Assembly (NCBI RefSeq): GCF_025736875.1
Contig: NZ_CP107052.1
Span: forward strand, 546,001 to 610,000
Direction of reading: 5' to 3'
Length of the DNA stretch: 64,000 bases
Source: Candidatus Kirkpatrickella diaphorinae
Lineage (GTDB): Bacteria; Pseudomonadota; Alphaproteobacteria; Acetobacterales; Acetobacteraceae
Part shown: positions 1 through 64,000 of the stretch, in pieces
Layout: each line of letters opens with the position of its first letter
Position numbering within the stretch: position 1 is the first letter of the stretch
Position numbers and translations under genes: made by a program
The notes under the pieces: model-generated
What the model saw: the letters and a program-made list of their open reading frames with translations, nothing else
Databases searched by the model: none
Told to the model about the DNA's origin: nothing

Positions 1-1
1 G

Positions 2-1090
2 GGTGGGAACACCATCGCGTGTCTGCATAATGGTGAAGGCATCTACCCTCAGATGATCGCCGCCATCGACGCCGCGCAGAATTCTGTTCTGCTCTGCTCC
101 TATATTTTCCGGGCGGATGAGGTGGGGCAGAGATTCGTCGCCGCCTTGAAGCGGGCCAGGGCGCGGGGGGTGGAGGTGCGCGTCCTGATTGACGGGATCG
201 GGAGTGGTTATTTCTATAGCGGGATCGCTCGCGCCCTATCGCGCGCCGGAATACGTCATGCGCGCTTCATGCATTCCTTCCTGCCCTGGCGCATGCCTTT
301 CATCAATCTCCGCAATCATCGCAAAATCCTCGTGACGGATGGAGCTGTCGGCTTCCTCGGCGGTGTGAATATCGGCGCTGAAAATCTGCTGACCGGCGCG
401 GCGCGGAAACGCGTGGCGGACACGCATTTCGCCCTGCGCGGACCTGTCGTGCAGCAATTGACGGAAGCCTTTGCGCGGGACTGGTCTTTCACGGTCGGGG
501 AAGAACTGGAAGGATCAAAATATTTTCCTGAAGCGTCTGCCGAAGGCGATGTCCCCCTGCGCATCGTCACGGCGGGACCGGATGATGATCTTGAGAAAAT
601 CGAATATGCCATTCTTCAGGCGCTGACGCTGGCACAACATCATGTGCGTATCATGACGCCTTATTTTCTGCCGGGGGAACGTCTGACGACGGAAATCTGC
701 CTCGCTGCCCTGCGCGGCGTCAAAGTGGATATCGTGATCCCGAAACGCGGCAATCACCGCATTATTGATTATGCGCGTGATGCCAGTCTCGGCCCGTTTC
801 TGCAGGCTGGATGCGCCATCTGGCTTGCGAAGCCACCTTTTAATCACGCCAAATTACTGGTGTGCGATTCGACATGGTGTTTTGTCGGCAGCAGCAATAT
901 GGACCTCCGCAGTCTGCGGCTTAATTTTGAGATCAATCTCGAAGCTTACGATGCGCGCCTGGCTGAAAGTCTCGCGCATTTTATCGATTCTCATAAGGCA
1001 AACCGCCTGACAACCGCCTATCTGAAGTCCATCCCGTTCCTTAAACGTGTGCGTAACGCGGCCATTCGTCTTTTGACGCCTTATCTGTGA
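2..1090 (+). CDS. Phospholipase D / cardiolipin synthase family protein (5' end outside window)
   Basis: The frame is open from base 2, so the true start lies upstream. The visible 362 residues contain two phospholipase D HxK motifs: HRKILVTDG followed by GGVNIG in the N-terminal half, and HAKLLVCDS followed by GSSNMD in the C-terminal half. The opening residues (GNTIACLHNGEGIYPQM) resemble the start of the catalytic core of bacterial cardiolipin synthases. Enzymes of this kind join two phosphatidylglycerol molecules into cardiolipin at the inner membrane. The N-terminal membrane segments of classic ClsA would be outside the window, so a soluble ClsB-type or another phosphatidyltransferase is equally possible. 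The next gene converges on it with a gap of 12 bases. Confidence 0.85.
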   Translation, partial: GGNTIACLHNGEGIYPQMIAAIDAAQNSVLLCSYIFRADEVGQRFVAALKRARARGVEVRVLIDGIGSGYFYSGIARALSRAGIRHARFMHSFLPWRMPFINLRNHRKILVTDGAVGFLGGVNIGAENLLTGAARKRVADTHFALRGPVVQQLTEAFARDWSFTVGEELEGSKYFPEASAEGDVPLRIVTAGPDDDLEKIEYAILQALTLAQHHVRIMTPYFLPGERLTTEICLAALRGVKVDIVIPKRGNHRIIDYARDASLGPFLQAGCAIWLAKPPFNHAKLLVCDSTWCFVGSSNMDLRSLRLNFEINLEAYDARLAESLAHFIDSHKANRLTTAYLKSIPFLKRVRNAAIRLLTPYL

Positions 1091-1102
1091 GATGCGGCGC
1101 GC

Positions 1103-1780
1103 TTAATGGCGCGGCGGGGCATCAAGGCCGAGCTTGACGAAAATCGGATGATGGTCGGAGCTGAAATTCGGCAATATCTGATGATTCATGAGATGCATCC
1201 CGCGCACCAGGCACCGGTCGATGCGGATGGGGAAGATCTCCGCCATGCGATGGGTCGGCGCGCGCGGCCCCACATCCTGAAATTGTGGGAGAAGGGTGGG
1301 GCCAACGAGGTTGAAATCACCCATAATGATGGCCTGGTTACGTAACATCGGCACAAGGTGGCGCAATTGGCGCCGATTGAGAATTTGCCCATGCGACAAA
1401 TGCACATTCGCGATGGAAAAACTCCCGAAATCAATGATCTGGGCGTGACGCCGGACAATCAGCCCCGAGGGCAGGCGACACCGCACCGGCGCGCGGGAAA
1501 ATGGGTGTCGGCTCCAGCAGGCCAGCCCGTGAATGCGTTCCGGCAAGGCGAAACGCGCATAATGACCGCCCAGGCGATCTGTCAAAGCGGAGAGTCCAGC
1601 GACGGCCTCCTGCATCAGGACGATATCCGGCTTGACGGCCTCAATCAGCGCCACAACCTCCTGCACCTGAGCACCCACCTCATGAAGCAGATTCCAACTC
1701 AGGATTTTGACGTGATCACCCGCATAAATCTGCGTCGAATCGCGCGGGGGGACGGCGAGGGGCGGTGAAATGGATGTCAC
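1103..1780 (-). CDS. Endonuclease/exonuclease/phosphatase (EEP) family protein
   Basis: This 225-residue protein has the EEP fold motifs: a first strand ending in SWNLL near residue 29, the metal-binding glutamate in LMQEA, then the GDFN motif and a C-terminal SDHHP. These are the metal and catalytic residues of the DNase I / AP-endonuclease / inositol-phosphatase superfamily. Substrate is not predictable; many small bacterial members are uncharacterised. Translation appears to start at a GTG that overlaps the TGA of the upstream AI-2E-type permease gene by four bases, so the two are probably translationally coupled in one minus-strand transcript. No signal peptide is obvious. Confidence 0.8.
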   Translation of the reverse strand: MTSISPPLAVPPRDSTQIYAGDHVKILSWNLLHEVGAQVQEVVALIEAVKPDIVLMQEAVAGLSALTDRLGGHYARFALPERIHGLACWSRHPFSRAPVRCRLPSGLIVRRHAQIIDFGSFSIANVHLSHGQILNRRQLRHLVPMLRNQAIIMGDFNLVGPTLLPQFQDVGPRAPTHRMAEIFPIRIDRCLVRGMHLMNHQILPNFSSDHHPIFVKLGLDAPPRH

Positions 1781-2832
1781 AGCGTGTCGGGCCGCGTGTG
1801 CGTGTAGGCGCCGCTGGCGAATTCCGTCGTCAACGTATAACCGACGCCTAGAAGCACCGGCCCGAGGAAAATACCGACACCGCCAAGCGTGATGACGCCG
1901 CCCAGCACGCCCAGTACCGTCAGCAGGTAGGGGAGTTGCGCGCCGCGTGCAACGAAGGCCGGGCGGATAATATGATCAGCACCGGAAATAATAATAACGC
2001 CATAAATGGCCAGGAAGAGCCCTTTGGCCCAGCTTCCATTCAGGATAAGCCATAAGGCCGTCGGCACCCAGACAATCGGCGCGCCAACCGGAAATACAGC
2101 GACGAAAGCCGCACATCCACCCAGCAGACCGGCTTCCGGCACGCCGCAAAGCATCATGCCGATCGTGGTCAGCACGCCCTGAATGATTGCCGTTCCGAGA
2201 ATGCCGTAGACGGTGCCACGCACCACGCTGCCAATCACATCAATCAGGCGATAAGCATAATCACCCGTGACGCGGCGCAGTAACGCGGTGATCACGCGCC
2301 CCAACGCGTCGCCATTCAGCCAGAAGAAAAACGCGATGAACAACGCCATGACGAGTTCAACCAACCCACCGGCAATCTGGATCAGGACAGAGATCGTATA
2401 GCGCGCGATCTGGCCGGCATAGGGGCGGATTGTCGCGCCGATACTGCCAATATCCCGCGTCCACTCAGTGTAAAGTGCCGTCAATTTACCGCCAAGATAA
2501 GGAATGTGGGCGATCCATAACGGGGCTGCCTCATTCTTGCGGAAATGGGCAAGCCCCGCCGTGATGCTGGCCGTTGCAGCGGGCAGGTCCTGAATGCCGG
2601 TTGAGGTGAGCAGGGCGAGGGGGAGGACAATGGCCACGGCGCAGATGATCATCATCGTCACCGCTGCGAGGACAGGGGGGATGCGTCGCCGCAGGCGCTT
2701 GAAAAGGGGCCACGTCGTAAATGTCAGGATGGCTGCCCATAAGATGGCGGAAAGAAACGGCCAGAGGACGACGCCGCAGCCATAAGCGACGCCGACGAGT
2801 AAAAAGCCGAGCATGATGCGTTCGGTCGTCAC
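1777..2832 (-). CDS. AI-2E family transporter (PerM/YdiK-like permease)
   Basis: The 351-residue product is strongly hydrophobic, with about eight membrane segments in the layout of the AI-2E/PerM family: an N-terminal pair, a soluble loop around residues 90-150, then further helices ending in a glycine-rich GGVGIFLGPV stretch. Members are exporters of varied or unknown substrates (autoinducer-2 in TqsA, sodium/proton exchange in others), so the substrate cannot be named. The GTG start has a GGAG-like ribosome site a few bases upstream. It is the first gene of a minus-strand pair with the EEP-family gene, which it overlaps by four bases. Confidence 0.88.
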   Translation of the reverse strand: MTTERIMLGFLLVGVAYGCGVVLWPFLSAILWAAILTFTTWPLFKRLRRRIPPVLAAVTMMIICAVAIVLPLALLTSTGIQDLPAATASITAGLAHFRKNEAAPLWIAHIPYLGGKLTALYTEWTRDIGSIGATIRPYAGQIARYTISVLIQIAGGLVELVMALFIAFFFWLNGDALGRVITALLRRVTGDYAYRLIDVIGSVVRGTVYGILGTAIIQGVLTTIGMMLCGVPEAGLLGGCAAFVAVFPVGAPIVWVPTALWLILNGSWAKGLFLAIYGVIIISGADHIIRPAFVARGAQLPYLLTVLGVLGGVITLGGVGIFLGPVLLGVGYTLTTEFASGAYTHTRPDTL

Positions 2833-3209
2833 GAGCTGTCTCCGTCCCTCACTTGATCGGCCATCCGGCGTTGGCTCATCTCTTAACGCGGGTCACCATA
2901 ACATTTTTCAGAGAATAAAACGCGATTCACAATTTTATCCACTCCGACAAACTCCTACCTCGCGCAATATCGATTTAATGGGGCGTCGCAATGCGGCGCG
3001 ATGACGTTCGCACTTTGTCACTTGACGCGCATCCACCACCATAAAATCATGAATGCGCAAGATTTATTCCCAGATGGGATCTTGCCACGCGGTGGGATTT
3101 CCCATTTTCCGACGGGCGGGACGCAGGTTAGGGTTGGGATGATCAGGTGTCATGACGGAGTTTTCGACATGGGCAGCAAGGTCGGGTTGAAGAGAGGAAA
3201 CCATCATCA
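2833..3209. promoter_or_regulatory. Divergent intergenic region upstream of metC
   Basis: This 377-base stretch separates the minus-strand permease gene from plus-strand metC. No convincing gene is seen; the short open frames lack ribosome sites. It contains a cluster of short inverted repeats: TCCCA (3068-3072), TGGGA (3075-3079), TGGGA (3093-3097) and TCCCA (3100-3104). These can pair in more than one way in a metC leader transcript or act as a repeated operator. The consensus of the known SAM riboswitch classes was not recognised. Confidence 0.45.
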
Positions 3210-4421
3210 ATGACGGATGCCATGGAACGACGAGTCACGGAAGGGTGGAGCCGCTTTGCCGATAAGGTCGTGCGCGCGGGGCGTCACGACTCATTGCCGG
3301 AGAGGGGGCAGTTCATTAATGCGCCGGTCGCGCGGGGCTCCACCGTCATTTTCCCGAGTCTGGCGGCGATGCATGCGCAGGGCCATCGCACCTATGACCA
3401 TGAGGTGATTTATGGTGCGATGGGCAACCCGAATCAGCATCTTCTTGAACGGCTGATCGCGGAGATTGAAGGCGGCAGTGACTGCCAGGCTGTATGCTCC
3501 GGCCTGACCGCCTGTGCCTTGCCGCTTCTCGCTTTTACGGAAGCCGGAAGTCACGTGCTGATGTCTGACGCGATTTACGGCCCGACCCGTCGTTTCGCCA
3601 AAACGATGTTGCGACGCTTCGGTGTGGAGACCAGCTTTTATCCCCCAATGGCGTCAAAAGAGACATTGCAATCTTTGATGCGGCCTGAAACTCGCATCAT
3701 CGTCGCTGAAAGCCCGGGCAGCCATAGTTTTGAAGTTCAGGACGTGCCGATGATCGCGGACGTTGCCGCTGCGGGGCAGGCAAAGCTTATTGTCGATAAT
3801 ACGTGGGGCTTGGGCATCTTCCAGCCTTTCGCGCATGGTGCGCATATTTCTGTCCAGGCATTGACGAAATATGCGGGCGGGCATTCCGATATTATTCTGG
3901 GGGCGGTGACCGTCAATGCGCGGGAAGACTGGGTGAAGCTGAGAGATGCGGCGATCCAGCTTGGCCTCTGCGCCAATCCGGATGAGAGCTGGCTGACCTT
4001 GCGAGGCTTGCGCACCCTCACTGTCCGCCTCGAGAAACAGGCACTGACCGCTTACAGAATGGCCCGGTGGCTGCAATCCTGCGCGCCGGTCGCGCGTGTT
4101 CTGCACCCGGCTCTGGAAGATTGCCCGGGGCATGATAACTGGCTGCGCGACTTCAGCGGTGCGGGATGTCTCTTCGGGGTGGCATTGCGGCCGGAAATCA
4201 CCGACGCCGCCATGCGGGCCATGATTGATCGGCTTAAAATTTTCAGCATCGGCGCATCATGGGGCGGGTATGAGAGCCTTGTCATGCCGACTTCCGGGGG
4301 GATCGTGCGCGATCACACCCATCATCACCAGCCTGGCCCCGCCTTCCGCCTCCAGATCGGCCTTGAGGACCCTGAAACGCTTAAAGAGGACCTCGCCACC
4401 GCCATGGCGGTGTTGCAATGA
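3210..4421 (+). CDS. metC: Cystathionine beta-lyase
   Basis: A 403-residue PLP enzyme of the Cys/Met metabolism family. The PLP-binding lysine lies in ALTKYAGGHSDI, and the family signature around YGAMGNPNQ and the VDNTWG aspartate strand are present. Cystathionine beta-lyase cleaves cystathionine to homocysteine, pyruvate and ammonia in methionine synthesis. The start ATG is preceded by a purine-rich GAGAGGAAA, and the length matches alphaproteobacterial MetC proteins. The gene converges on the comM-like gene with only two bases between the stop codons. Other transsulfuration enzymes share this fold, but the sequence style is that of MetC rather than MetB or MetZ. Confidence 0.9.
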   Translation: MTDAMERRVTEGWSRFADKVVRAGRHDSLPERGQFINAPVARGSTVIFPSLAAMHAQGHRTYDHEVIYGAMGNPNQHLLERLIAEIEGGSDCQAVCSGLTACALPLLAFTEAGSHVLMSDAIYGPTRRFAKTMLRRFGVETSFYPPMASKETLQSLMRPETRIIVAESPGSHSFEVQDVPMIADVAAAGQAKLIVDNTWGLGIFQPFAHGAHISVQALTKYAGGHSDIILGAVTVNAREDWVKLRDAAIQLGLCANPDESWLTLRGLRTLTVRLEKQALTAYRMARWLQSCAPVARVLHPALEDCPGHDNWLRDFSGAGCLFGVALRPEITDAAMRAMIDRLKIFSIGASWGGYESLVMPTSGGIVRDHTHHHQPGPAFRLQIGLEDPETLKEDLATAMAVLQ

Positions 4422-4423
4422 GT

Positions 4424-5947
4424 CTATCGGTGCCGAAAGGCGAGCGCTTCCATCAGATGCGTCGGTTCCAGAGCGGGGGAGTCGGCCAGGTCCGCAAGGG
4501 TGCGCCCCACACGGACCAGCCGCGTCATTGCACGCGCGGAAAGGCGTAATTTCGTGCCGATCTGCTCTAAACGGGACCGCGCATCTTTTGTGAGATTCAG
4601 CTCTTCAAAATTGGCGCGGGCATTGATGACGCCCTGACGCGCCATTTGCCGCGCGCGTGCGCTTTCGACACGCTGGCGCACCGTCGCGCTCGCCTCACCT
4701 TTGGCGGCGCGGGTCAGCTCAACCGGCGTGGCGGGTTTGAGGAAGACAGCGAGGTCCATGCGATCCATCAACGGGCCGGAAATTCGGGCCGTGTAATCCT
4801 CCGCACAGCGCGGGGCCTTGCGGCATTGGCGATCTGCATCACCAAGATAGCCGCAGCGACAGGGATTCATGGCCGCGACAAGCTGGAAATGCGCGGGATA
4901 GGTCACGTGATGGGCGGCGCGCGCCACGGTGATGGTGCCGGTTTCAATCGGCTGGCGCAAAGCCTCAAGACAGGCGCGCGAGAATTCCGGTAACTCATCC
5001 AGAAACAGAATACCATGCTGCGCCAGGCTGACTTCACCCGGTCGGGCCCGCGCGCCGCCACCCGCCAGGGCCGGGAGGGAGAGGGAATGATGCGGGTCCC
5101 GGAAAGGTGGGCGTGTGATGAGCTGCCCATCTTTGAGAAGGCCGCTGAGACTGTAAATCCGGCTGACCTGTAATATTTGATGCCGGTCAAGATCGGGCAT
5201 GATAGAGGCCATGCGCGCGGCAAGCATCGATTTACCGGCGCCAGGCGGGCCGATCATCAAAAGTGAATGCCCACCCGCGGCGGCGATCTCCAGGGCGCGA
5301 CGCCCGACCGACATGCCTTTGACATCTGCAAGGTCCGGTTCCGGCGCAGGTGGGTGCAGGGTCAGAGGGGCCGGGGCGGAAAGAACCTGCCGCCCCTGAA
5401 AATGCGCGATCATCTGAGTCAGGTCCGCCGCCGCGTAAACCGGAAGTTCCTCACTGGCCCATTGCGCTTCCTGACCTTGCGGGGCCGGGCAGATGAGGGA
5501 GAGATCTTTCTCCGCGGCGCAGATCGCCGCTGATAAGGCGCCGGAGACCGGGTTGATATGCCCATCCAGTGATAATTCGCCCAGCGCCGCACATTGCTCC
5601 AACGCGTCGGACGGGATGACACCCATGCCGCAAAGCAAAGCCAGAGCGATGGGAAGGTCGAAATGCGACCCTTCTTTCGGGATGTCAGCCGGGACGAGGT
5701 TGACGAGAATGCGTTTCGGCGGCAAGGCCAGGCCCAAAGAAGCAAAGGCGCAGCGCACGCGTTCCCGCGCTTCCCCAACAGCTTTATCAGCGAGGCCAAC
5801 GACGATGAAGGAGGGAATACCGGCGGAAATATGGGCCTCAACCGTTACCGGGATGGCCTCAATCCCGGCAAAGGTGAAGCTCTGCACCCGTGTGATCACG
5901 GGTAACGAAGGCGCTTTCTGACTGCGATGTTCCTCGATTATCGACAC
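4424..5947 (-). CDS. comM: YifB/ComM family magnesium-chelatase-like AAA+ ATPase
   Basis: The 507-residue protein has the three-part YifB layout: an N-terminal Lon-protease-like domain (residues about 20-180), a Mg-chelatase-type AAA+ domain with Walker A GPPGAGKSM near 237 and a Walker B ending in FLDELPEF, and a C-terminal domain ending in ALAFRHR. In naturally competent bacteria ComM is a hexameric helicase that extends branch migration during homologous recombination; in others its role is unclear. A GTG start is used here. A second GTG about 16 codons downstream, just before ITRVQSF, matches the usual start of family members, so the N-terminus is uncertain. Confidence 0.9.
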   Translation of the reverse strand: MSIIEEHRSQKAPSLPVITRVQSFTFAGIEAIPVTVEAHISAGIPSFIVVGLADKAVGEARERVRCAFASLGLALPPKRILVNLVPADIPKEGSHFDLPIALALLCGMGVIPSDALEQCAALGELSLDGHINPVSGALSAAICAAEKDLSLICPAPQGQEAQWASEELPVYAAADLTQMIAHFQGRQVLSAPAPLTLHPPAPEPDLADVKGMSVGRRALEIAAAGGHSLLMIGPPGAGKSMLAARMASIMPDLDRHQILQVSRIYSLSGLLKDGQLITRPPFRDPHHSLSLPALAGGGARARPGEVSLAQHGILFLDELPEFSRACLEALRQPIETGTITVARAAHHVTYPAHFQLVAAMNPCRCGYLGDADRQCRKAPRCAEDYTARISGPLMDRMDLAVFLKPATPVELTRAAKGEASATVRQRVESARARQMARQGVINARANFEELNLTKDARSRLEQIGTKLRLSARAMTRLVRVGRTLADLADSPALEPTHLMEALAFRHR

Positions 5948-6001
5948 GCCGACATAGTTAACGACGGCAATAGAGGATGACCAGCGGAAAAAGAAAAAAC
6001 T

Positions 6002-7246
6002 TTATCTCTGGTAAATCAGCCTTGTGCGGATGGTCCCATCAAGGGCGCGGAGACGTTGAAGGAGGGTTTGATCAACCTCTCGATCCGGCCCGGCGTCACT
6101 TTCAACCACGACGTAACCAACCTCGCCATCCGTCTGTAAATATTGTGAGACGATATTACGGCCTGCATCTGAGAAGATCTCGTTGAATTTCTGGAGAATA
6201 CCGGGACGATTTGCATGGACATGCATGAAGCGGGAGCCTTTCGGCCGCTCAGGCAACTGCACATTGGGGAAATTCACGGCACCCAGCGTTGACCCGACAT
6301 CTGAATATTCAACGAGCCGCTTGGCTACCTCAACGCCGATCCTCTCCTGCGCTTCAACGGTGGAGCCACCAATATGCGGCGTGAGGATGACGTTATCCAG
6401 CCCCTGAAGCGGTGAGGCGAATTTCTCATCCCGGCCCTTCGGCTCAACGGGGAAGACGTCGATCCCGGCACCCATCAGATGGCCATCCTTCAAGGCCGCT
6501 GCGGCCGCGTCGAGATCCACCACTGTGCCACGCGCATTATTCAGCAGAATGCTGTTAGGCTTCATAGCGCGGATCTGCGCTGCACCCATCAGATTGCGCG
6601 TCTCCGGCGTTTGCGGGACGTGAAGGCTGACGATATCGGATTGCGCCAGAAGCGCCTCTAGGGACGCGACGGGGGTGGCGTTGCCATGCGGCAGCTTATC
6701 GACAATATCGTAATAAATGACATTGAGGCCGAATGATTCAGCCAGGACGGAAAGCTGTGAGCCGATGGAGCCATATCCGACAATACCCAGCGTCTTCCCG
6801 CGTACCTCCCAGGAATTAATGGCCGATTTATCCCAACCACCACGATGACATTCCTCCGAGCGGGAGGGGATGCGCCGAAGCAGCATGACGATCTCACCCA
6901 TCACCAGCTCCGCGACGGAACGCGTATTGCTGTAAGGGGCGTTGAAAACCGGGATCGCAGCATGGCGCGCCGCATTGAGATCGACCTGGTTCGTCCCGAT
7001 ACAGAAGCACCCGATCGCCATAAGGCGGTCGGCCGCGCTGATGACTTTTTCCGTCAACTGGGTGCGGGAGCGAATGCCCACCATATGCACGCCCTGCAGC
7101 GCCTCTGCCAGCGCCTGATCATCCAATGCGGTTTTGAGGTGGGTGATCTCGTGATATCCCTTCGCCCGGAACCACGCCGCCGCGCTTTCATGGATGCCTT
7201 CCAGAAGCAGAATGCGGATTTTGTCCTTGTGCAGAGATAACGTCAT
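6002..7246 (-). CDS. serA: D-3-phosphoglycerate dehydrogenase, ACT-domain type
   Basis: A 414-residue protein of the length and layout of E. coli SerA. The NAD-binding glycine motif GIVGYGSIGSQ lies near residue 150, and the catalytic histidine is in LTPHIGGST near residue 290. A C-terminal ACT domain begins near MHVHANRPGIL (about 338). The enzyme oxidises 3-phosphoglycerate, the first committed step of serine synthesis. The ACT domain is the serine-feedback site in this short form of the family. The gene stands alone on the minus strand between comM and the hisN-like gene. Confidence 0.93.
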   Translation of the reverse strand: MTLSLHKDKIRILLLEGIHESAAAWFRAKGYHEITHLKTALDDQALAEALQGVHMVGIRSRTQLTEKVISAADRLMAIGCFCIGTNQVDLNAARHAAIPVFNAPYSNTRSVAELVMGEIVMLLRRIPSRSEECHRGGWDKSAINSWEVRGKTLGIVGYGSIGSQLSVLAESFGLNVIYYDIVDKLPHGNATPVASLEALLAQSDIVSLHVPQTPETRNLMGAAQIRAMKPNSILLNNARGTVVDLDAAAAALKDGHLMGAGIDVFPVEPKGRDEKFASPLQGLDNVILTPHIGGSTVEAQERIGVEVAKRLVEYSDVGSTLGAVNFPNVQLPERPKGSRFMHVHANRPGILQKFNEIFSDAGRNIVSQYLQTDGEVGYVVVESDAGPDREVDQTLLQRLRALDGTIRTRLIYQR

Positions 7247-7354
7247 CGAGCCTCATCCAACTTTGCGCGCCACCCTGATGATGGCCGCGTCTTCCGAAGG
7301 TTTCCTAAACGATTATTGCTGCGCGGGGAAGGTCTTTCCGGTGCCCGCATCGAG

Positions 7355-8173
7355 TCAGGAAGCGGCGTTGAGGGCGGCGCAGGCTTCACGGTTCAGGGAG
7401 GAACTGGCGCAGGCAAGCACGGTGCCATCGCTCTCCGCTGTCAGGCTTCTGCCCTGCCAGTCGGTGATGCAGCCGCCAGCGCCTTCCACGATGGGGACAA
7501 GCGCGGCCCAGTCCCAGATTTGCATGGTGCTTTCCGCGATGATGTCGATCAGGCCGAGGCTGAGCAACCCGTAAGCATAAGCATCCCCCCCCCAACTGGT
7601 GCGCCGGACGTGGCGTTGAAGCTGCGCAAACCGCGAGGCGTCTTCACCAATGTGCATGTCAGGCGCGGTGCAGGAAAGTTCTGCATCCGCCAATGACGCT
7701 GCTGCGCGTCGCGTCCCGACCCGCCCCGGCATTTTCGCACTGGTGAATTGCGTCTCCGCCCCCGTTACGCCGAACCATCTTTCCCCCGTGATGGGCTGGT
7801 CGATCAGCCCCGCATAAGGGACGCCGTCACGCAGCACGGCGATCAGAGTCGTAAAACTCGGGCGACCGGTGATAAAGGCCCGCGTGCCGTCAATCGGGTC
7901 AATCACCCACTGCCATCCGGCTGCCGTGGGGCGGCCGCCAAATTCCTCGCCCAGAATGTCATGTGTCGGATGGGCGGATTCTATCAGACCCCTTAAAAGC
8001 GTTTCGACTTCATGATCAACCTGCGTCACCGGGCTGGCATCATCTTTGGATGTCACCGTCAGGGGGGCTCTGAAGGCACGTTTCAGAACGGCGCCGGCTT
8101 GATCTGCGCATGAATGCATCGTCTGTGACAGGCGGACGAGGTCAGTCACTCTGGGCTCCTTCAAAGCTTTCAT
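7355..8173 (-). CDS. hisN: Inositol monophosphatase family protein, probable histidinol-phosphatase
   Basis: The 272-residue product shows all three metal-binding motifs of the inositol monophosphatase family: GEEFGG, then WVIDPIDGTRAF, then WDWAALVPIVEGAGG. In Alphaproteobacteria, members of this length with HNTxx-like spacing are usually the histidinol-phosphatase HisN; fructose-1,6-bisphosphatase or CysQ activity cannot be excluded. The start was set at the ATG giving MKALKEP, because the longer frame would run through the kdsB promoter region on the other strand. A run of nine G residues lies inside the coding strand at 7585-7593, in the conserved WGGDAY segment. The gene is divergent from kdsB. 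Confidence 0.75.
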   Translation of the reverse strand: MKALKEPRVTDLVRLSQTMHSCADQAGAVLKRAFRAPLTVTSKDDASPVTQVDHEVETLLRGLIESAHPTHDILGEEFGGRPTAAGWQWVIDPIDGTRAFITGRPSFTTLIAVLRDGVPYAGLIDQPITGERWFGVTGAETQFTSAKMPGRVGTRRAAASLADAELSCTAPDMHIGEDASRFAQLQRHVRRTSWGGDAYAYGLLSLGLIDIIAESTMQIWDWAALVPIVEGAGGCITDWQGRSLTAESDGTVLACASSSLNREACAALNAAS

Positions 8174-8270
8174 GCTGAGATTGACGCCCCTATCTGCACT
8201 GGGGCATGAAGTTGTGCAATCGATTCTCGGTTTAACGCCCCGTCGACAAGTCTGGAGCCCGCGCGTCCCC
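8174..8270. promoter_or_regulatory. Divergent promoter region hisN-like / kdsB
   Basis: Ninety-seven bases separate the two chosen start codons, so both promoters must lie here or inside the opposing genes. No clear -35/-10 pair was identified. This placement follows from choosing the starts that match the protein families rather than the longest frames, which would overlap. Confidence 0.4.
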
Positions 8271-9005
8271 ATGAAAGCCGCCATCATCATCCCGTCGCGT
8301 CTCGCGGCCTCCCGTCTGCCCGGTAAGCCGCTGGCAATGATCGGCGATAAACCCATGGTCGTGCATGTCGCTGAGGCCGCCCTGGCCGCAAATGTCGGGC
8401 CGGTTATCGTCGCTGCGGGTGATCGGGAGATTATGGAGGCGGTGGCGGGATGCGGTGTGCACGCCGTGTTGACGGACCCCGCCCTCCCCAGCGGGACGGA
8501 TCGCGTTCACGCTGCTTTGCAGGAATTTGACCCGGATGGCGCTTTGGACACGGTCATTAACCTGCAGGGTGATCTTCCCCTGATCCGCTCTGAGGATGTT
8601 GCGAAAGTTCTTGCACCGCTTAACGGCACGGATTTTGATATCGGCACACTCGTCGCCCCGATCGCGTCCGAGGCGGAGGCAAATACGCATGCGGTTGTTA
8701 AAGTCGCCTGCGCGTTGGGCAGGGCGGGTGAGATTGCCAGAGGGCTCTATTTCTCTCGCCATGTCATTCCGTCCGGGGCGGGGCCTTTATGGCATCATGT
8801 CGGCATCTATGCATGGCGCCGCCCGGCTCTCAACCGTTTCGTCACGCTTCCTCCCTCCGCGCTGGAAAAGCGGGAATCGTTGGAGCAATTGCGGGCTCTT
8901 GAAGATGGCATGACCATCGGATGCGCCCAGATCGCGGCGGCACCGCAATCTGTCGATACGGCGGATGACCTTGAAATCGTCCGCCGACACGTCGCGAAAT
9001 CATGA
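8271..9005 (+). CDS. kdsB: 3-deoxy-manno-octulosonate cytidylyltransferase (CMP-KDO synthetase)
   Basis: A 244-residue protein beginning MKAAIIIPSRLAASRLPGKP, the KdsB nucleotide-binding signature. It also contains NLQGDLPLI, the family's conserved Q-G-D segment. KdsB activates KDO with CTP for transfer to lipid A, so it belongs to LPS inner-core synthesis in the cytoplasm. The start chosen is the ATG at the conserved N-terminus; 33 upstream codons are open but belong to the promoter region. Its stop overlaps the start of pheA by four bases, linking the two in one transcript. Confidence 0.92.
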   Translation: MKAAIIIPSRLAASRLPGKPLAMIGDKPMVVHVAEAALAANVGPVIVAAGDREIMEAVAGCGVHAVLTDPALPSGTDRVHAALQEFDPDGALDTVINLQGDLPLIRSEDVAKVLAPLNGTDFDIGTLVAPIASEAEANTHAVVKVACALGRAGEIARGLYFSRHVIPSGAGPLWHHVGIYAWRRPALNRFVTLPPSALEKRESLEQLRALEDGMTIGCAQIAAAPQSVDTADDLEIVRRHVAKS

Positions 9006-9832
9006 GTGTCATCGCATTTCAGGGCGTTGCGGGGGCTTATTCGGACCTCGCCTGCCGCCAGGCGCGTCCGGGTTGGGAGACGCTGCCTTGCACGAGCTTC
9101 CCCGATGTGATTCAGGCCGTGCAGGAGGGGCGCGCCGATCTCGGTATGCTGGCCTGTGAGAACTCCCTTGCCGGGCGCGTGCCGGAAGTGCACGCCCTGC
9201 TGCCGGAAGCAGGGCTATCGATCATCGGCGAGCATTTTCAGCGTGTCGAGCATTGCCTGATTGCGCTTCCCGGCGTTGAAGAGGGGGAGATTCGTCGTAT
9301 TCACACTCACCCTGTCGCCATTGGCCAGGTCCGCAAACTGATTGCCGCACTGAATGTTCAGGCGGTACCGGCTTTTGACACGGCGGGCGCGGTCAAACTT
9401 GTGGCGGAATGGCAATCCCGCGAGGATGCGGCGATCGCGTCGGAACTCGCCGCACAGCTTTACGGGCTGACAGTGCTTCGCAAAAATGTTGAGGATGCGG
9501 CGCACAATACAACGCGTTTCTACCTCGTCGCCCGACAGGGTGGCTGGCCAGCGGTGGAAAAATGCGCGGATACGATGACGACCGTGCTTTTTCGCGTTAA
9601 AAACAGCCCGGGCGCATTATACGCTGCCCTGCGTGGTTTTGCAGAGGCGGGGATCAATCTGACGCGTCTGGAAAGTTATATGGAAGTCGGCTCCTTTAAC
9701 GCGACGGGCTTCCTCGTTGATTTTGAAGGGCACCCTGAAGAGGCGCGGTCACAAGCTGCTTTGGATAATATGAAAGCCTATGCAGATCAGCAGATGGTCC
9801 TCGGCGTTTATGGTAAAAGTCCGGCCCGATAG
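9002..9832 (+). CDS. pheA: Prephenate dehydratase (monofunctional)
   Basis: The 276-residue product begins with the dehydratase motif FQGVAGAYSDLA. It carries the ENSLAG strand and the NTTRFYLV signature (the threonine before RF is catalytic in the family). It ends in an ACT domain from about residue 195 (NSPGALYAAL, then LTRLESY), the phenylalanine-sensing segment. It converts prephenate to phenylpyruvate in phenylalanine synthesis. There is no chorismate mutase domain, unlike enterobacterial PheA. ATGA overlap with kdsB suggests translational coupling, though the two pathways are unrelated. Confidence 0.93.
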   Translation: MSVIAFQGVAGAYSDLACRQARPGWETLPCTSFPDVIQAVQEGRADLGMLACENSLAGRVPEVHALLPEAGLSIIGEHFQRVEHCLIALPGVEEGEIRRIHTHPVAIGQVRKLIAALNVQAVPAFDTAGAVKLVAEWQSREDAAIASELAAQLYGLTVLRKNVEDAAHNTTRFYLVARQGGWPAVEKCADTMTTVLFRVKNSPGALYAALRGFAEAGINLTRLESYMEVGSFNATGFLVDFEGHPEEARSQAALDNMKAYADQQMVLGVYGKSPAR

Positions 9833-9941
9833 TGAGGGTTAAACCGGATGTGCATTGTCGTCCGGACGTCTCGGCGTTAAACTGCGTTTTTTATTACTGA
9901 TTTCAGGTGATGATCGGGTTGTCCCCGATCTGGGTAGGGTC

Positions 9942-10835
9942 ATGTCCGCACGTAAGATTTTTCAGGGTTCTTTGGTCGCGTTGCTGACGCCCTTCCAGGA
10001 AGACGGGTCTCTAGACCTGCCAGGGCTGGCACGACACATTGAACGTCAGATTGAAAACGGCACGGAAGGTTTATGCCCCGCTGGCACAACGGGGGAGAGC
10101 CCGACCCTCACGCATGATGAGCACGGGTTGGTCGTCGCCCATACGGTCAAAATCGCGGGTGGCCGGGTGCCGGTGATGGCGGGGGCCGGGTCCAACAGCA
10201 CGCATGAGGCGGTGGCCATGGCGCGCCATGCCAAGGCCGTTGGCGCGGATGGGCTGCTGGTGGTGGCGCCCTATTATAACAAGCCGACCCAGGAAGGGCT
10301 TTACCGCCATTACATGACGGTGGCGGACGCAACGGATCTGCCGCTTTTCGTTTATAATGTTCCCGGACGGTCCGTTGTGGAAGTTCTGCCGGAGACACTC
10401 AGCCGATTGGCGGGCCATCCCAATATTGTCGGGGTCAAGGACGCAACGGCCAATCTTGTGCGCCCCTTACAGGTCATACGTCTCACGGAAAAAAAATTCA
10501 TACAGCTTTCCGGTGAGGACGGAACGGCCTTGGCCTTCCTCGCCAGTGGGGGGGATGGTTGCATCAGTGTCACGGCCAATATCGCGCCGCGCCAGTGCGC
10601 TCAGATGCACAAGGCATGGCGTGAAGGGCGTGTCGCAGAGGCAATGGATATCCAGCAGAAATTAACGCCGGTGCATGATGCGCTTTTCTGCGAGTCGAAC
10701 CCGGGCCCCTTGAAATATGCGGCGGCGAAGCTCGGGCTTTGTGGCGATACGTTGCGCCTGCCGCTTTGTGATGTCAGCGCGGCATCGAAAAAAATCATTG
10801 ATGCTGCTTTAGCTGAGGCCGGATTGACGGGGTAA
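9942..10835 (+). CDS. dapA: 4-hydroxy-tetrahydrodipicolinate synthase
   Basis: A 297-residue TIM-barrel lyase. GSLVALLTPF opens the barrel, the GTTGESPTL loop binds pyruvate, the catalytic tyrosine sits in YNVPGR, and the Schiff-base lysine is in GVKDATAN near residue 165. It condenses pyruvate with aspartate semialdehyde, the first lysine/diaminopimelate-specific step. The start MSARKIF was preferred over an in-frame codon 29 residues upstream because family homology begins there. The distance of about 109 bases from pheA leaves room for its own promoter. smpB follows after three bases. Confidence 0.93.
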   Translation: MSARKIFQGSLVALLTPFQEDGSLDLPGLARHIERQIENGTEGLCPAGTTGESPTLTHDEHGLVVAHTVKIAGGRVPVMAGAGSNSTHEAVAMARHAKAVGADGLLVVAPYYNKPTQEGLYRHYMTVADATDLPLFVYNVPGRSVVEVLPETLSRLAGHPNIVGVKDATANLVRPLQVIRLTEKKFIQLSGEDGTALAFLASGGDGCISVTANIAPRQCAQMHKAWREGRVAEAMDIQQKLTPVHDALFCESNPGPLKYAAAKLGLCGDTLRLPLCDVSAASKKIIDAALAEAGLTG

Positions 10836-10838
10836 AGC

Positions 10839-11333
10839 GTGGCAAGTCCAAAAAAAAAATCAACGCTGATCTCTCACGGGATTGCGGCGCAAAACCGTAA
10901 AGCGCGATTTAATTACACGATTATTGAGACGATTGAGGCCGGGCTTGTCCTGAAAGGCGCAGAGGTGAAGAGCCTCCGCCACGGGCGTGCGACCATCACC
11001 GAAGCCTATGCCGGAGAACGCGACGGCGAGTTATGGTTGCTGAACGCTTATATCCCCGAATATCAGGGCGGCGTTCTGTCCCGATTTGAGACAAAAGCGC
11101 CTCGGAAATTACTGCTCCATAAAAAGCAGATGGCGCATCTCCTCGGTGCGGTTTCACGCGATGGCGTGTCTCTTGTGCCGCTGGATATCCATTTCAACAA
11201 GCGGGGCGTCGCGAAACTGACTTTGGGTCTGGGGCAGGGCCGGAAGAAAGAGGATAAACGCCACGCCATCGCTGAACGCGACTGGCAACGCGACAAAGCA
11301 CGCCTCATGCGGTCCAAGGGGAAGGATTTCTGA
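10839..11333 (+). CDS. smpB: SsrA-binding protein SmpB
   Basis: The 164-residue product contains the SmpB core: IAAQNRKARFNY, LVLKGAEVKSLRHGRA, NAYIPEY, and the basic C-terminal tail with KGKDF. SmpB delivers tmRNA to stalled ribosomes for trans-translation. It begins with GTG three bases after the dapA stop, so it is probably co-transcribed with dapA. Codons 4-7 form a run of ten A residues (10850-10859), a possible slippage site right after the start. The tmRNA gene itself was not seen in the window. Confidence 0.95.
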   Translation: MASPKKKSTLISHGIAAQNRKARFNYTIIETIEAGLVLKGAEVKSLRHGRATITEAYAGERDGELWLLNAYIPEYQGGVLSRFETKAPRKLLLHKKQMAHLLGAVSRDGVSLVPLDIHFNKRGVAKLTLGLGQGRKKEDKRHAIAERDWQRDKARLMRSKGKDF

Positions 11334-11382
11334 CGCGGTCAGGGACTTTTCGCTGACAAATTGCAGATGAATCTTCAACCCC

Positions 11383-11724
11383 TCAGCGAGGTGACCGCGG
11401 GTCGGGCGGGATGATGCCAAGAGCTGACGCTGCAAGAATATTCTCATTGGGTGCGCCCGCCAGAACATAGCCCTTTTCGAGCAATTTGCGACAATAATAT
11501 TTGTTGTACATGAATGCCCAGATGAGGCTGACTAAAAGCAAGCCGATTCCGTAAGTGCAAAGACCAATTATGACCAGTATGACGAAACTTCCGATAAACG
11601 TAAGAAAATCGGCGCGGAAAAGAGCTGGGAAAAATCCAAATAACAACGTCGTCCAGGAAAATCCGTAATATCCGTTCTTCAATATCCCGGTTTCTTTGTG
11701 CTTCATCACAATGCGCGTGGCCAT
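11383..11724 (-). CDS. Small membrane protein, HrgC/DUF2628-like
   Basis: I recognise a general type rather than a function. The 113-residue protein has a short polar N-terminus, then GFSWTTLLFGFFPALFRADF, a segment common to small HrgC or DUF2628-like membrane proteins. A long hydrophobic stretch over residues about 35-65 should form two helices. The C-terminus is soluble and contains APNENILAASAL. The start at 11724 is preceded by GAGGGAAGAA at good spacing, which favours it over a longer frame. The gene converges on smpB. Its upstream region is long and gene-poor, so it is probably a single-gene transcript. Confidence 0.6.
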   Translation of the reverse strand: MATRIVMKHKETGILKNGYYGFSWTTLLFGFFPALFRADFLTFIGSFVILVIIGLCTYGIGLLLVSLIWAFMYNKYYCRKLLEKGYVLAGAPNENILAASALGIIPPDPRSPR

Positions 11725-12311
11725 TTCTTCCCTCAAAGAAAATTCCAACAATATAAACCGAATATGTAAAGTAACACACGTGATGAGGCCGATAAAGTGA
11801 TTCTGATCTACTATGGATGGTTTTCGGTTTGATCTCAGACGGGCTGGCAAGATTTACGGCGTTACCGCTTCTGCACTTACCGAACGCGACATGCCACAAT
11901 TGGGCATTGCATCGCTGCCGCGCAGAGACGGCTCAATCTATCGAGCACGCATGACGCACCAAATTTTCCTTCAAAATTGAGCCTTTAATGAGATTTATCG
12001 CATCGATAAAAAGGTATAAGCTCCGCCTGACGATCGAAGCGGAGTCGGATCGTTCCCGAAAGGTCAAGCAAGGCATCAAATCTCGTCGATAAGGCTCACT
12101 TGGATGGCGCGCTGACGAGATTGACGTTTTATCTTTGCCTTCAGGAAATACGTCTGAGCGATACGATGGCTCGAAGGAAAAGGAAGGCGCGGCTGCGCGC
12201 TGAAAATGAGGTCACCAATGTCAAGCAAAAATCCGAAGGCGTCTCGATGAGACGAGATAATAAGCCGAAGCCTTTCATCTGAGCTTTTAATGGCAACGGC
12301 ACTGGGCAAAA
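11725..12311. other. Gene-poor stretch between small membrane protein and csp gene
   Basis: About 590 bases without a well-supported gene. It contains perfect short hairpins at 11994-12010 (TTTATCG, CAT, CGATAAA) and an inverted CTCCGC/GCGGAG pair near 12030-12055. A very basic 38-codon open frame on the plus strand (12166-12282, starting MARRKRKARL) reads into the terminator that follows but has no clear ribosome site. The promoter of the 11383-11724 gene must lie near 11730-11800. Confidence 0.4.
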
Positions 12312-12338
12312 AAAAGGCCGATCGATGACCGGCCTTTT
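12312..12338 (-). terminator. Rho-independent terminator of the cold-shock gene (could act in both directions)
   Basis: Stem AAAAGGCCG (12312-12320) pairs with CGGCCTTTT (12330-12338) around a nine-base loop. Read on the minus strand, the hairpin is followed by a run of T residues, and it lies about 22 bases past the csp stop codon. Confidence 0.85.
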
Positions 12339-12360
12339 CCTAAACAATATTGTTGAAAGC

Positions 12361-13071
12361 TTAACCGGCGTCGATGTCGGCAGCTTCAGGGCCTTTCGAG
12401 CCTTGAACAACCTTGACATTGACAGCCTGACCTTCGGAGAGGAAGTTCAGGCCGGAACGCTCCAGCGCGGAGGCGTGGATGAAGATGTCCTTGCCGCCAC
12501 TCTCCGGTGTGATGAAGCCAAAACCCTTCGTTGCATTGTACCATTTGACAGTGCCACGAAGATCCTGAGCGGAGGAGAGGTCAGGCGCGGCACGTGGTGG
12601 ACGGCCACCGCCGAAACCACCAGCGCCGCCACGGGCACCGAAGCCACTGCGGGGGCGCGGGGCCTCGGCTGTGCTTTCATCGACAGAAATCACTTCCGCC
12701 ACCTGACGACCTTTCGGACCCTGGCCGATCCGAACGGAGAGTGTCGCACCAGGGGACGCTGCCGAGAAGCCAGCATTGGAGAGCGCGTTGGCATGGAGGA
12801 AGACGTCGCCCGTGCCATCAGCAAGTTCGACAAAGCCGAAGCCCTTCTCCCCGCTGAACCACTTTACCGTGGCGCTGACTTCCGGTCCCGAAGCGACGAC
12901 TTGAGCGCCGCCGCCTGATGGACGACGATTTTGTGAATTGGGGCGGTCCCCATATGACGGAGCGGACATGAAATCATCGTCAAATCCGCCGCGGCGAGGG
13001 GAACGGGGGCTGCGGTCGGTTCTGTTACTTCTCAACGGTCTAATCCCGAGATCTGGGCGCGGTCTCTTCAA
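12361..13071 (-). CDS. Cold-shock protein with two cold-shock domains
   Basis: The protein carries two complete cold-shock domains separated by a glycine/arginine/proline-rich linker. Domain 1 (about residues 67-130) has VKWFSGEKGFGFVEL and DVFLHANAL; domain 2 (about 168-235) has VKWYNATKGFGFI and DIFIHASAL. These are the RNP1 and RNP2 surfaces that bind single-stranded RNA or DNA. Tandem-domain proteins of about 200 residues are common in Alphaproteobacteria and act as RNA chaperones or antiterminators. The start is uncertain: the longest frame begins with TTG and has an arginine-rich leader; MSAPSYG at codon 35 is the first ATG. It is followed by a strong terminator and preceded by a structured leader. 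Confidence 0.85.
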   Translation of the reverse strand: MKRPRPDLGIRPLRSNRTDRSPRSPRRGGFDDDFMSAPSYGDRPNSQNRRPSGGGAQVVASGPEVSATVKWFSGEKGFGFVELADGTGDVFLHANALSNAGFSAASPGATLSVRIGQGPKGRQVAEVISVDESTAEAPRPRSGFGARGGAGGFGGGRPPRAAPDLSSAQDLRGTVKWYNATKGFGFITPESGGKDIFIHASALERSGLNFLSEGQAVNVKVVQGSKGPEAADIDAG

Positions 13072-13167
13072 TAAAGAGAGCGCTGGTGGCGTAAATCAAA
13101 ATTTTACTGAGAATCGGTCTGCATCTTGCAGCCTAAATCGCACAGGTAAAATTTCTCGACGATACTA
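13072..13167 (-). promoter_or_regulatory. Promoter and structured 5' leader of the cold-shock gene
   Basis: On the minus strand an extended -10 element, TGC then TAGTAT (TAGTAT at 13162-13167), predicts transcription starting near 13154. The first nine bases of that transcript, AAATTTTAC, are the exact complement of GTAAAATTT about 40 bases further on (13146-13154 against 13099-13107). The leader can therefore fold into a long-range stem anchored at its 5' end. No -35 box is evident, as expected for an extended -10 promoter. Confidence 0.5.
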
Positions 13168-13334
13168 GCATGCTTTTGGAAAACCGTGCCACAGGAAAAG
13201 GTGTAATAAAATCAGAGGTGTCACAATTTCTGGAAATTAAATAAAAATTTATCACAACAATTCTAAAACACACATCTCTGTGTCAAGAAATTATAAACTT
13301 TTACTCTTAACCAATTTTTGCAAGAGGCGGTTCA
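13168..13334 (+). promoter_or_regulatory. AT-rich upstream region of the lpxR-like gene
   Basis: A strongly AT-rich segment for this genome. It includes TTAAATAAAAATTTATCA at 13237-13254, which recurs exactly at 45824-45841 upstream of the RTX-like gene. A TATAAA box lies near 13291. The ribosome site AGAGGCGG precedes the ATG at 13335. Confidence 0.45.
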
Positions 13335-14345
13335 ATGCTCAAATCCATCCATGTCGTGCGTCGCGTCGCGCCGTGTTTTCTGGGGGTCGCGTGTGTGGCG
13401 CAGGCTGCCGCATCTCCTCCGACGGACTCACGCTCGATCTGGACCCTTCAGGCCGAGAATGACGCCGTCTCCACCCTAAAAGGCACGTCCGACCAGTATT
13501 ATACCTCCGGCCTGCGGGTGAACTGGACGTCAGGCACGGATCAACTGCCGCGATTTTTCTCCCGCATCAACCGCGCTCTGCTCGGTGACGGGGTGCAGAG
13601 GATGAGTGCCGGCGTCCAGCAACTTATCTTCACGCCCAGCAACACACAGGCGGCAACGCCCCTGGCGGGCGACCGGCCTTATGCCGGTGTGCTTCTCGGC
13701 ACGCTGAACCTGATTAATGACACGGATCTGTCGCGCTCCGTCGTCGGGATACAATTAGGCGTCATGGGCCCCGCCGCGGGTGGCAAGCAGGTACAGAATG
13801 GCTTTCACAGCATCATTGGTGATTCGCCAAATCGGGGATGGGACCATCAATTACGCAATCAGCCCGTCTTTCAGGTTCAGGGCGGGCGCATCTGGCGTTT
13901 TCCGCTCATCAAGGTGGCGGGTATCGAGACGGATATCCTACCTGCGATTTCCGCAGCAATGGGTGATTACCGGATTTATGGCGGCGGGGCCGCGACATTG
14001 CGGATCGGGCAGGGGCTGGACAGCGATTTCGGCAATGCGACGATCGGGCCGGGCCTTGATGGCACAGATGCATTTGTCAGGACAAAACCGGTTGCATGGT
14101 ATGTTTATGGCGGTGTCGAGGGCCAGGCTGTAGCGTTTGACGCTTCCCTTCAGGGAAACACATTTTACCGTTACGGGCCGCACACCAGCAAGAAGTGGGA
14201 TCAGGGCACCATCCACGCCGGTGTCGCCGTCATGTGGCGTGGTTTGCGCCTCTCCTACAGCCAGAACTGGCAGACAGCGCAATTCAGGCAGTCACGTGCG
14301 GGCCTCTTTAATTACGGGTCCGTCAAACTTTCCTTCAAGTTTTGA
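13335..14345 (+). CDS. LpxR-family (DUF2219) outer-membrane lipid A deacylase-like protein
   Basis: The 336-residue product has a signal peptide (cleavage likely after VAQAAA, about residue 26) and the DUF2219/LpxR features: ENDAVS near the mature N-terminus, TSDQYYTSGLRVNW, GDRPYAG, NGFHSIIG and GWDHQL. It ends in alternating aromatic strands closing with LSFKF, as expected for an outer-membrane barrel. LpxR removes the 3'-acyloxyacyl chain of lipid A using Ca2+. The segment that usually reads as acidic residue-Pro after the GW.xQL motif is RNQP here, so an expected acidic residue may be lost; activity is therefore uncertain. Its 3' end overlaps the convergent GGDEF-EAL gene by 11 bases. Confidence 0.8.
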   Translation: MLKSIHVVRRVAPCFLGVACVAQAAASPPTDSRSIWTLQAENDAVSTLKGTSDQYYTSGLRVNWTSGTDQLPRFFSRINRALLGDGVQRMSAGVQQLIFTPSNTQAATPLAGDRPYAGVLLGTLNLINDTDLSRSVVGIQLGVMGPAAGGKQVQNGFHSIIGDSPNRGWDHQLRNQPVFQVQGGRIWRFPLIKVAGIETDILPAISAAMGDYRIYGGGAATLRIGQGLDSDFGNATIGPGLDGTDAFVRTKPVAWYVYGGVEGQAVAFDASLQGNTFYRYGPHTSKKWDQGTIHAGVAVMWRGLRLSYSQNWQTAQFRQSRAGLFNYGSVKLSFKF

Positions 14346-15981
14346 CCGGTTTGCACGTTTTCAGCTTTTTACGCCGCTGGGGCAATGCCGCTTCTTGCGG
14401 CGCCCCCAACAGAAACCCTTGCACCTCCTCATAGCCGTAAGATGCCAGGAAGGCCATTTGCTGCTCCGTCTCCACCCCTTTGGCGCAACATGTGATGTTG
14501 AGGCCTCGGGCGAGGTGGACGATATGCTGCAATATCCGGCTTGAACGCGGGTCCGTTCCGAGCTTCGTCAAAAAAGAGCGCGACACTTTAATTTTATCGA
14601 CAGGGTAAAGTGAGAGACGCTCAAGGGAGGAATAGCCGGACCCGAAATCATCCAGAGCAATGCAGACGCCCATGGCCCTGATCCGGGCCAATTCCCGATA
14701 GACGGCGGCGGAAGGCCCGAAATCGGCTTTTTCCGTCAGGTCGATCTGCAGGCGGGCCGGGTCGAGAGAAACGTCGGAAAGAATGCGCTCCAGCAGTTTC
14801 GACAGGCGCTCCTGATAAAGCCAGGTTGGAGAGATATTGACGCAGACGGAGAGGGCATCATGCCAGTTGGCCGCGGCGCGGCATGCGGCGCGCAGGCTCC
14901 ATTCATCCAAGCGCTCAATCAGGCCGGAAATCTCGGCGCAGGGGATTAATGTTGCGGCGGATACCAGCCCATGACCAGGGCGGTCCCACCGCAACAGCGC
15001 CTCGCGCGAGACGATTTTCATGGAGGAAAGTGACGTTGTTGGCTGCCACTGAAACGACAATTCTTTCTTTTCAATGGCCGCTAACAACTCCTGCTCCAGT
15101 CGTTGCGGCGCCTGCGCAGGGGTCAGGCCCTCATCAGGCGGCACATGCGTTTTGCGCCGACGGTGCCATCCTTTCTTCTCCACTTCCAGATCGGCGATGC
15201 GGAGGAGGGACATCGGGTCATGCCCGTGCTCGGGATAGGTGGCGACAGCGAAATTCATATCCGGCGCATATTGAATGTCTCCGATCTGAACCGGGCGGGA
15301 CATGATATTGCGCAATGTGGAGATGTGGAGATCAACGACGGTGCGGTTATCACCCGGCAGTGTGACGAGAATGAAATTCCCCCCGCCGGAATGGCCGATC
15401 AGGGCATAATGCGTGCCGCTTTGCGCGATCCGCGCCGCCAGCTTGTCGATGATCTGATTGGCGACATCCCAGCCATAAAGCTGGTTGATATGGTCAAGGC
15501 TCCCGAGAGAAACGCGAATGACGGAGAAGCTGCGACGGCGCGGCAAGTGCCTTTCACCATCCATCTGCTGACGGATAAAGTCGAGGCATTCTGACCGTCC
15601 CGGCAGGGATTTAACGGAGAGAGACGGGTGCGGCGGCGCGAAAATCGTTGAAAAATAAGGCAGGATTTTCCTCAACCGGGAGAGTGTTTCCTCGGGTGAA
15701 GATTTCAGATGGCCGAACTGCGTTACAACGTATGATTTGTCATCATATCGCCCGAAGGCTGTCGCCACCCCCGTTTCAGCGATTTCAATATGCGCATCGT
15801 GATGGCGTAAGGCGGGCATGACGCTTTCAACGGAAGGCAGGTCCACGCGGCCCCGTGCAATGACCCGTACCGGATGTTTTTTTTCGTTCAGCGTCAAAAG
15901 GACGAGGCGGTCCGCGCCAAGCAGGTGCCGAGACATGTCCAATATCGACTCTTCGATTTGGTGCGACGGAAGATTCGACAT
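14335..15981 (-). CDS. GGDEF-EAL domain protein with degenerate catalytic motifs
   Basis: The 548 residues divide into an N-terminal region without a recognised sensor fold (1-120), a GGDEF domain (about 120-280) and an EAL domain (about 295-535). The GGDEF signature is replaced by SGGGNF (199-203), so cyclase activity is very unlikely. The EAL domain keeps E327 (REALLRW), N382, E417, D444-D445 (DDFGSGYSS), E504 and Q521. However, the glutamate of the AEGVE motif is lysine (CAKGVE, K501), and KIDRSF is KVSRSF. In characterised EAL enzymes the first glutamate of that motif is essential. The protein is therefore probably a c-di-GMP receptor or regulatory scaffold. There are no membrane segments, and it is the only c-di-GMP protein in the window. 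Confidence 0.88.
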   Translation of the reverse strand: MSNLPSHQIEESILDMSRHLLGADRLVLLTLNEKKHPVRVIARGRVDLPSVESVMPALRHHDAHIEIAETGVATAFGRYDDKSYVVTQFGHLKSSPEETLSRLRKILPYFSTIFAPPHPSLSVKSLPGRSECLDFIRQQMDGERHLPRRRSFSVIRVSLGSLDHINQLYGWDVANQIIDKLAARIAQSGTHYALIGHSGGGNFILVTLPGDNRTVVDLHISTLRNIMSRPVQIGDIQYAPDMNFAVATYPEHGHDPMSLLRIADLEVEKKGWHRRRKTHVPPDEGLTPAQAPQRLEQELLAAIEKKELSFQWQPTTSLSSMKIVSREALLRWDRPGHGLVSAATLIPCAEISGLIERLDEWSLRAACRAAANWHDALSVCVNISPTWLYQERLSKLLERILSDVSLDPARLQIDLTEKADFGPSAAVYRELARIRAMGVCIALDDFGSGYSSLERLSLYPVDKIKVSRSFLTKLGTDPRSSRILQHIVHLARGLNITCCAKGVETEQQMAFLASYGYEEVQGFLLGAPQEAALPQRRKKLKTCKPVKT

Positions 15982-16090
15982 TTTTGAAATCCATCTTTCA
16001 TCACCGGCATCGCGGCGCGATCAGGCCGAGGCCGTGTAATGTGGCGTTAAATGCGCCCAGTTCACCTATGAGGTGACTGTATAACCTATT

Positions 16091-18202
16091 TTAACCAGAT
16101 GCGAGCAAATCCCAAGGCTGGTCACCATTAAATATGCGTGTAGGTAACCTGTATTGATCATTGTCATCTGTAACGCCCGATTGTGTTTTCCGCCAGTAGG
16201 CGTCACTCAGTTGACGCGCGATTTCCAGTATCTTCTCCAGCGGGACTCCATTTAACAGGCGGGGGTCTGGCAGGCCGGTCTGGCGTCGCCCGGCAATATC
16301 ACCACCGCCGCGCAATCGATGATCCTCCTCCGCGATGAGAAAGCCGTCTTCCGTCTGTTTCAGCAGGGTAAGGCGCTGCTGGGCGTTGAAAGACGGCGTC
16401 TTGTCAAAAAGCAGCAGACAATATGACCGTTTATGTCCCCGCCCGACACGGCCGCGCAACTGGTGCAACTGAGCCAGGCCGAACCGCTCGGCATGTTCAA
16501 TCACCATGACGGAAGCTTGCGGGACATCCACGCCAACCTCAATCACGGTCGTCGCAACGAGGATTTTGTACAGCCCCTCCCGAAATTGCTGCAATATTGC
16601 CTGGCGCGTCGCACTATCCTGGCGCCCATGCACCAAAGCGACTTTTCCGGGAAAGAAACGCTCAAGACTTTCATAGCGCGCCTCCGCCGCGGCGAGGTCC
16701 AGTTTCTCACTTTCCTCGATCAGGGGGCAGACCCAGTAAATCTGGGCCTGTTCCGAGATTTTGCGCCCGATCGCCTGATAAACCTCGCTTATCGCGCTGA
16801 GGGGGTGCAGGGATGTCTGGATGGGCAGGCGTCCCTTCGGTTTTTCATCAATACGGCTTACTGCAAGCTCCCCCCAACGTGTCAAAAGAAGCGTGCGCGG
16901 GATCGGGGTGGCGGTCATGACGAGCATATTGACGTTCTCGCCCTTATTGCTCAATTTCACGCGCTGCGTGACGCCGAAGCGATGTTGCTCATCAATGACG
17001 CAAAGGCCAAGCTTCGCAAACGCCACCCCATCCTGAAACAAAGCGTGCGTGCCGATCACAATGCAGGCGGCCCCATCGGCAATGGCCGCCAGCGCCTCAC
17101 GCCGCGCCTTCCCTTTGACATTGCCGGATAAAAAGACGGTCCTGACTGGGGAAAGGGCGGAAATTGTCGTAAAATGCTGCCGGGCCAGGAGTTCAGTCGG
17201 CGCCATCATCGCGGCCTGCATGCCCGCTTCCACAGCATGGAGCATGGCCAGCAGCGCAACGATCGTTTTGCCGGACCCGACATCCCCCTGAAGAAGGCGA
17301 AGCATCGGGCTGGGCTGGGTCAGATCCCCCGTGATTTCATGAATGACGCGTTGCTGGGCGTTTGTCAGATCATGGCCGAAGCGGCTGAGCGCTTCTTTTT
17401 GTAACGCGGCTGTGCCGATCAATGCACTGCCCGTCTGCTGTCGAAGCCGCATGCGCGTTGCACCCAGCGCAAGCTGGTCATGAAAAAGCCGGTCACAAGC
17501 GAGCCGCTCCCGCGCGCCACGCTGAAGGTCCGGCCATTCAGTCTCACGTCCGGGCTTGATCACGCGGTCCGGGGCATGGAGGGTGACGAGGGCGTCTTTG
17601 AAGGGCGGCCATTTCTGTGCACGCAATAATGCCGGGTCCAGCCATTCCGGCAGAGAGGGGAGGGTGGCGAGCGCGGCGGAGACAGCACGGCGCATGGTCG
17701 AGGTGAACAACCCGGCCGTCAAAGGCCAGACCGGCTCAATTGCCGGGATCATATGCCGACGTTCCGCCGGGACGAGGTAATCAGGTTGCGGCATGGTCAG
17801 CCGGCCATGATAAAGCTCCACAATCCCGGAGACGGCGACAGATTGCCCGATGGCAAGGTTGCGAATAAAGGCGGAATTGAAAAAGACGAGGTCAATTTCA
17901 GCATTTTCATCCCGCAGAAAGATGTGGGAGGGTTGGCGCGGTCGCGATGCTCTCTCAATGCGCGCGACACGGCCTGTTGTCGTTACAATATCTCCCGCAA
18001 GGCAGGTCGCCGCCGCCTGCGCCAGCGGGACAGGCTGGGCGCGGAGAATATAACGGTCGGGTAGGGTCAGGAGGAGATCCATCACGCGTTGACCACCCGC
18101 AACTTTCGCCAGCAGGGGCGCCGCACGCGCCCCGACCCCCGGCAGAGAGATGAGGGGGGCGTCAAGGGGCGCAAACATGTCTTCGGGTTCTGTCTCGTTC
18201 AT
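16091..18202 (-). CDS. recG: ATP-dependent DNA helicase RecG
   Basis: A 703-residue superfamily 2 helicase. An N-terminal wedge/OB domain (ISLPGVGARAAPLL, then GDIVTTTGRV) binds branched DNA. Walker A is LQGDVGSGKTIVAL near residue 310, the DEQHRFGV box (a DEAH variant) is near 402, and the C-terminal helicase domain contains QLRGRVGRG. RecG regresses and rescues stalled replication forks. The start MNETEPED was chosen because it has an AGGTG ribosome site; the frame is open 32 codons further but that segment overlaps the mfd promoter region. It is divergent from mfd. Confidence 0.95.
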   Translation of the reverse strand: MNETEPEDMFAPLDAPLISLPGVGARAAPLLAKVAGGQRVMDLLLTLPDRYILRAQPVPLAQAAATCLAGDIVTTTGRVARIERASRPRQPSHIFLRDENAEIDLVFFNSAFIRNLAIGQSVAVSGIVELYHGRLTMPQPDYLVPAERRHMIPAIEPVWPLTAGLFTSTMRRAVSAALATLPSLPEWLDPALLRAQKWPPFKDALVTLHAPDRVIKPGRETEWPDLQRGARERLACDRLFHDQLALGATRMRLRQQTGSALIGTAALQKEALSRFGHDLTNAQQRVIHEITGDLTQPSPMLRLLQGDVGSGKTIVALLAMLHAVEAGMQAAMMAPTELLARQHFTTISALSPVRTVFLSGNVKGKARREALAAIADGAACIVIGTHALFQDGVAFAKLGLCVIDEQHRFGVTQRVKLSNKGENVNMLVMTATPIPRTLLLTRWGELAVSRIDEKPKGRLPIQTSLHPLSAISEVYQAIGRKISEQAQIYWVCPLIEESEKLDLAAAEARYESLERFFPGKVALVHGRQDSATRQAILQQFREGLYKILVATTVIEVGVDVPQASVMVIEHAERFGLAQLHQLRGRVGRGHKRSYCLLLFDKTPSFNAQQRLTLLKQTEDGFLIAEEDHRLRGGGDIAGRRQTGLPDPRLLNGVPLEKILEIARQLSDAYWRKTQSGVTDDNDQYRLPTRIFNGDQPWDLLASG

Positions 18203-18327
18203 CCATTCACCTGACGGGCTGACACGACAACCCTCAACCGTTATAGGAAAACCCACATGAACAACAAGACGTCTTCCTGAAAGGCGACAGAGTGACATTA
18301 TAGCGTGTGAGGTAAAAAGGCGTCATC

Positions 18328-21300
18328 GTGGGGCAGACAGTTGATTATCCGACCCTTTGGGGCGTGCCGGACTCTTATACCGCGTTTTTCCTTCGCACGC
18401 GGTTGAGTGAGCATGAGGGGACGCTCGTGCACATTGCCCGGGATGACGCGGCGATCGCGGTCATTGGCGATATGCTCAATTACCTTGAACCCACTTTGGA
18501 AATATTGCGCTTCCCCGCCTGGGACTGCCTGCCTTATGACCGCGTTTCACCCCACCCGGTGATTATTGCCGAGCGCGCCGATACATTGTCCCGCCTTCTG
18601 GACGCGCCGAAGGGGCGACGCGTGGTGCTGACGACGGTGGCCGCTCTGGTGCAGCGCGTCACCCCGCGTGATGTGTTTCAAGGGCAGACAATGCGGATTT
18701 CCGTCGGGGAATCCTGTGATCCGGAAACATTGATCGCCCTCCTCATCGCGAGTGGCTATAGCCGCACCGACACAGTCAGGGAGCCGGGTGAGTTCGCCAG
18801 TCGGGGAGGGATATTTGACCTTTTCCCCCCTTCCGAAGCCGCGCCCCTGCGTATTGATCTCTTCGGCGATGAAGTTGAAAATATCCGGCGTTTCGACGTC
18901 CAGTCCCAGATCTCAACGACGCCGGTCAGGATTTTTGAATTACGGCCGGTGACGGAATATATGCTGACGCCGGAGACAGTCAGTCGCTTCCGCACCGGGT
19001 GGCGGGATGCTTTTGGCCCTTCCTCAGCGCGTGACACGCTTTATGAGCATATTTCTGAAATGCGCCGCCATCCGGGTATCGAGCACTACCTGCCGCTCTT
19101 CTACCCGGAACTTGAGAACATCTTTGATTATATCCCGGACGCGGCTGTCAGCGCCGATTATCAGTTTGAGGAAATCCTGCTGAACCGGCTGGAGATGATC
19201 AAGGACCATTACGCGGCGCGGCGGGAGCTTGCCCATGAGGGCGAAGCGCTCTATCGCGCTTTGCCACCCCACCGGCTTTATCTTGATCGCGCCGGTTGGG
19301 ACGCCATGTTGAGCCGACAGAAATGCATCAAGATCAGCCCGTTTGCGAAACCGGATGTCGGGGTCGGGCTGGATGCCGGTGCGCGGGCGGGCCTCGTCTT
19401 CACCCGTGGGAAGGACCAGACGCGGGAAGGCGTCTTTCAGGATCTGAAGCGTCAGGTCAAGGATTGGGCGGCGCAGGGGCGGCGTGTTTACATCACGGCA
19501 TGGTCAACCGGCTCCCGCGCGCGAATTGCGGCGCTGCTTGGTGACCATGGCCTTGCTTACGAGAATTTTGACCCATGGGCCGATGCGGCGGGTGTCGCGA
19601 CAGGCATCGTCGGGTTGATCATCCTGGGGCTTGAGCGCGGCTTTATTGCGGACCGCGTGGTGTTTATCACCGAGCAGGATCTGCTGGGCGGACGCATCGC
19701 GCGCCCACCGCGTCGCAAGCGCAAAGCCGATCAGTTTATTTCAGAAGCCGCGGAGATCAATGAAGGGGACCTGGTCGTCCATGCGGATTACGGCATCGGG
19801 CGTTATGAGGGGCTGGAAACCATCAGTGTCGGGGTCGCGCCGCATGATTGCCTGCGTCTGCTCTATGATAATGATCAGAAGCTCTACCTCCCGGTTGAAA
19901 ATATCGAATTACTGAGCCGCTTCGGGTCGGAGCAGAATGGCGTTGCGCTTGACCGCCTCGGCGGCCCAGCCTGGCAGGCGCGCAAAGCGAAGATGAAGGA
20001 GCGCATCCGCGACATGGCGGCGGAGCTGATCCGCACGGCGGCCGGGCGATCCATCCGGGAAGCACCCAATCTGGCCCCGCCGGAAGGGCTCTGGAATGAA
20101 TTTTGCGCCGGTTTTCCGTTTATCGAAACGGATGACCAGACGCGGGCGATCAGTGATGTGCTGGAGGATCTCACGTCAGGCAAGCCGATGGACCGCCTCA
20201 TTTGCGGCGATGTCGGTTTCGGCAAAACGGAGGTCGCGATCCGTGCGGCGTTTATCGCGGCCATGTCCGGGGTGCAGGTGGCGGTTGTCGTGCCGACAAC
20301 CTTGCTGGCGCGACAACATTATCGCAGCTTCACGTCGCGATTTTCCGGCTTTCCCATTCAGATTGCCCAATTATCCCGCCTGGTGAGTGCGGCAGAAGCC
20401 GCGCGTGTGCGGGAGGGGCTTGCGGCGGGCCGGGTGGATATTGTGATCGGCACCCACGCGCTTCTGGCAAAAACGATCAAATTCGCCAATCTCGGCCTGC
20501 TGATTATTGATGAGGAACAGCATTTCGGCGTCGCGCATAAGGAGCGCCTCAAAGCCCTGCGGGAGGATGTCCATGTGCTGACATTATCCGCCACGCCTCT
20601 CCCCCGCACATTGCAGCTTGCTCTGACGGGCGTGCGGGAGATGAGCCTGATTGCGACACCCCCGACAGACCGCCTGGCCGTGCGCACCTTCATCACACCG
20701 TTCGATAGTGTGATGATCCGTGAGGCGATACAGCGTGAGCGATTCCGTGGGGGGCAGATTTTCTGCGTCGTGCCGCGCGTCGAAGATATGGAGCGCATGT
20801 CTGAAAGATTGCGGGAGATCGTCCCGGATGCCAAAATCGTGCAGGCTCATGGCCGCCTCGCCGCGACCGAACTTGAGCGCGTGATGACGGAATTTTCAGA
20901 CGGGAAACACGATATCCTGCTTTCAACCAACATTGTCGAAAGCGGCCTCGATATGCCTGCCGTGAATACGCTGATCATCCATCGTGCCGACATGTTCGGG
21001 CTGGGTCAGCTTTACCAGTTGCGCGGGCGTGTGGGGCGCGGTAAGCAAAGGGGTTATGCTTATCTGACCTGGCCGCAAACGCACCCTCTCAGCCCGGCGG
21101 CGGAAAAACGGCTTGAGATCATGCAGTCACTCGACAGTCTGGGGGCTGGCTTCACGCTGGCCGCGCATGACCTTGACCTGCGCGGTGCTGGTAATTTGCT
21201 GGGTGAGGAGCAATCCGGCCATATCAAAGAAGTGGGTATCGAGCTTTACCAGCAAATGTTGGAGGACGCGGTGGGCGACCTGCGTCACACAGGCGCGGCG

Positions 21301-21786
21301 GCACGCGCGCGGGATGAGGATTGGACGCCCATCATCGTGCTCGGCCTACCCGTTCTGATCCCGGAAGATTACGTCAAAGACCTGCCTGTGCGTCTGGGCC
21401 TTTACCGCCGTATCGGCGTGCTGAAAGGTGAGGCGGAAGTCGACGCCATGCGCGCAGAGATGATTGACCGTTTTGGCGCGATCCCCCCGGAGGTTGAAAA
21501 TCTCCTGAGCGTGATCGAAATCAAAAAAGCCTGCCGTCGCGCGCACGTAGAGCGGGTTGAAGTCGGGCCGAAAGGCATGGTCATTCAATTCCGCAAGCAG
21601 CAATTCCCGAACCCGGACGGGTTGATGAAATGGATCGCGCGTAACGCGGCACAAGGCGTCAAACTCAGGGCGGATCATAAGCTGGCCATTGTGCGGGAGA
21701 TGACAAACGCCCAGCGTATCGCCTATGCGCGCAAAGTCACCGCCGTCCTTGCCCGCATGGCGGAGAAGAAAACGGGGGCGCCCTAA
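18328..21786 (+). CDS. mfd: Transcription-repair coupling factor
   Basis: At 1152 residues this has full Mfd length. The N-terminal UvrB-homology region binds UvrA. The RNA-polymerase-interacting domain is marked by GDLVVHADYGIGRYEG near residue 480. The RecG-like translocase has Walker A CGDVGFGKTEVA near 628, DEEQHFGV near 728 and QLRGRVGRG, and the C-terminal TRCF domain follows. Mfd removes RNA polymerase stalled at lesions and recruits nucleotide excision repair. It starts with GTG, preceded by GAGGTAAAAAGG. The divergent placement with recG puts two related translocases back to back. Confidence 0.96.
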   Translation: MGQTVDYPTLWGVPDSYTAFFLRTRLSEHEGTLVHIARDDAAIAVIGDMLNYLEPTLEILRFPAWDCLPYDRVSPHPVIIAERADTLSRLLDAPKGRRVVLTTVAALVQRVTPRDVFQGQTMRISVGESCDPETLIALLIASGYSRTDTVREPGEFASRGGIFDLFPPSEAAPLRIDLFGDEVENIRRFDVQSQISTTPVRIFELRPVTEYMLTPETVSRFRTGWRDAFGPSSARDTLYEHISEMRRHPGIEHYLPLFYPELENIFDYIPDAAVSADYQFEEILLNRLEMIKDHYAARRELAHEGEALYRALPPHRLYLDRAGWDAMLSRQKCIKISPFAKPDVGVGLDAGARAGLVFTRGKDQTREGVFQDLKRQVKDWAAQGRRVYITAWSTGSRARIAALLGDHGLAYENFDPWADAAGVATGIVGLIILGLERGFIADRVVFITEQDLLGGRIARPPRRKRKADQFISEAAEINEGDLVVHADYGIGRYEGLETISVGVAPHDCLRLLYDNDQKLYLPVENIELLSRFGSEQNGVALDRLGGPAWQARKAKMKERIRDMAAELIRTAAGRSIREAPNLAPPEGLWNEFCAGFPFIETDDQTRAISDVLEDLTSGKPMDRLICGDVGFGKTEVAIRAAFIAAMSGVQVAVVVPTTLLARQHYRSFTSRFSGFPIQIAQLSRLVSAAEAARVREGLAAGRVDIVIGTHALLAKTIKFANLGLLIIDEEQHFGVAHKERLKALREDVHVLTLSATPLPRTLQLALTGVREMSLIATPPTDRLAVRTFITPFDSVMIREAIQRERFRGGQIFCVVPRVEDMERMSERLREIVPDAKIVQAHGRLAATELERVMTEFSDGKHDILLSTNIVESGLDMPAVNTLIIHRADMFGLGQLYQLRGRVGRGKQRGYAYLTWPQTHPLSPAAEKRLEIMQSLDSLGAGFTLAAHDLDLRGAGNLLGEEQSGHIKEVGIELYQQMLEDAVGDLRHTGAAARARDEDWTPIIVLGLPVLIPEDYVKDLPVRLGLYRRIGVLKGEAEVDAMRAEMIDRFGAIPPEVENLLSVIEIKKACRRAHVERVEVGPKGMVIQFRKQQFPNPDGLMKWIARNAAQGVKLRADHKLAIVREMTNAQRIAYARKVTAVLARMAEKKTGAP

Positions 21787-21850
21787 TCGCCTGGAGACAG
21801 TTCGGCGGCGCGTCAAACGATGGAGCGCAGCGCGACGGGTGCGTTCACAT

Positions 21851-22771
21851 TTAACAAGTGCCGACGGTTCTTCCATCGCTTGAAGCGCAGAGCTTCTTCA
21901 GAATGTTGACAAAGGCCGTGGCGGCTTTGCTGGGTGCGGTGCGCGTGGTCGCCATGGCAATGGTCGCGCGCGGCGTTTCCCCAAGGATCGGGTGAAATGT
22001 CACGCCCTGCGTATGGATCTGCTGCAGATAAGCGGGAACGATGGCCACGCCCATCCCGGCAGCCACCATCGGGATCGTCGCCGCGACCTGCGGGGCGGAT
22101 TGCCCCAATTGCGGGGAAAAACCGGATTGAAGGCAGGCGGAGATGATGGTGTCGTAAAATCCGGGCCCGAGATGACGCTCAAACAGAATTAACGGATCCT
22201 CCGCGATTTCATGCAGAAAGAGCCCCTCCGCCTTCGCACGCGGATGTGTCTCGGGCAGGGCAATCACGCTGGGCTCATCAATCAAGGGGCGCACCATGAT
22301 ATCGGCATCGAAGACGGGGGGCCGGATAATGGCCATATCGACCTGGCCGAGGCGCAGTGATGCACAGAGTGCGGGCGTGTTGCTCTCCTCCAGCGTCACG
22401 GTCACACCGGGCTTCTCACGCCGAAAAGCGGAAATCGCCGCCGGTATCAGTGGAAGAAGCGAAACACCGCCCGCCATACCCACCCGTAAATGACCCTGAT
22501 CCCCGGCGCCAAGCGCACGGGCGAGTGTCTCAAATTCCTTCGCGAGGGAGAGGATGGCCCGCGCACGTTCCACGAGGATGTCGCCAGCCGAGGTCAGCGC
22601 CGCCCCGCGGCCCGAACGGTCAAAAATCCGCACGCCGAGATCATCTTCCAGCCTTTTGACCTGCTGGCTCAAAGGGGGTTGCGCCATATGCAACGCTTCC
22701 GCCGCCCGCGTGAAAGTGCCGTGATCCGCGATGGCGGTGAGGAAGCGCAGATGTCGTAATTCCAAAGCCAT
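21851..22771 (-). CDS. LysR-family transcriptional regulator, divergent from pdc
   Basis: A 306-residue LysR-type regulator. An N-terminal winged helix-turn-helix (ELRHLRFLTAIADHGTFTRAAEALHMAQPPLSQQVKRLE in register, residues about 3-40) is followed by a periplasmic-binding-protein-like effector domain. The start MALELRH has AGGGGAT immediately upstream. LysR regulators commonly control the divergent neighbour and their own gene, so pyruvate decarboxylase is the obvious candidate target. The effector is not predictable; pyruvate or a related acid would be a reasonable guess only. An inverted CCATAT/ATATGG pair overlaps its own start codon. Confidence 0.88.
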   Translation of the reverse strand: MALELRHLRFLTAIADHGTFTRAAEALHMAQPPLSQQVKRLEDDLGVRIFDRSGRGAALTSAGDILVERARAILSLAKEFETLARALGAGDQGHLRVGMAGGVSLLPLIPAAISAFRREKPGVTVTLEESNTPALCASLRLGQVDMAIIRPPVFDADIMVRPLIDEPSVIALPETHPRAKAEGLFLHEIAEDPLILFERHLGPGFYDTIISACLQSGFSPQLGQSAPQVAATIPMVAAGMGVAIVPAYLQQIHTQGVTFHPILGETPRATIAMATTRTAPSKAATAFVNILKKLCASSDGRTVGTC

Positions 22772-22868
22772 ATCCCCTATATATGGAAATTGGCTCAAAT
22801 ATATATTGGATATGTATCGGGGCAAGGCCTAACGTTTCCGTGTGGCAACGGTAAGGACTTTTTTTACG
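22772..22868. promoter_or_regulatory. LysR / pdc divergent promoter
   Basis: Ninety-seven bases, with an unusually AT-rich core. CCATAT (22768-22773) and ATATGG (22781-22786) form an inverted pair at the regulator start. TATATAT (22778-22784) and AATATATATT (22798-22807) flank AAATTGGCTCA. T-N11-A spacings typical of LysR boxes can be drawn but are not unique. AAGGAC is the ribosome site for pdc. Confidence 0.5.
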
Positions 22869-24545
22869 ATGACCTATGCAGTCGGCATGTATCTGGCGGA
22901 CCGCCTTGACCAGATCGGGGTGGAACATCATTTCGCGGTCGCCGGGGATTATAATCTCATCCTTCTTGATCAACTTCTCAGCCATGCAAATCTGAAGCAG
23001 ATTTATTGCTCCAATGAGCTGAATTGCAGCTTCGCGGCGGAGGGCTATGCGCGGGCGCGCGGTGTGGCGGCGGCGGTCGTGACATTCGGCGTCGGTGCCC
23101 TTTCCGCAACAAACGGCATTGCCGGGGCCTATGCGGAAAATCTGCCCGTCATCCTCATTTCCGGCGCGCCCAATTCGAATGATCAAGGTTCCGGACGCAT
23201 TCTTCATCACACGATTGGCAAGACGGATTATAATTTCCAGCTTGAAATGATGCGGCAGATCACGTGCGCGGCGGTCGAAATTAATGACGTTGCCACAGCG
23301 CCTGAAAAAATCGATTACGCCATTCGCACCGCTTTGGCGGAGCGCAAACCCGCCTACATTAGCATTGCCTGTAACATCGCCGACGCACCCTGCCTGCGTC
23401 CCGGTCCGATGACGACACGCCACCCCTCCCTGAATTATGACCGGTCCAGCCTTGCTGCCGCCCTCGACGCGACGTTGGATTGGCTGAAGGGGCGTGAAAA
23501 ACCTGTCATTATCGTCGGGAGTAAAATCCGCGCGGCGCAGGCTCAGAAGCCGGCTATCGCTTTGGCTGAAAGAATGGGGAGCCCCGTCGCCGTCATGGCG
23601 GCCGCGAAATCTTTGTTTCCGGAAACGCACCCTTCTTTCCGCGGTGTCTATTGGGGCCTCGTAAGTGATCCGGGCGTGGAGGAACTGATCAACGCGTCAG
23701 ATGCGGTGCTCTATCTCGCGCCTGTCTTTAATGATTTCTCAACCGTCGGATGGCACGCCATGCCGCACGGTGAAAATGTGCTGGTCGCGGATCCTGATCA
23801 TGTAACTCTCTGTCAGACGCGCTATGACGGCTTCTCCCTCGCAGCCTATCTGGAAGCCCTTACGACGCGTCTGGAGCAGAGGGACGCCATAGTATCCCCT
23901 GCCGCACCGAGAAGCTTCAGCCCTGCACCCACCCCGCCCGACGCGCCCCTCACCAATGATGAGATGACGCGCCAAATTCAGGAACTCATGACGCCCGAGA
24001 CGACGCTTTTCGCGGAAACGGGGGATTCGTGGTTCAATGCCATGCGCCTGAGCCTTCCTGAACATGCGCGATTGGAGCTTGAAATGCAGTGGGGCCATAT
24101 TGGCTGGTCCATCCCCAGCATGTTCGGCAACGCGATCGGGTCGCCGGGGCGTCGTCACGTCGTCATGGTCGGAGACGGATCCTTCCAGCTCACGGCGCAG
24201 GAAGTCTCCCAGATGATCCGTCACAAATTACCGGTTATTATCTTTCTCATTAATAATCGCGGCTATGTCATTGAGATTGCGATTCATGACGGGCCGTATA
24301 ATGAGATTAAAAATTGGGATTATGCCGGGTTGATGGATGTCTTCAATGCAGAGGACGGCCATGGGCTGGGCCTGCATGTAAAGACCGGGGCGGAGCTCGA
24401 TGCGGCGATTCGTCAGGCCCTGGCCAATAAGGAAGGCCCGACCCTCATAGAATGCGCATTGGAACAGGACGACTGCACCAAGACTTTGCGGGAGTGGGGT
24501 TTGCAGGTTTCCGCCACGAATGGCCGCCGGGCGCAATTATTGTAA
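22869..24545 (+). CDS. pdc: Pyruvate decarboxylase
   Basis: A 558-residue ThDP enzyme starting MTYAVGMYLADRL, the characteristic start of acetic acid bacterial PDCs. The cofactor-activating glutamate is in SNELNCSF (about residue 50). The catalytic HHTIGK histidine pair and the ThDP motif VGDGSFQLTAQE...FLINNRGY near 434 are present. It converts pyruvate to acetaldehyde and CO2 in the cytoplasm; in acetic acid bacteria acetaldehyde is then oxidised to acetate. The ATG was chosen over a GTG nine codons upstream because of the conserved N-terminus and the AAGGAC site. Indolepyruvate decarboxylase is the main alternative but fits less well. Confidence 0.93.
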   Translation: MTYAVGMYLADRLDQIGVEHHFAVAGDYNLILLDQLLSHANLKQIYCSNELNCSFAAEGYARARGVAAAVVTFGVGALSATNGIAGAYAENLPVILISGAPNSNDQGSGRILHHTIGKTDYNFQLEMMRQITCAAVEINDVATAPEKIDYAIRTALAERKPAYISIACNIADAPCLRPGPMTTRHPSLNYDRSSLAAALDATLDWLKGREKPVIIVGSKIRAAQAQKPAIALAERMGSPVAVMAAAKSLFPETHPSFRGVYWGLVSDPGVEELINASDAVLYLAPVFNDFSTVGWHAMPHGENVLVADPDHVTLCQTRYDGFSLAAYLEALTTRLEQRDAIVSPAAPRSFSPAPTPPDAPLTNDEMTRQIQELMTPETTLFAETGDSWFNAMRLSLPEHARLELEMQWGHIGWSIPSMFGNAIGSPGRRHVVMVGDGSFQLTAQEVSQMIRHKLPVIIFLINNRGYVIEIAIHDGPYNEIKNWDYAGLMDVFNAEDGHGLGLHVKTGAELDAAIRQALANKEGPTLIECALEQDDCTKTLREWGLQVSATNGRRAQLL

Positions 24546-24579
24546 GTTGCTGCGGATCGTCATCACCGGTTTCGCGGTC

Positions 24580-24606
24580 GGGACGCCCCGAGTACAGGGG
24601 CGTCCC
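24580..24606 (+). terminator. Hairpin downstream of pdc
   Basis: A perfect ten-base stem, GGGACGCCCC (24580-24589) with GGGGCGTCCC (24597-24606), around a seven-base loop. It lies 35 bases after the pdc stop. The T-tract is weak (AACTTT), so termination efficiency is uncertain, but position and stem strength fit a terminator or mRNA-stabilising end. Confidence 0.6.
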
Positions 24607-24770
24607 AACTTTCATGACGAGAGTGACAATTGGATAAATCACCTTAGCCCCCGCACGTAAGTCACTGATATTGAGTTAATTTAAAGGCAAGGACCGCGAC
24701 AATACGCCGCCTCGCGCGTCGGCCGCCATGTGGCGCGTGCTGCTCGTCACCCAGCTCAGACGGTGAGGGG

Positions 24771-26612
24771 TCAGTCCTCGCCGAAAAGGTCGAGGAGCTT
24801 TTGCAGCACGGTCCCGCCAAGCTCATCCGCTGAGCGGATGGTGACGCTGTTGCGGTAATAGCGCGTCACGTCATGGCCGATACCAATCGCCAGCAATTCC
24901 ACCGATTTCTGAGATTCGATCTTGCGAATCACCGCGCGAAGATGCGCCTCAAGATAAGCGTGGTTATTGGCTGAAAACGTGCTGTCATCCACCGGCGCAC
25001 CATCTGATATCACCAACAGAATGCGCCGCTTCTCATGCCGCTTGAGGAGGCGCTGCCAGGCCCATAGCAGCGCTTCACCATCGATATTTTCTTTCAGCAA
25101 CCCCTCTTTCAGCATGAGGCCGAGATTGAGCCGCGCACGTCGATAAGGGGAATCGGCATTTTTATAGATGATGTGCCGCGTATCATTCAGGCGTCCCGGA
25201 TTTTCCGGTCGGCCTTGTTCAAGCCAGTCCTGACGACTTTTACCCCCTTTCCAGGTGCGGGTTGTGAAGCCGAGAAGCTCCGTCTTGACGTGACAACGTT
25301 CAAGCGTGCGCGCGAGGATATCGCTGCAAAGCGCAGCGACGGAAATCGGGCGGCCGCGCATGGAGCCGGAATTATCGATCAGCAAAGTCACAATTGTGTC
25401 CTTGAAGGCGGACTCGTGCTCGATCTTGAATGACAGGGGCGTGGCGGGATTGATGACGATGCGCGGCAAACGCGTGGCATCGAGGAGGCCCTCCTCCTGA
25501 TCGAACTGCCATGAGCGCTGCTGTTTCGTCATCAAACGGCGCTGCAATTTATGCGCCAGCCGGGCAACGACCGATTGCGTGCCCGTTAATTGCTGGTCAA
25601 GAAGGTGCCGAAGATGCGCCAGCTCTTCCGGGTCGCATAATTCGGACGCGCTGGCCTCTTCATCATATTCCGTTGAAAATATGCGATAGGGGGCGGCTTC
25701 CGCGTCCGAGGGTGCCCCGTCTCCTCTCGACATTGCCGGGGAGGGGTCATCGCCGAGCGGGGCTTCATCGCGCCCCAGTTCGCCCTCCACGTCACCTTCA
25801 TCATCCGCCTCTTCACCCTCTGACTCGGCCTTTTCTGACGGCTCATCCTGTGACCCCTCGCCGCCAGCATCGTCGGGCTCGTCCGGGGCGGGGGCGGGCT
25901 CCGCGTCGTCCTGCGATGCCGGCGGCGGGGCGTCCTGCGTGTGATCGGACGCATCAAGCGTGTCGAACAGCGCCATTAAAGTCTCGGAGAAGGCGGCCTG
26001 GTCATCCCGGATGGCGGCGAGATGGTGCAATTTCTCCCGCGTAGCTTCTGAAAGGGAGTCGCGCCAGGCGGACAATGCCGGGCCGATCAGATGCGGAAGG
26101 GAGCCGGGCATCATGGCATCGCGCAGCAGAAGTTCAAACGCCAGCGGCGCCGGCATATCCGCCTTCTCCTGCATGCGCATCGCGCCCTGCATGAAGCATT
26201 TTCGTTGCAGCCTCGCGGCGAGATTATCCTGCACGCCCCGCATCATGCGCGCGCCATAAACTTCACAACGCGCCTGTTCCATGGCTTCAAAGGTTGCGCG
26301 CCGTGTCGGGTCCGGGATGCGACTGGCCATGTCGAGACGGGGGTCGTGATGTTTTCGGAATAAAGCCTCCGCATCCGCGACGCCACGCATTTCGACTTCC
26401 TCCTGCGCTGTGACATGGCGCGGCATGTAGGGAAGGCGGACGGTGCCGGGGCTCTCCTCCTGCGGTGGCCCTTCCAGAAAGGTGACGGCGAGATGCGGGT
26501 CGCCCGCCATGGCGCGGAGTGTTGCCTTCGTCGCACGCCGGAAGCTATCGCCCGGATGACGTTTACCGAGTTCCGGGTCCGGCTTTGGCGGGGTGGGCAA
26601 TTGGGAGCTCAT
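24771..26612 (-). CDS. cobT: Cobaltochelatase subunit CobT
   Basis: A 613-residue protein. A conserved N-terminal half is followed by a long acidic, low-complexity linker (about residues 225-310, rich in D, E, P and S) and a C-terminal von Willebrand A domain. The MIDAS motif [10 protein letters not shown] lies near residue 409. With CobN and the ATPase CobS it inserts cobalt into hydrogenobyrinate diamide in aerobic cobalamin synthesis. cobS lies directly upstream with a 12-base gap. CobN is not in the window. The MIDAS domain bridges to the AAA+ partner, as in Mg-chelatase ChlD/BchD. Confidence 0.92.
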
Positions 26613-26624
26613 GCCCGTAGCCTG

Positions 26625-27641
26625 TTAGAGCGGGTTCAGCGTTTCACCGAGGCAACGCTGATAAAATTCGGCGATGATTTCCCTCTCCGCCTCATCGCAT
26701 TTATTGAGGAACGTCACGCGGAAGGCGAATTGCCGATCACCGAAGATCTTCGTATTTTCGGCCCAGGTGATGACGGTGCGCGGCGACATGACCGTCGCGA
26801 GATCCCCGGACATGAACCCCTCACGGGTTAGTTTTGCAAGCTGGACCATATTGCCAACCACCTCACGCTGGGCGTCATCATCCAGCGGGATATCCATTTT
26901 GGCGCACACGATCCGCACTTCCTGCTCAGGCGGGAGGTAATTCAGCGTTGCGACAATATTCCAGCGATCCATCTGTCCCTGATTGATCTGCTGCGTGCCG
27001 TGATAAAGCCCGGTCGCATCGCCCAGCCCCACCGTATTGGCGGTGGCGAAAAGGCGGAACCAGGGGTCGGGCTTGATGACGCGATTTTGATCCAGCAGCG
27101 TCAAATGCCCTTCCCCCTCCAGAACGCGCTGAATCACGAACATGACATCGGGCCGCCCCGCGTCATATTCGTCAAAAATCAGGGCGGAGGGACGTTGAAA
27201 ACACCAGGGAAGGAGACCTTCCCGGAAAGAAGTGATCTGCTTACCATCCTCAAGCACGATGGCATCCTTGCCGATCAGGTCAATCCGGGAGATGTGACTA
27301 TCGAGATTGATGCGTACAGTCGGCCAGTTGAGACGTGCCGCGATCTGCTCAATATGGGATGATTTGCCCGTGCCGTGAAAGCCCTGCACGTAAACCCGGC
27401 GATTATAAGCAAATCCGGCCAAGATGGCGCGCGTCGTATCGAGGTCAAATTGGTAGGTGGGGTCAATTTCCGGCACATGACTCGTGCGGACGGAAAAGGC
27501 TGGCACGACCATATCGCTGTCAATGTCGAAAACCGCACGCGCGGACAGTCTCTTGTCGGGCGCTTTCAATTCTCTTCCGATATTTTCCGTGGGGATTTCG
27601 GTCGTTGGGGCCCTTTTGGCGGCGGGCGAGGGGCTCTTCAT
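26625..27641 (-). CDS. cobS: Cobaltochelatase subunit CobS (AAA+ ATPase)
   Basis: The 338-residue product is an AAA+ ATPase with Walker [11 protein letters not shown] near residue 89, Walker [10 protein letters not shown], and a sensor segment FATANTVG. It matches CobS, the ATPase ring that powers cobalt insertion with CobT and CobN. It is the first gene of the cobS-cobT pair. In Alphaproteobacteria this pair usually sits beside a J-domain gene and bolA, as it does here. Confidence 0.93.
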
Positions 27642-27723
27642 GCGCAGCGCGTGTCCTTAACCTCAATTTTGTCTCACGAAGGATATCGCGTTCCGTCTCA
27701 AATGCAAATCTTTCCCCGGCATG

Positions 27724-28329
27724 TCATTGCGCTGAGAGGAATGCGCGGATCGTCGTGTATGCCACGTTGATTTCCTTGAAACGGGCCTCCGCGCGCGGGT
27801 CACTACCATTTGCATCCGGATGGTGCTGCCGTGCGAGGTTGCGGTAATGCGCCCGCAACTCCTCCATCGTCAGGGGCCAGTCCAGCCCGAGGGCACTGAG
27901 ATGCTGTTTGATGGGTTTGGGCGCCCGGCGTTCCAGCGCGTCATGGGGGCGGGAGCGCGCACGCGCATGGCGTGCGCGGCTGAGCAGACCGAGCGGATCA
28001 CGCAAACGTTCCTCAAATTTTGAGGGTTTGCCGAGGCTGCCGAGTTTCCAGGAAGGGCGCTGCCAGGATGAGTCAGATTGCAGATGTGTTTCAATCTGAA
28101 TCGGCGTCATGCCCTTATAAAAATCCCATTTGGCGTTATATTCACGGACATGATCAAGGCAGAACCAGTAATATTCCCGTAGCGTCTGACGGCTTTTCGG
28201 TGCACGATAACCGGCATTCGCCGTGCAGCCCGCCATGTCGCACATGCGCCCCGGCGCGTCAGGGTCGGGGTCGAAGGCGCGATGACGTGTCTGGCGGCGC
28301 TTGGTCATCGCATCAATGTGTGACGTCAT
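27724..28329 (-). CDS. J-domain (DnaJ-like) protein
   Basis: A 201-residue protein with a C-terminal J domain (about residues 145-200) carrying the HPD triad in RQHHPDANG. Upstream are a conserved N-terminal block with CDMAGCTANAGYRAPKS and a WFCLDHVREYN segment, which could bind a metal through cysteine and histidine. J domains stimulate Hsp70 ATPase; the client is unknown. This J-domain family is found next to cobS and bolA in many Alphaproteobacteria. The start could alternatively be a second ATG seven codons in. Confidence 0.8.
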   Translation of the reverse strand: MTSHIDAMTKRRQTRHRAFDPDPDAPGRMCDMAGCTANAGYRAPKSRQTLREYYWFCLDHVREYNAKWDFYKGMTPIQIETHLQSDSSWQRPSWKLGSLGKPSKFEERLRDPLGLLSRARHARARSRPHDALERRAPKPIKQHLSALGLDWPLTMEELRAHYRNLARQHHPDANGSDPRAEARFKEINVAYTTIRAFLSAQ

Positions 28330-28356
28330 CCAGTCCGGTGCAAGGAGAAAAGCTTA

Positions 28357-28644
28357 ATGAATGTCCATGATACACGCGCGGTACGTATTGAGCGCGTTTT
28401 ACGAGAGGCCCTCGCGCCGGAGGAAATTGAAATCAAGGACGTCTCCCACCGTCATGCACGCCATAAGGACCGCTTGGGCATAGAAGGGGAGGAGACGCAT
28501 TTTGCGGTCAAAATTGTCACTGACCGCTTTAAGGGCCTTTCCCAGATTGCCCGCCATCGCCAGGTCAATGAGCTCCTGAAAGCTGAATTTGAGAGCGGCC
28601 TGCACAGCCTGGCACTGACAACGCAGACGCCCGGCGCGTCATGA
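28357..28644 (+). CDS. bolA: BolA family protein
   Basis: A 95-residue protein with the BolA fold: an N-terminal helix (RIERVLREAL), the ISHxH-like segment DVSHRHARH, and a C-terminal HRQVNELLKAEFESGLHSLAL. BolA proteins bind iron-sulfur clusters together with monothiol glutaredoxins and can act as DNA-binding regulators of stress and morphology. AAGGAGAAAAGC is a strong ribosome site. It is divergent from the J-domain gene, and its stop overlaps the start of the lipoprotein gene (ATGA). Confidence 0.9.
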   Translation: MNVHDTRAVRIERVLREALAPEEIEIKDVSHRHARHKDRLGIEGEETHFAVKIVTDRFKGLSQIARHRQVNELLKAEFESGLHSLALTTQTPGAS

Positions 28645-29207
28645 TCACGAAGTTTCGACATCTCGCCTTTATGGGCCTGGCCGCCTTTTTGAATGCCTGC
28701 GCTTCTGGCGGGATCAGTCATCTTTCCCCCTCCGATCAGGCCATGATTCATGATGTCGAAAATGCCCTGAACCGCCCGCAACCTGTTACCGGTTTTTTTG
28801 AGCAGGTCGGGCCGGGCAACTGGGCCGGGCGCGGTCACTTCACCTATCACCCCGGCTATCTGCTTCTCGCCTATGACGTGCCGCATGGCTTGCGGGCGGA
28901 GGCTGAAAATCAACATCTCGTCGTGACGGATAAAGCCAATGGCGCGGTGACGCGCATCGGCCTTGCCCGGCACCCCCTCGGCCTCCTCCTGCGCAAACCT
29001 TTGCGACTGACCCGTGCGATACAGGTCACGCAACTGGTTCAGACGCCAAGCCTGCTGCGCATTTCACTCGCGGAGGCGGCAAACCCGTCACAGGGGCTTC
29101 TCTCCCTCGATTTTGAAAAAACCGGTGCGGGTTTGCGGCTCAAAGACCTGATCGGCACGGATGTCAGGAAGCAGCAGATTCAATTGAGCCTGCATGAAAG
29201 CCCCTGA
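28641..29207 (+). CDS. LolA-like outer-membrane lipoprotein-sorting family protein with lipobox
   Basis: This 188-residue protein has a signal peptide ending in a lipobox, FLNACASGG (cysteine near residue 20), so it is probably lipid-anchored. The mature part shows the LolA-type pattern: VTGFFEQVGPGNW, then a GRGHFTYHPGYLLLAYD strand, and alternating strands to the end. LolA proper is a soluble periplasmic chaperone without a lipid anchor, so this is a LolA-fold relative (LolA/LppX/VioE-like) rather than the carrier itself. It overlaps bolA by four bases. The function is unknown. Confidence 0.65.
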   Translation: MITKFRHLAFMGLAAFLNACASGGISHLSPSDQAMIHDVENALNRPQPVTGFFEQVGPGNWAGRGHFTYHPGYLLLAYDVPHGLRAEAENQHLVVTDKANGAVTRIGLARHPLGLLLRKPLRLTRAIQVTQLVQTPSLLRISLAEAANPSQGLLSLDFEKTGAGLRLKDLIGTDVRKQQIQLSLHESP

Positions 29208-29209
29208 CG

Positions 29210-29914
29210 TCACGGCGCATCCTGAGGGGTCTGCCTGAAAATATCGCGCCAAGTCGCCTTCATCGCGTGGTCAAGCGCCGCCATGGTGACGTCCGGCCGG
29301 AATCGCTGGATGCTCGTCACACCATAATCCCGGATGCCGCACGGAACGATGCCGGAAAAATCCTCCAGCCGCGGCGCGAGGTTTATGGAGACGCCATGCA
29401 TCGTCAGCCAGCGACTGACGCGCAGCCCGATCGCGGCGATCTTGGCCTCCTCCCCGCTTAACGGGTCCGTCGTCCAGACGCCGATACGACCGGGCCGGAC
29501 ATCCGCTGCGATTCGGAACATGCCAAGCGTCGCGATGATCCATTTTTCAAGATCCGCGACGAAGCGGCGCAAATCGCGCGGTGGGGTGTCGCCATGAGGG
29601 CGGTTGAGGTCCAGCATGAGATAGGCGATGCGCTGGCCGGGGCCGTGATAAGTCCATTGCCCGCCACGCCCCGCTTCATAAACCGGCAAAGCGTCCGGGT
29701 TGAAGAGATCCTGCGCACGGGCTGATGTGCCGGATGTGTAAAGGCGCGGATGCTCCAGCAGCCAGATCAGTTCCTTCCCCGTTCCCGCCTGCATACGTGC
29801 CTGATGCGCCGCCATCTCGGCAAGGGCGTCCGGATAATTGACGGGCGATGATGTGGTCCTCCACATTATTTTTTCAAAATTTTCCGTCGTGATGATTGCC
29901 TCACTCTTCCGCAT
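29210..29914 (-). CDS. lipB: Octanoyl-[acyl-carrier-protein]:protein N-octanoyltransferase (LipB)
   Basis: A 234-residue LipB. TSGTSARAQD, GGQWTYHGPGQRIAYLM and the catalytic cysteine/lysine pair are visible: K in AKIAAIGLRVSRW and C in IVPCGIRDYGVTS. LipB transfers octanoate from ACP to lipoyl domains of 2-oxoacid dehydrogenases and the glycine cleavage system. The first ATG has AAGGGGG upstream; a second ATG 16 codons in (MWRTTSS) matches the usual N-terminus more closely. It converges on the LolA-like gene with two bases between the stops. Confidence 0.92.
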   Translation of the reverse strand: MRKSEAIITTENFEKIMWRTTSSPVNYPDALAEMAAHQARMQAGTGKELIWLLEHPRLYTSGTSARAQDLFNPDALPVYEAGRGGQWTYHGPGQRIAYLMLDLNRPHGDTPPRDLRRFVADLEKWIIATLGMFRIAADVRPGRIGVWTTDPLSGEEAKIAAIGLRVSRWLTMHGVSINLAPRLEDFSGIVPCGIRDYGVTSIQRFRPDVTMAALDHAMKATWRDIFRQTPQDAP

Positions 29915-29970
29915 AAGCTATAGCCCCCTTCGACGAGTGGTATCGCTTATTGCAAGACACTTGTCACGTT

Positions 29971-30056
29971 GCGGTCGTGGCGGAATGGTATACGCGCAAG
30001 CTTGAGGTGCTTGTGGGGGAAACCCCGTGGAAGTTCGAGTCTTCTCGACCGCACCA
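29971..30056 (+). tRNA. tRNA-Leu (GAG anticodon)
   Basis: Eighty-six bases with acceptor stem GCGGTCG/CGACCGC, discriminator A and encoded CCA. The anticodon stem CAAGC/GCTTG encloses TTGAGGT, giving anticodon GAG. The long variable arm (TGGGGGAAACCCCG) is the class II feature expected for leucine. Confidence 0.93.
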
Positions 30057-30272
30057 CTTCTCTCAGAAGATGGTTGTCATATCAGATGCATCTATCGGGC
30101 AACGCCCGGTATGATGGCGGGATTACCCGGAAGATGCGGCATTTCCCTCAATGGTCATAAGTAAATGAAATGACCATATTCAAAAAATCCCCCCTTTGAT
30201 TTACACTACGCTTACATTGCCGTTGCGATGATAACCACAAGTAACGATGCTCGCATCTATAGGGGTTCAGTT

Positions 30273-31142
30273 TTGAAAAAGCCGCTCAGAAAGGCCGTAT
30301 TGCCCGTCGCAGGTTTGGGGACACGCTTCCTTCCCGCGACAAAAGCCATGCCGAAAGAGATGCTTCCGGTCGTCGATCGCCCGCTCGTGCAATATGCGAT
30401 TGATGAAGCGCGCGAGGCGGGTATTGATCAGTTCTGTCTGATCACGGGCAGGGGCAAAGACAGCCTCATTGATTATTTCGATGTCGCGTTTGAGCTTGAG
30501 ACGACCCTGAGGGAGCGGAACAAGCTGGCATTGCTGGAAACGCTGGAGCCCAGCAGTATCGAAGCCGGGTCACTCGCGGCTGTCCGCCAGCAGGAGCCGC
30601 TTGGGCTGGGCCATGCCATATGGTGTGCGCGGTCCTTCATCGGGGATGATCCTTTCGCGATCCTCCTGCCGGATGACATCATCAAAGGCGGGCGCGGCTG
30701 CCTCTCGCAGCTTGTGGACGTCTATAACGAAACCGGCGGAAATGTCGTTGCAGTGACGGAAGTCCCGCGCGATTACACGAATCGCTATGGCATACTCGAT
30801 GTGGGTCAGGATGATGGCCGTACGGTTGAGGTAAAAGGACTGGTCGAGAAACCGGACCCGTCCGTTGCGCCGTCCAACCTTTCCATTATCGGCCGGTACA
30901 TTCTGCGTCCCGAGATCATGACGCACCTCTCCAAGCTTGAGCGCGGTGCCGGTGGTGAAGTCCAGCTGACCGACGCCATGGCAAAACTCATTGGCGACAT
31001 GCCCTTCCATGGTCTTCGCTATGAGGGCACGCGTTATGATTGCGGTGACAAAGCGGGTTTCCTTGAAGCGCAGATCGCTTTCGCGATTGATCGTCCCGAT
31101 CTCGGACCGGCCGTCAAAGCGTTTCTGCGGAAATATATCTAA
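30273..31142 (+). CDS. galU: UTP-glucose-1-phosphate uridylyltransferase
   Basis: A 289-residue protein opening KKPLRKAVLPVAGLGTRFLP, the nucleotidyltransferase P-loop of GalU, followed by TKAMPKEMLPVVDRP and PDDIIKGG. It makes UDP-glucose, the precursor for cellulose, other exopolysaccharides and LPS sugars. The start is probably the TTG at 30273, with AGGGG eight bases upstream; an ATG 15 codons earlier has no ribosome site. A GC-rich hairpin, CCGGGC/GCCCGG at 31147-31163, follows the stop. Confidence 0.93.
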   Translation: MKKPLRKAVLPVAGLGTRFLPATKAMPKEMLPVVDRPLVQYAIDEAREAGIDQFCLITGRGKDSLIDYFDVAFELETTLRERNKLALLETLEPSSIEAGSLAAVRQQEPLGLGHAIWCARSFIGDDPFAILLPDDIIKGGRGCLSQLVDVYNETGGNVVAVTEVPRDYTNRYGILDVGQDDGRTVEVKGLVEKPDPSVAPSNLSIIGRYILRPEIMTHLSKLERGAGGEVQLTDAMAKLIGDMPFHGLRYEGTRYDCGDKAGFLEAQIAFAIDRPDLGPAVKAFLRKYI

Positions 31143-31178
31143 AGGTCCGGGCTTTGCGCCCGGCAAGGTGAGGGCGGG

Positions 31179-31424
31179 TTGTGCGGGCGTGACGTCGGCG
31201 CCCCCGCCATCCGGGCCGGAAACAGGGAGGTTGTCACGGAGGACGAATTCCAGACATTTCTTGAACCCGGCATGCTGGTGCGGCACCCGACCCGACCGGA
31301 ATGGGGCATCGGGCAAGTCCAATCCGCGATTGCATGGCGCGTCACCGTGACATTTCCTGAACAGGGAAAACAAATGATCGACGCGCGGCACGTCACGTTG
31401 ATCGTGCTGCCTGAAAGGGCCTGA
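31179..31424 (+). CDS. DUF3553 domain-containing small protein
   Basis: About 81 residues. The core LEPGMLVRHPTRPEWGIGQVQS followed by RVTVTFPEQGK matches DUF3553, a short beta-rich domain like the one appended to some UvrD helicases and found alone in Alphaproteobacteria. Its likely CarD/Tudor-like fold suggests binding to nucleic acid or protein, but the function is unknown. The start is unclear: TTG at 31179 is the only upstream option in frame, and AGGGAGG lies further in without a matching start codon. comF follows after three bases. Confidence 0.65.
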   Translation: MCGRDVGAPAIRAGNREVVTEDEFQTFLEPGMLVRHPTRPEWGIGQVQSAIAWRVTVTFPEQGKQMIDARHVTLIVLPERA

Positions 31425-31427
31425 CTT

Positions 31428-32240
31428 TTGTCGGGCGCTTTGCGGCGCGTCTCGTTGCGGCGGTCCTGGTACGATCAGATTCTGAATGTGGCTTTTCCGC
31501 CTGTCTGTCTTCATTGCAAAGCGGAAACCCTCTCGCACAACGCCCTTTGTGCGACCTGCTTCGCGGAAACAGAGCGAATCTCGCCGCCTTTCTGCCATGG
31601 ATGCGCCGCGCCGCTCCCCGCGGTAGAACATCTCAATCAGAACCATCTCTGCATTTATTGTCAGAATTCCCCACCACCATGGTCGGCAGCGCGCGCCGCG
31701 TTTATTTTCGGCGATGTCACGCAATCCCTTATTTTCGATCTGAAATATGGTGATCGCACGGAAGTGGCGACATTTTTCGCCGACGCCATGATGCGCCATG
31801 GCGCTGCTCTCTTATCCGACGCTGATCTCATCGCGCCGGTCCCGCTGCATTGGCGGCGTCTGCTGCGGCGCAAGTTCAACCAGTCGGCCATTATCGCGCA
31901 GTCACTGTGCCGAATCCATGCTGCGCCTCTGCAATGCGTGCCGGACCTGCTGAAGCGCATTCGACATACAGGCGCCCTCGCGCGGCTGGGGCCTGATGCC
32001 CGTATGGAGAAGGTGCGGGAGGCCATTACGCTCAACCCGCGTTACAGAAAGATGGTTCAGGGGCGTCGCGTCATATTGGTTGATGACATCTTGACCACGG
32101 GCGCCACGCTCTCCATCTGCTCTCAACGGTTGCTGGATGCCGGTGCGGCCGCGGTTTCGATTTTGGTCGCGACCCGTTCCGGTCGTCACATCCTTCCCTT
32201 TGCCCATAAAATTCATGGTTTCATTGATGCCGAAGATTGA
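31428..32240 (+). CDS. comF: ComF family phosphoribosyltransferase-like protein
   Basis: A 270-residue protein. The N-terminal zinc-finger-like part has four CxxC-type pairs (PPVCLHCKA, NALCATC, FCHGCA, LCIYCQ). It is followed by a phosphoribosyltransferase domain with the PRPP loop RVILVDDILTTGATL. ComF proteins are required for DNA uptake in competent bacteria, but are widespread elsewhere with unknown roles. A TTG start is used three bases after the DUF3553 stop. Its end overlaps the glutaredoxin gene by 14 bases, so DUF3553-comF-grxC-DUF1178 form one plus-strand unit. Confidence 0.87.
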   Translation: MSGALRRVSLRRSWYDQILNVAFPPVCLHCKAETLSHNALCATCFAETERISPPFCHGCAAPLPAVEHLNQNHLCIYCQNSPPPWSAARAAFIFGDVTQSLIFDLKYGDRTEVATFFADAMMRHGAALLSDADLIAPVPLHWRRLLRRKFNQSAIIAQSLCRIHAAPLQCVPDLLKRIRHTGALARLGPDARMEKVREAITLNPRYRKMVQGRRVILVDDILTTGATLSICSQRLLDAGAAAVSILVATRSGRHILPFAHKIHGFIDAED

Positions 32241-32490
32241 AATTTACACGCAGGAACATTGCCCATACTGCACCAAGGCCGTCGCTTTGCTGACGCAGAA
32301 GAACGTTGCATTTGAGCAGATCGACGCCCCGCGAGGCAGCGCGGCGCGCGAGGAGGCGACACGTCGCTCGGGCGGAAGCAGGACAGTGCCGCAGATTTTT
32401 ATCGATGACCGTGTCATAGGCGGTTGCTCGGAATTATTCGCGCTGGAACAGCAGAAGAAACTCGACCCGCTTCTGAGGCGCGCTGGATGA
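32227..32490 (+). CDS. grxC: Glutaredoxin 3
   Basis: An 87-residue dithiol glutaredoxin with active site CPYC (residues 11-14), TVPQIFIDD as the cis-proline loop and GGCSELFALE for glutathione contact. It reduces disulfides using glutathione in the cytoplasm. The start MPKIEIYT lies inside the end of comF (14-base overlap), and its TGA overlaps the DUF1178 start codon, so all three are likely translationally coupled. Confidence 0.94.
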   Translation: MPKIEIYTQEHCPYCTKAVALLTQKNVAFEQIDAPRGSAAREEATRRSGGSRTVPQIFIDDRVIGGCSELFALEQQKKLDPLLRRAG

Positions 32491-32909
32491 TCTCCTTTGA
32501 GCTGCGATGCGCGCAGGCTCACGCATTTGATGGCTGGTTTTTGAGCGCCACATTATTTGCAGGGCAATGCGCGGCGCAGTTCATCGCCTGCCCACATTGC
32601 GGCACGACGCGCGGATCAGAAAAATTTGAAGCATCATTTCCCCAGTCATCGTCGTTATCCGGGTCCATCCCAATATCGGGTCATTTCCGCGCGGCGCTTT
32701 GGCAAATGTGGCCCGTCATTGAAAATCATTGCGAGATTGTCGGGAGCCGCTCTGTCGCGAAGGTGACGAAACGCCACGAATCCGCCGCAAGAGGCGAAAC
32801 CATCTCAAAAGGAATTTATGGTCAGGCTTCTTCACAAGAGCGTGACATTTTTAAGGAAAAAGGCATAGAGTTTGTCTCCATCCCTCGGGGCCCAATCGAT
32901 GATGCCTAG
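32487..32909 (+). CDS. DUF1178 family protein
   Basis: A 140-residue protein with the DUF1178 start (MISFELRCAQAHAFDGWF) and a CPHCG zinc-ribbon-like pair near residue 36. The family is conserved next to glutaredoxin 3 genes in Alphaproteobacteria and has no assigned function. The start overlaps the grxC stop as ATGA. The middle part is shorter and less conserved than in typical members, where a methionine/alanine-rich stretch follows the zinc ribbon. Its 3' end overlaps the DUF2147 gene by about ten bases. Confidence 0.75.
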   Translation: MISFELRCAQAHAFDGWFLSATLFAGQCAAQFIACPHCGTTRGSEKFEASFPQSSSLSGSIPISGHFRAALWQMWPVIENHCEIVGSRSVAKVTKRHESAARGETISKGIYGQASSQERDIFKEKGIEFVSIPRGPIDDA

Positions 32910-33366
32910 GCTTGTGTCACGCGCCGCCGTGCTTCTGGTCGCGCTTTTTTCATTTCATGCCGTCGCCAGCCCCGCGCATCGTGATCGCACTGCGTCGGGC
33001 GACGTGACGGGCAAATGGTTGGCGCAGACGCAGGATGGCGTTTTTGATATCTTCCATTGTGGGGCGGAGATCTGCGGTCGCCTCGTCGGTATGGATTATG
33101 AAGGGCCTGTGCCGCATGATGTTCTGGGGCGATCACAATGCGACCTGACCATGCTGACGGGCTTTACGCCTCAGGGGGACGGGCAGTGGCAGGGGAAAAT
33201 TTTCGACCCTGAAGGCGGTAAGGTTTATGACGCGATAATCTGGTCGCCGAGCCCGAATGTCCTCAAATTGCGCGGTTACCTCCTTGGCATCCCGCTTCTA
33301 GGTCGGACGCAGACCTGGACGCGTTATACGGGCCATATCGGTCCCGCCTGCAAAATGACGAAATGA
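32899..33366 (+). CDS. DUF2147 family exported protein
   Basis: A 155-residue protein with a signal peptide (cleavage likely after VASPAH, about residue 24). The mature DUF2147 domain contains GKWLAQTQDGVFDI, a CGAEICGRLVG motif, GQWQGKIFDPEGGKVYDA and LKLRGYL...RTQTWTRY. The family is periplasmic, lipocalin-like and of unknown function. Two adjacent ATG codons (32899 and 32902) could start it; both overlap the DUF1178 stop. The two family cysteines are kept. Confidence 0.8.
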   Translation: MMPRLVSRAAVLLVALFSFHAVASPAHRDRTASGDVTGKWLAQTQDGVFDIFHCGAEICGRLVGMDYEGPVPHDVLGRSQCDLTMLTGFTPQGDGQWQGKIFDPEGGKVYDAIIWSPSPNVLKLRGYLLGIPLLGRTQTWTRYTGHIGPACKMTK

Positions 33367-33388
33367 GTCTGTCGCCATCCCCGACGCC

Positions 33389-34117
33389 TTATTGTTTGCG
33401 GAACATCGCCTGGTAGTTCATGCGTGTGTCCGATGTCAGGCGGCAGGCGGCGCCTGTATAGAGGATGCCGGTGATATCGATCATCTTGAGACCGGCCCCG
33501 CGCGCGGCGCGGACAAGTTCAGAAGGTTTGATGAATTTGCGCCATTGATGGGTGCCGACGGGCAGGAGACGCATCACATATTCCGCGCCGAATTTGGCGA
33601 TGGCGAGGGAGCGTAACGTTCGGTTGAGGGTCGAAATCGCGATCAATCCACCCGGGCGGGTCAGGTCGCTGAGGAGATGCAGAAACATCTCGGCATCTAT
33701 CACATGTTCAATGACTTCCAGTGCACTAATGGCGTCAAATGTCAGGCCCTGCGCAACGAAATCCTCCGCGGCACCATGGTGGTAGGTGAGGCTTCCTTTC
33801 CCCGTTTCCGGGCGGGAGATTTCCTGATGGGATTGCGCCGCCGCGATGGCTTCCGCCGAGGCATCCAGACCGGTCACCTGATAGCCCAGCCGCGCATAAG
33901 CCTCACTGGCGATGCCTGCCCCGCAACCTATATCGAGCAGACTGATGGCCGCACCATCCGGCTTGGCGCGTGATTTAAAAAATTGATGATTCCAGTTTGT
34001 CCTGAGTGGATTCATGTCATGCAGCGGGCGCATAGGCCCTGACGGGTCCCACCATGAGGCTGCCAAACGTCCGAACTGTGCAATTTCCTCAGCGGATATG
34101 GATGACGGCCTGCTCAT
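33389..34117 (-). CDS. ubiG: Bifunctional ubiquinone O-methyltransferase UbiG
   Basis: A 242-residue class I methyltransferase. FGRLAASWWDPSGPMRPLHDMNP is the UbiG N-terminal signature, DIGCGAGIASEAYARLG the SAM-binding motif I, and SALEVIEHV motif II. It catalyses both O-methylations of ubiquinone synthesis at the membrane surface. It is divergent from lysC, the usual alphaproteobacterial arrangement, and converges on the DUF2147 gene. Confidence 0.95.
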   Translation of the reverse strand: MSRPSSISAEEIAQFGRLAASWWDPSGPMRPLHDMNPLRTNWNHQFFKSRAKPDGAAISLLDIGCGAGIASEAYARLGYQVTGLDASAEAIAAAQSHQEISRPETGKGSLTYHHGAAEDFVAQGLTFDAISALEVIEHVIDAEMFLHLLSDLTRPGGLIAISTLNRTLRSLAIAKFGAEYVMRLLPVGTHQWRKFIKPSELVRAARGAGLKMIDITGILYTGAACRLTSDTRMNYQAMFRKQ

Positions 34118-34279
34118 CTACCTCGTAACCCTTCATCAAAACTGGACGAAACGTCGTTAAATTTGTATTCACCGCGTTTGGGCGCATGTTTAACATGTCG
34201 TCGCCCGGATTTCACCCGGTGTTGAACCGAGCCTGCCGGGGTTTATACAAAAAACGACATTTCAGGAGTTTTTATCACG
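34118..34279. promoter_or_regulatory. ubiG / lysC divergent promoter region
   Basis: A 162-base spacer with a perfect palindrome CATGTTTAACATG at 34185-34197, placed like an operator between the two genes. GC-rich repeats of CCCGG follow. AGGAG in CAGGAGTTTTT is the lysC ribosome site. A lysine riboswitch was not recognised. Confidence 0.45.
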
Positions 34280-35578
34280 ATGGCGCCCCAGAAGGATCAT
34301 GAAGTCAATCGCATCGTGATGAAATTCGGTGGCACCTCTGTGGCCGATATTGAGCGCATTCGTGCCGTGGCGGCGCGCGTCAAGGCGGAGTGGGAAAGCG
34401 GGAAGCAGGTCGTCGTCGTTGTTTCCGCCATGGCGGGCGTGACCAATCAAATGGTGTCCTATTGCCACGCTTTATCCCCCAACGTTGATATGCGGGAATA
34501 TGACGCCGTCGTCGCAGCGGGGGAGCAGGTGACAAGCGGGCTGACGGCCCTTGCGCTTCAGGCGATCGGCGTGCCCGCCCAATCCTGGTTGGGCTGGCAG
34601 ATCCCGATCATCACGGATGATGCGCATGGCAAGGCCAATATTCTGGGCATTGATGGCGCAAGGCTGATTCGCTGCCTTGAGGCCGGCATTGTGCCGGTTG
34701 TCGCCGGGTTTCAGGGCGTCTGCCCTGCGGATGAAGCCCCATCAGCGACACAGGTGGACAGCATCGCAACATTGGGGCGCGGGGGGTCAGACACGTCGGC
34801 TGTCGCCATCGCGGCTTCTGTGAAAGCGGATCGCTGTGACATTTATACCGATGTGGATGGTATTTATACAACGGACCCGCGTATTGTCAGCGCCGCCCGA
34901 AAGCTGGACCGCATCACCTTTGAGGAAATGCTTGAGCTGGCATCGGTCGGGGCGAAAGTTTTGCAGACCCGTAGCGTCGCCCTCGCCATGCGGGAGCGCG
35001 TGCGCGTGCGCGTTCTGTCCAGTTTTGACGAATCGACGGATGACTCAGGTTCATCCGTTGTGGATGAGGAAGAGGTTATGGAAAAAGATCTGGTGACGGG
35101 GATCGCCTATGCGCTGGATGAGGCGAAAATTACGGTGAGCCACCTCCCTGACCGACCGGGCATTGCCGCGGCGATATTTTCCACCCTCGCGGCGGCGCGG
35201 GTCAATGTTGACATGATTGTGCAGAGTGTCGGGTCGGATGGTTCCACCAATATGACCTTCACTGTCCCCAAGACGGATCAGGCTGCCGCGATTTCTGCGC
35301 TTGAAGCGGCGAAAGGTGACATTCAGTTCGGCGCGATCCAGTCAGCGCAGGATGTTGCGAAAATCAGCGTGGTCGGTGTCGGGATGCGGTCCCATAGCGG
35401 GATGGCAAGCACGATGTTTACAACACTCGCAGAGCGGGGAATAAACGTGCAGGTGATATCGACAAGTGAGATCAAGATCTCGGTCCTGATCAAGGCGGAG
35501 TATCTGGAGCTGGCCGTGCGCGCCCTGCACACAGCCTATGGCCTCGATGATCAGGACGGGGGACGTCAGAATGGTTGA
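34280..35578 (+). CDS. lysC: Aspartate kinase
   Basis: A 432-residue monofunctional aspartokinase. The kinase domain has VMKFGGTSVAD near residue 14, the TLGRGGSDTSAVA nucleotide loop near 170 and DVDGIYTTDPR near 193. Two ACT domains occupy the C-terminal third from about 270 (DRPGIAAAIF) and provide lysine/threonine feedback. It phosphorylates aspartate, the entry to lysine, methionine and threonine synthesis, and so feeds the dapA and metC products in this window. AGGAG precedes the start. The next gene overlaps its end by eight bases. Confidence 0.95.
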   Translation: MAPQKDHEVNRIVMKFGGTSVADIERIRAVAARVKAEWESGKQVVVVVSAMAGVTNQMVSYCHALSPNVDMREYDAVVAAGEQVTSGLTALALQAIGVPAQSWLGWQIPIITDDAHGKANILGIDGARLIRCLEAGIVPVVAGFQGVCPADEAPSATQVDSIATLGRGGSDTSAVAIAASVKADRCDIYTDVDGIYTTDPRIVSAARKLDRITFEEMLELASVGAKVLQTRSVALAMRERVRVRVLSSFDESTDDSGSSVVDEEEVMEKDLVTGIAYALDEAKITVSHLPDRPGIAAAIFSTLAAARVNVDMIVQSVGSDGSTNMTFTVPKTDQAAAISALEAAKGDIQFGAIQSAQDVAKISVVGVGMRSHSGMASTMFTTLAERGINVQVISTSEIKISVLIKAEYLELAVRALHTAYGLDDQDGGRQNG

Positions 35579-36605
35579 GCTTAATCGCGCACGTGCGGAG
35601 GCCGCGCTTGCCGGCCTATGGGCGGATGGCTGTCGCTTCCTCGGCACAAGAACGGCCATTTTAGGCGGCGCCATGTCATGGGTGAGTGAGCGTCACCTCG
35701 TGGCGGCGATTTCCAATGCCGGGGGCTTCGGCGTGATTGCCTGCGGCGCCATGTCGCCGGACCGCCTGGCGGAGGAGATCACCGCCACCCGCGCGCTGAC
35801 GGACGCACCTTTTGGCGTTAATCTGATCACGATGCACCCGGATCTTGATCACCTCGTCCGCGTCTGTCTTGAGCATGAGGTCGGGCATGTCGTGCTGGCG
35901 GGCGGTGTCCCCGCGGGCGCCACCATCAAGGCGCTGCGTGATGGCGGTGTACGGACGATGGGTTTCGCACCGGCACTCGCCCTTGGCAAACGCCTCGTCC
36001 GTCTGGGCATTGAGGCGCTGATTATTGAGGGCTCCGAGGCAGGGGGGCATGTCGGGCCGGTGTCACTCAATGTCCTCGCGCAGGAGATCCTGCCCCATCT
36101 TCGGGATGTGCCGATTTTTGTGGCGGGCGGGCTGGCGCGCGGTGATGCCATCCTCAGTTATCTTGAGATGGGCGCGTCCGGCGCACAATTGGGCACACTC
36201 TTTGCCGCGTCGCAGGAAAGCATCGCGCATGACAACTTCAAAACCGCTTTTTTAAGGGCGAATGCACGCGATGCCGTGACATCTGTTCAACTTGATGAGC
36301 GTTTCCCCGTTATACCCGTTCGCGGCCTGACAAATAACGGCACGCGGCGTTTTCTGGCGCATCAGGCGGAAATCCTTCGACGTTTTCAGGAAGGTGAAGT
36401 GAGCAGGGAAGACGCACAGTTGGAAATTGAGCATTTTTGGGCTGGCTCCCTCCGACGGGCCGTGATTGATGGTGATATCGAGAATGGCTCCGTCATGGCG
36501 GGGCAATCTGTCGGTATGGTCAAAGAGGTCAAACCCGTTACGCAGATTATAAATGACCTCGTTGATGAGGCGATCCAGAGCCTTATGCAGCGCAAAGCGG
36601 GTTAA
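35571..36605 (+). CDS. NAD(P)H-dependent flavin oxidoreductase (nitronate monooxygenase / FabK-like)
   Basis: A 344-residue FMN-binding TIM barrel. SNAGGFGVIACG near residue 50, GVNLITMHP, EGSEAGGHVGP and FVAGGLARGDAI are the nitronate monooxygenase/2-nitropropane dioxygenase family signatures. The substrate could be a nitronate, or an enoyl-ACP as in FabK; it cannot be told apart here. The start MVELNRA overlaps the lysC stop and has GGGGGACG upstream, so the two genes are coupled. Confidence 0.82.
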   Translation: MVELNRARAEAALAGLWADGCRFLGTRTAILGGAMSWVSERHLVAAISNAGGFGVIACGAMSPDRLAEEITATRALTDAPFGVNLITMHPDLDHLVRVCLEHEVGHVVLAGGVPAGATIKALRDGGVRTMGFAPALALGKRLVRLGIEALIIEGSEAGGHVGPVSLNVLAQEILPHLRDVPIFVAGGLARGDAILSYLEMGASGAQLGTLFAASQESIAHDNFKTAFLRANARDAVTSVQLDERFPVIPVRGLTNNGTRRFLAHQAEILRRFQEGEVSREDAQLEIEHFWAGSLRRAVIDGDIENGSVMAGQSVGMVKEVKPVTQIINDLVDEAIQSLMQRKAG

Positions 36606-36641
36606 ACAATCGATATTTCAGGCGAGAAAGGCGATTTTCGG

Positions 36642-37949
36642 ATGAGCAGCGGTGGGGCGTCAAATGGGAAAGCTTCCAGAACCGAGCCGCCGGCTCATTT
36701 CCCCGTCGGTAAACGTCTCAAAGCACAGAGGGTCAAGCTTGGCTGGGATTTAAGCGATGTCGCGACCTGGCTGCGCATCCGGGAAACCTACCTCGTTGCT
36801 TTTGAGGAAGGGCAAACGGAGGACCTTCCTTCTGGCGTCTATGTGGTGGGGTTTCTACGCAGCTATGCGCGCGCCCTCGGTCTGGATGCGGATGATATCG
36901 TGTCGGAATTTCAGGCGGTCATCCCTTTATCCAAAGTGCGCAGCCCGGCCCTGAACATTCCTGAACCCCTGGTGGGGCGTGGTGTCCCTGTCGGAATATG
37001 GGCGGCGATCGGGCTTGTTCTGATCGTCATCGCCTATACCGGTATTTATCATTACGCAGGAGATGACAGCACGGACGTGCGGGATAAGCTCGCGGCCGGG
37101 CCGACGAAAGCCGTGCCGAAAAATGCCGGGTTATCGCCGGAAATCGCAGCGGTCATGCCGGAGCCACCCGCCCCGGCGCCGCCCGCGGAAACTTCGTCAT
37201 TACCGCCAGCCTCCATGCAGGCGGCGGAAGCGACCCCCGCCAATACCGGGTCAGACGCCACGCCGGTCGGGCAAGTCACCCAGCCGGAAACAGATCATTT
37301 GCAGCCTGGCGTGGCACAAAACCCGGCACCAGTCAGCACCATGCCCGCCACTGACGGGCAGGCCATTCAGACCGGGCAGGAAGTGGCAACGCCTTCCTCA
37401 CCGCTCCCCACCGTTCCGGAAACTCCAACCGGTTTTGACCTGGTGGCCTCGCACAATACATGGGTGCGCGTGACGGATAAGGACGGCCAGGATATGTGCA
37501 ACCGTGTGCTCAAACCCGGTGAAATCTGCAGCGGCAAGCGTGATAAAGCGCCTTACCGCATCACAACCGGCAATGCGGGCGGGGTGGCTTTCAGGTTCGG
37601 GGATGCTGTGACCGCGCCCCTGGGTGAGAACGGACAGGTTGTCCGCAACCTCACTTTGACGTCGGAAGATATTGCGCAGGGTCGCGCGCCCGTCAATACG
37701 CCATCAGCCCCGCCGGAGGCACATCCGTCGGATTCTGTCTTGCGGCAGAATGACACCCCGCCCGTCACTGCGCCAAATCTGCCAGGGGAGGGCGGCGCGC
37801 CTGCAACGACTCCTGAGGCCACCCAACCAGATCAGCCGCCTCCGGCAAGCGCAGTGGCCCCTAAACAGAAGAAGCGATTTGAAAAATCCGAGAGTGACCG
37901 CTTGAATGACCGCCAGCTCGGCCAGATCAGGGCGCAAGTGTCACCTTGA
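36642..37949 (+). CDS. RodZ-like helix-turn-helix membrane protein (DUF4115)
   Basis: A 435-residue protein with RodZ layout. A cytoplasmic HTH_25 domain (about residues 25-100: GKRLKAQRVKLGWDLSDVA, then LPSGVYVVGFLRSYA) is followed by one membrane helix (about 118-140). A long proline/alanine/threonine-rich linker (about 160-260) and a DUF4115 domain (about 265-345, with WVRVTDKDGQ and GNAGGVAFRFG) complete it. A second disordered proline-rich tail follows. RodZ links MreB to the cell wall elongation machinery. It precedes ispG and hisS, the same gene order as rodZ in many Proteobacteria. Confidence 0.82.
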   Translation: MSSGGASNGKASRTEPPAHFPVGKRLKAQRVKLGWDLSDVATWLRIRETYLVAFEEGQTEDLPSGVYVVGFLRSYARALGLDADDIVSEFQAVIPLSKVRSPALNIPEPLVGRGVPVGIWAAIGLVLIVIAYTGIYHYAGDDSTDVRDKLAAGPTKAVPKNAGLSPEIAAVMPEPPAPAPPAETSSLPPASMQAAEATPANTGSDATPVGQVTQPETDHLQPGVAQNPAPVSTMPATDGQAIQTGQEVATPSSPLPTVPETPTGFDLVASHNTWVRVTDKDGQDMCNRVLKPGEICSGKRDKAPYRITTGNAGGVAFRFGDAVTAPLGENGQVVRNLTLTSEDIAQGRAPVNTPSAPPEAHPSDSVLRQNDTPPVTAPNLPGEGGAPATTPEATQPDQPPPASAVAPKQKKRFEKSESDRLNDRQLGQIRAQVSP

Positions 37950-38095
37950 GGAAAGATTTTGCGGCCTGACGCCGCCAGAGGTGGAAAGTCACGCCGTAAC
38001 TCTGGTATTAAGCGCCAGAGTGCCTAGTTATATGTCATATTTGTCATGGACGCCGATCCCCGATGGGCGGCGATTCATGGAGGATTGTGGAGAGT
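37950..38095 (+). promoter_or_regulatory. ispG upstream region with alternative hairpins
   Basis: The segment CTCTGG (38000-38005) can pair either with CCAGAG upstream (37975-37980) or with CCAGAG downstream (38015-38020). The two stems are mutually exclusive, a layout seen in attenuators. No T-tract follows, so a regulatory role is only a possibility. Confidence 0.3.
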
Positions 38096-39244
38096 ATGAG
38101 CGGATATCGCCCCTATCAGCATATTGAACGCCGAAAATCCCGGCAGATCATGGTCGGCAAGGTTGCGGTCGGAGGTGATGCGCCCATTTCCATCCAGACA
38201 ATGACAAATACGCTGACCTCTGATGCCAAGGCGACGATTGAGCAGATCCGCCTCGCTGAGATTGCCGGGGTGGATATTGTCCGCGTTTCCTGCCCGGATG
38301 AGGAAAGCACCGCCGCTCTGTCCGAAATCGTGCATGAAGTGAATGTGCCGATCGTCGCCGATATTCACTTCCATTATAAACGCGCGATCGAGGCGGCAAA
38401 GGCGGGCGCGGCCTGCCTGCGTATCAATCCGGGCAATATTGGCAGTGCCGAGCGTGTGCGTGAGGTTGTCTCCGCCGCGCGGGATCACGGATGCTCCATC
38501 CGGATCGGCGTCAATGCGGGCTCATTGGAAAAGCACCTGCTGGAGAAATATGGTGAGCCGAATCCTGAGGCTTTGGTCGAGAGTGCGCTGGAGCACGCCA
38601 AAATCCTTCAGGATCATGATTTTCATGAATTCAAAATCAGCGTCAAAGCTTCTGATGTCTTTATGGCCGTGGCCGCTTATCAGCAACTTGCCGATAGTTG
38701 TGACCACCCGCTGCATATCGGTATTACGGAAGCCGGGTCAAAACGCGCTGGCACGGTAAAATCCTCCATCGGGCTGGGCAATCTGCTCTGGGCCGGTGTG
38801 GGTGACACGATGCGTGTCTCCCTCTCCGCGCCACCGCAGGAGGAAGTCCTTGTCGGTTGGGATATTCTCAAATCGCTCGGCCTGCGTCATCGTGGCGTCA
38901 AAATTATTTCCTGCCCATCCTGCGCGCGCCAGGGCTTCAATGTCGTGGAAACCGTGCAGATCTTGGAGGATCGCCTCCAGCACATCAAAACACCCTTGAC
39001 CCTGTCCATTATTGGTTGCGTCGTGAACGGGCCGGGAGAAGCGCTGATGACGGATCTCGGTGTGACGGGCGGCGGTGCAGGGCGCCATATGGTGTATGCT
39101 GCGGGGCGGCAGGATCATCGCCTTGAAGATGGGCAGGATATGATCTCGCATATTATCGATCTGGTGGAGGCCCGCGTCGCGAAGATCGAAGCGGAAAAAG
39201 CAGCCGAGACCGAACAGAATGAACCAAAAAAAGTAAACGCCTGA
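38096..39244 (+). CDS. ispG: 4-hydroxy-3-methylbut-2-en-1-yl diphosphate synthase (flavodoxin)
   Basis: A 382-residue GcpE/IspG. The TIM barrel has [22 protein letters not shown] and LRINPGNIG. The C-terminal [4Fe-4S] domain has the cysteine pair in [11 protein letters not shown] and a third cysteine in [10 protein letters not shown]. It makes HMBPP in the MEP isoprenoid pathway, feeding ubiquinone and hopanoid synthesis. The start MSGYRPY was chosen over an ATG 11 codons upstream because the conserved N-terminus begins there. hisS follows after four bases. Confidence 0.95.
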
Positions 39245-39248
39245 TTTT

Positions 39249-40493
39249 ATGTCATCTCTGCAACCTGCGCGCGGTACGCACGACCTTATCGGCGACGAGG
39301 CGCGCCGTCATGCCCATGTCATCAATATCGCGCGGCGCGTCACTGCGCGATATGGCTATGAGGAATGGTCGACCCCCATTTTTGAGGATACGCGCGTTTT
39401 TTCCCGAACGTTGGGAGATACGTCCGATGTGGTCACGAAGGAAATGTATTCCTTCGAGGATCGCGGTGGGGAGAGCCTGACGTTGCGCCCGGAAGGCACG
39501 GCCGCTATATGTCGCGCCTTCGTCTCAAACGGTTTGACGCAGAAATTGCCGCAACGTGTCTTTTATAACGGTCCCATGTTTCGGTATGAGCGCCCACAAA
39601 AAGGGCGGTTCCGGCAATTTCATCAGATCGGCGCGGAATATCTCGGCAGTTCTGACCCGTTGATCGATGCCGAAACGATCGCCATGGCGCAGATGATCCT
39701 CCGGGAACTGGGCCTTGAACAGGATGTGTCGTTACAGATCAACACATTGGGCGATGTTGAAAGTCGACTTGCATGGCGGAAGGCTCTGATCGCTTATTTT
39801 GTCGCGCATCAGGATGCGCTTTCCGAGGAAAGTCGGGCGCGGCTGCACCAGAATCCTCTGCGCATCATTGACAGCAAATCCAGTCAGGATCGCACGCTGC
39901 TGCAAAGCGCCCCGTCATTTTCGGAGTACCTTAATCCAGCATCGCGGGTATTTTATGACGGGCTGCGGCGCGGGCTGGACCTTTACGGCGTTGCCTACAC
40001 TGAAAACCCGCACATCGTCCGCGGACTCGATTATTACAGCCACACCGCTTTTGAATTTTTGACGGAAAAATTGGGCGCGCAGGGCACGGTGCTTGCGGGT
40101 GGACGTTACGAGGGGCTTGTGGCCGAGATGGGCGGCCCATCGACTCCCGCTATTGGCTGGGCAGGCGGGATTGAACGCCTCGCCCTGCTCATCGCGCCGC
40201 CGGAAAGTCATGGCAAATATGTTGTCGTCCTCCCCATGGGTGAGGCCGGCCTGCCCAAGGCGATCTCTCTGTTGCAGACATTGCGTGAAGGCGATGTGCG
40301 GGCTGAAATGGCCCTTCATGGCGCTTTCAAGAAACGGATGGAGCGCGCCATCAAAGGGGGGGCAACGCACCTTATCCTGATTGGTGAGGACGAACTGGCG
40401 CAAGGCCGCGTCATCATCCGGGATCTCAGTCTGCGTGCGCAGCGGGACGTGCCGATTAACGAGGCCTTGCGCTTCCTGACACACGGCGCCTGA
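39249..40493 (+). CDS. hisS: Histidyl-tRNA synthetase
   Basis: A 414-residue class II synthetase. Motif 1 lies around the N-terminal RGTHDL...TPIFED segment, motif 2 is FRYERPQKGRFRQFHQIG, the histidine-binding signature is RGLDYYSHTAFE, and motif 3 is GWAGGIERLAL. The anticodon-binding domain occupies the last 90 residues. It is in a tight plus-strand series after ispG and before prfA, with only three bases to prfA. Confidence 0.96.
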   Translation: MSSLQPARGTHDLIGDEARRHAHVINIARRVTARYGYEEWSTPIFEDTRVFSRTLGDTSDVVTKEMYSFEDRGGESLTLRPEGTAAICRAFVSNGLTQKLPQRVFYNGPMFRYERPQKGRFRQFHQIGAEYLGSSDPLIDAETIAMAQMILRELGLEQDVSLQINTLGDVESRLAWRKALIAYFVAHQDALSEESRARLHQNPLRIIDSKSSQDRTLLQSAPSFSEYLNPASRVFYDGLRRGLDLYGVAYTENPHIVRGLDYYSHTAFEFLTEKLGAQGTVLAGGRYEGLVAEMGGPSTPAIGWAGGIERLALLIAPPESHGKYVVVLPMGEAGLPKAISLLQTLREGDVRAEMALHGAFKKRMERAIKGGATHLILIGEDELAQGRVIIRDLSLRAQRDVPINEALRFLTHGA

Positions 40494-40496
40494 CAT

Positions 40497-41558
40497 ATGG
40501 CGTTGGATGAACGGCTCGATCGCATTCTCGCGCGCCATGAAGAAATCGCGGCGATCATGGCAGAGGGGCAGGTGAATGGGGATGCGTTTTCCCGGCTGTC
40601 GCGGGAATATGCGGATCTCGACCCCGTTGTACAAGCCGTGCAGGCTTTTCGTGACGCTTCGCAACGCATGGCGCAGGCGCGTGAGTTGCTGGACGACCCG
40701 GAAATGCGGGAGCTTGCCGAGATTGAAATCCAGGAATCCGAAGCGAAGTGCGCTGAGCTGAAGCTGCAATTACGGCTGGCACTCCTCCCGAAAGATGAAG
40801 CCGATGCACGTAGCGCCATTCTCGAAATCCGGCCCGCAGCCGGGGGGGATGAGGCGGCGCTTTTCGCGGCGGAGCTTTTCGGCGCCTATAAGCGCTATGC
40901 GGAGCTGAATCACTGGCGCTTTGAAATTGATGAATATGATGAAAGCGACCTTGCCGGGCTGAGAAGTGGTGTCGCGACGATTTCCGGCCGTGGTGTTTTT
41001 TCCAAACTTAAATTCGAATCCGGCGTGCATCGCGTCCAGCGTGTGCCGACGACGGAAACGCAGGGACGCATCCATACCTCGACCGTGACGGTTGCGGTCC
41101 TTCCCGAGGCGGAGGAGGTGGATGTCGATATTGATGAGACAGACCTGCGCATCGATGTCTATCGCGCCTCAGGTGCGGGCGGGCAGCACGTCAATAAGAC
41201 GGAAAGCGCTGTGCGGATCACCCATCTCCCCTCCGGCGTCGTCGTCGCGATGCAGGAGGAAAAAAGTCAGCATAAAAACAAAGCCAAGGCCATGAAAATC
41301 CTGCGCGCACGTCTTTATGAGCAGCAACGCGCCCAGGCCCACGCCACCCGCTCAGCCGATCGGAAATCCCAGGTCGGAACGGGCGACAGGTCGGAGCGGA
41401 TCCGTACCTATAACTTTCCGCAAGGTCGCGTTACGGATCACCGCATTAATCTCAGCCTGCATAAAATTGACCGCGTCATGCTGGGCGAATTTAACGAAAT
41501 CATCGACGCGCTGGTGCAGGATGAGCAAACCGCGCTGCTCGCCGCGGAAGGGCTGTAA
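40497..41558 (+). CDS. prfA: Peptide chain release factor 1
   Basis: A 353-residue class I release factor. The GGQ peptidyl-hydrolysis motif is in [15 protein letters not shown] near residue 228. The codon-recognition region has [15 protein letters not shown] near 180, typical of RF1, which reads UAA and UAG. Glutamine of GGQ is normally methylated by PrmC, whose gene lies just downstream. It follows hisS closely in the same transcript. Confidence 0.95.
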
Positions 41559-41583
41559 CCAAGAGGCCCGGCCCCGTCGCAGT

Positions 41584-42033
41584 TTAGCTGATCGGGCCTG
41601 AGCAGATCCCGGCTTTCCCTTTTTTATGCCGGGTTGCGCCGGGTTCGGAGGCATCCATCAGAAAGAAATCTCCGAGGTCATCATCAGCGGCCGCGATGAT
41701 TACATGGCCATCGGGCCGGAGGAGAATGCCCTCACTCTCCACATGATGGACGACCCGCGCGCCCGTTTCATCGATGACGGTCATCTCACCGCAAAGCGCA
41801 TAATGATGGGCGCGGGGCGCGTCTTTTACCGGGATGATCTTCTCGTAGGAATCGAGTCCGTCATGCAGGTGAATCACGGCGGCAAGCCTGCCATCAATAT
41901 ACAGCCGCGTCGTCTCGGATATCTCATTCGGCGCGCGAGGATCCTGCAATTTGAAGGCGCCAGCCTGCGCGGCTGATGTTGCGGTCAGCATCAAACAGGC
42001 GCAAAAAAGCAGAGTGCGAATTTGGGCAGGCAT
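41584..42033 (-). CDS. Hypothetical exported protein between prfA and prmC
   Basis: I do not recognise this 149-residue protein. It begins with a clear signal peptide (MPAQIRTLLFCACLMLTATS, cleavage after AAQA, about residue 24). The mature part has predicted beta strands with TRLYIDGRLAAVIHLHDG and VVHHVESEGILLRPDGH. Two mature cysteines (ALCGEM and GICSGP) could form a disulfide. It lies on the opposite strand between prfA and prmC, which are normally adjacent, so it is probably an insertion specific to this lineage. Its start is only about 43 bases from that of prmC, so the two promoters overlap. Confidence 0.65.
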   Translation of the reverse strand: MPAQIRTLLFCACLMLTATSAAQAGAFKLQDPRAPNEISETTRLYIDGRLAAVIHLHDGLDSYEKIIPVKDAPRAHHYALCGEMTVIDETGARVVHHVESEGILLRPDGHVIIAAADDDLGDFFLMDASEPGATRHKKGKAGICSGPIS

Positions 42034-42076
42034 GATTTCCTTATAAAATGCGATTTACGGGAAAGTGTTAAATAAA

Positions 42077-42922
42077 ATGCGCGTGCGTGACATTCTGGCA
42101 AGGGCGACCCTTCGATTGACGCAGGCAGGCGTTGAGGACGCGCGGGCGGAGGCGAGACGTCTGCTATGCTGGGCGGCGGGAATTGACCTCACCGCAATCG
42201 TGACCCTCCTTCGCCTTGATGAAGAGGCGCAGGCGCGTTTTGAAGCCGTCATTGCCCGCCGCGCGCGTCGGGAGCCCTATGCCTACATCACGGGCTCGCG
42301 CGGCTTCTGGACGCAGGATTTCCTGACAAACGACTATACATTGATCCCGCGGGCCGATAGCGAGACGCTGATCGAAGCGCTGCGTCACCACAAGCCGCAG
42401 CGGGATAGACCTTACCGCATTCTGGATCTCGGCACAGGGACGGGCTGCCTCCTTCTGGCGGCGCTCAGCCATTACCCGAATGCGCGGGGCATTGGCGTCG
42501 ATATCGTGCCCGAAGCGACACAGCTCGCGCGGGAAAACGCGAAACTGAACCAGCTTGAGCGCCGCGCCCGATTTGTCACCAGCCATTGGGGTGACGCTTT
42601 GACGGGGCGCTTCGACATTATCCTGAGCAACCCGCCTTATATCAGAACCGAGGAGCTGGCAGAGCTGATGCCGGAAGTGCGTTATTACGAACCGGCTTCT
42701 GCCCTTGATGGCGGGGCGTCGGGCTTGGACGCCTATGCCGCCATTCTGTCTGACCTTCCACGTTTAATGCGCCGTGACGGGATTGCCGTGCTGGAACTGG
42801 GCAAGGGGCAGGACCACGACGTGCGGCATCTGGCGGCGGAAAACGGGTTGGAAATGCGCGCATGTTATAATGACCTTAACGGCATTGCGCGCGCCATGAT
42901 TCTCGGTTTGGGCGCGTTTTAA
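42077..42922 (+). CDS. prmC: Peptide chain release factor N5-glutamine methyltransferase
   Basis: A 281-residue methyltransferase with the PrmC helical N-terminal domain. The SAM motif is ILDLGTGTGCLLLAAL, and the catalytic NPPY is in ILSNPPYIRTEEL. It methylates the GGQ glutamine of release factors, here presumably the prfA product. The ATG at 42077 was preferred over a GTG four codons earlier because of the spacing to GGGAAAG. The DUF4167 gene follows, as in many Alphaproteobacteria. Confidence 0.94.
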   Translation: MRVRDILARATLRLTQAGVEDARAEARRLLCWAAGIDLTAIVTLLRLDEEAQARFEAVIARRARREPYAYITGSRGFWTQDFLTNDYTLIPRADSETLIEALRHHKPQRDRPYRILDLGTGTGCLLLAALSHYPNARGIGVDIVPEATQLARENAKLNQLERRARFVTSHWGDALTGRFDIILSNPPYIRTEELAELMPEVRYYEPASALDGGASGLDAYAAILSDLPRLMRRDGIAVLELGKGQDHDVRHLAAENGLEMRACYNDLNGIARAMILGLGAF

Positions 42923-43171
42923 AACTTGGCAGAGGTGAGGGGAGCTGCTAAACTCGCCTGCGAGGCTTTGTTCGATTGCGCTTTTAATGCGCATTTCGCT
43001 CTGCTGGAGACGGTATCGCGGTTACCGGTTATGACATTGTCAAACCTACGCGCTGTTTCCTCGCCCGACCTTCGACTTTGGAAAGCAAAGCAGGACATTT
43101 TCCACACTGCTTTGCCGATCATGAACCAGGCAGGGCTCAGCCTTGCCAGCAGGAAAGTCCCATTTAAATCC

Positions 43172-43594
43172 ATGAACATCAAACGTATCAGAGGCCGTCA
43201 TCATCGCTCCAACGGTGGGATGAGCGCGCGTCAGGGTAATAATCAGACGCCGCTTAATCGCAACCACGTGTTTGACAGTAACGGGCCTGAAATGCGTGTC
43301 CGCGGCACGGCGCAACAGCTTTTTGAGAAATATCTTCAGCTGGGTCGGGACGCGACCGGTGCGGGTGACCGTATCCTTGCGGAAGCCTATTTCCAGCATG
43401 CTGAACATTATTTCCGTATCATCAATGCCATGACGCAGGCGGCTCAGCAATCCCAGGCGGAACGTCAGGAGCGCCACCAGAAGCGCATGAAGGCGCAACA
43501 GGCCGAGTCAGGGGATGAGCGCCGCGGGAATGAAGAGGCGGAGGGTGAGTCGGAAGGCGAAACCGCCCATGCCGCTGAAGATAACGCGGAATAA
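43172..43594 (+). CDS. DUF4167 domain-containing protein
   Basis: A 140-residue basic protein whose N-terminal half is the DUF4167 domain: RGRHHRSNGG, then MRVRGTAQQLFEKYLQLGRDA and GDRILAEAYFQHAEHYFRI. The C-terminal half is charged and low in complexity (EEAEGESEGE). The family is restricted to Alphaproteobacteria, is usually encoded after prmC, and has been suggested to bind RNA or ribosomes, but no function is established. The upstream 250 bases are open in this frame but lack family similarity, so the start MNIKRIRG was chosen. Confidence 0.85.
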   Translation: MNIKRIRGRHHRSNGGMSARQGNNQTPLNRNHVFDSNGPEMRVRGTAQQLFEKYLQLGRDATGAGDRILAEAYFQHAEHYFRIINAMTQAAQQSQAERQERHQKRMKAQQAESGDERRGNEEAEGESEGETAHAAEDNAE

Positions 43595-43606
43595 GGAAAG
43601 ATTAAT

Positions 43607-43628
43607 CGCGACCTCTGCCGAGGTCGCG
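43607..43628 (+). terminator. Hairpin after the DUF4167 gene
   Basis: A perfect nine-base stem, CGCGACCTC (43607-43615) with GAGGTCGCG (43620-43628), and a four-base loop, 12 bases after the stop codon. There is no T-tract. A third copy of GAGGTCGCG lies about 40 bases on (near 43665-43673) and could compete for the same left arm. Confidence 0.5.
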
Positions 43629-43712
43629 CCCCGTCCCGGGTGAGGCATGTTGTTTCATGCGGGGGAGGTCGCGCAGGGTCAGATGCGGCTATCGAGGCTG
43701 ACCCAGTCGGGA

Positions 43713-43787
43713 TGGTAGCGGCGGACGGATTTGAACCGCCGACCAAGGGATTATGATTCCCCTGCTCTACCGCTGAGCTACGCCGCC
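43713..43787 (-). tRNA. tRNA-Met (CAT anticodon, elongator type)
   Basis: Seventy-five bases with encoded CCA. The anticodon loop is ATCATAA inside a GGGGA/TCCCT stem. The overall sequence (GGCGGCGTAGCTCAG start, AATCATAATCC loop region) is that of alphaproteobacterial elongator tRNA-Met. A tRNA-Ile2 with modified CAT is the alternative. The first pair of the acceptor stem is G-T. Confidence 0.9.
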
Positions 43788-43998
43788 ATCGCGACTGGTG
43801 GGTTGCAATTAAAGCCCCGGCGATATCGTGTCAACCACGTGCGCAATGATTTTGTGCGTGATATCAAAAAACTGCAATGGTGCCCGGCTGACGAAAAAAG
43901 GAAGCCGACCGGTCGTTGACCCGTTTCATCGAAAGCTTGTCTCGTGACCATCTATTGCTTTCGCTGACCGCGGTCGTCCTGAATGGGTTGATGCCGAC

Positions 43999-45213
43999 AT
44001 GAGTTTCAAAACCTACTTTATCGCCTGCCTCCTCCAGTTTCGTGCGTATTTCGGGTGGTTGCCCGCGTCTGTCGTGACGGTCGTCATGCTCGTCACGCTG
44101 GCTTTGATCGCGTTTTACGCCAGCCACTGGATGACGCGCTTTCTGCTCCGCCTGCTCAGTCGGGAGGGCAGCACAGTGGCGCGCAAAATCGTGCTGTCGA
44201 CGCGTCGGTCCGTGCGGCTGATCATCGTGCTGGTTGTGGTGATTTCAGCCTTGCCCGCGGCTTCCGGACTTTCCTGGCGGACGACGCAGATCCTGCAAAA
44301 ATCCTTCGTTTTCATTGCCATATTGATGGTGGGTTACAGTGCGATCAAAGCGTTCCGAATCATGACGGAGGCTTATCTCAGTCGCATTTCGCTCAGTGAG
44401 CATCATGATGATATCATCGTCCGCTCGCACCAGACGCAAATCAAGGTCCTGCAACGCCTTCTTGAAATCCTCGTCGGTATCATCACCGTGGGTGTCGCAT
44501 TGATGACGTTTGATTCCGTCCGCAATTACGGCGTGTCTCTTTTCGCGTCGGCTGGTGCGGCATCATTGATTGTCGGCCTGTCGGCACGTGGCCTGCTGAC
44601 GAATCTTCTGGCTGGTGTGCAAATCGCCATCACCCAGCCGATCCGGATGGAAGATCTGATCATCATTAATGGCGACTGGGCGTGGGTGGAGGAGATTACA
44701 GCGACTTACGTGGTGCTGCGCGTCTGGGACTGGCGGCGTCACATCGTGCCGATCTCCTATTTTCTTGAAAACCGGTTTGAGAACTGGACTCATAACTCAG
44801 CCGCCATCATCGGCATTGTCTATCTTTATCTAGATTATGAAGCCCCGATCGATGCGCTCCGGGAAGAATTGCAGGAGATCGCAAAGACATGCCCGCTCTG
44901 GGACGGGAAGGTGCTCGACTTCCAGGTTGCGGATTGTGATGCCGTGACGATCAAGATCCGAATCATCGCCAGCGCCCGAAGCGCGCTTAAAAGCTGGGAC
45001 CTCCGCTGCGATATCCGTGAGAAGATGATCAAACGCATTCGGGAAGATTACCCGGAGGCTCTGCCGCGCCATCGTCTGGGGATGGTGACGGCGCATATGG
45101 GGCGGGAGGTCACCGCGATGGGTGAAGATGAGATTTCACCCCCGATTGACCGTCCGCCGCCACGCCCCCATTCAAAACTGGCCAAACCCACCGGGCCGAA
45201 GGGCAAGGGATAG
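43999..45213 (+). CDS. Mechanosensitive ion channel family protein (MscS-type)
   Basis: A 404-residue MscS-family protein. Four hydrophobic helices occupy about residues 15-40, 68-92, 98-120 and 150-190. The pore helix and first beta domain follow: ASLIVGLSARGLLTNLLAG, then ITQPIRMEDLIII and GDWAWVEEITATYVVLRVWDWRRHIVPI. The C-terminal cytosolic part is conserved and ends in a proline-rich tail. MscS-like channels release osmolytes on hypo-osmotic shock. It is monocistronic, flanked by tRNA genes. Confidence 0.9.
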   Translation: MSFKTYFIACLLQFRAYFGWLPASVVTVVMLVTLALIAFYASHWMTRFLLRLLSREGSTVARKIVLSTRRSVRLIIVLVVVISALPAASGLSWRTTQILQKSFVFIAILMVGYSAIKAFRIMTEAYLSRISLSEHHDDIIVRSHQTQIKVLQRLLEILVGIITVGVALMTFDSVRNYGVSLFASAGAASLIVGLSARGLLTNLLAGVQIAITQPIRMEDLIIINGDWAWVEEITATYVVLRVWDWRRHIVPISYFLENRFENWTHNSAAIIGIVYLYLDYEAPIDALREELQEIAKTCPLWDGKVLDFQVADCDAVTIKIRIIASARSALKSWDLRCDIREKMIKRIREDYPEALPRHRLGMVTAHMGREVTAMGEDEISPPIDRPPPRPHSKLAKPTGPKGKG

Positions 45214-45302
45214 TGACTGAAGAGCGGCGTGCGGCATTTTTTTTGAAATCCAGTCTTGTCAGTTGCGCTGATGAAGGTTAGAAGCACGCCCACGGACCAG
45301 AT

Positions 45303-45377
45303 GGGCGCATAGCTCAGCGGTAGAGCACTACCTTGACATGGTAGGGGTCACAGGTTCAATCCCTGTTGCGCCCACCA
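45303..45377 (+). tRNA. tRNA-Val (GAC anticodon)
   Basis: Seventy-five bases with acceptor stem GGGCGCA/TGCGCCC, discriminator A and CCA encoded. The anticodon stem CTACC/GGTAG encloses TTGACAT, giving anticodon GAC. The T-arm reads ACAGGTTCAATCCCTGT. Confidence 0.95.
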
Positions 45378-45978
45378 TTTGGTCCGTCATAAACGCCCCG
45401 ATTTTGAGTTGATCGACGCGCACCCCGCTCTGCCGTTATGCTTCCAGGAGCGTCGGCGGTCGCCGCCAATAAAAGCGGCCACGAAGCTGCAAGACGCGCT
45501 TTTCTCCAGGAAAATCGTGAAGCTTCACGGCCTGCGCCAGGCCAAATGCCATCGCAAATAGTGACGTGGGTTTCGCGAGATATCATCTCTTAACGGCCCC
45601 GACCTTGATTCCCTCAATGCCCTTTTCATGACGGCGCGGACGGGATGTTGTCGGGCAGAAGAACCCATTTTTCCCCTTCGTCAGTGCTTCCTGACGCGGC
45701 GTGGCGCTCCCATGCCACAATCTCCATCGTGACCGCGTCAAGCGAGGGGTGGATATCAGCTGCGGCGAGAAAAACTTCCACAGCGGAGAGGGCTTTCTCA
45801 ACAATAAAATAAAATTGAACTATTTAAATAAAAATTTATCAAGCCCGGTTAATCTGTCTTTTGCGCGAGATATTGTCGGTTCGTAGGTCCGGCTACCTCA
45901 TTGCGTGGAAATAAACAGGTCTTCTCGACTTCCTCAGAGCTGAACGAGAAGGATTCATCCAAAAGGAATGGAAGAAAG
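45378..45978. other. Gene-poor stretch with AT-rich promoter region of the RTX-like gene
   Basis: About 600 bases between tRNA-Val and the RTX-like gene. Two short minus-strand open frames have coding-like composition but no ribosome site: 45436-45552 (38 codons, MAFGLAQAVKLHDF) and 45626-45781 (51 codons, containing MEIVAWERHAASG). They may be gene remnants. From 45805 to 45850 the DNA is very AT-rich and includes TTAAATAAAAATTTATCA (45824-45841), repeated from upstream of the lpxR-like gene. GGAATGGAAGAAAG precedes the start codon at 45979. Confidence 0.45.
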
Positions 45979-47526
45979 ATGGCAACGATCACCGTCCCGG
46001 GTATTACCGGACAGAATTACCAGTTCGACGCGCCTGAAGAGGCGACAAGCGCTTTGGCGCAGCAATATCAGGACGCGATCGCGGCAGCCGTCGCGGACGG
46101 TACTTTCGTCGCCGTCCCCCCCGACGTTTCAGCGTCCAACAGATATTCGGTCGTCATGGGGGACTGGATTGTCCAATCATATGGGACGACTCTCGATAAT
46201 CTGGCGGACGGGATCACAAATCTCCTTATCCATGAGGGCAATGCGACGGCGTCTTCGAGTTTTTCCATCAATGCGACGGAATCACGCCAGCTCTCCATTC
46301 TTGATGCATCAACCTCTCCGGGAAATTACCTGATCTCCGGGGCGATCGGCGGCTCGGTTTCCGTTTTGGAAGGTTCCTGCTTTGCGGATTTCGGTAACGC
46401 GACGGGGGACTGGACGATTGCCGTCAATGCGGGCGGCGTTCCTAACTCACCTGCTGGCCCCTCCAATCAGGATGGCCTTAACCAACTCGTCAGCACGGCC
46501 TTGAATGTCGGCGGCAACGTCATCAACACCTCAAGTGGTGAAAATTACGTGACGGTGACAGGCGCGAGAAACCTGATCGGTCTCGGTCAGGGCAATAATT
46601 ATCTCGTCTCACAGGGCAATGACACTGTTTACGGCCAGGGTTTCAACGTTGACTACCTCACCGGCGCCGGCACATCGGATTACATCGTCACGGAAGGGAC
46701 GACTTACGGCACGGATTTTGTGACGATCAATGGCGGCGGCGGGCAGTATGATCTCGGACAGAACGCCAATGTTGTTGATGCGGCGACGGTTGGCAGTGTC
46801 ATCAAAGTGCAGGCGGACAGCTCCATCTCAGGTGGTGCCGGGTCGACTGTGACGTTTGATAATGCAGGGGGCTCAGGGACGATCACCGGAGCTGTCGGTG
46901 ACACGATTTCCGCCGCGGGAAATCTCTCCGTCTTTCAGGGGCAGGATCACGTCGTCAGTGTGGCCGGGGCCTTGACCTTTCTGAACGGAACGGGAAACTC
47001 AACGCTTTCCGGCGGCGAGAACAGCACGATTTGGGGCGGTGCGGGCCTTGATGCCGTCGTAACAATGACGGGCTATTCCATCATCACCCTGAATCAACCG
47101 GGCTCGACCGGCGATCAAACGATCGATGCATCAAACTCGACCGGCAATATCGATTTCTGGTCAGGGGCGGGGGAATCCTTCTTTACGGGCGGTGCGGGTG
47201 ACGACCATATGGTCTTCGGCACCGCTTTTTCAGGCGCTTCGGGTGATTCGACTGTCACGGTGACAGGCGGAGAAGGTGCAAATTCCTTCGGCGTCCTGGC
47301 GGGTCATAGTGGCGGCAATATCACCATCACGGATTTCGATGCCTCGAGAGGCGATTATTTTTTCCAGTATTTCTACAACCCTATCGATTCAGCACTGGCG
47401 GTTCAAAATCTGCTGGCCACGGCGACCGTTTCGGGGGGGAATACGATCCTGCAATTGGATAACAATATGCAGGTGACGTTCCTCGGGGTTGAGCATCTTG
47501 ATGCCTCTGCCATCCATATCAGTTGA
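45979..47526 (+). CDS. RTX-like beta-repeat protein, probably type I secreted
   Basis: A 515-residue, glycine-, serine- and threonine-rich protein with almost no cysteine and few basic residues. It has a short conserved-looking N-terminus (MATITVPGITGQNYQFDAPE) and no signal peptide. Imperfect beta-strand repeats run through residues about 180-480, with nonapeptide-like Ca2+ sites such as GGAGLDAVV (about 352) and GGAGDDHMVFG (about 404). The C-terminus has the DFDASRGDYF...TILQLDNNMQVTFLGVEHLDA pattern common in type I secretion substrates. It is likely a surface or matrix adhesin; no secretion ATPase lies nearby. It is followed by a strong terminator. Confidence 0.75.
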   Translation: MATITVPGITGQNYQFDAPEEATSALAQQYQDAIAAAVADGTFVAVPPDVSASNRYSVVMGDWIVQSYGTTLDNLADGITNLLIHEGNATASSSFSINATESRQLSILDASTSPGNYLISGAIGGSVSVLEGSCFADFGNATGDWTIAVNAGGVPNSPAGPSNQDGLNQLVSTALNVGGNVINTSSGENYVTVTGARNLIGLGQGNNYLVSQGNDTVYGQGFNVDYLTGAGTSDYIVTEGTTYGTDFVTINGGGGQYDLGQNANVVDAATVGSVIKVQADSSISGGAGSTVTFDNAGGSGTITGAVGDTISAAGNLSVFQGQDHVVSVAGALTFLNGTGNSTLSGGENSTIWGGAGLDAVVTMTGYSIITLNQPGSTGDQTIDASNSTGNIDFWSGAGESFFTGGAGDDHMVFGTAFSGASGDSTVTVTGGEGANSFGVLAGHSGGNITITDFDASRGDYFFQYFYNPIDSALAVQNLLATATVSGGNTILQLDNNMQVTFLGVEHLDASAIHIS

Positions 47527-47593
47527 TCCGTCAGTAGCTGTCCAAAGAAACCTTCCGCCGCATTGAAGTCTCGCACGGCGGATGGGATCTGAG

Positions 47594-47640
47594 GTGGAAG
47601 GGTCAGCTCTGTTTTGTAGATGCGGACCCTTCCACTTTTT
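47594..47640 (+). terminator. Rho-independent terminator of the RTX-like gene
   Basis: An 11-base perfect stem, GTGGAAGGGTC (47594-47604) with GACCCTTCCAC (47625-47635), followed directly by TTTTT. The loop is 20 bases. It lies 68 bases after the stop codon and should isolate the gene from the convergent hexuloisomerase gene. Confidence 0.85.
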
Positions 47641-47777
47641 GAGCTCACATATATGGTCAAAATCTTTTTTGCGCCCGTGCTTCCGCCGCGTCCCAACCGA
47701 TGGATTGTTACCTTATGGCTGTCTGTTGGCCTGAAGCGCGGCACGTTTGAGAAAACCCACCCCGCCGCGCAAAGCCT

Positions 47778-48341
47778 TTACTGGAAGTTTGTGTGGCGGC
47801 GCGCCATTTCAGCTTCGGACACCCCAAATTCCTTCACGAGCCTGACAAAAAGCGCATCGCAGGCCAGTAAAGCGCCTTGCTCAAAAAGGCTTCCTGCAAA
47901 TTGCCGTAAGTCAGATGCCGGGATTTCGAGTGTGATGTCGGACAGTTTCTGTAAGGCACTTTCCCCCGCGCGCGTGATGGAGATAATCTTCGCACCGACA
48001 TCGTGCGCGATTTTTCCGAAATGAAGTGTCAAATGCGTGCCGCCGGAGCCGGAAATGAGCACGATCACGTCTTCCGGCTGGATGGAGGGTGCGGAAGCCT
48101 CACCGACAAAATGCGTATTGAGACCAAGATGCATGAAGCGCATGGCCATCATTTGCGCGACCAGGCCGGACCGCCCCTGACCGGAAAAAAACCACCTCAT
48201 TCCTGTCTTCCCGCCTTTGGAAATAGCGAGGCAAAGCTCGGCGACGGCCTCAAGCTGGGTGGGCGCGATATTCCGCATGAGACGCGACGTCTCATCCCTG
48301 ACGATTTGCAGGCTGGCTTTGGCTGAAATAAGCGATTTCAT
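47778..48341 (-). CDS. hxlB: 6-phospho-3-hexuloisomerase (SIS domain)
   Basis: A 187-residue single SIS-domain protein matching the hexuloisomerase family in length and motifs: FSGQGRSGLVAQMMAMRFMHLG, SGSGGTHLTLH, GAKIISITRAGES and the C-terminal RHTNFQ. The enzyme interconverts hexulose 6-phosphate and fructose 6-phosphate, normally with hexulose-6-phosphate synthase (the ribulose monophosphate steps), which is not found here. Its start overlaps (ATGA) the stop of a truncated polyol dehydrogenase gene, so it was once the second gene of an operon. With that operon's front removed, it may lack its native promoter. Confidence 0.8.
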   Translation of the reverse strand: MKSLISAKASLQIVRDETSRLMRNIAPTQLEAVAELCLAISKGGKTGMRWFFSGQGRSGLVAQMMAMRFMHLGLNTHFVGEASAPSIQPEDVIVLISGSGGTHLTLHFGKIAHDVGAKIISITRAGESALQKLSDITLEIPASDLRQFAGSLFEQGALLACDALFVRLVKEFGVSEAEMARRHTNFQ

Positions 48342-48568
48342 AACGTCACCATCGGCTTGATTGAATGCGGGTCGCGCGTGGCCTCAAGTGCATCCTGGAC
48401 ATGCGCCAGGTCATAACGCGCCGTGACCATGGATGTCAGATCCACCTGATGGCGCGCGACCATTGAAATCGCGATTGGCCAGGTGCCGGTATAGCGGAAA
48501 ACACCTGTCAGCCAGATTTCCCGCGTCTGAAGCTCGGGGAAGGGGATTGGCAGCTCATCGGCGCCCAT
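48338..48568 (-). pseudogene. 3' fragment of a zinc-type polyol (xylitol/sorbitol-like) dehydrogenase
   Basis: Seventy-six codons that match only the last part of a medium-chain alcohol dehydrogenase of about 345 residues: ELPIPFPELQTREIWLTGVFRY, ISMVARHQVDLTSMVTARYDL and RDPHSIKPMV. The zinc-binding and most of the NAD-binding domain are absent. In frame, a TGA occurs four codons upstream of the first methionine, so no longer product exists. The break is abrupt at the conserved glycine-methionine segment before GADEL. The fragment still overlaps the hexuloisomerase start by four bases. It is probably non-functional. Confidence 0.8.
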
Positions 48569-48800
48569 CCAAATCAGTCAGTGGCCCGATATTTGACGGG
48601 GGTGAAGGAATAGGGCTTGAAAGGGCGCAGATCGCGACGACGTTGCGATGCCCCCACCCTTTTTTCGTTGCCCCCAAAAAAACCCCCAATTTCGTGCGCT
48701 TGGATGATATGGGGTGAGAGGCCATGAGAAGAGTTTATGGCGGAAAACAGGGAGAAATCAAGGATCGTGAGAGGGGATGAGAGGCCGTGATTACGGTTGC
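48569..48800 (-). mobile_element. Possible remnant of a tRNA-linked integrase leader (deletion scar)
   Basis: Downstream of tRNA-Ser on the same strand lies a leader with three G5 runs (near 48686, 48675 and 48651 in plus coordinates). It is followed by CCACTGACTGAT (48576-48587, minus strand), which encodes P-L-T-D. That is the usual start of P4-type tyrosine integrases, which sit in this position and orientation beside tRNA genes. The reading frame then runs straight into the truncated dehydrogenase. The expected ATG is absent (GGG in its place). This is an inference from pattern and context, not a recognised intact gene. Confidence 0.35.
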
Positions 48801-48893
48801 TGGCGGAGGGGATGGGATTCGAACCCACGGTACGGCTTGACACCGTACAACGGTTTAGCAAACCGCCGCCTTCAGCCACTCGGCCACCCCTCC
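48801..48893 (-). tRNA. tRNA-Ser (GCT anticodon)
   Basis: Ninety-three bases with acceptor stem GGAGGGG/CCCCTCC, discriminator G and encoded CCA. The anticodon stem GCGGT/ACCGT holds TTGCTAA, giving anticodon GCT. The variable arm is long (TACGGTGTCAAGCCGTA), as in class II serine tRNAs. Confidence 0.94.
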
Positions 48894-48985
48894 GCCGTGA
48901 GGGACGTTGTTTACACGACGTTTGCAACTGTGCTTCTAGGGGGAATTGGCAAGGACGTCAAACCCCCTTTGATGCTGAAACGCGA

Positions 48986-50443
48986 TTATCCCGCGAGTAT
49001 TTTTTTCAGCAGGTCATTGACAAGGGCGGGGTTGGCTTTTCCCTTCATCGCCTTCATGACCTGCCCGACAAAAAACCCGAAAAGCTTGTCTTTTCCGCTG
49101 CGATATTGGGCCAGCATGTCCGGATTTGCATCCAGCACCGCCGTGATCGCCGCTTCAATCGCCCCCGTATCCGTAACCTGCTTCAGCCCGCGTTTCTCGA
49201 CGATGTCACTTGCAAAAGCCTCCGACGTAAACATCTCCTCAAGAACTTCCTTCGCGATCTTGCCGTTGATCGTCGAATCCTGAATCAGCTTGAGCAGACC
49301 GGCAAGGCGTTGCGCCGAGATCGGGGAGCGGTCTATTCCGACGCTCAGTTTATTGAGCCCCGCGAAGAAATCCCCCAACATCCAATTCGCCGCCAGACGC
49401 GGCTCCGATTCTTTTGCGAGAACTTCGTAAAAATCCGCCACGGCCTGCTCCGTGGTTAAAATACCGGATTCGTAACGGCTGACGCCATATTGCGCCTCTA
49501 ACCGTGCGCGTTTCGGCTCGGGGAGTTCCGGCAGGTGATCACGCAGCGATTCGACCCATTCTGCGTCGAGAACCAGCGGTAAAAGGTCCGGGTCCGGAAA
49601 ATAACGGTAATCATGCGCATTTTCCTTGCTGCGCATGGAGCGCGTTTCACCGCGCACATGGTCAAAAAGCCGCGTTTCCTGCTGCACTTCGCCACCCGAC
49701 TCCCAGACTTCCACCTGACGTTGCGCTTCAGCCTGAATCGCCTGCATGACAAAGCGGATCGAATTGACGTTTTTGACCTCACAGCGTGTGCGATATTCTT
49801 CCCCATCCTTGCGCACGGAGACATTCACGTCGGCGCGCATGGAGCCTTCCTCCATATTGCCGTCGCACGTGCCGAGATAACGCAGGATCTGCCGAAGCTT
49901 GCGCAGATAGGCCCCGGCCTCCTCCGGGGAGCGCATATCGGGCTCGCTGACGATTTCCATCAGCCCGACACCGGCGCGGTTGAGGTCGATCAGGGTGAGT
50001 TCAGGATCCTGATCATGGATCGACTTGCCTGCATCCTGCTCAACATGCAGGCGTGTCACACCGATTTTGCGCATCTGCCCATCGGCAAGCTCAATCTCAA
50101 TCTCGCCTTTCCCGACAATGGGGTGTTCAAACTGGCTGATCTGATATCCTTGCGGCAGATCGGCATAGAAATAATTTTTGCGATCAAACCGGCTGAAAAG
50201 ATTGATCTGCGCATTCAGTCCGAGGCCCGTCCGGACGGCCTGCGCAACGCATTCCTCATTCAAAACCGGCAACATGCCGGGGAAGGCGGCGTCAACCAGA
50301 CTGACCTGCGTGTTGGCCTCAGCCCCGAACGCTGTCGGCGCGCCGGAGAAAAGCTTGCTTTGACTGACGATCTGGGCGTGGACTTCCAGCCCGATCACGA
50401 CTTCCCATGCGCCGGTCGCACCCTCAATGGTGTAAGTGCTCAT
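48986..50443 (-). CDS. gatB: Aspartyl/glutamyl-tRNA amidotransferase subunit B
   Basis: A 485-residue GatB. The N-terminal cradle domain has [24 protein letters not shown] and [17 protein letters not shown], and the C-terminal YqeY-like tail domain ends [13 protein letters not shown]. GatB activates misacylated Glu-tRNA(Gln) or Asp-tRNA(Asn) and receives ammonia from GatA. Its start overlaps the gatA stop by four bases. It is the last gene of the gatCAB operon. Confidence 0.96.
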
Positions 50444-51918
50444 GACAGCCCCTCCGCGAAATGAGCAGGACGATGCGTGAATGAAGCGGCGTCTTCCAGC
50501 ACCCGGCCGGCTGCAAACATGGTTTCTTCCTCAAAGGCGCGGCCGATCAATTGCAGGCCAAGCGGCAGACCTTCCTTATTGAGACCTGTCGGGAGGGACA
50601 GGGCGGGCAGGCCGGCCAGGCTGGCGGGCACGGTGAAGATGTCATTCAGGTAAACCTGCACCGGGTCACGCGGCTTTTCATCCTGCGCGAAGGCGGCGCT
50701 GGGTGCTGTTGGCGTCAGAAGCACATCGACATTCGCGAAAACAGCATCAAAATCGCGCTGGATCAACGTGCGCACTTTCTGCGCGTGCAGGTAATAAGCG
50801 TCGTAATAGCCGGATGAAAGCACATGCGTGCCCATCAGAATGCGGCGGCGGACTTCCTCCCCGAAACCTGCGCGCCGCGACGCTTCATAAAGCCCGTCCA
50901 ATGTGTCCGCGGCGACTCGCGTCCCGAAACGCACCCCGTCATAGCGCGCGAGGTTGGAAGATGCCTCGGCAAGGGCGACGATATAATAAACGGGCAGGCC
51001 ATGTTGCGTGTGGGGCAGGGAGACATCGACGATGTGCGCCCCCGCGTCACGCAGCCAGGCGATGCCCTGGTCCCAAAGCGCCTGGATTTCCGCGGGCAAT
51101 GTGTCGGGGCGATATTCTTTGGGGATGCCGACGCGCAGCCCTTTCACGCCGCGATTTAATGCGTCTGCGTAAACAGGCACGTCGCGCTGCGCGGAGGTGC
51201 TGTCATGCGCGTCGAAACCGGCCATGGATTGCAGCAGCAACGCACAATCCGCGAGATTGGCCGCCATGGGGCCCGCCTGATCAAGCGAACTCGCGAAGGC
51301 GATCGTCCCGAAGCGTGAGCATCGACCGTAACTTGGTTTGACGCCGGTAATGCCGCAGAAAGCAGCGGGCTGCCGGATGGAGCCGCCTGTATCCGTGCCC
51401 GTTGCGCCCAGTGCCATCCCCGCCGCCACCGCTGCCGCTGACCCACCGGATGACCCACCCGGCACGAGGCGTTGCTCGGAGGAAGCGCGTTTCCAGGGGT
51501 TGGTCACGGGGCCGAAATGGGAGGTCATGTTCGTTGACCCCATCGCGAATTCGTCCAGATTGGCCTTACCCAGAAAAACAGCGCCGTCCTGCAGAAGATT
51601 TTTCGTGACCGTACTTTCATAAGGTGGCACGAAATCTTTCAGGATCGCACTTGCTGCCGTGGTCCTGACCCCTTTTGTGCAGAAGAGATCCTTGACGGCC
51701 AAAGGTAAACCGTCAAGCGGCAGGGCTTCGCCCTTTGCGAGACGCGCGTCGGAAGCTTTCGCCTGGGCCCGCGCGCCTTCCGGGTCAAGCGTGATATAGG
51801 CGTTGATCTCAGGGTTCAGCCGTTCCGCGGCGGCGAGGAAATGATCCGTCACTTCCAGCGCTGAAATCTTTTTGGCGCGGAGGGCGTCACGTGTGGCGGT
51901 AAGGGTCATGCGGGACAT
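50440..51918 (-). CDS. gatA: Aspartyl/glutamyl-tRNA amidotransferase subunit A
   Basis: A 492-residue amidase-signature enzyme. The catalytic Lys-Ser-Ser set is visible: K in LAVKDLF near residue 77, the [14 protein letters not shown] loop near 154, and [16 protein letters not shown] with the nucleophile serine. It hydrolyses glutamine to supply ammonia to GatB. The start codon overlaps the gatC stop (TAATG), so gatC-gatA-gatB are translationally coupled. An alternative ATG lies three codons in. Confidence 0.96.
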
Positions 51919-52205
51919 TATTCAACCACCTTCGGCACAGCGTAAAACGGGCCGCGCCGCAGGGGCGCATTGCCTAAAACATCTTCCCCGTCATTTTCCA
52001 GCGCGACTTTATCCTGACGCGTGCGCAAAGTTGCGACACCTGCGCCGGTCATGGGGGGCACGTTGGTGACATCGACATTTTTAAGCTGCTCGACCCATCC
52101 GAGAATATGATCAAGTTCCGACCCGACTTCAGCGCATTCCTGAGGCGTCAGGCCGATGCGGGCCAATTTGGCGATCCGCATGACGGATTCTGTGTCCAGC
52201 GACAT
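51918..52205 (-). CDS. gatC: Aspartyl/glutamyl-tRNA amidotransferase subunit C
   Basis: A 95-residue GatC with the conserved [17 protein letters not shown] and [19 protein letters not shown], and the terminal FYAVPKVVE. It wraps GatA and GatB together. It is the first gene of gatCAB, and its promoter must lie in the 72 bases shared with the divergent ruvX/yqgF gene. Confidence 0.94.
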
Positions 52206-52277
52206 AAATTCTCGACTTTCCTGCTGAGGGGCGGGTAGGGAAGAGTGTTAATTTTGGTCGGGTTATAACGCTGAATC

Positions 52278-52745
52278 ATGTCCCTGTTCAATCCATACAA
52301 GCTGCGCGCCGCGCTCGGACGACATCAACGTGTGTTGGGCATTGATCCGGGAAGCGTTTCCGTCGGTCTCGCCTTGAGTGACGTCAGTCTGATGCTGGCC
52401 TCACCCTACCGCGTCATCAAGCGGCAGAAACTGGGGCAGATGGTGGCTGAGATTTCCGCCATCATCGCCGCGGAGGGCGTGGGCGCGCTGGTTTGCGGCC
52501 TGCCCCTCAGCATGAACGGGGAAAAGGGACCGGCGGCGCAGGCGGCTGAAGACTGGCTGCGAGAACTCTCCACACGTCTCGACCTCCCTGCTTGCTGCTG
52601 GGATGAGCGTCTTTCATCCTCCGCGGTTAACCGCTTTCTGATTGAGGAAGCCGACATGACCCGCAAAAAAAGGGCGGCGGTCGTGGATAAAATGGCCGCG
52701 TCCTACATGCTGCAAGGCTGGCTTGACGCGACACGCGACAGATAA
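52278..52745 (+). CDS. ruvX: Holliday junction resolvase-like / pre-16S rRNA nuclease (RuvX/YqgF)
   Basis: A 155-residue RNase H-fold protein with VLGIDPGSVSVGLALSD near residue 19, VCGLPLSMNGEKG, and CCWDERLSSSAVNRFL. It ends in a helix with KRAAVVDKMAASYMLQGWLD. The acidic catalytic residues of the family are in place. In E. coli YqgF processes the 5' end of 16S rRNA; a junction-resolving role has been proposed as well. It is divergent from gatCAB and convergent with the dehydrogenase gene. Confidence 0.92.
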   Translation: MSLFNPYKLRAALGRHQRVLGIDPGSVSVGLALSDVSLMLASPYRVIKRQKLGQMVAEISAIIAAEGVGALVCGLPLSMNGEKGPAAQAAEDWLRELSTRLDLPACCWDERLSSSAVNRFLIEEADMTRKKRAAVVDKMAASYMLQGWLDATRDR

Positions 52746-52783
52746 AATCCACGCGTGTCTCAGCCCGCGTCAGGGCAGGGGGT

Positions 52784-53806
52784 TTACAACGCGTCGAGCA
52801 GGGCTGTGGTGATCTCGCTTGTGCTCGCAGTCCCGCCAAGGTCACGCGTGCGAACACCGCCTGTGGTGACGACGCGGGTGATGGCGTCATCAAGACGCTG
52901 CTTCAGATCATGCCGCCCCACACGGGCCAGCATCAACCCGCCCGCCATCAGCAGGGCCAAAGGGTTTGCGACGTTTTTACCGGCAATATCCGGCGCCGAA
53001 CCATGGACGGCCTCAAAGATGGCGGCTTTCTCACCAATATTCGCCCCCGGCGCCATGCCCAGCCCCCCGACAAGCCCGGCTGTGAGGTCAGAGAGAATAT
53101 CACCGAAAAGATTCGTCGTGACGATAACATCAAACTGCCAGGGATCGGTGACGAGCTGCATGGCGCATGCATCGACGATGCGCTCATCAATGGTGATCTT
53201 CCCGGCATATTCCTGCGCAATATCGCGGCCTGTCTCCAGGAAAAGCCCGCTGAAGATTTTTAGAATATTGGCTTTATGGACAAGCGTGACTTTTTTGCGG
53301 CCATTCGCGACGGCGTAGTCACACGCAAATCGGATGATCCGCGCACATTCTTCGCGGGAATTGAAGCCACCGCCACAGGCGATGGCGCGTGGGTCATCCC
53401 CCAACGGCAGGTAATATTCATTTGCAGCGTAAAGCCCCTCGATATTTTCCCGCACCACGACGAGGTCGATATGATCGAACCGCCCGCCGGGGATAATCGT
53501 CCGCGTCGGGCGCAGATTGGCGTAAAGCCCGAAGCGCTGGCGCAAGGTGACATTGACGGATTTGAACCCTTTGCCAACCGGGGTCGTCAGCGGCCCCTTG
53601 AGGGCCAGGCCGGTGCGGGAGATGCTTTCCAGCGTTGCCTCCGGCAAAGGGACGCCGCTGGTTTCAACCGCGCCGAGCCCGCCCGCACATCTCTCCCAAA
53701 CGAAGGGCGCACCCAGTTTCTCAAGAATTTTCACGGTTGAGTCCGTGATTTCCGGGCCGATCCCATCACCTTCAATGAGGGTCGCCCGATATATTTTGCC
53801 TGTCAT
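52784..53806 (-). CDS. icd: NAD-dependent isocitrate dehydrogenase (isocitrate/isopropylmalate family)
   Basis: A 340-residue beta-decarboxylating dehydrogenase. GDGIGPEITDSTV opens it, the substrate loop is FKSVNVTLRQRFGLYANLRP, the catalytic Y/K region follows (VRENIEGLYAANEYY; HKANILK), and NLFGDILSDL is the metal site. The S-N in the substrate loop and the overall length point to the short NAD-type isocitrate dehydrogenase known from acetic acid bacteria, rather than LeuB. Tartrate or homoisocitrate dehydrogenase is less likely. The ATG at 53806 has GAGG upstream. It is the last gene of a minus-strand run starting at uvrD. Confidence 0.82.
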   Translation of the reverse strand: MTGKIYRATLIEGDGIGPEITDSTVKILEKLGAPFVWERCAGGLGAVETSGVPLPEATLESISRTGLALKGPLTTPVGKGFKSVNVTLRQRFGLYANLRPTRTIIPGGRFDHIDLVVVRENIEGLYAANEYYLPLGDDPRAIACGGGFNSREECARIIRFACDYAVANGRKKVTLVHKANILKIFSGLFLETGRDIAQEYAGKITIDERIVDACAMQLVTDPWQFDVIVTTNLFGDILSDLTAGLVGGLGMAPGANIGEKAAIFEAVHGSAPDIAGKNVANPLALLMAGGLMLARVGRHDLKQRLDDAITRVVTTGGVRTRDLGGTASTSEITTALLDAL

Positions 53807-53818
53807 AGAAAGCCTCAA

Positions 53819-55594
53819 TCAACAGTTCAGGGGTGCACATGCCTCCATGAGCCACGCCCGTGCATCTCCCTCCAGAAGCGGGGAAATTTCCTCCCGCGTT
53901 TTGGCGTGATAGACGTTGATCCAATCGATCTCCTCCGCAGAGAGAAGGGCGGGGCGGATCATTTTCCGGTCAAAAGGTGCGTAATTCAGCGTTTCGAACG
54001 CCAGAAATTCCCGCGGGCCTGTCCGGGGGGCGTTTTTAACGATCAGCAGATTTTCAGAGCGTATGCCGTAATGTCCCGGCTCGTAATATCCGGGTTCATT
54101 CGAGACGATCATGCCCGGCATAAGTGGGGTGGGACGCGGGGCCGCGCCGATATTTTGCGGTCCCTCATGCACGGAAAGGTAACTCCCGACGCCATGGCCC
54201 GTGCCGTGATCATAATCGAGCCCCGCCTGCCATAAAGCGTAACGGGCGAGGGGGTCGAGCCGGTAACCCGGCGTGCCGACGGGGAAGACCGCCCGGGCGA
54301 TGGCAATATGCCCTTTCAGCACGCGTGTGAAAGCATCACATAGGGCGTCATCCGGCGCGTCCGGCCCGATCCAGATTGTGCGCGTGACATCCGTTGTGCC
54401 GGCCTCATACTGCCCGCCACTATCAATGAGGTAAATCTGGTTCGCCGTCAGTTCACGATCCTGGCCTTCGATCGCGCGGTAATGAGGCAGGGCGGCATTC
54501 GGCCCGGCGGCGGAGATCGCGGGGAAGCTCTCCTCCCGGAATTCCGGCGCTTCAGAACGAAACCGAAAGAGGTGATCGGCGAGTGCTGCCTCCCGGCATC
54601 CTACGCCTGACTCGGTGACGAAATGCAGGAATTTACATAAAGCGGCTGAGTCGATTTTCTGAATGCGACGGGCGCCATCAAGCTCGACGTCGTTTTTGTG
54701 CGCCTTCAAAAGGTGGCAGGGATCAGCATCATGCACCGGCTTCGCACCGATCGCATCGAGATGCTGCCGAAACCACACGGACGCGCTCTCCGGGTCCAGT
54801 CGCACTGTCTTGCCTCGGAGATTTTCCAGCGACGCGGGCAGGGTTTCAGGTGCGGCGAAAGTCACGCCAGGCCCGAAATGGGCGGCGGCGTTTTCAGGCA
54901 GGCGGGCCTTATCGATAAAGGCCGTCACCGCGCCATCCGGCGTGATCAGTCCGAAGCCCAGCACGACCGGCGTGTAAGGCACGTCATTACCGCGCATATT
55001 CAGCAGCCAGGCGAGGCAGGTCGGATCGGTTATGAGGGCGGCGTCGTGGCCACGCTCTGCCAGTATCTGCCCGATATGCGTGCGCTTCTGAAGCGAGTCC
55101 TGTCCGGAAAATTGCAGGTCCAGAAGCTGGACCCGGCCATCGGGCTTTTCCGGTTGTATCACCCAGGCAGCATCAATCGGGTTTTGCGCGAGGGGGACCA
55201 GCGTAACGGACGATAAGGTATCGAAATTTTCGAAAATGGTCTCAGAGGTCAGGCGCGGGTCATAACCAAGTTTTAGGGGCTTCCGGCGCGCTGCCACCCA
55301 TTTTTGCGGACCACCCGCCACAAGGCTTTGCGCGGACCAGATGGACGGATCAAGCTGGGTGCGAAGCTGCTCGGTATAGCGACCATCTGAAAAGACGGCC
55401 CCTTCCTCCTGCAGCAAAATCGCCAGCCCGGCACTGCCGGTAAATCCGGTTAGCCAGGCAAGGCGCTCAGCATAAGGTGCGACATATTCACCAAGAAATT
55501 CATCGCCCCTCGGCAGGATCATCCCGTCCAGACCCTCCGCGGAGAGTTGTGCACGAATATGGCGGATGGAATCGCGGCTTGCGGATAATGTCAC
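53819..55594 (-). CDS. pepP: Xaa-Pro aminopeptidase (M24B family)
   Basis: A 591-residue protein with the three-domain layout of the long aminopeptidase P form: two creatinase-like N-terminal domains (1-160 and 165-310) and a pita-bread catalytic domain. The five metal ligands are visible: two aspartates in YLIDSGGQYEAGTTDVTRT, histidine in HGVGSYLSVHEG, and glutamates in VSNEPGYYEPG and LAFETLNYAP. It removes N-terminal residues preceding proline. It sits between the GNAT gene (14-base gap) and the NAD-isocitrate dehydrogenase gene (12-base gap). Confidence 0.92.
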   Translation of the reverse strand: MTLSASRDSIRHIRAQLSAEGLDGMILPRGDEFLGEYVAPYAERLAWLTGFTGSAGLAILLQEEGAVFSDGRYTEQLRTQLDPSIWSAQSLVAGGPQKWVAARRKPLKLGYDPRLTSETIFENFDTLSSVTLVPLAQNPIDAAWVIQPEKPDGRVQLLDLQFSGQDSLQKRTHIGQILAERGHDAALITDPTCLAWLLNMRGNDVPYTPVVLGFGLITPDGAVTAFIDKARLPENAAAHFGPGVTFAAPETLPASLENLRGKTVRLDPESASVWFRQHLDAIGAKPVHDADPCHLLKAHKNDVELDGARRIQKIDSAALCKFLHFVTESGVGCREAALADHLFRFRSEAPEFREESFPAISAAGPNAALPHYRAIEGQDRELTANQIYLIDSGGQYEAGTTDVTRTIWIGPDAPDDALCDAFTRVLKGHIAIARAVFPVGTPGYRLDPLARYALWQAGLDYDHGTGHGVGSYLSVHEGPQNIGAAPRPTPLMPGMIVSNEPGYYEPGHYGIRSENLLIVKNAPRTGPREFLAFETLNYAPFDRKMIRPALLSAEEIDWINVYHAKTREEISPLLEGDARAWLMEACAPLNC

Positions 55595-55608
55595 CTTTAA
55601 CCCCTGCT

Positions 55609-56118
55609 TCAGGAATCGAGTATCCGATACATAAAGACGAGGTTAAGCCATCGGTCAAATTTGCGCCCCACTTCCGGGATCGCGGGCATGGCGGTAAAGC
55701 CGAATTTCTCATGCAACTGGATGGACGCCGTATTCGTGTCGGTAATGGCGCCGATCATCACGTGGCGCCCGGCTTCCGTCGCATGGGTGATCAAGGCGGT
55801 GAGAAGCATCTGGCCGATCCCGAGGCGGCTCATCCCCGGTTTAACGTAGATGGAGTGCTCGACCGTCTGCGCATAACCTTCATAGGGGCGGAAAGGGCCA
55901 TAACTGCCATAGCCGAAAAACGTGCCCTCACATATCACCACAAAAACGGGCATGTCGTTTTCCTGCTGCTGTTTCAGCCAGGCCGCACGTTGTTTGAGGG
56001 TTTGCGGCGTGTTGTTCCAAAGTGCGTCGGAATGCGCGATATTGTGATTGACGATCTCAAGAATTTCCGGGAGGTCTTCTTCCCGCGCGAGGCGAAGCTG
56101 ACAATCACGAGTGGTCAT
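55609..56118 (-). CDS. GNAT family N-acetyltransferase, phosphinothricin acetyltransferase-like
   Basis: A 169-residue GNAT protein. The acetyl-CoA loop is SRLGIGQMLLTALITHA, and the tail ATDTNTASIQLHEKFGF in register with RKFDRWLNLVFM is that of the Pat/Bar-like branch. That branch acetylates phosphinothricin, methionine sulfoximine or other small amines; the native substrate is unknown. The ATG at 56118 overlaps the prmA stop by four bases. A longer frame would start inside prmA. Confidence 0.85.
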   Translation of the reverse strand: MTTRDCQLRLAREEDLPEILEIVNHNIAHSDALWNNTPQTLKQRAAWLKQQQENDMPVFVVICEGTFFGYGSYGPFRPYEGYAQTVEHSIYVKPGMSRLGIGQMLLTALITHATEAGRHVMIGAITDTNTASIQLHEKFGFTAMPAIPEVGRKFDRWLNLVFMYRILDS

Positions 56119-57008
56119 GCGGGTTTCCTCAAAATAAGAGTGCACCATTCCCCTTCATAAATGCGGCGCTCCAGCACAAGGCCCTGACGACGATAGGCCG
56201 CCAGGACCATATTGGCTTGTGACGCAAGCAGTCCGGCCAATATGGTCGTCCCACCGCGTTTGAGTTTGGCGGCAAGGTCCCGGGCCATGAGGCAGAGGGG
56301 GCGTGCAAGGATATTAGCAAATATCAGGTCAAAATTCCGGCTGCGTCGCACGGCGGACGTGGCCCAGCCTTGGCCCTGCACCGCGTGAATCATATTTTTG
56401 AGGCCATTGAGCCGCGCATTGCTTCGGGTGACACGCGCAGACCATGGGTCAATATCCACAGCCAGGGCCGGGCGATGGAGATGCTTCACCGCGGCCATCG
56501 CCAGAATGCCGGAGCCACAACCCATATCCAGAATGCGGCGCGGGCGGCGATAAGCGACTTTCTCAAAACCGCGCAGGCAACCTCGGGTTGAGCCATGCTC
56601 CCCCGAGCCGAAGGCGATCCCTGCATCGAGCGTGATAACGTGCCGTCCCGGCGCGCGCTGCGCATCGAGATGCGTGCCACAAATCATGAAACGCTGGCCG
56701 ATCTCCTGCGGCGGAAAGGCTTCATAAATACGGGCCAGCCAGCCATCACTGTGGGTTGCCTGCTGATGAAGCGGCGCGTCATGGCCGGAGAGGAGGCGTG
56801 CCACCGTCAGGGCGCTTTGCAGCTCATCCTCACGATGGCCCTGATCACGCACCCCTTCAACCCGCCAGTTCCGATGGTCGTCATCCGCCTCGAAAATGCC
56901 GACAGTTGTGCAGACTGTGGCAAGCGCGCTCTCAAATAAAGGGACAGCGCTTTCCGCAACCGTGACGGAGAGGGTTTCAAGTTGTGTCGCGTGGCGCGGG
57001 CGGATCAT
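56115..57008 (-). CDS. prmA: Ribosomal protein L11 methyltransferase-like protein
   Basis: A 297-residue class I methyltransferase with PrmA layout. A substrate-binding N-terminal domain (about 1-95) is followed by ITLDAGIAFGSGEHGSTRGCL, the SAM motif ILDMGCGSGILAMAAV near 168, and FDLIFANILARPL in place of the family NPP-like motif. PrmA trimethylates L11. It overlaps uvrD upstream and the GNAT gene downstream by four bases each, so the three are coupled. Confidence 0.9.
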   Translation of the reverse strand: MIRPRHATQLETLSVTVAESAVPLFESALATVCTTVGIFEADDDHRNWRVEGVRDQGHREDELQSALTVARLLSGHDAPLHQQATHSDGWLARIYEAFPPQEIGQRFMICGTHLDAQRAPGRHVITLDAGIAFGSGEHGSTRGCLRGFEKVAYRRPRRILDMGCGSGILAMAAVKHLHRPALAVDIDPWSARVTRSNARLNGLKNMIHAVQGQGWATSAVRRSRNFDLIFANILARPLCLMARDLAAKLKRGGTTILAGLLASQANMVLAAYRRQGLVLERRIYEGEWCTLILRKPA

Positions 57009-59215
57009 GATGAGATCAAATCGACGTAACTGGCATGAACGGCCTTGTCGCCCGCTTTCTCGAAGGCGACGGATAAAGTCTCTCCATTGACGACCATAAT
57101 TGTACCATATCCATATTTCTGATGGAAAACGCGATGACCCGCCTCAAATTCTTCCATCGGGGGCGACATTGATGTTTTGCCCCTATCACGTCGCGCCAGA
57201 ATTGGCCAATGGCTGGCAGGGCGCGGGAAGGGCGTCTCCGGCACGCGAAAACCATTATAGGGGTTGATATCATTCCGCCATTCTTCCGGTATTTCCCCGA
57301 CAAACCGGCTCGGAATGCTGTCCTGCCAATTGGCGTAAATGCGCCGCCGCGCGGCGTGGCAGATGATGGCTCGCACCCTGGCACGGGTCAGCCCGACATA
57401 GGCCAGGCGCCGTTCCTCCTCAAGGCTGCGTTCTCCACCTTCTTCAAGGCTGCGTTGCGAGGGGAAAATACCCTCCTCCCATCCCGGCAGGAAGACCGTA
57501 TCAAATTCCAGCCCTTTTGCGCCATGGAGCGTCATGACATTGACCTTGTCATCCCCCTGTACGGCATCCGCATCCATCACAAGGGCAATATGCTCCAGAA
57601 ACGCTTCCAGTGACGGGAATTCCGCCATGGCGCGGAAAAGTTCCTTGATGTTATCAAGCTTGCCAGGCGCTTCGATTGATTTATCGTCACGCCACATCTG
57701 GAGATAACCGGCCTCTTCCAGCACAGCTTCCAGCGCGACGACATGGCCTTCCCCACCCAGCTTTTCACGCCCCTGCGCGAATATGTCGGATAAAGCCGCC
57801 AGAGCTTCCTGCCCCTTGCGGGTTAATAATTTAGGACCATCTTCAGCCAAGGCGGCCGCCATAAGCGGAACATGCTGTGCACGCGCGGCGGCATGAATTT
57901 TCTGCATCGCGGTGGCGCCAATCCCGCGGCGGGGCGTGTTGGCGATGCGTTCAAACGCGAGATCATCACCCGGGCGCGCCAGAAGACGAGCATAAGCCAG
58001 CGCGTCCCGGATTTCAGCGCGTTCATAAAATCTTATGCCGCCGATGATGCGGTAAGGGATGTTTTTGGCCAGCATACGATCTTCAAATGCGCGCGTCTGG
58101 AAGGAGGCGCGCACCAATATCGCCATTTGCGCGTAATCATGGCCCTCACGATGCAGCGCTTCAATCCGTGCGGTAATGAGATGCGCCTCACCATCCGAAT
58201 CCGGCGCTGCCAGAATGGTGACTTTCTCCCCCCTGCGGTCATCCGTCCCGGGGCGGAGTGTTTTACCCAGTCGGTCATGATTATGTGCGATCAGCCCGGA
58301 AGCGGCGGACAGGATTTCCTGCGTTGAACGGTAATTCTGTTCAAGCCGGATGATCTTCGCCTTCGGGAAATCACGCTCAAATCGAAGGATGTTCTCAATT
58401 TCAGCGCCGCGCCAGGAATATATGGACTGATCATCATCACCCACACAGGCGATATTGGCGTCTTCATCCTGGCGTTGTGACAAAAGACGTAGCCAAAGAT
58501 ATTGGGTTGTGTTCGTATCCTGATATTCGTCGACCATGATATATCTGAATAAATGATGATAAGATTTGAGAACCTCAGGATGCAGGCGCAGGATTTCATA
58601 AACGTGCAGGATAAGGTCGCCAAAATCACAGGCGTCGAGACTGCGCAACCTCTCCTGATAGGCGAGGTAAATATCGCGCGCCTTGCCCTGCGCGAAGTCA
58701 GTATCCTCAGCCGGCGTGATACTTGTCGGGGTAAGGGCGCGGTCCTTCCAACGCTGGATGACGCCGAGCATGGCGTTGGGCGACCAGCGTTTCACATCGA
58801 TTCCGGTCGGCTCCATCACCTGTTTGATGAGGCGGATCTGGTCATCCGTATCGAGAATGGTAAATTGATTGCTGAGACCAACCAGAGCGGCATGTCGACG
58901 CAGCATCCGCACGCAGATCGCGTGGAACGTGCCCAACCACAACCCATCGACTGTATGCCCGACGAGCGTCTCAATGCGGTCTTTCATTTCCCGCGCTGCT
59001 TTATTCGTGAAAGTCACGGCGAGAATTTGATGCGGGCGTGCTTTGCCCGTCAGAAGAAGATGCGCGAAGCGTGTCGTCAAAACGCGGGTTTTACCTGTCC
59101 CCGCGCCAGCGAGGATCAATAATGGCCCGTCGATTGACTCGACAGCGGCGCGCTGCTCAAGGTTTAAGCGTTTCAGGTATCCATGTGCTTCAGGGGATGG
59201 TACAGAATGATTCAC
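57005..59215 (-). CDS. uvrD: UvrD/PcrA-type ATP-dependent DNA helicase
   Basis: A 736-residue superfamily 1A helicase. Walker A GAGTGKTRVLTTR lies near residue 37, motif Ib AVTFTNKAAREMKDR near 65, the Q/DExx box MVDEYQDTN near 226, VGDDDQSIYSWRGA near 256, and the C-terminal MTLHGAKGLEFDTVFLPG near 560. It unwinds DNA in nucleotide excision and mismatch repair. It starts with GTG and opens the five-gene minus-strand series uvrD-prmA-GNAT-pepP-icd. Only 50 bases separate it from the divergent RadC-family gene. Confidence 0.94.
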   Translation of the reverse strand: MNHSVPSPEAHGYLKRLNLEQRAAVESIDGPLLILAGAGTGKTRVLTTRFAHLLLTGKARPHQILAVTFTNKAAREMKDRIETLVGHTVDGLWLGTFHAICVRMLRRHAALVGLSNQFTILDTDDQIRLIKQVMEPTGIDVKRWSPNAMLGVIQRWKDRALTPTSITPAEDTDFAQGKARDIYLAYQERLRSLDACDFGDLILHVYEILRLHPEVLKSYHHLFRYIMVDEYQDTNTTQYLWLRLLSQRQDEDANIACVGDDDQSIYSWRGAEIENILRFERDFPKAKIIRLEQNYRSTQEILSAASGLIAHNHDRLGKTLRPGTDDRRGEKVTILAAPDSDGEAHLITARIEALHREGHDYAQMAILVRASFQTRAFEDRMLAKNIPYRIIGGIRFYERAEIRDALAYARLLARPGDDLAFERIANTPRRGIGATAMQKIHAAARAQHVPLMAAALAEDGPKLLTRKGQEALAALSDIFAQGREKLGGEGHVVALEAVLEEAGYLQMWRDDKSIEAPGKLDNIKELFRAMAEFPSLEAFLEHIALVMDADAVQGDDKVNVMTLHGAKGLEFDTVFLPGWEEGIFPSQRSLEEGGERSLEEERRLAYVGLTRARVRAIICHAARRRIYANWQDSIPSRFVGEIPEEWRNDINPYNGFRVPETPFPRPASHWPILARRDRGKTSMSPPMEEFEAGHRVFHQKYGYGTIMVVNGETLSVAFEKAGDKAVHASYVDLISS

Positions 59216-59265
59216 ATTTACCGCACGACGTTGCAGAATTTTATGACACTATATCCTTTTAAAGA

Positions 59266-59946
59266 ATGAGCAGGCGGTCTTCCAGTCAAAAGAACAGCGT
59301 GCTCGGCCATCGTGCCCGTATGCGGGAGCGCGTTTTGCGCAATGGCGTCGAATCTCTGGCGGATTACGAAATAATCGAAATGCTGCTGTTTCTTTCTGTC
59401 CCCAGGCAGGACACAAAGCCGCGCGCCAAGGAGTTGATGGCCACGTTTGGTTCCATTGGCGGCGTTGTAAATGCACCCGTGACTCGCCTGCGCGAGATTG
59501 GTCTCAACGACAAGGCGATTAAAATCATGCGCCTCCCGCAGGCAGCGGCATCATTGCTGGCCGTGTCTGAGCCACAGGCCGAGATCGTCGTTGGCGCATG
59601 GGAGGAACTCGTTGATTATCTGCATGACACAATGGAGATCATGCCGGAGGATAGCTCTCGCGTGCTATTCCTCAATAACAAGAACCGGCTTCTGGCCGAT
59701 GAGGCTTTTAATGTAGGTCGCGACACGCAGGATATGTTCCGCCGGGCCTTATCTCTGCATGCAACGGCGCTTATATGTTTGCACTCTGTGCAATTCAACG
59801 TGCAGGGCGAGGCGCGTCGACTTCGGAGTGTTGCAGTCAAACTACAGAAAGAGACAGAACACCTCGCAATTACGCTGCATGACTATATTTTGATTGATAA
59901 ACAATTCGAATTGTTCAGTTTCCGGCAACAAGGAATTATCGTCTGA
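59266..59946 (+). CDS. RadC-family protein lacking the JAMM metal site
   Basis: A 226-residue RadC homologue. The N-terminal UPF0758 region is well kept: HRARMRER (15-22), DYEIIEMLLF (33-42) and PRQDTKP (46-52), then a helix-hairpin-helix-like segment. The C-terminal domain keeps the fold pattern (RVLFLNNKNRLLADEAF, RRALSLHATALI, HDYILID). However, the HNHPSGDPTPS..D metal motif is replaced by LHSVQFNVQGEARRL (172-186), and the PRE segment is DTQDMF. It cannot bind zinc in the usual way and is probably inactive as a JAMM hydrolase. A normal-JAMM RadC gene follows 136 bases downstream. Confidence 0.85.
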   Translation: MSRRSSSQKNSVLGHRARMRERVLRNGVESLADYEIIEMLLFLSVPRQDTKPRAKELMATFGSIGGVVNAPVTRLREIGLNDKAIKIMRLPQAAASLLAVSEPQAEIVVGAWEELVDYLHDTMEIMPEDSSRVLFLNNKNRLLADEAFNVGRDTQDMFRRALSLHATALICLHSVQFNVQGEARRLRSVAVKLQKETEHLAITLHDYILIDKQFELFSFRQQGIIV

Positions 59947-60082
59947 AAGCAATTGCGCGGTGCGGTAAAAAAAGAGTTTTGATTAGGATCACCTTTCGCT
60001 AAGTTTGAAGCGCGACTTTCATCATTCGTTAACTGTTTGACGCTGTAGACTTATCCCGTTCCTCCCCGATCCTCATCAGTGT

Positions 60083-60898
60083 TTGTCCCAACGAGAGGCT
60101 ACTCTGCCAAGAATAAATCGAAAAAATAGAACGAGGAAGAGGCCAACCGGGTCGAATGATCTCTTTGACGTCATCGGCTCCGGGTGGTCGCGGGTCGCCC
60201 TGAGTGAAATTGAAGCGGCGGAAAGCCTGCCGGTCAAAGATGACTATGACCAGATTCGACATTTCCTGCGGGTGTTGCAAATTCCGGAAGATGTCGCGGC
60301 TGCGGTGTCCGTCAATCTCAAGGCGCGCTTCGGCTCCTTCTCCGGTTTACTTTGCGCGCCCAATGAAGCGCTCACATCCGTCCCGAATTTTCCAGTCGGC
60401 GCCATCATCGCCGTGCGCCTCGTTCAGGAAGCGGCCATCCGCATTAATCGAGAGCGCATCAATAAAAAGAACGTTCTCGCCGATAAGCAATTTCTTCTGG
60501 ATTATCTGACCAGTCGGTTAGCGCGGGAGGCCGTTGAGCAGTTTCGTGTTATTTTCCTGTCTGATGATGGCGGTTTTCTGGCGGATGAAGCGCAGGCGCA
60601 GGGCACGGTCAATCATACACCTGTCTACCCTCGGGAAGTTGCGCGTCGCGCGATGGAGTTAAGAGCCGCCAACCTCATTCTCGTCCATAATCACCCGAGT
60701 GGAGACCCGACTCCATCAGGCAGCGACATCCACATGACACATCAGATCATGTATGCAACGCGCCTGATCGGCGTTGATATTCTTGACCATCTGGTGATTG
60801 GTAAAGGGCGTTACGCCAGTCTTAAAGAACTCGGCTTACTCGAGCCCGTCATTGAGGATCGGCCCAAGCGCGGCGGCAAGCCCAAGATCCCCGGGTAG
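60083..60898 (+). CDS. radC: RadC-family protein with intact JAMM motif and divergent N-terminus
   Basis: A 271-residue protein whose C-terminal half is a canonical RadC JAMM domain. It has E185 in VYPREVARRAM, HNHPSGDPTPSGSD (202-215) and DHLVIGKGRYASLKELG (235-251), so zinc binding is expected. The N-terminal 130 residues are unusual: the HRxRMRxR and DYEIIEMLL segments are missing. They are replaced by a basic leader (INRKNRTRKR) and DYDQIRHFLRVLQIPE. RadC proteins have no settled function despite the repair name. The start is uncertain (TTG at 60083). The last 63 bases overlap the convergent purK gene. Confidence 0.88.
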   Translation: MSQREATLPRINRKNRTRKRPTGSNDLFDVIGSGWSRVALSEIEAAESLPVKDDYDQIRHFLRVLQIPEDVAAAVSVNLKARFGSFSGLLCAPNEALTSVPNFPVGAIIAVRLVQEAAIRINRERINKKNVLADKQFLLDYLTSRLAREAVEQFRVIFLSDDGGFLADEAQAQGTVNHTPVYPREVARRAMELRAANLILVHNHPSGDPTPSGSDIHMTHQIMYATRLIGVDILDHLVIGKGRYASLKELGLLEPVIEDRPKRGGKPKIPG

Positions 60899-61975
60899 CG
60901 CCCCTTTAGGGAAAAGCGCATTGATGTGACCCATTTTGCGCCCGGGCCGTGCCTCCGCCTTGCCGTAAAGATGCAGGCGCGTGCCGGGTGTTTCCAACGC
61001 TTTAGAGGCCGCGACATATGTGCCGGGGCCGACCAGATTTTTCATGACAGCATCGCTATGACGGGTGAGGGGTTGGGCGCGCAGCCCCGCCACCATGCGA
61101 ATATGCGCCTCAAACTGACTGATCAAACAGGCATCCTGCGTCCAATGACCGGAATTATGGGGTCGCGGCGCGATCTCATTCACGCGCAATTCCCCCTTCG
61201 CGTCCAGGAACAACTCGACGGCGAGGATGCCCACAAGCTCCAATCCATGGGCAATGCGGCACGCAATGTCCTGCGCTGAAGCAGCCAGCTCAGGGCTGAT
61301 GCGGGCCGGGGCGAGGCTGATATCAAGGATGCCATGTTGATGGCGATTTTCCGTCACGTCGAAGCAGAACGCGTCACCATAGAGATCCCGCGCGACGATG
61401 ACGCTGAGTTCCCGATCAAAATCAACGAGGCCCTCGGCGATAAGCGGGTAGGGCAGCGTGTCCTGGATAGCTTCAAGATCCTGAGGGCTGTTGACCCGCC
61501 ACTGCCCCTTCCCATCATAGCCGAAACGCGTCTGTTTCAGGATAAACGGAAAGCCGAGTGCCGCCTCGATCGAGGCAAGCGCATCAGGGTCTGTCACGGC
61601 GACCCAGGGTGCTGTCTTCAGGCCGAAAGCGTTAAGCCGGGACTTCTCAACAATGCGGTCCTGACTGATTTCCAATATTTTGCGTGAAGGATGCACGGGC
61701 TTGAGCGATTCAAGCAATGCGATGCTTTCAGCGGGAATATTTTCAAATTCGAAGGTGACGACATCGACATTTTCCGCGAAACGCCGCAGGGCGGATTCAT
61801 CGTCATAAGCGCCGATCGTCGCGGATGGGGCTACGTCAAGTGCGGGCTCATCGTCCCGTGGCGAGAAGATATGGCAGTGAAAGCCCATTTCCGCCGCCGC
61901 CATGGCGGACATGCGGCCAAGCTGCCCGCCGCCAATAATGCCGATTCGCCCCCCAGGCTTCAAAATATGCGGCAT
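60836..61975 (-). CDS. purK: N5-carboxyaminoimidazole ribonucleotide synthase
   Basis: A 379-residue ATP-grasp enzyme. GGRIGIIGGGQLGRMSAMAA starts it, ILKQTRFGYDGKGQWRV is the ATP lysine loop, and FLDAKGELRVNEIAPRPHNSGHWTQDA is the metal and substrate site. It carboxylates AIR using bicarbonate and ATP in purine synthesis. purE lies three bases upstream. Its 3' end overlaps the convergent radC gene by 63 bases, so the last 20 residues of PurK are encoded opposite the RadC tail. Confidence 0.95.
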   Translation of the reverse strand: MPHILKPGGRIGIIGGGQLGRMSAMAAAEMGFHCHIFSPRDDEPALDVAPSATIGAYDDESALRRFAENVDVVTFEFENIPAESIALLESLKPVHPSRKILEISQDRIVEKSRLNAFGLKTAPWVAVTDPDALASIEAALGFPFILKQTRFGYDGKGQWRVNSPQDLEAIQDTLPYPLIAEGLVDFDRELSVIVARDLYGDAFCFDVTENRHQHGILDISLAPARISPELAASAQDIACRIAHGLELVGILAVELFLDAKGELRVNEIAPRPHNSGHWTQDACLISQFEAHIRMVAGLRAQPLTRHSDAVMKNLVGPGTYVAASKALETPGTRLHLYGKAEARPGRKMGHINALFPKGALPGDLGLAAALGPILNDGLE

Positions 61976-61978
61976 GGC

Positions 61979-62479
61979 CTAGCCCTCAGGTGCGTCTTTG
62001 ACGTTATCCGTCTGAGCCTGGCGCCATTTTTCAAGACGGATGCGCACCGCGTCATCGTCCAGAGACAGGATCGACGCCGCTGTCAGGGCGGCATTGATGG
62101 CCCCCGCGCGGCCAATGGCGAAGGTTGCCACCGGCACGCCGCCAGGCATCTGCACGATGGAAAGGAGGGAGTCCATGCCTTTCAGCGCGCGGCTCTCGAC
62201 CGGCACACCAAGGACGGGGAGGGTCGTCCAGGCTGACACCATCCCGGGCAGATGCGCGGCACCGCCCGCACCGGCGATAATGACTTTGAGACCCGCATCC
62301 CGCGCTGAAACAGCATATTGTCGCAGGCGGTCCGGTGTGCGGTGTGCTGAGACGATTTTCGTCTGGTGCGCGATCAACAACGCGTCCAGCGTCTGGGAAG
62401 CGTGCTGCATCGTCTCCCAGTCACTCTGACTTCCCATAATGATGCCAACATAGGCGGATCGGTCTCGATTTCGATTCAC
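61979..62479 (-). CDS. purE: N5-carboxyaminoimidazole ribonucleotide mutase
   Basis: A 166-residue class I Pur[15 protein letters not shown] binds the phosphate, SAHRTPDRL carries the catalytic histidine, and [26 protein letters not shown] is the signature. It moves the carboxylate from N5 to C4 of the ribonucleotide made by PurK. The GTG at 62479 was preferred because ACAGGAAAGC precedes it; another GTG 13 codons upstream is possible. purE-purK form an operon. Confidence 0.94.
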
Positions 62480-62705
62480 GCTTTCCTGTCCTGTATTCGG
62501 TCGTCTCTCATCTGACACGTCAAACCGGCTTCGGTTCGGAGGGAGGGGCGGGCAGGCAGGTTTATTGCACCGTCCTCACCTCTGAAGTGCCCATGCCCAG
62601 GCGCGATCAACCATGTAGCGCCATGATGTGACAGCGAAACGCCGAGATCCCGCTGCGCCACATAGGCTCAACGCACAGCATCGCTGCAATCGTCAGCGGC
62701 CTGCC

Positions 62706-63347
62706 TCAGGCGACATCATCCTCATGTGACGCAGTGTCATCCGTCGCCGGCGCGTTTTCCGGCACGTCATTGACGTCATCCGCCGGTGGGGCCGCGAAAC
62801 GCATATCTTGCGCGCCGCCTTCCTTCTCAAGGCGTTGATCGGCAACATGCACAGCGGCGTTCAGGTCGGTCTGGCTGCATAAACCGATAATGACGGGGTC
62901 ACGCGGCTTGATGTTGGCGCTATTCCAATGCTGACGATCCCGCACTTTGGCGATCGTATCTTTCGTGGTGCCCAGAAGCTTGATGATCTGCGCCTCTGAT
63001 AATTGCGGAAATTGCCGAAGGAGAAACGCAATCGCGTCCGGACGGTCATTTCGACGGGCAATCGGGGTGTAACGGGCGCCCTTGGCGCGACGCGGAATCG
63101 GATTGGCAGCGGAGGAGAGCTTCAGAGTCGCATTTGAGTCACGCTCACAGCGGGCAATTTCCTCAGAGGTCAACTGGTTGTTTTTGACGGGGTCATATCC
63201 ATTAATGCCGGAAGCAACTTCACCATCCGCTATAGCCTGCACCTCTAAAGGGTGCATTCCGCAAAAAGCCGCGATCTGTGAAAATGTGAGCGCCGTTTTG
63301 TCGATAAGCCACACCGCAGTGGCTTTTGGCATAAGTGGAAGAGTCAT
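62706..63347 (-). CDS. DUF1013 family protein, TrcR-like transcriptional cell-cycle regulator
   Basis: A 213-residue protein matching DUF1013 throughout the first 160 residues. It has PLMPKATAVWLIDKTALTFSQIAAFCGMHPLEVQAIADGE, a helix-turn-helix-like block, then RYTPIARRNDRPDAIAFLL and LLGTTKDTIAKVRDR, a second helix-turn-helix-like block. The acidic C-terminal tail is variable. The family is almost confined to Alphaproteobacteria; the Caulobacter member TrcR binds RNA polymerase and DNA and affects cell-cycle gene expression. It is monocistronic, with a structured leader. No other cell-cycle regulators are in the window. Confidence 0.85.
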   Translation of the reverse strand: MTLPLMPKATAVWLIDKTALTFSQIAAFCGMHPLEVQAIADGEVASGINGYDPVKNNQLTSEEIARCERDSNATLKLSSAANPIPRRAKGARYTPIARRNDRPDAIAFLLRQFPQLSEAQIIKLLGTTKDTIAKVRDRQHWNSANIKPRDPVIIGLCSQTDLNAAVHVADQRLEKEGGAQDMRFAAPPADDVNDVPENAPATDDTASHEDDVA

Positions 63348-63379
63348 TCTCGGTCACCCCGGGTCAAGATTATGCCGCG

Positions 63380-63432
63380 CCAGGCACCGAAAGAGAGTTG
63401 TCGTATCGAGATACGGTCCGCATGGTGCCTGG
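63380..63432 (-). promoter_or_regulatory. Nested inverted repeats in the leader of the TrcR-like gene
   Basis: An outer perfect nine-base stem, CCAGGCACC (63380-63388) with GGTGCCTGG (63424-63432), encloses an inner stem CGTAT/ATACG (63402-63415). The element lies 33-85 bases upstream of the start codon, between the Hsp20 terminator and the gene, so it is either in the 5' leader or overlaps the promoter as an operator. Confidence 0.5.
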
Positions 63433-63509
63433 AAATGCATTGCGAAGTTGTCATCGTATGACGGTGTGCGCGATAAAACGTCAAGTGTTTTCCGGCCTCT
63501 GAATAAGAA

Positions 63510-63533
63510 AAAAGGGCGCATTTGCACCCTTTT
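63510..63533 (-). terminator. Rho-independent terminator of the Hsp20 gene
   Basis: Read on the minus strand, AAAAGGGTGC pairs with GCGCCCTTTT (one T-G pair) around a four-base loop and is followed by T residues. It lies 22 bases after the hsp20 stop codon. Confidence 0.85.
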
Positions 63534-63554
63534 CTCTCTCAAAAGCGCGTCAAT

Positions 63555-64000
63555 TTAAGCGGCGTTGCGCTGGGCCTTCGTCCCTTCCGCTTTTGCGGCG
63601 GCGGAGAGGGCTTCAACGCTTTTAATTTCGATACGGCGCGGCGCCAGAGCCTCCGGCACAACCCGTTTGATCGTGACCGTCAACAGGCCATTGACCAGTT
63701 CCGCGTCACCGATCTCAATGTGATCGGCCAGGACGAAACGACGCTCAAAAGCACGGGCCGCAATGCCACGATGCAGCACTTCACCTTCCGTGAAACGTGC
63801 GGGCGGCGTGCCTTTGATGACAAGGTTATTATCGGCAAGCGTAATATCGATGTCAGCCGGACCGAACCCGGCAACCGCCATTGTCAGCCGATACGTGTCG
63901 GCATCCTGCTTATCGATGTTGTAAGGGGGGTAACTATTATTCGGCGCGGCCATATTTGCCGCGTTGTCCATGAGACGCGCAAAACGGTCAAAACCAATCG
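63555..64000 (-). CDS. Hsp20 family small heat-shock protein (5' end outside window)
   Basis: The frame is open to the right edge: upstream of the first visible ATG the codons read IGFDRFARL, which is the usual N-terminal segment of IbpA-like alphaproteobacterial Hsp20 proteins, so the true start is beyond 64000. The alpha-crystallin domain covers YPPYNIDKQDADTYRLTMAVAGFGPADI to GLLTVTIKRVVPEALAP. The FERRFVLADHIE strand is typical, and the C-terminal tail is alanine- and lysine-rich. Hsp20 holds unfolding proteins in a refoldable state. A good terminator follows; the leader, which might carry a ROSE-type thermometer, is outside the window. Confidence 0.9.
   Translation of the reverse strand, partial: IGFDRFARLMDNAANMAAPNNSYPPYNIDKQDADTYRLTMAVAGFGPADIDITLADNNLVIKGTPPARFTEGEVLHRGIAARAFERRFVLADHIEIGDAELVNGLLTVTIKRVVPEALAPRRIEIKSVEALSAAAKAEGTKAQRNAA

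Follow-up and report, generated by a model that had tools for sequence, protein, structure and literature searches.

Natural split of RadC into two conserved, probably co-dependent paralogues in the Acetobacteraceae

The eukaryotic Rpn11-Rpn8 and CSN5-CSN6 complexes are MPN+/MPN- heterodimers in which an active subunit is joined to an inactive one. Their inactive partners, Rpn8 and CSN6, are not known to retain a further set of invariant motifs that has disappeared from the active ones. Stand-alone RadC-like JAMM proteins of the E. coli YeeS/YkfG/YfjY type occur on mobile elements and prophages. RadC itself occurs in a wide range of bacteria and has a disputed function. According to work cited in PMC11981726, radC mutants show normal sensitivity to DNA damage; Vibrio cholerae transformation is normal without radC (PMC6237807), and in Zymomonas radC belongs to the thermotolerance genes (PMC5571576). 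A ubiquitin-tail groove is described as unlikely in the JAB domains of RadC, and nucleic-acid processing has been favored as their role (PMC5512222). Ordinary RadC (PF04002 RadC plus PF20582 UPF0758_N; TIGR00608; E. coli RadC, 2QLC) carries an N-terminal motif set and a JAMM motif on a single chain. It is the source family of two neighboring genes, A and B, that we analyzed in Candidatus Kirkpatrickella diaphorinae, within a 64,000-nucleotide stretch of DNA referred to here as the window:

56115-57008, minus strand: prmA-like methyltransferase, conserved upstream neighbor, divergent from A
57005-59215, minus strand: uvrD/pcrA-like helicase, conserved upstream neighbor, divergent from A
59266-59946, plus strand: gene A, RadC paralogue of 226 aa with intact N-terminal motifs and a degenerate JAMM motif (open reading frame and profile matches)
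59308-59421, plus strand: N-terminal signatures of A, HRARMR (aa 15-20), DYEIIEMLLF (aa 33-42) and PRQDTKP (aa 46-52)
59587-59943, plus strand: predicted pseudo-JAMM (JAB-fold) domain of A, aa 108-226; its model aligns to 2QLC, and its dN/dS is ~0.22
59779-59823, plus strand: LHSVQFNVQGEARRL in A, at the place of the zinc motif HNHPSGDPTPSxxD (translation and alignment)
59947-60082, plus strand: intergenic gap between A and B, 136 bases
~60083-60898, plus strand: gene B, RadC paralogue of 271 aa with an intact JAMM motif and degenerate N-terminal signatures; the open frame starts at 60041, and the TTG start at 60083 is uncertain
60242-60457, plus strand: N-terminal helical region of B (aa 54-125, AlphaFold2 helices) without HRxRMR/DYE/PRxDTKP, the motif positions being scrambled across 85 B sequences
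60587-60589, plus strand: JAMM glutamate E169 of B (LADE), E in 68 of 85 B sequences
60629-60727, plus strand: PRE (aa 183-185) through the zinc-site motif HNHPSGDPTPSGSD (aa 202-215) of B, from the alignment of 85 B sequences
60836-61975, minus strand: purK, conserved downstream neighbor
61979-62518, minus strand: purE, conserved downstream neighbor

Gene A presents GHRARMRER, LADYEIIEMLLF and PRQDTKP in that order, followed by LHSVQFNVQGEARRL where HNHPSGDPTPSxxD belongs, and gene B carries ADE, GTVNHTPVYPRE and HNHPSGDPTPSGSD. A thus shares the N-terminal motif set of ordinary RadC and B its JAMM motif, and the models of both adopt the RadC JAB fold. Unlike ordinary RadC, with both motif sets on one chain, A and B have one each: E...HxHP...SxxD is found in B and not in A, neither protein holds the two sets or counts by itself as a canonical RadC, and the pair together is complete. 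Profile searches reflect this division. Pfam RadC matches A at 6e-12 and B at 1.3e-37; UPF0758_N matches A weakly (3e-4, below the Pfam cut-off), the NCBIfam TIGR00608 match to A is likewise below cut-off, and that to B covers only profile position 35 onward. No RadC-like gene besides A and B was found in the complete 2.18-Mb source genome.

To compare the two genes with their source family, we aligned 260 RadC-like sequences, among them 84 A, 85 B and 87 of the ordinary type. One A entry, L138, is closely similar to ordinary RadC and is possibly not a true A. Ten N-terminal positions (H, R, R, D, Y, E, E, R, D, P) are invariant in 84 of 84 A sequences, in which the two histidines of the JAMM motif vary, as do its serine and aspartate. 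The JAMM-region G, T, R, H, H, P, S and D are invariant in 85 of 85 B sequences, in which the N-terminal positions vary. The 87 ordinary sequences show little or no variation at most positions of both motif sets. Some of the aligned residues served to sort sequences into A, B and ordinary RadC, and residues that were not so used show the same pattern.

The AlphaFold2 model of A has a mean pLDDT of 91.8; its pTM is only 0.63, which makes the arrangement of the two domains relative to each other uncertain. Residues 105-225 superimpose on the RadC JAMM domain 2QLC with a Z score of 16.3 over 118 residues at 2.3 Å (VIA-align; Foldseek 2.9e-8). Matches to other JAB entries are weak, with Z under 8, and those to MPN+/MPN- entries are weak JAB-fold matches. 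Given the confident model and its match to 2QLC, A is predicted to be a structured pseudo-JAMM protein whose JAB domain is folded as in RadC. The model of B has a mean pLDDT of 83.5 and matches 2QLC at 1.3e-11 (Foldseek). Fold searches with the two models returned nothing beyond the known RadC/JAB fold.

These results bear on the original prediction, which had been made from the DNA of the window. Its reading of A, as keeping HRARMRER, DYEIIEMLLF and PRQDTKP and lacking the JAMM residues, agrees with the open reading frame, the profiles and the 84 A sequences. B was described as having full JAMM and PRE segments without the N-terminal signatures; both points stand, but the helical N-terminal fold is retained despite the loss of the signatures (helices 54-125, pLDDT ~90, AlphaFold2). 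The proposal that each gene has lost what its partner keeps is borne out by the mirrored conservation in 84 A and 85 B.

The same pair occurs in ~84 Acetobacteraceae genomes identified by profile searches and examined in detail, the set to which our census counts refer. The samples comprised a search of 299 family genomes with a profile of A, a Pfam RadC search of relatives and a scan of named genomes; family-wide profile counts apply to the matches listed. In many genomes the Pfam search recovered two RadC, one strong and the other weak, whose sequences are the same A and B. Among the matches listed, the pair spans at least ~28 genus-level groups. It is present in Gluconobacter, Asaia, Acidomonas, Tanticharoenia, Neokomagataea, Acetobacter, Gluconacetobacter, Bombella and Roseomonas mucosa. 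The named-genome scan found one ordinary RadC at the matching locus in Neoroseomonas, Belnapia and Acidiphilium. Nearly all sampled acetic acid bacteria have exactly two RadC copies, A and B. Three genomes (G013, G018 and Roseomonas mucosa) hold the pair alongside an ordinary RadC, so a different job is possible there. An extra divergent JAMM-only RadC-like gene is seen in G155 (L211) and G186 (L176), both of which also hold A. A weak second RadC beside a strong one was found in none of 104 genomes of other alphaproteobacterial families, which so far limits the pair to the Acetobacteraceae. It is apparently undescribed: the literature that we searched for RadC heterodimers or paralogs and for tandem copies in Acetobacter, which included few subscription papers, does not mention it.

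Both genes were classified as sound in 80 of the 84 genomes. The four exceptions are G018, with a frameshifted B; G010, with A divided across contig ends; G242, in which B is present but cut at the edge of the fetched locus; and G001, a sister species and the closest relative. No genome among the ~84 examined in detail has a sound A without B or a sound B without A, and this near-constant co-occurrence suggests one joint machine. In G001, A is intact, and codon 145 of B (L033:2532-3389) has gone from CGG to an in-frame TGA; three amino-acid changes follow closely, at codons 155, 156 and 160. As dN/dS of this B is still ~0.1, the TGA would mark either a recent loss or an error of the assembly. 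The TGA speaks against strict obligacy of the pair in the G001 lineage.

The commonest gene order is prmA-uvrD (minus), A (plus), B (plus) and purK-purE (minus), in many cases with a gene for a HAD-type phosphatase (minus) between A and B. This HAD-type gene (FDLDGTIIDSR; for example L042:2492-3250 and L085:4637-5356, plus others) recurs in many genera and is not there in the window. With an opposite-strand gene between A and B in several genera, co-transcription is not universal. In Bombella, and in several Gluconobacter and several Acetobacter genomes, the two genes touch or overlap. Elsewhere they are unlinked and both retained, as in Acetobacter fallax, A. estunensis, Acetobacter sp. AN02, G318, G014 and, as one whole genus, g65 (seven genomes). 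In G014, A still adjoins uvrD, with B ~109 kb distant. That genome also has, ~1 Mb away from its intact B, a fragment of the B JAMM region (L049:2370-2567; G014:C1:2556768-2557015), which may be the scar of an integration event. Natural fusions exist in two lineages. G090 encodes a single 626-aa A-B open reading frame, and no further RadC was found in it; G132 (523 aa) and G229 (524 aa) likewise join A and B in one frame, and most N-terminal signatures are gone from their A halves too. A chance tandem is ruled out by the conserved synteny and by recurrence in ~84 genomes with mirrored conservation.

We then estimated selection on each domain. Median dN/dS is mirrored between A and B: it is 0.135 for the N-terminal and 0.225 for the JAB domain of A, 0.304 and 0.098 for those of B, and 0.369 and 0.255 for those of ordinary RadC; between the source genome and G001, A differs by a dN of 0.012 and a dS of 0.175. 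These substitution patterns indicate that purifying selection still acts on the pseudo-JAMM domain of A. Pairwise distances of A and B are correlated (0.935, 18 taxa), and the partial correlation given uvrD and prmA is 0.70 (permutation p 0.0002, 18 taxa), with uvrD as the main control since prmA distances correlate poorly with everything. Shifts common to small genomes might account for the A-B rate correlation.

In trees that are short of columns and leave many forks open, A sequences lie on one side of a branch for the N domain (SH-aLRT 94) and B sequences on one side of a branch for the JAB domain (SH-aLRT 86, with the long G014 branch excluded). Keeping G014 in the JAB tree requires three changes with no starred conflict. 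The trees are compatible with one duplication followed by opposite losses, short of proof. Elioraea tepidiphila has a tandem radC (L095:2946-4654) with the N-terminal as well as the JAMM motifs intact in each copy, and tandem radC pairs also lie on contigs of G220 and G312 among the matches listed. The intact Elioraea tandem is a possible ancestral starting state of the split pair.

Several expectations of the original prediction could be followed in these data. It had looked for the same pair in related genomes, which was found across the genus-level groups given above, and for co-occurrence of the two genes, which holds even when they are unlinked, with neither soundly alone in the genomes examined. 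Frameshifts or relaxed selection in A had been named as evidence against it; neither was seen, and A-B fusions exist besides. The trees it called for, of the JAMM and N-terminal regions, fit a single origin of A (94) and of B (86). Obligate pairing fared less uniformly: co-occurrence and fusions favor it, but B is broken by the TGA in G001.

The radC split into two paralogues, probably co-dependent, is real and conserved. We think it probable that one ordinary RadC was duplicated within the Acetobacteraceae, and that the copies, A and B, degenerated reciprocally into an obligate two-subunit RadC. Having lost opposite halves, they would spread a single RadC function over two polypeptides. B would be the active JAB subunit, with its HxHP...SxxD zinc site and E/PRE residues intact, and A a pseudo-JAMM subunit supplying the HRxRMR/DYExxE/PRxDTKP site. 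A heterodimer of A and B is likely; the two may bind through paired JAB domains and act on a substrate related to nucleic acid.

Retention of A as a decaying copy, held by linkage or chance beside a B that alone is the working RadC, is highly improbable, even though the only recognised catalytic motif has been lost from A. A accompanies B in every sampled genome that has B, survives when unlinked, has invariant N-terminal residues and dN/dS of ~0.14-0.23, and in G001 it is B that is broken and not A; on dN/dS, invariance and distribution we reject the pseudogene reading. An origin from phage or defence systems was also rejected, the matches being only weak or generic JAB.

The two proteins might instead perform separate steps of one RadC-dependent process without a stable heteromer, A for example binding or sensing nucleic acid and B acting as an independent hydrolase. 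The genes are frequently outside one transcription unit and sometimes unlinked, and B retains its own helical N-terminal domain, as this arrangement would allow. We nevertheless regard it as unlikely in light of the natural fusions in two lineages, the overlap of A and B in several genera, the pseudo-JAMM fold maintained in A and the correlated A-B rates. A heteromer with a new role unlike that of ordinary RadC would suit the three genomes that hold the pair plus an ordinary RadC; this is quite unlikely, as the pair has replaced ordinary RadC in sampled acetic acid bacteria and the motif sets kept by A and by B are those of the ancestor. One joint machine is the best explanation of the rate correlation, the co-occurrence of unlinked genes and the natural fusions taken together.

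Relative to the described systems, the pair resembles Rpn11-Rpn8, CSN5-CSN6 and BRCC36-KIAA0157 (5CW3) in that a JAMM-active protein and a pseudo-JAMM paralogue co-occur, and B and A appear to be such co-occurring active and inactive JAB paralogues. It differs in belonging to another JAB clade without a known ubiquitin system, and in that A-B dimerization is only inferred. The suggested MPN+/MPN- parallel carries over, as an analogy, for an active plus a pseudo-enzyme JAB domain, but not for the second invariant motif set that A keeps and B has lost. B resembles the stand-alone JAMM proteins (YeeS/YkfG/YfjY type, PHROG 10276) as a JAMM domain without N-terminal signatures, but has a conserved chromosomal neighborhood, a degenerate N-terminal domain and A as a partner.

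In some genomes a large insertion cuts ordinary radC precisely at its HNHP codons, of ~26 kb in G017 (L249/L250; G017:C23, ~45.1 and 71.0 kb) and ~104 kb in G357 (L251/L252; G357:C1, ~1806.3 and 1910.4 kb), and probably in the same way in G372 and G401. The two pieces share a few codons, TGGTCCACAACCA in G357. A cut at HNHP with pieces overlapping by a few codons makes the JAMM motif look like an integration site for mobile elements.

If A and B bind through paired JAB domains, ordinary RadC would be a homo-oligomer, with N-terminal and JAMM sites possibly on different chains. Tentatively, and at somewhat less than even likelihood, we extend this to RadC in general, as an oligomer with two sites whose N-terminal site on one chain would serve the JAMM site on a different chain; acetic acid bacteria would have made of it an obligate AB heteromer whose reaction needs both sites in trans. 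The split places the conserved sites on two genes, so that each can be removed independently of the other, and it gives a co-purification and complementation test of RadC. It predicts that ordinary RadC acts as an oligomer and, if true, would be a bacterial instance of an active/pseudo-enzyme JAB pair.
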